Origin: Desulfobacteraceae bacterium
Lineage (GTDB): Bacteria > Desulfobacterota > DSM-4660 > Desulfatiglandales > Desulfatiglandaceae
DNA: 8,670 bases
Assembly: GCA_013203065.1 (NCBI GenBank)
Contig: JABMQV010000379.1
Coordinates: forward strand, 1-8,670
Direction: 5' to 3'
Under the pieces are notes generated by a model. The model did no database searches. It worked only from the letters and a program-made list of their open reading frames with translations, and was not told where the DNA came from. The stretch's first letter is position 1, and each line of letters starts with the position of its first letter. Positions 1 to 8,670 of the stretch are shown here, one piece after another. A program made the position numbers and the translations under genes.

Positions 1-33
1 ACCTAGCGCGTCTACCAATTCCGCCACTTCGGC
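1..33 (-). tRNA. tRNA-Leu, 5' part only (gene runs off the window's left edge)
   Basis: Read on the minus strand from position 33, the sequence begins GCCGAAGTGGCGGAATTGG and continues to GCGCTAGGT. This is the acceptor 5' strand, D-arm and start of the anticodon stem of a bacterial class II tRNA-Leu. The long D-loop with GGUAGAC is typical of tRNA-Leu. The anticodon, variable arm and 3' half lie outside the window, so the isoacceptor cannot be named. It is transcribed away from ribF. Confidence 0.88.
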
Positions 34-47
34 TGACATAAATTGTG

Positions 48-76
48 TTGATCTATTTGATATAAAAGATTATAAT
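48..76 (+). promoter_or_regulatory. Sigma70-like promoter for ribF
   Basis: TTGATC (48-53, four of six consensus bases) is followed after exactly 17 bp by a perfect TATAAT (71-76). Transcription would start near position 83 and give a leader of about 120 nt before ribF. No FMN riboswitch is visible in this leader. The -10 boxes of the two divergent promoters overlap, so ribF and tRNA-Leu polymerase binding should be mutually exclusive. Confidence 0.5.
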
Positions 77-95
77 AATAGGTTAACTTTGTCAA
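69..95 (-). promoter_or_regulatory. Sigma70-like promoter of the tRNA-Leu
   Basis: On the minus strand a perfect TTGACA (90-95) and a perfect TATAAT (69-74) are separated by 15 bp. The spacer is shorter than the usual 17 bp, but both hexamers match the consensus. Transcription would start near position 62, giving a leader of about 29 nt before the tRNA 5' end at 33. The -10 overlaps the -10 of the ribF promoter on the other strand. Confidence 0.55.
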
Positions 96-128
96 TATCT
101 AATATGGCTAATCGCCCACACAGTTGGC

Positions 129-170
129 GTTCAAAGGTTCAGAGGTTCAAGGTTCCATTCTCGTTCAAGG
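129..170. repeat. Degenerate octad repeat of the GTTCAAAG type
   Basis: Units GTTCAAAG (129-136), GTTCAGAG (137-144), GTTCAAG (145-151) and, after a GTTCCATTCTC unit, GTTCAAGG (163-170) follow one another in the ribF leader. The array is short and imperfect. It resembles in style the heptads in the rnfA-rnfB gap, suggesting a recurrent low-complexity intergenic repeat of this genome. No function can be read from it. Confidence 0.6.
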
Positions 171-203
171 ACTAAATAATACCTCGGGAGCACTAATTCA
201 CAT

Positions 204-1127
204 ATGACGCTTATTTCCGATCTGGAACAACTCAAAGGACCGTTAAAAAACCCGGTCTTGACCATTGGAAACTTTGACGGCATGCACAAAGGCCATCTGG
301 TCCTTTTTGATAAGGTAAAGGAGCGGGCCAAGGTCTTAGGGGGTCAATCCGTTGTTATGACCTTTGAACCGCACCCCATGAAGGTCATGATGCCCGGCAA
401 CGGCCCCCCGCTGATAACACCCATCCGGCAGAAATTGAGGCTGATTGAGGACACAGGCGTTGATGTCATCTTCTGCATCCCGTTTGCAAAGGAATTCGCC
501 GCCATCTCCGCCAGGGACTTTGTCAAAGGCATCCTGGTGGACAAAATCGGGGTCAAGGAGATCGTGGTGGGGTACGATTATACCTTCGGCCACGGTCGTA
601 CGGGGAACATTCAACTCTTGAAAGAAATGGGCAGCCCTTTCGGTTTCACGGTCCATGTGATGGACCCGGTTCGTATTAATGATACCCTGGTCTCCAGCAC
701 CTCAATCCGAGAGCTGATTCGAGATGGAAACCTAAAAGAGGCAAAAAAGTTGCTGGGGAGGGACTATCAGATAAGTGGAACCGTGGTCAGAGGGAAAAAC
801 AGGGGAGACAGGCTCCTCGGTTTTTCCACGGCCAATCTGAAACTGATTGATGAACTGACACCCGCAGTGGGAGTTTATGCCGTGCGGGTCCATATTGATG
901 GCCAAACCTGTTACGGTCTTACCAATATCGGATACAATCCCACCTTTGGAGAAGGCGCCTTTTCTGTGGAGACCCATGTGCTCGATTTCTCAATGGATCT
1001 GCTTGGGAAGACCATAAAGGTGGATTTTATCGAGTGGCTGAGAGATGAAAAGACCTTTAAATCCGCAAAGGAATTGGCCGATCAGATATGTAAAGACATC
1101 GTTCAGGCAAGGGAATTATTCAGATAA
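204..1127 (+). CDS. ribF: Bifunctional riboflavin kinase / FMN adenylyltransferase (FAD synthetase) RibF
   Basis: This cytoplasmic enzyme phosphorylates riboflavin to FMN and adenylates FMN to FAD. At 307 aa it has the usual bacterial RibF length. The N-terminal nucleotidyltransferase domain (about 1-185) shows TIGNFDGMHKGH at 20-31, including the HxGH nucleotide-binding signature, then TFEPHP and SSTSIREL. The C-terminal kinase domain shows RGKNRGDRLLGFSTANL, where the family's PTAN is STAN, and the catalytic-Glu motif VETHVLDF. The start at 204 follows GGGAG at 186-190, a rather long 13-nt spacing, and fits the family N-terminus. The gene stands 90 bp before rnfC. The enzyme makes FMN and FAD, the cofactors of the Rnf subunits and the donor used by ApbE, which fits its position. 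A separate promoter follows its stop, but no terminator does, so read-through into rnf is possible. Confidence 0.96.
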   Translation: MTLISDLEQLKGPLKNPVLTIGNFDGMHKGHLVLFDKVKERAKVLGGQSVVMTFEPHPMKVMMPGNGPPLITPIRQKLRLIEDTGVDVIFCIPFAKEFAAISARDFVKGILVDKIGVKEIVVGYDYTFGHGRTGNIQLLKEMGSPFGFTVHVMDPVRINDTLVSSTSIRELIRDGNLKEAKKLLGRDYQISGTVVRGKNRGDRLLGFSTANLKLIDELTPAVGVYAVRVHIDGQTCYGLTNIGYNPTFGEGAFSVETHVLDFSMDLLGKTIKVDFIEWLRDEKTFKSAKELADQICKDIVQARELFR

Positions 1128-1132
1128 ATTGC

Positions 1133-1160
1133 TTGACAACTACCGAGCGTATTTTATTAT
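1133..1160 (+). promoter_or_regulatory. Strong sigma70-like promoter of the rnf operon
   Basis: A perfect TTGACA (1133-1138) begins 5 bp after the ribF stop. After a 16-bp spacer comes TATTAT (1155-1160, five of six consensus bases). Transcription would start near 1167, giving a leader of about 50 nt before rnfC. This is one of the two best promoter matches in the window and lies exactly where the main rnf promoter is expected. Not tested by any tool. Confidence 0.62.
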
Positions 1161-1170
1161 TCAAAGGCCC

Positions 1171-1186
1171 AAATTCGTGCGAATTT
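1171..1186. promoter_or_regulatory. 16-bp palindrome at the rnf transcription start: candidate operator
   Basis: AAATTCG (1171-1177), TG, CGAATTT (1180-1186) form perfect 7-bp inverted arms. The element lies about 4-20 bp downstream of the predicted start of the rnf transcript, a classic place for a repressor to block transcription. It does not match the FNR (TTGAT-N4-ATCAA) or Rex (TTGTGA-type) sites known to me, so the regulator is unknown. A small hairpin in the leader RNA is an alternative. Confidence 0.4.
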
Positions 1187-1217
1187 CTTACTTCGATCTC
1201 CAGATATTATACAACAG

Positions 1218-2540
1218 ATGAACAACACATTGCTGACATTTCCGAAGGGCGGTGTGCACCCTCGCGAATCAAAGGAATTGACAGAACACCTGCCCATAGA
1301 AACGCTCCCCGTCCCCGAAGAGGTGGAAATCCTGCTAAGCCAACACTTCGGCGCACCATGTGAACCGTTGGTCAAGAAAAAAGATCAGGTCGCCGAAGGT
1401 GATGTAATCGGGGAAGTGGAGGCAGGCCTCGGGGCCAGTATCCATGCGAGCGTTTCAGGAAAGATAAAAAATATCGCCGCCTCTGCAAACCCCGTATCCA
1501 TCAGTTCCCCATCCATTTTTATTCAGACCGACCCTGAGGCCAAACCAAAGGTGAATACCCCCTGCAATTGGAATGACCTTTCAAGAAAAGAACTCCTTGG
1601 GAGGGTCAAAAACGCCGGCATTGTCGGGATCGGGGGGGCCGGCTTTCCCACCCATGTGAAGCTCTCCCCGCCGCCCGAGGCCGAGGTGGACACCCTGATC
1701 CTGAACGGAGCGGAGTGCGAACCGTATCTCACCACCGACCATCGCACAATGCTTGAACATCCCGAGGAGGTTATTGAAGGCGCCAAAATCATCCTGGCCA
1801 TCCTTGGGATAGAGAAATGCCACATCGGAATAGAGGCAAACAAATCCGATGCCATAGAGAAAATGAAAAGGGTCTCCCGCGAGATCTCTTCAAATGGCTT
1901 TCGAATCTCCATAGACCCCTTAACGGTCAAGTACCCGCAGGGATCGGAAAAGCAGCTTATCGAAAGCATCACCGGCAGACGTGTCCCGGGTTTCGGGCTG
2001 CCGTTCGACGTGGGGGTAATCGTTCAGAACGTGGGCACTGCCCGGGCCATCTATGAGGCAGTGGTCCTGAAAAAGCCCTTGTATGAAAAGGTCGTCACCA
2101 TATCCGGCCGCGGCATAGAGCGGCCCGCCAACTTGCGGGTGAGGATTGGGACCAAGCTGAGTGATATTGTGTCATTCCTGGGCGGGACAAGGCCGGACCT
2201 GGCCAAGGTGGTCATGGGCGGTCCCATGATGGGATTTGCCATACCGACGCTTGACATTCCGGTCACAAAGACCACATCCGGTGTCCTTTTCCTAACAAAC
2301 GATGAAATCGACACCAATCCCCATGGTCAGTGTATCCGTTGCGGATGGTGCCTGGATGCCTGCCCCATGGGACTCTCCCCCAATGAAATCGGTATCTATG
2401 TGGAAGGTGGACGTGCTGAAGAGACTTCACAGTTTGGTCTGTTTGAGTGTTTTGAGTGCGGCTGTTGCGCATACGCCTGTCCAGCCAAACGGCCCCTGGT
2501 ACAATTCATCCGGCTTGCCAAAATGAAGGCCAGGAAATAG
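1218..2540 (+). CDS. rnfC: Rnf complex subunit RnfC (NADH/FMN- and Fe-S-binding)
   Basis: RnfC is the peripheral cytoplasmic subunit where electrons are exchanged with NAD(H). The N-terminus reads TFPKGGVHPRESKELT, as in the family. A biotinyl-lipoyl-like domain follows (about 60-110). The nucleotide/flavin fold shows GIVGIGGAGFPTH at 134-146 and NGAECEP at 163-169. Two [4Fe-4S] motifs lie near the C-terminus: C372/C375/C378/C382 and C411/C414/C417/C421. The protein is 440 aa with no C-terminal extension, a standard clostridial/Desulfobacterota-type RnfC. The ATG at 1218 matches the family start, but no clear Shine-Dalgarno precedes it, only cagatattatacaacag. It is the first gene of the operon and ends 20 bp before the proposed rnfD start. 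Confidence 0.96.
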   Translation: MNNTLLTFPKGGVHPRESKELTEHLPIETLPVPEEVEILLSQHFGAPCEPLVKKKDQVAEGDVIGEVEAGLGASIHASVSGKIKNIAASANPVSISSPSIFIQTDPEAKPKVNTPCNWNDLSRKELLGRVKNAGIVGIGGAGFPTHVKLSPPPEAEVDTLILNGAECEPYLTTDHRTMLEHPEEVIEGAKIILAILGIEKCHIGIEANKSDAIEKMKRVSREISSNGFRISIDPLTVKYPQGSEKQLIESITGRRVPGFGLPFDVGVIVQNVGTARAIYEAVVLKKPLYEKVVTISGRGIERPANLRVRIGTKLSDIVSFLGGTRPDLAKVVMGGPMMGFAIPTLDIPVTKTTSGVLFLTNDEIDTNPHGQCIRCGWCLDACPMGLSPNEIGIYVEGGRAEETSQFGLFECFECGCCAYACPAKRPLVQFIRLAKMKARK

Positions 2541-2546
2541 CGTCAT

Positions 2547-2551
2547 GGAGG
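2547..2551 (+). promoter_or_regulatory. GGAGG ribosome binding site pointing at an ATC start codon of rnfD
   Basis: A perfect GGAGG core lies 6 bp after the rnfC stop. Nine bases later comes ATC at 2561, in frame with rnfD. Between 2468 and 2653 the rnfD frame has no ATG, GTG or TTG. The out-of-frame ATG at 2545, inside the same stretch, opens only a three-codon peptide (M-E-D-stop). Confidence 0.45.
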
Positions 2552-2560
2552 ACTGAAGCC

Positions 2561-3616
2561 ATCGAAGAACAGGCAAAAAACGGTGCCCTTTCCGAGAGCA
2601 AAAATCCTTTATGGACGGTCTCTGTCTCTCCCCACATAAAGAGCGGGGAGTCGGTGGAAAGGATCATGTGGACCGTTGTGGGCTGTCTCCTCCCGCCCCT
2701 TATCCTTTCTGTCTTTATCTTCGGCTTCCAGACCCTCATTATCACACTGGTAAGTGTGGGGGCCTGTGTGGCCACCGAGGCCGTCACCCAGAAGCTCTTC
2801 CATCGCCCCATCACAATCAGAGACGGAAGTGCCGTCATTACAGGGCTCCTGTTGGCGTATATAATTCCTCCCGGGGTTTCCTATTGGACTCCCGTCCTGG
2901 GGGCCGTCATGGCCATATACGTAGCCAAACACCTGCTGGGCGGAATCGGGTTTAATATATTCAATCCTGCCCTTATTGGAAGGGCCTTCCTCGTCGCCAC
3001 GTTTCCCGTGGCCATGACCTCGGCCTGGCTCCCCCCCATTCGAGACGTTTCCATCTTCAAATATATGGGTCCGGGGATAGATGCCATATCCACTGCCACG
3101 CCCCTCTATGTACTCAAGCATTACGGTATTCAGGCCGTGATAGAGAAGTTTGGGTCCATGTCCTCCATTTATGGCGATTTCTTTATCGGCTGGAGGCCGG
3201 GGTGTATTGGCGAAACTTCGGCGCTCCTGCTCCTGCTTGGAGGCCTTTACCTCCTCTACAAAAGGTACATCACCTGGCATATCCCGGTATCCGTCATCAT
3301 CACCATTGCGTTTCTTACCTGGGTGTTTGGCGGAGAAAAACTATTCACGGGCAATCCCCTGCTGGCCATTCTCTCAGGAGGGGTAATGCTCGGGGCATTC
3401 TTTATGGCCACCGATTATGTGACCTCCCCGACCCAGCCGGCCGGGAAACTCATTTTCGGGGCAGGGATAGGTGCCCTGACTGTCCTTATCCGATTTAAGG
3501 GGGGGTATCCGGAAGGGATCTGTTATGCCATCTTGCTTATGAACCCCATGGCACCGGCCCTTGAGGGCTGGTTTCGCCCCAAACGTTTTGCCCCGGAAAA
3601 AGGTGCCGTCAGATGA
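2561..3616 (+). CDS. rnfD: Rnf complex membrane subunit RnfD (covalent FMN); start codon non-canonical or frameshifted
   Basis: RnfD is a polytopic membrane protein holding a covalent FMN. The family's SPHIKS motif is at 23-28 (numbering from 2561), IFNPALIGRAFL around 133-144, STATPL with the flavinylation Thr at 180, and MATDYVTSPTQPAG and FKGGYPEGICYAILLMN near the C-terminus. From 2561 the protein is 351 aa, close to family length. The start is uncertain. The only in-frame ATG/TTG codons are at 2456 and 2465, deep inside the conserved C-terminus of rnfC, and the next is a GTG at 2654, after SPHIKS. A GGAGG lies 9 nt before ATC 2561, which I use as the best guess. Alternatively, removing one base near 2554 would join the ATG at 2545 to this frame. 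It overlaps rnfG by 4 bp (ATGA). Confidence 0.93.
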   Translation: MEEQAKNGALSESKNPLWTVSVSPHIKSGESVERIMWTVVGCLLPPLILSVFIFGFQTLIITLVSVGACVATEAVTQKLFHRPITIRDGSAVITGLLLAYIIPPGVSYWTPVLGAVMAIYVAKHLLGGIGFNIFNPALIGRAFLVATFPVAMTSAWLPPIRDVSIFKYMGPGIDAISTATPLYVLKHYGIQAVIEKFGSMSSIYGDFFIGWRPGCIGETSALLLLLGGLYLLYKRYITWHIPVSVIITIAFLTWVFGGEKLFTGNPLLAILSGGVMLGAFFMATDYVTSPTQPAGKLIFGAGIGALTVLIRFKGGYPEGICYAILLMNPMAPALEGWFRPKRFAPEKGAVR

Positions 3617-4521
3617 GAGAAATCATCCGGATAACAGTGTCCCTCACCGTCTCCTGCTTGATCGCTGCCCTGGTGATGGGGTCGGTCTTTATCATCACCG
3701 ACAAGGCAAAACGGCACAATGAGCAGCTCAATATCCAGCAGACCATGCTCGGTCTCCTGGGATATGGAAAGGACAACCCTGTGCCATCCGACCTGGAGTT
3801 TTACACCATCTATCGTTACATCATTGAGGATGGGGAGATTAAGACCGTTGGATATATGGTCCCGGTGGGGGCTGGGGGCAAGGAGAGCTATGAACTGGTG
3901 ACCATGAATTTGGCAGGGCAATTCGTTGATCGAATCAGTTTAGACATTACACCCGAAAGTGCCTCCGAACCTCCGGAGCGCAAATCAGCGTTGACGTCCG
4001 TACTAAAGCCGCCCAAGAAATTTGTCTATGCCGACGCCACGATCATTGCAGAACGGGGAGACAAGCGCCTGGCCTATCTTCTCCCCGGAGAATTCCCAGG
4101 GTTCAAGACCTTTATCCATGTGATGCTGGCGCTGGACCCCACTTTTACCATCATCGGACTGGATATCACGGAACATGAAGAAGACCCCGGGCTGGGGGGA
4201 GAAATCCAAGAGGATTATTTCAAAAATCAGTTCAAGGGGAAATCCTTTGAAAGAACCAAAAATCTCACCGTCGTAAAGGAACCCCTCCCGGACGAATACA
4301 AAAAATATCTGGAAGCCGGCAAGGGAGAGGGGCTATCCAAAGGGGTCGTCGATGCCATAAGGACCCAATATCTGGACCGGGATATCTATTCCCTTACCGG
4401 TGCAACCATCTCCAGTAAGGCCGTCACGAATGGTGTAAAAAACATGATCAACAAATTTGCCTATCGCTTGAACATACTGGATAGTGTAATTGAACGTCAG
4501 CACATCCCGGTCGCCTTTTAG
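3613..4521 (+). CDS. rnfG: Rnf complex subunit RnfG (covalent FMN, periplasm-facing), enlarged form
   Basis: RnfG has one N-terminal membrane helix (about 7-28) and an FMN-binding domain outside the cytoplasm. The flavinylation motif SLTGATISSKAV contains Thr265, the residue to which ApbE attaches FMN through a phosphoester. The upstream conserved element EHEEDPGLGGEI (187-198) corresponds to the family's HxETPGLG, with Asp instead of Thr, followed by FKNQFKGK. At 302 aa it is about 100 aa longer than the roughly 200 aa of typical RnfG. The extra length lies mainly between the membrane helix and the FMN domain (about 40-170), including a polar stretch rich in Pro/Glu/Ser at 115-125. The start is fixed by the ATGA overlap with the rnfD stop. 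Confidence 0.95.
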   Translation: MREIIRITVSLTVSCLIAALVMGSVFIITDKAKRHNEQLNIQQTMLGLLGYGKDNPVPSDLEFYTIYRYIIEDGEIKTVGYMVPVGAGGKESYELVTMNLAGQFVDRISLDITPESASEPPERKSALTSVLKPPKKFVYADATIIAERGDKRLAYLLPGEFPGFKTFIHVMLALDPTFTIIGLDITEHEEDPGLGGEIQEDYFKNQFKGKSFERTKNLTVVKEPLPDEYKKYLEAGKGEGLSKGVVDAIRTQYLDRDIYSLTGATISSKAVTNGVKNMINKFAYRLNILDSVIERQHIPVAF

Positions 4522-4527
4522 GGGGAG
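4521..4527 (+). promoter_or_regulatory. GGGGGAG ribosome binding site selecting a TTG start for rnfE
   Basis: The purine run GGGGGAG begins on the last base of the rnfG stop codon and ends 8 nt before TTG 4536. The family N-terminus (short polar tail, then NPIFRLALSMCP) needs a start here. No ATG precedes the conserved region in this frame, so TTG with this strong site is the start. Confidence 0.7.
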
Positions 4528-4535
4528 AAAAGAAA

Positions 4536-5162
4536 TTGCCGGCCACTACCAAGACAAATCCTCAGCTGTTATTTAATGGAATACTGGGCGAGAACCCCAT
4601 TTTCCGTCTGGCCCTCTCCATGTGTCCGGCGGTTGGAATAAGCACAACCGTCATGAATGGCCTCCTGCTGGGGATCGCCGTCTTGTTTGTCCAGGTATTT
4701 TCCAGTTGCACCATTGCTGCCATCAAAAACCATATCCACCCCCGGATCCGCATCCCCACCTATACCCTTACCATTGCAACGTGGGTAACCGTCATTGACC
4801 TGGTCCTTGCCGCTTACGTGCCTGAGGCCTATAAACAGATGGGCATCTTTGTCAAACTGATCGTGGCCTTCGCCATAATTACCATGCGGTTGGAGACATT
4901 TGCCTGCAAGAACTCCGTCAACGCCTCCTTTTGGGACGGTCTGGGTATGGGGCTCGGGTTTCTGTTCGGGATGATGGCCCTTGGGTTCGTAAGAGAATTG
5001 CTGGGGATGGGGACCGTTTTCGGATACGATATCCTGGGGTTCCGGCCACTCCTTTTCTTTATCCTGCCTGCCGCCGGTTTCTTTTGCGTGGGTTTTATGA
5101 TGGCCATGTTCAATTATATAGAAATCGCTGTTAACCGGAAAAAACGGGCTAGAACGTCATGA
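4536..5162 (+). CDS. rnfE: Rnf complex membrane subunit RnfE, lacking the second conserved cluster cysteine
   Basis: RnfE is a six-helix membrane protein of the NqrD/RnfE family that pairs with RnfA; together they hold a membrane [2Fe-2S] cluster on two Cys from each subunit. Here the first Cys is present (C30 in LALSMCPAVGIST). The second is not. The E. coli RsxE segment [18 protein letters not shown] aligns without gaps with GIFVKLIVAFAIITMRLE (103-120), so Asn-Cys is Phe112-Ala113. An extra Cys124 lies in FACKNS, where the family has Ala or Ser, and another extra Cys at 58. The rest, such as DGLGMGLG and FVRELLGMG, is typical, as is the 208-aa length. Start is TTG. It overlaps rnfA by 4 bp (ATGA). 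Confidence 0.95.
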   Translation: MPATTKTNPQLLFNGILGENPIFRLALSMCPAVGISTTVMNGLLLGIAVLFVQVFSSCTIAAIKNHIHPRIRIPTYTLTIATWVTVIDLVLAAYVPEAYKQMGIFVKLIVAFAIITMRLETFACKNSVNASFWDGLGMGLGFLFGMMALGFVRELLGMGTVFGYDILGFRPLLFFILPAAGFFCVGFMMAMFNYIEIAVNRKKRARTS

Positions 5163-6121
5163 AGATTAATAGCCGCACCCTCTTCACTCTGAGCGCATTG
5201 GTTCTCCTGTGTCTCTTTTTGTTGACCGGGTGCAGGCAGGAACATCGCTTTATTAAAAAAACGGCATTCAAAGATGCGAACAGTATCGTGATTACCTTTG
5301 CGGGACCGGTTGACGAGGGATGGGCAAAAGATATCTCCAAATATACTGTTTATGAGAAACCGGATCCCGACATCAAGCTCAAGATCACACAAGCGGGTCT
5401 AAGCCACGACAAAAAGACGGTGACCTTGCGCTTTGAAGGGAACCTGAATCAGGACCAGCCCCATATGCTCGCCATGAGCCAAATCACATCCGAAGGGAGG
5501 TCCCTGGGGTCCGCCTTTGTGAGCGTCAAGAAGCTCTATTTAGGGTATCTCTTTTCAGTGCTTATTGGAGCGATGATCATCAATAATTTTGTCTTTGCAA
5601 AATATCTGGGGCTATGCGTGTTCTTCGGGACTTCACAAAAGAAATCCACTGCCATCGGGATGGGGATTACGTTCACCATTGTCATGGTTTTCAGTGCAAT
5701 GATGGCATGGTTCCTCTATCAGTTCGTCCTGAAACCCTATCGGCTCGATTTCCTTGAGATAGTGGTATTTATCGGTCTGGTTTCTCTTTCGGTCCAGGCG
5801 GTTGACACCATCCTGCGGAAGGTCAATCCCATGCTTTTTAAGGCGTTCGGGGTCTACCTGGTCCTGGTGATTGCCAATTGTATCATTATCGCTGTCCCTT
5901 TGACCCTTGCAGCCAATGGATATAATGCCATGGAGAGCCTTATGCTGGCCTTTGGCGCAGGAATGGGGTTTTTGATCGCCCTCTTTCTCATGTCCTCTGT
6001 GAGGGAGAGGCTTGAACTGGCCAATGTCCCCCGGTCCTACCGGGGGCTCCCCATCGCCTTTGTGGTTGCAGGTCTCTTTGCCCTGGCTTTTTTGGGCTTT
6101 TCCGGTATGTCGATTTTTTGA
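5159..6121 (+). CDS. rnfA: RnfA membrane subunit fused to an N-terminal lipoprotein signal and Ig-like domain
   Basis: The C-terminal part (about 126-320) is a normal RnfA: INNFVFAKYLGLC with Cys153, VQAVDTIL, IANC with Cys241, and ELANVPRSYRGLPIAF before the last helix. Both cluster cysteines are present; the CPF of the family is CVF. The family is normally about 190-200 aa; this protein is 320. The extra N-terminus starts with a basic and hydrophobic signal ending in lipobox LLTGC (21-25; Cys25 would be lipidated). A beta-rich segment follows (about 30-125), with SIVITFAGPVDEGWAKDISKY and KKTVTLRFEGNL, resembling SbsA/Big_5-type Ig-like domains. RnfA/NqrE proteins are thought to have a periplasmic N-terminus, so a periplasmic fusion is topologically plausible. 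The start is fixed by the ATGA overlap with rnfE, and no internal start with a ribosome site is obvious before the RnfA core. Function of the added domain is unknown. Confidence 0.93.
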   Translation: MKINSRTLFTLSALVLLCLFLLTGCRQEHRFIKKTAFKDANSIVITFAGPVDEGWAKDISKYTVYEKPDPDIKLKITQAGLSHDKKTVTLRFEGNLNQDQPHMLAMSQITSEGRSLGSAFVSVKKLYLGYLFSVLIGAMIINNFVFAKYLGLCVFFGTSQKKSTAIGMGITFTIVMVFSAMMAWFLYQFVLKPYRLDFLEIVVFIGLVSLSVQAVDTILRKVNPMLFKAFGVYLVLVIANCIIIAVPLTLAANGYNAMESLMLAFGAGMGFLIALFLMSSVRERLELANVPRSYRGLPIAFVVAGLFALAFLGFSGMSIF

Positions 6122-6132
6122 TACTGGATACG

Positions 6133-6163
6133 TCATGCGTCAACCGTGAAAGGTGACGCGTGA
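6133..6163 (+). other. Hairpin after rnfA without a T-tract
   Basis: TCATGCGTCAACC (6133-6145) and GGTGACGCGTGA (6152-6163) pair over 12 positions with one bulged A and one T:G wobble, around a GTGAAA loop. No T-run follows, so it is not a standard intrinsic terminator. It begins 12 nt after the rnfA stop and could protect the 3' end of the upstream message or be a processing site. Pairing was done by eye. Confidence 0.5.
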
Positions 6164-6181
6164 TAGCGGAGGCCGGTTGTT

Positions 6182-6221
6182 CGTTACTCGTTACTCGTTA
6201 TTGTTATTTGAAACTTGAAAC
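6182..6221. repeat. Two tandem heptad runs, CGTTACT x3 and TTGAAAC x2
   Basis: CGTTACT (6182-6188), CGTTACT (6189-6195) and CGTTATT (6196-6202) are followed by a GTTATT remnant and then TTGAAAC (6208-6214) and TTGAAAC (6215-6221). Similar short tandem units precede ribF. The second run supplies the -35 box of a putative promoter. Confidence 0.65.
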
Positions 6222-6236
6222 GTGATGCTGGATAAT
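6208..6236 (+). promoter_or_regulatory. Putative internal promoter for rnfB-apbE
   Basis: TTGAAA (6208-6213, five of six consensus bases) and GATAAT (6231-6236, five of six) are separated by exactly 17 bp. Transcription would begin near 6243, about 20 nt before the rnfB ATG. It lies in the only long gap inside the operon. If real, rnfB and apbE can be transcribed independently of rnfCDGEA. The -35 falls inside a tandem heptad, so chance resemblance is possible. Confidence 0.45.
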
Positions 6237-6262
6237 TGAGTAAATATGGATAGACGTAAGCC

Positions 6263-7129
6263 ATGGATCCAACACTTGTAAAACTGGCCCTGGGTGGCCT
6301 GGCCGTCTTGGGCTGTATAGGCATCTTTTTCGGCATTGGGCTTGCCTTGGCAGCCTATAAATTCGCCGTGGAGGCCAACCCAAAAGTGGAAGAGGTCCTG
6401 GAAGTCCTGGCGGGTGCCCAGTGAGGGGGGTGCGGCTTCCCTGGATGTGAAGCATATGCCGAAGCGGTCGTCAATGAACCTGATGTCGCCCCAACCCTCT
6501 GCTTCCCGGGCAAGGCTGAGGTGGCCGAGATGGTTGCAGAGATATCGGGCAAGAAAATGGCTGCCGTGGAAGATATGGTCGCCGCTGTTCGCTGTTCAAG
6601 GATTGAGGGCAGGGTTCAGAAAAAACTGGCCTACATCGGGTATGATTCATGCACTGCCGCCAACCTGGCCTTTGGGGGACCTGCTGCCTGCCGGTATGCC
6701 TGCGTAGGGCTGGGGGAATGTGCCCAAAGCTGCCCCTTTGACGCTATCACCCTGGTGAACGATTTTCCCGTGGTGGCTACCGGGCTCTGCGTGGGCTGCG
6801 GTACCTGTGTCCGCACCTGTCCCAAGGGCATCATTGAGCTCATGCCTGTGAAGGCCAGGGTGTGGGTCCCCTGCAGCACCAAAGATCCGGGCAAGGCGGT
6901 CAAGCAGGTTTGTGAAGTCGGGTGTATCGCCTGTAAGATGTGCGTCAAATCATGTCCTGCAAAGGCTGTAAGCCTGGAGGACAGCGTCGTACAGGTTGAC
7001 CACCAAAAATGCATGGACTATGGTCCGGAATGTGAGGAAATATGTGTGGAAAAGTGCCCGAGAGATATCTTCAGACATTACCGGATCACTGAAGAGACTG
7101 AGCGACAAATTCATACGGCAGCAGCTTAG
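6263..7129 (+). CDS. rnfB: RnfB, poly-[4Fe-4S] subunit, probable selenoprotein (UGA read as Sec54)
   Basis: RnfB accepts electrons from reduced ferredoxin and passes them through several Fe-S clusters. The frame opens at ATG 6263 with a membrane anchor (about 5-32), reaches TGA at codon 54, and continues open in the same frame to TAG 7127-7129, giving 288 aa. E. coli RsxB reads QCGQCGYPGC where this protein reads Q-UGA-GGCGFPGC, so the UGA replaces the first Cys of the N-terminal cluster motif; the other ligands C57, C62 and C80 are present with family spacing. Beyond it lie GYDSC...GGPAAC, a ferredoxin-like pair of motifs (C147/C153/C157 and C176/C179/C182/C186), CEVGCIACKMCVKSCP (217-232) and a last group C250/C257/C261/C265. 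UGA is a true stop for rnfD, rnfE and rnfA, so general recoding is excluded. A standard gene caller would report only 6521-7129 from an internal GTG. No strong ribosome site precedes ATG 6263. Confidence 0.9.
6422..6424 (+). other. In-frame UGA, probable selenocysteine codon (Sec54 of RnfB)
   Basis: TGA lies in frame between the anchor and the Fe-S domains of RnfB, exactly at an invariant cluster-ligand cysteine codon. Cys-to-Sec exchange at a conserved Cys, an intact downstream frame of 234 codons and a hairpin directly downstream are the usual marks of a bacterial selenoprotein. A single-base sequencing error (TGC or TGT to TGA) is the main alternative. Confidence 0.8.
6429..6460 (+). promoter_or_regulatory. 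Bacterial SECIS-like stem-loop just after the UGA
   Basis: GCUUC (6435-6439) pairs perfectly with GAAGC (6449-6453) around loop CCUGGAUGU. The lower stem can continue through G6429-C6460 and G6430-C6459 plus wobble pairs, with a C/A mismatch and one bulged A. The loop starts 15 nt after the UGA, or 17 nt if C6441-G6447 also pairs, leaving loop UGGAU. A small loop with G residues at this distance fits the known bacterial SECIS layout recognised by SelB. The fold was drawn by eye. Confidence 0.6.
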
Positions 7130-7147
7130 TCCCTGGAACAGCATCAA

Positions 7148-7181
7148 GGGTTTTTCCAATTTCTTAGATTGAAAAATTCCC
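7148..7181 (+). other. AT-rich imperfect hairpin between rnfB and apbE
   Basis: GGG-TTTTT-C-C-AAT (7148-7160) can pair with ATT-G-AAAAA-TT-CCC (7168-7181) around loop TTCTTAG, with one bulged C and a TT bulge. No T-tract follows. It ends 6 nt before the apbE ribosome site and may tune stability or translation. Weakly supported. Confidence 0.3.
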
Positions 7182-7187
7182 ATAAGC

Positions 7188-7194
7188 AAGGAGG
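7188..7194 (+). promoter_or_regulatory. AAGGAGG ribosome binding site deciding the apbE start
   Basis: A perfect AAGGAGG sits 9 nt before ATG 7204. A later in-frame ATG at 7243 (Met14, just before the twin arginines) has only a G-run 3 nt upstream, so 7204 is preferred. Confidence 0.8.
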
Positions 7195-7203
7195 AATAAT
7201 ATA

Positions 7204-8265
7204 ATGGAAAAGATGAACACCTTACCTAACACGGGGGGGCCCATGAATCGAAGGGCCTTTTTGAGGCTATCCGGTCTCCTTGGCCTGGGGGTGGCTTCTG
7301 GCGGGATCGTACCTGCCGCGGCCGAGGCGGTCAAATTCAATGGCAAATTGTATAAAATCTCAAAGACCAGGCTGGCCATGGGCACATTTGTCTCCATGAC
7401 CCTTATCCATCCCTCCCGGGATGAGGCGCAAGCGGCTATGGGATTGGCATTTGAGGAGATCGACCGGCTGACTCGGACCATGAGCCGTTTTGATGATACA
7501 ACCGCAGTTGCCCAACTAAACAAGGAAGGGCGCCTCAGTGACGTCCCCCCTGAAGTTGCCCAAGTGGTTGCCCGGGGACTGGGCTATTACCGGCTGAGCC
7601 GGGGGAACTTCGATATCTCTGTCAAGCCCATAGTAGATCTCTTCAGGGAAACGTTCGACTCCGGAAAGGACACCCCGCCCTCCGAGAGCGAAGTAGATAA
7701 GGCCCTGGTGCTTGTGGGTTCGGATATGATTGAACTGGACGGCCGTACCCTCCGGTTTCGGAAGCCGGGAATGGGGATTACCCTGGATGGTATTGCAAAG
7801 GGCTACATTGTTGACAGGGCCTCCCAAATCCTGACAAAGCATAATATCCGGAATCACCTGATTAATGCCGGCGGTGATATCAGGACAACGGGCCTCAGCC
7901 GCGGCAAGAGACCATGGACCATTGCCATTCAGGACCCCAAGAAACAGAAAAAGTATCCTGATATTATAAAGATGACTGACGGGGCCGTTGCCACCTCCGG
8001 GAACTACGAGGTCTATTTTGATCGGGAGAAAATGTTCCATCACATCGTGAACCCCGACACGGGCCGTTCGCCGGAGGCAAGTACCAGTGTGTCGGTCATT
8101 GCCGACACCACCATGGACGCGGATGCCCTTTCCACCAGCGTATTTGTGATGAACCCCGTCCGGGGGACGCGTTTTATCAACACGCTTCCAAGGTGTGAAT
8201 GCCTTGTGATTGCCAGGGGTGGTGAGAAGTTCACGTCCGCAGGGTGGAAGAGCGCGGCCACATAA
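7204..8265 (+). CDS. apbE: FAD:protein FMN transferase ApbE with a Tat signal peptide
   Basis: ApbE moves FMN from FAD to a threonine of partner proteins; next to rnf genes its targets are RnfG (Thr265) and RnfD (STATPL). Family motifs are MGTFVSMTLIHP, MSRFDDTTAVAQLN, TLDGIAKGYIVD (D195, K199), INAGGDIRTTG (220-230), ATSGNYEVY, HHIVNPDTG (279-287) and ADALSTSVFVM (metal-binding D307 region). At 353 aa it is of normal length. The N-terminus reads NRRAFLRLSG (15-24), then a hydrophobic stretch and AAAEA-V (cleavage likely after Ala42). This is a twin-arginine signal, implying export of a folded, possibly cofactor-loaded enzyme; no lipobox is present. It lies 74 bp after rnfB, and its last 35 bp overlap the end of hflX on the other strand. 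Confidence 0.96.
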   Translation: MEKMNTLPNTGGPMNRRAFLRLSGLLGLGVASGGIVPAAAEAVKFNGKLYKISKTRLAMGTFVSMTLIHPSRDEAQAAMGLAFEEIDRLTRTMSRFDDTTAVAQLNKEGRLSDVPPEVAQVVARGLGYYRLSRGNFDISVKPIVDLFRETFDSGKDTPPSESEVDKALVLVGSDMIELDGRTLRFRKPGMGITLDGIAKGYIVDRASQILTKHNIRNHLINAGGDIRTTGLSRGKRPWTIAIQDPKKQKKYPDIIKMTDGAVATSGNYEVYFDREKMFHHIVNPDTGRSPEASTSVSVIADTTMDADALSTSVFVMNPVRGTRFINTLPRCECLVIARGGEKFTSAGWKSAAT

Positions 8266-8670
8266 GGGACTGGATCTTCTCAGTCAGCGGATAGACGCTC
8301 GGGGGGGTAATTGCAGACAGGGCAATCCCCCCCGTTTTTTTTGACAGGGCCTCGGCCCTCACATCGCTAAGGAGATCTGCCTTGTTGAGGACCAATAGGG
8401 TAAGGATCTCCCTCAAATCCATATCCATCAAGACCTCCTCAACGACCATTATCTCCTCCTCCGATCGTGGGCTGGAAGCATCAACCACGTGAAGGAGTAA
8501 GTCTGCATCATGAAGTTCCTCCAGGGTTCCGGCAAAGGCCTCCATAAGGCTTTTGGGGAGATTTCTGATAAACCCAACCGTGTCGGTAATAATCGCCTCC
8601 CGCTCGCGTGGGAACCGCAGGCGCCGGCTGCTGGGATCGAGCGTTTCAAAAAGACGATTCTTGACGCTGA
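8231..8670 (-). CDS. hflX: GTPase HflX, C-terminal part (5' end outside the window)
   Basis: HflX is a ribosome-associated GTPase that rescues or splits stalled ribosomes. The minus-strand frame is open from the window edge to TGA at 8231-8233, giving 145 residues. It shows RLFETLDPSSRRLRF (switch I; the family usually has TLDPTTRRL), the G3 motif in ITDTVGFIRNLP, then LMEAFAGTLEEL, HVVDASSP, G4 NKAD and G5 SAI. It ends soon after G5 and lacks the extra C-terminal domain seen in E. coli HflX. The G5 region reads SAITPPS rather than the common SALTGxG; these codons encode the stem of the opposing operon's terminator. The last 35 bp overlap the apbE 3' end. The upstream HflX domain and start are not visible. 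Confidence 0.93.
   Translation of the reverse strand, partial: SVKNRLFETLDPSSRRLRFPREREAIITDTVGFIRNLPKSLMEAFAGTLEELHDADLLLHVVDASSPRSEEEIMVVEEVLMDMDLREILTLLVLNKADLLSDVRAEALSKKTGGIALSAITPPSVYPLTEKIQSLMWPRSSTLRT
8300..8342 (+). terminator. Rho-independent terminator of the rnf-apbE operon, inside hflX
   Basis: CGGGGGGG (8300-8307) pairs with CCCCCCCG (8327-8334) and, beyond a TA bulge, ATTGC (8310-8314) pairs with GCAAT (8322-8326), giving 13 bp around a 7-nt loop. Eight T residues follow (8335-8342). It begins 35 nt after the apbE stop and acts on the plus strand only; on the minus strand the hairpin is preceded by A8 and has no T-run after it. It lies wholly inside the coding sequence of hflX. 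Confidence 0.88.

Follow-up and report, generated by a model that had tools for sequence, protein, structure and literature searches.

Organisation of the rnf operon

The window, by which we mean the whole 8,670-nucleotide stretch of DNA analysed here, contains an rnf operon with the gene order rnfC-D-G-E-A-B plus apbE, as assigned by profile matches, and the rnfB gene that concerns us is part of it. The features referred to throughout are as follows.

204-1127: ribF-like gene, the first gene listed in the window
1218-2540, + strand: rnfC (TIGR01945, 535 bits)
2567-3616, + strand: rnfD (PF03116, 375 bits), with an ambiguous start codon within the open reading frame 2456-3616
3613-4521, + strand: rnfG, long form (PF04205, 54.5 bits; TIGR01947, 61.7 bits, under the cut-off of 102)
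4536-5162, + strand: rnfE (NF009070, 214.6 bits against a cut-off of 184)
5159-6121, + strand: rnfA with an N-terminal extension (PF02508, 155 bits; TIGR01943, 190 bits over residues 131-317, under the cut-off of 229)
6263-7129, + strand: rnfB, predicted selenoprotein, 288 aa with the UGA read through
6422-6424, + strand: in-frame TGA, codon 54, predicted selenocysteine (Sec); same codon in 28 further genes
6431-6433, + strand: Cys57, predicted cluster ligand, Cys in all covered rows
6434-6454, + strand: SECIS-like hairpin region, GGCUUC-CC-UGGAU-GU-GAAGC(A)
6442-6446, + strand: loop UGGAU of the SECIS-like hairpin, at a spacing of 17 nt from the UGA
6446-6448, + strand: Cys62, predicted cluster ligand, Cys in all covered rows
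6500-6502, + strand: Cys80, predicted cluster ligand, Cys in all covered rows
7204-8265, + strand: apbE, FMN transferase (PF02424, 260 bits)
Last in the gene list of the window, - strand: partial GTPase gene

Two of the subunits are unusual in their own right. RnfG is long, at 302 aa, and scores under the cut-off of the RnfG models. RnfA carries an extension of some 125 aa (window 5159-5550) ahead of the Rnf-Nqr domain, with a signal-peptide and lipobox-like start and a weak match to the Ig-like Big_5 domain (E 0.027, under cut-off). Of the loci L001-L014, 13 have a comparable extension and the fourteenth (L005) gave no rnfA; none of the 22 RnfA-matching loci among L015-L038 has one, L018 and L034 lacking an RnfA match.

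RnfB is predicted to be read through a UGA at the leading ligand position of its first cluster motif

Translation of 6263-7129 gives one frame of 288 residues on read-through, with a terminal TAG and a single internal TGA, as the sequence-only reading had described. Its identity as RnfB is firm: the protein scores 437 bits with the model NF005503 ('RnfABCDGE type electron transport complex subunit B'), whose cut-off is 252, and finds RnfB chains among solved structures, namely 7zc6_B of C. tetanomorphum (E 4e-55) and 9eri_B (E 1e-53), the latter presumably RnfB of Acetobacterium woodii. The first [4Fe-4S] domain has its four-Cys motif in the form U-x2-C-x4-C-x17-C (U54, C57, C62, C80), with UGA replacing the first Cys and the other three positions occupied by Cys in all covered rows. 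When C was substituted for U at residue 54, phmmer aligned this residue to the first motif Cys of the solved chains 7zc6_B, 9eri_B and 8ahx_B, in agreement with the earlier placement of the UGA at a ligand cysteine. The window genes rnfD, rnfE and rnfA all terminate in TGA, showing that this codon also serves as a stop here.

The UGA codon is shared by a group of related genomes

A scan of genome contigs returned 40 rnfB loci, in which codon 54 is TGA in nine and TGT or TGC in 29, the site falling outside the remaining two. All nine TGA loci come from Desulfobacteraceae, Desulfobacterales or Deltaproteobacteria bacteria. Since nine loci carry TGA at this codon and 29 carry TGT or TGC, the TGA is not a chance occurrence.

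The comparison was extended to the 85 genomes in the order of the window's closest relative (G002); its class gave the same 85. At a threshold of E<=1e-60, RnfB of the window's type was found in 30 of these genomes (31 genes). Codon 54 is TGA in 28 genes from 27 genomes and Cys in three genomes (G013, G033 and G053), bringing the UGA genes to 29 with the window included. RnfB of G002 (locus L002) is 98% identical to that of the window, and the two may represent one species. One genome, G005, holds two Sec-type rnfB genes (L005 and L044) on different contigs. A second TGA in L055 was considered as a further Sec codon and rejected, as it is codon 289, at the end of a 288-residue protein, and is read as a stop. 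The Cys gene L080 also has a TGA near its end.

Selection acts on the sequence beyond the UGA. When the 28 other genes were compared with the window across as many as 175 codons beyond the UGA (91 codons for L070), pN values were 0.010-0.227 and pS values 0.081-0.953, with pN below pS in 28 of 28 comparisons, which indicates purifying selection on the downstream frame. The proposal that rnfB encodes a selenoprotein, with Sec at this very site, gains the support of comparative data: UGA and Cys alternate at codon 54 among homologues in related genomes.

Gene callers usually stop at UGA. All the other homologues examined that cover the site have Cys, both in 45 distinct loci and in the 120 proteins listed out of 663; because of the behaviour of gene callers, the 120 proteins say little about how frequent Sec is. 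Outside the 85-genome group no Sec-RnfB was found in two phylum draws of 395 genomes, all TGA matches in these draws falling within the group. Nearly all the genomes shown were common to both draws, so that they are not independent samples; up to six candidates were scored per genome, and the matches numbered 21 at E<=1e-60 and eight at 1e-80.

A further and distant RnfB match (36-43% identity, no inner stops) is present in each of genomes G001-G008 and G013. These frames span 688-769 codons in eight genomes and 410 in G001, and they possibly belong to the long-RnfB type mentioned in the available text of PMC5109826.

Selenocysteine machinery in the Sec-RnfB genomes

The sequence-only reading had tied its proposal to the presence of selA, selB, selC and selD. 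These were seen in the relatives: among the 27 Sec-RnfB genomes, selB over cut-off was found in 23, selA in 23, selD in 21 and tRNA-Sec, counted at 55 bits or more, in 24. All four components are present in 14 of the 27, including G002, and every genome has at least two. Over all genomes searched, matches over cut-off were obtained for selB in 29 of 34, selA in 26 of 30, selD in 23 of 30 and tRNA-Sec in 31 of 34. Weak tRNA-Sec matches were left uncounted because the RF01852 threshold is also passed by 5 of 14 control genomes and is barely reached by G051, and a clear tRNA-Sec match is missing in three of the 27. Such gaps in the machinery would be expected, as many of the matches sit on short contigs. 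As positive controls, each of 24 selD matches (24/24) contains one TGA, as does the sole match of G002 to the formate dehydrogenase alpha subunit (Fdh-alpha) over cut-off, which is as expected of Sec-decoding bacteria.

In five genomes (G058, G057, G055, G006 and G033; loci L097-L101) a selB match lies near a tRNA-Sec with a UCA anticodon that scores 55.8-59 bits and whose sequence is unlike that of G002. A second, higher-scoring tRNA-Sec lies elsewhere in all of these except G057, and a further full-length selB match is present in G058, G057 and G033. Two Sec systems may coexist in one cell in the genomes of L097-L101.

A SECIS-like hairpin follows the UGA codon

Counting the U of UGA as +0, most UGA genes share the consensus GGCUU(C/U)(G/C)C-NGGNU-G(C/U)GA(A/G)GCN from +12 to +32. 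The bacterial SECIS model, in the available text of PMC13188914, describes a stem of 4-16 bp, a loop of 3-9 nt with a G in the first two loop positions, and a spacing of 16-37 nt from the UGA. We compared the UGA genes with this model on stem, loop, G position and spacing. Their hairpin has a spacing of 17 nt and the loop NGGNU, and in 16 of the 29 genes an unbroken stem of 6-8 bp adjoins the loop, in agreement with the stem, loop and spacing of the model. Another 11, including the window, carry a C.U or C.C mismatch that is separated from the loop by a single pair and has 5-6 bp under it, and L054 deviates with an A.A mismatch. L070 has the UGA and no SECIS-like hairpin, carries Tyr59 and Gly64 and lies at a contig edge; it could be a recent gain of UGA, a case of a different SECIS or an assembly problem.

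Folding energies were compared with shuffles in which codons were resampled by each gene's own synonymous usage. Over the 23-nt hairpin region the 29 UGA genes average -9.27 kcal/mol, against -6.27 kcal/mol in the shuffles (z -6.4), and none of 300 shuffles is as low; this treats the 29 genes as independent, some being near-identical (the window and L002; L047 and L048). The same region in 45 Cys genes shows no extra stability over synonymous shuffles (z 0.3), nor does a control region further downstream (z 1.5). Pair counting gave a smaller excess than folding energy, with 6.76 of 8 pairs formed in UGA genes against a null of 6.43 (7 of 1000 shuffles as high), and no excess over the null in Cys genes. 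The expectation that a SECIS element would lie directly downstream of the UGA finds support, for a SECIS-like hairpin, in this stability signal over the set of UGA genes, with the hairpin of the window itself being weak. It comprises 5 bp, a C.U mismatch and one closing pair, with a modest local energy of -6.0 kcal/mol; in a 59-nt context the best fold of the window differs from the SECIS hairpin, and the region shows no gain in stability over shuffles (z 0.94).

Slid versions of the structure reach no more than 50.9% paired cells, compared with 84.3% for the hairpin. RNAalifold prefers a longer stem joining columns 14-18 with 40-44, which we rejected as the SECIS on its weaker synonymous-shuffle signal (z -2.2, 4 of 300, against -6.4). 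No compensatory two-sided pair changes were found in the hairpin among the UGA genes, and since its pairs vary on one side only, the shuffle control for pair changes does not discriminate. An Rfam scan of the window gave just two weak matches, far under the gathering score.

Gly58 is encoded by GGC in 28 of 29 UGA genes, against 338 of the 969 Gly codons in those genes as a whole. Phe59 occurs in 27 of 29 UGA genes and in four of the 120 Cys proteins listed, Ala64 in 24 of 29 and nine of 120. These residue differences are partly phylogenetic, because Glu67, which lies outside the short stem, differs too (28 of 29 against 24 of the 120 listed) and because some Cys proteins close to the Sec genes share the hairpin residues: in 15 chosen near Sec genes in the tree, Phe59 is present in three and Ala64 in eight.

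Sec and Cys forms in the tree

A quick tree was built from 88 rows, 29 of them Sec and 59 Cys, with residue 54 masked in the locus rows. It requires at least nine changes between Sec and Cys, just two of which are forced by well-supported branches. The Cys gene L013 keeps Phe59 and Ala64 and encodes Gly58 by GGA, which breaks a stem pair. This pattern would be expected of a Sec gene that has reverted to Cys.

Discussion

We consider it likely that the UGA of rnfB is read as Sec by means of the downstream SECIS-like hairpin, and that this Sec is one of four ligands of a [4Fe-4S] cluster in a mobile, membrane-side domain of the protein. In the proposed mechanism SelB would bind the hairpin and deliver Sec-tRNA, leading to Sec insertion at codon 54, and Sec54 would then bind the cluster known as RnfB-1 or B8 together with Cys57, Cys62 and Cys80. 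We infer a selenolate ligand at this position because the alignment puts residue 54 on the leading Cys of the mobile FdI/B8 [4Fe-4S] domain; selenium would then bind iron, which may shift potential, kinetics or stability.

The corresponding domain has been described in two organisms. The FdI domain of C. tetanomorphum (residues 40-90), flanked by solvent-exposed linkers, is highly mobile; its RnfB-1 cluster, itself unresolved in the map, has been proposed to shuttle electrons from the RnfB chain on to RnfA/E (PMC9588780). The B8 domain of A. woodii (residues 30-100) carries a single [4Fe4S] cluster and comes close to AE1, the [2Fe2S] cluster that lies between RnfA and RnfE (PMC11889175). By analogy, the Sec-ligated cluster would receive electrons from the polyferredoxin chain of RnfB and hand them on to the [2Fe-2S] cluster situated between RnfA and RnfE. 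The most likely role of the selenolate would be to shift the potential of this gate cluster or to protect it from damage, and the Cys form would do equivalent work, in keeping with the way the two forms are interspersed in the tree. On balance we lean slightly towards a functional reading of this kind, in which, for Rnf pumps of this bacterial lineage, a selenolate ligand on the swinging [4Fe-4S] cluster that loads electrons into the membrane tunes the potential or the gating of ion pumping, and Sec and Cys replace each other at this ligand again and again between lineages.

Other explanations of the UGA were weighed against this one. Sec might be inserted with its selenium serving redox or repair chemistry in the manner of a thiol, for instance in an Se-S bond with a neighbouring Cys on loss of the cluster, and not as a normal ligand. 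The abstract of PMC9312934 presumes a redox function for most prokaryotic selenoprotein families, and UxxC motifs, of which U54-x2-C57 is one, are frequent among them (Table 1 of that paper); the high mobility of the FdI domain between its solvent-exposed linkers is also compatible with such a function. However, the four ligand positions are always Cys or Sec in the rows examined, the solved RnfB relatives have Cys at the site, and the A. woodii domain is described with a [4Fe-4S] cluster, such that we hold this explanation to be unlikely. We see only a slim prospect that the Sec codon is a selenium-dependent valve on Rnf synthesis, whereby translation without selenium would stop after 53 residues and Sec would offer no chemical advantage over Cys. 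The UGA does lie early in the gene, and Sec and Cys forms look interchangeable because they are intermingled in the quick tree. Yet the well-supported branches force just two of the nine changes in that tree, 27 of the 30 group genomes with this type of RnfB carry the Sec form, and among the rows examined Sec occurs only at the first ligand of the cluster.

A lone TGA in an otherwise open frame would also be the mark of a sequencing error, a pseudogene or recoding as some other amino acid. This is very unlikely and we reject it, since for the family it is contradicted by the recurrence of TGA at codon 54 across many separately assembled genomes, by the purifying selection downstream, by the use of UGA as a stop in rnfD, rnfE and rnfA, and by the TGA within the SelD and Fdh-alpha genes of related genomes. 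We retain the reading of the UGA as a predicted Sec codon and of Sec54 as a probable cluster ligand.

If this reading is true, Sec would help to hold an electron-transfer [4Fe-4S] cluster as one of its ligands within an energy-conserving pump, and it would sit at the swinging step proposed as the coupling point between electron transfer and ion pumping. The repeated exchange of Sec and Cys would amount to a natural selenium/sulphur experiment on a respiratory cluster, and closely related Sec and Cys versions of a single protein would allow the effect of selenium on potential, stability and pumping to be measured directly. More generally, our findings suggest that RnfB is truncated in annotations that treat the UGA as a stop.

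The sequence-only reading knew of no established Sec-RnfB, and here a correction is due: the family is already in print as a predicted selenoprotein, although the name RnfB was not found there. In their available text, PMC9312934 (Table 1) and PMC13188914 give the 'Fe-S cluster domain-containing protein' PRK07118/NF005503, with a UxxC motif, as a predicted selenoprotein, list ABC78902.1 (a Syntrophus aciditrophicus protein) and WP_258165141.1, and cite a 2008 GOS paper as the source. A term search of the main text of that 2008 paper, so far as available, gave no Rnf. RnfB named as a selenoprotein was not found in the titles and abstracts searched, and a mention may exist elsewhere. The family-level prediction for NF005503 was thus already known, and what is new, as far as the literature was searched, is the RnfB identity, the position at the shuttle cluster, the distribution within this lineage and the hairpin evidence.

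Several known systems provide points of comparison. The listed PRK07118/NF005503 protein shares with the window protein its NCBIfam family and a UxxC motif of fitting spacing, a likeness at the level of family and motif; unlike the present reading, the listing names neither RnfB, nor the cluster, nor the complex. With the solved complexes 7zc6, 9eri and 8ahx_B ('complex subunit B') RnfB of the window aligns over the N-terminal helix and the first [4Fe-4S] motif, and with 7zc6_B and 9eri_B over most of the protein, yet all three have Cys at the first ligand where the window has UGA. A Sec has also been predicted in a related Rnf/Nqr-type complex, in NqrE (NADH:ubiquinone oxidoreductase subunit E, COG2209, TxxU; PMC9312934), which is an integral membrane subunit related to RnfA and not RnfB. 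Sec is known mainly from the active sites of oxidoreductases, according to the available text of PMC10779653, and in [NiFeSe] hydrogenase and Sec formate dehydrogenase it replaces a Cys metal ligand, as we propose for RnfB. In those enzymes, however, the metal belongs to a catalytic site containing Ni or Mo/W, whereas in RnfB the ligand would serve an electron-transfer [4Fe-4S] cluster.
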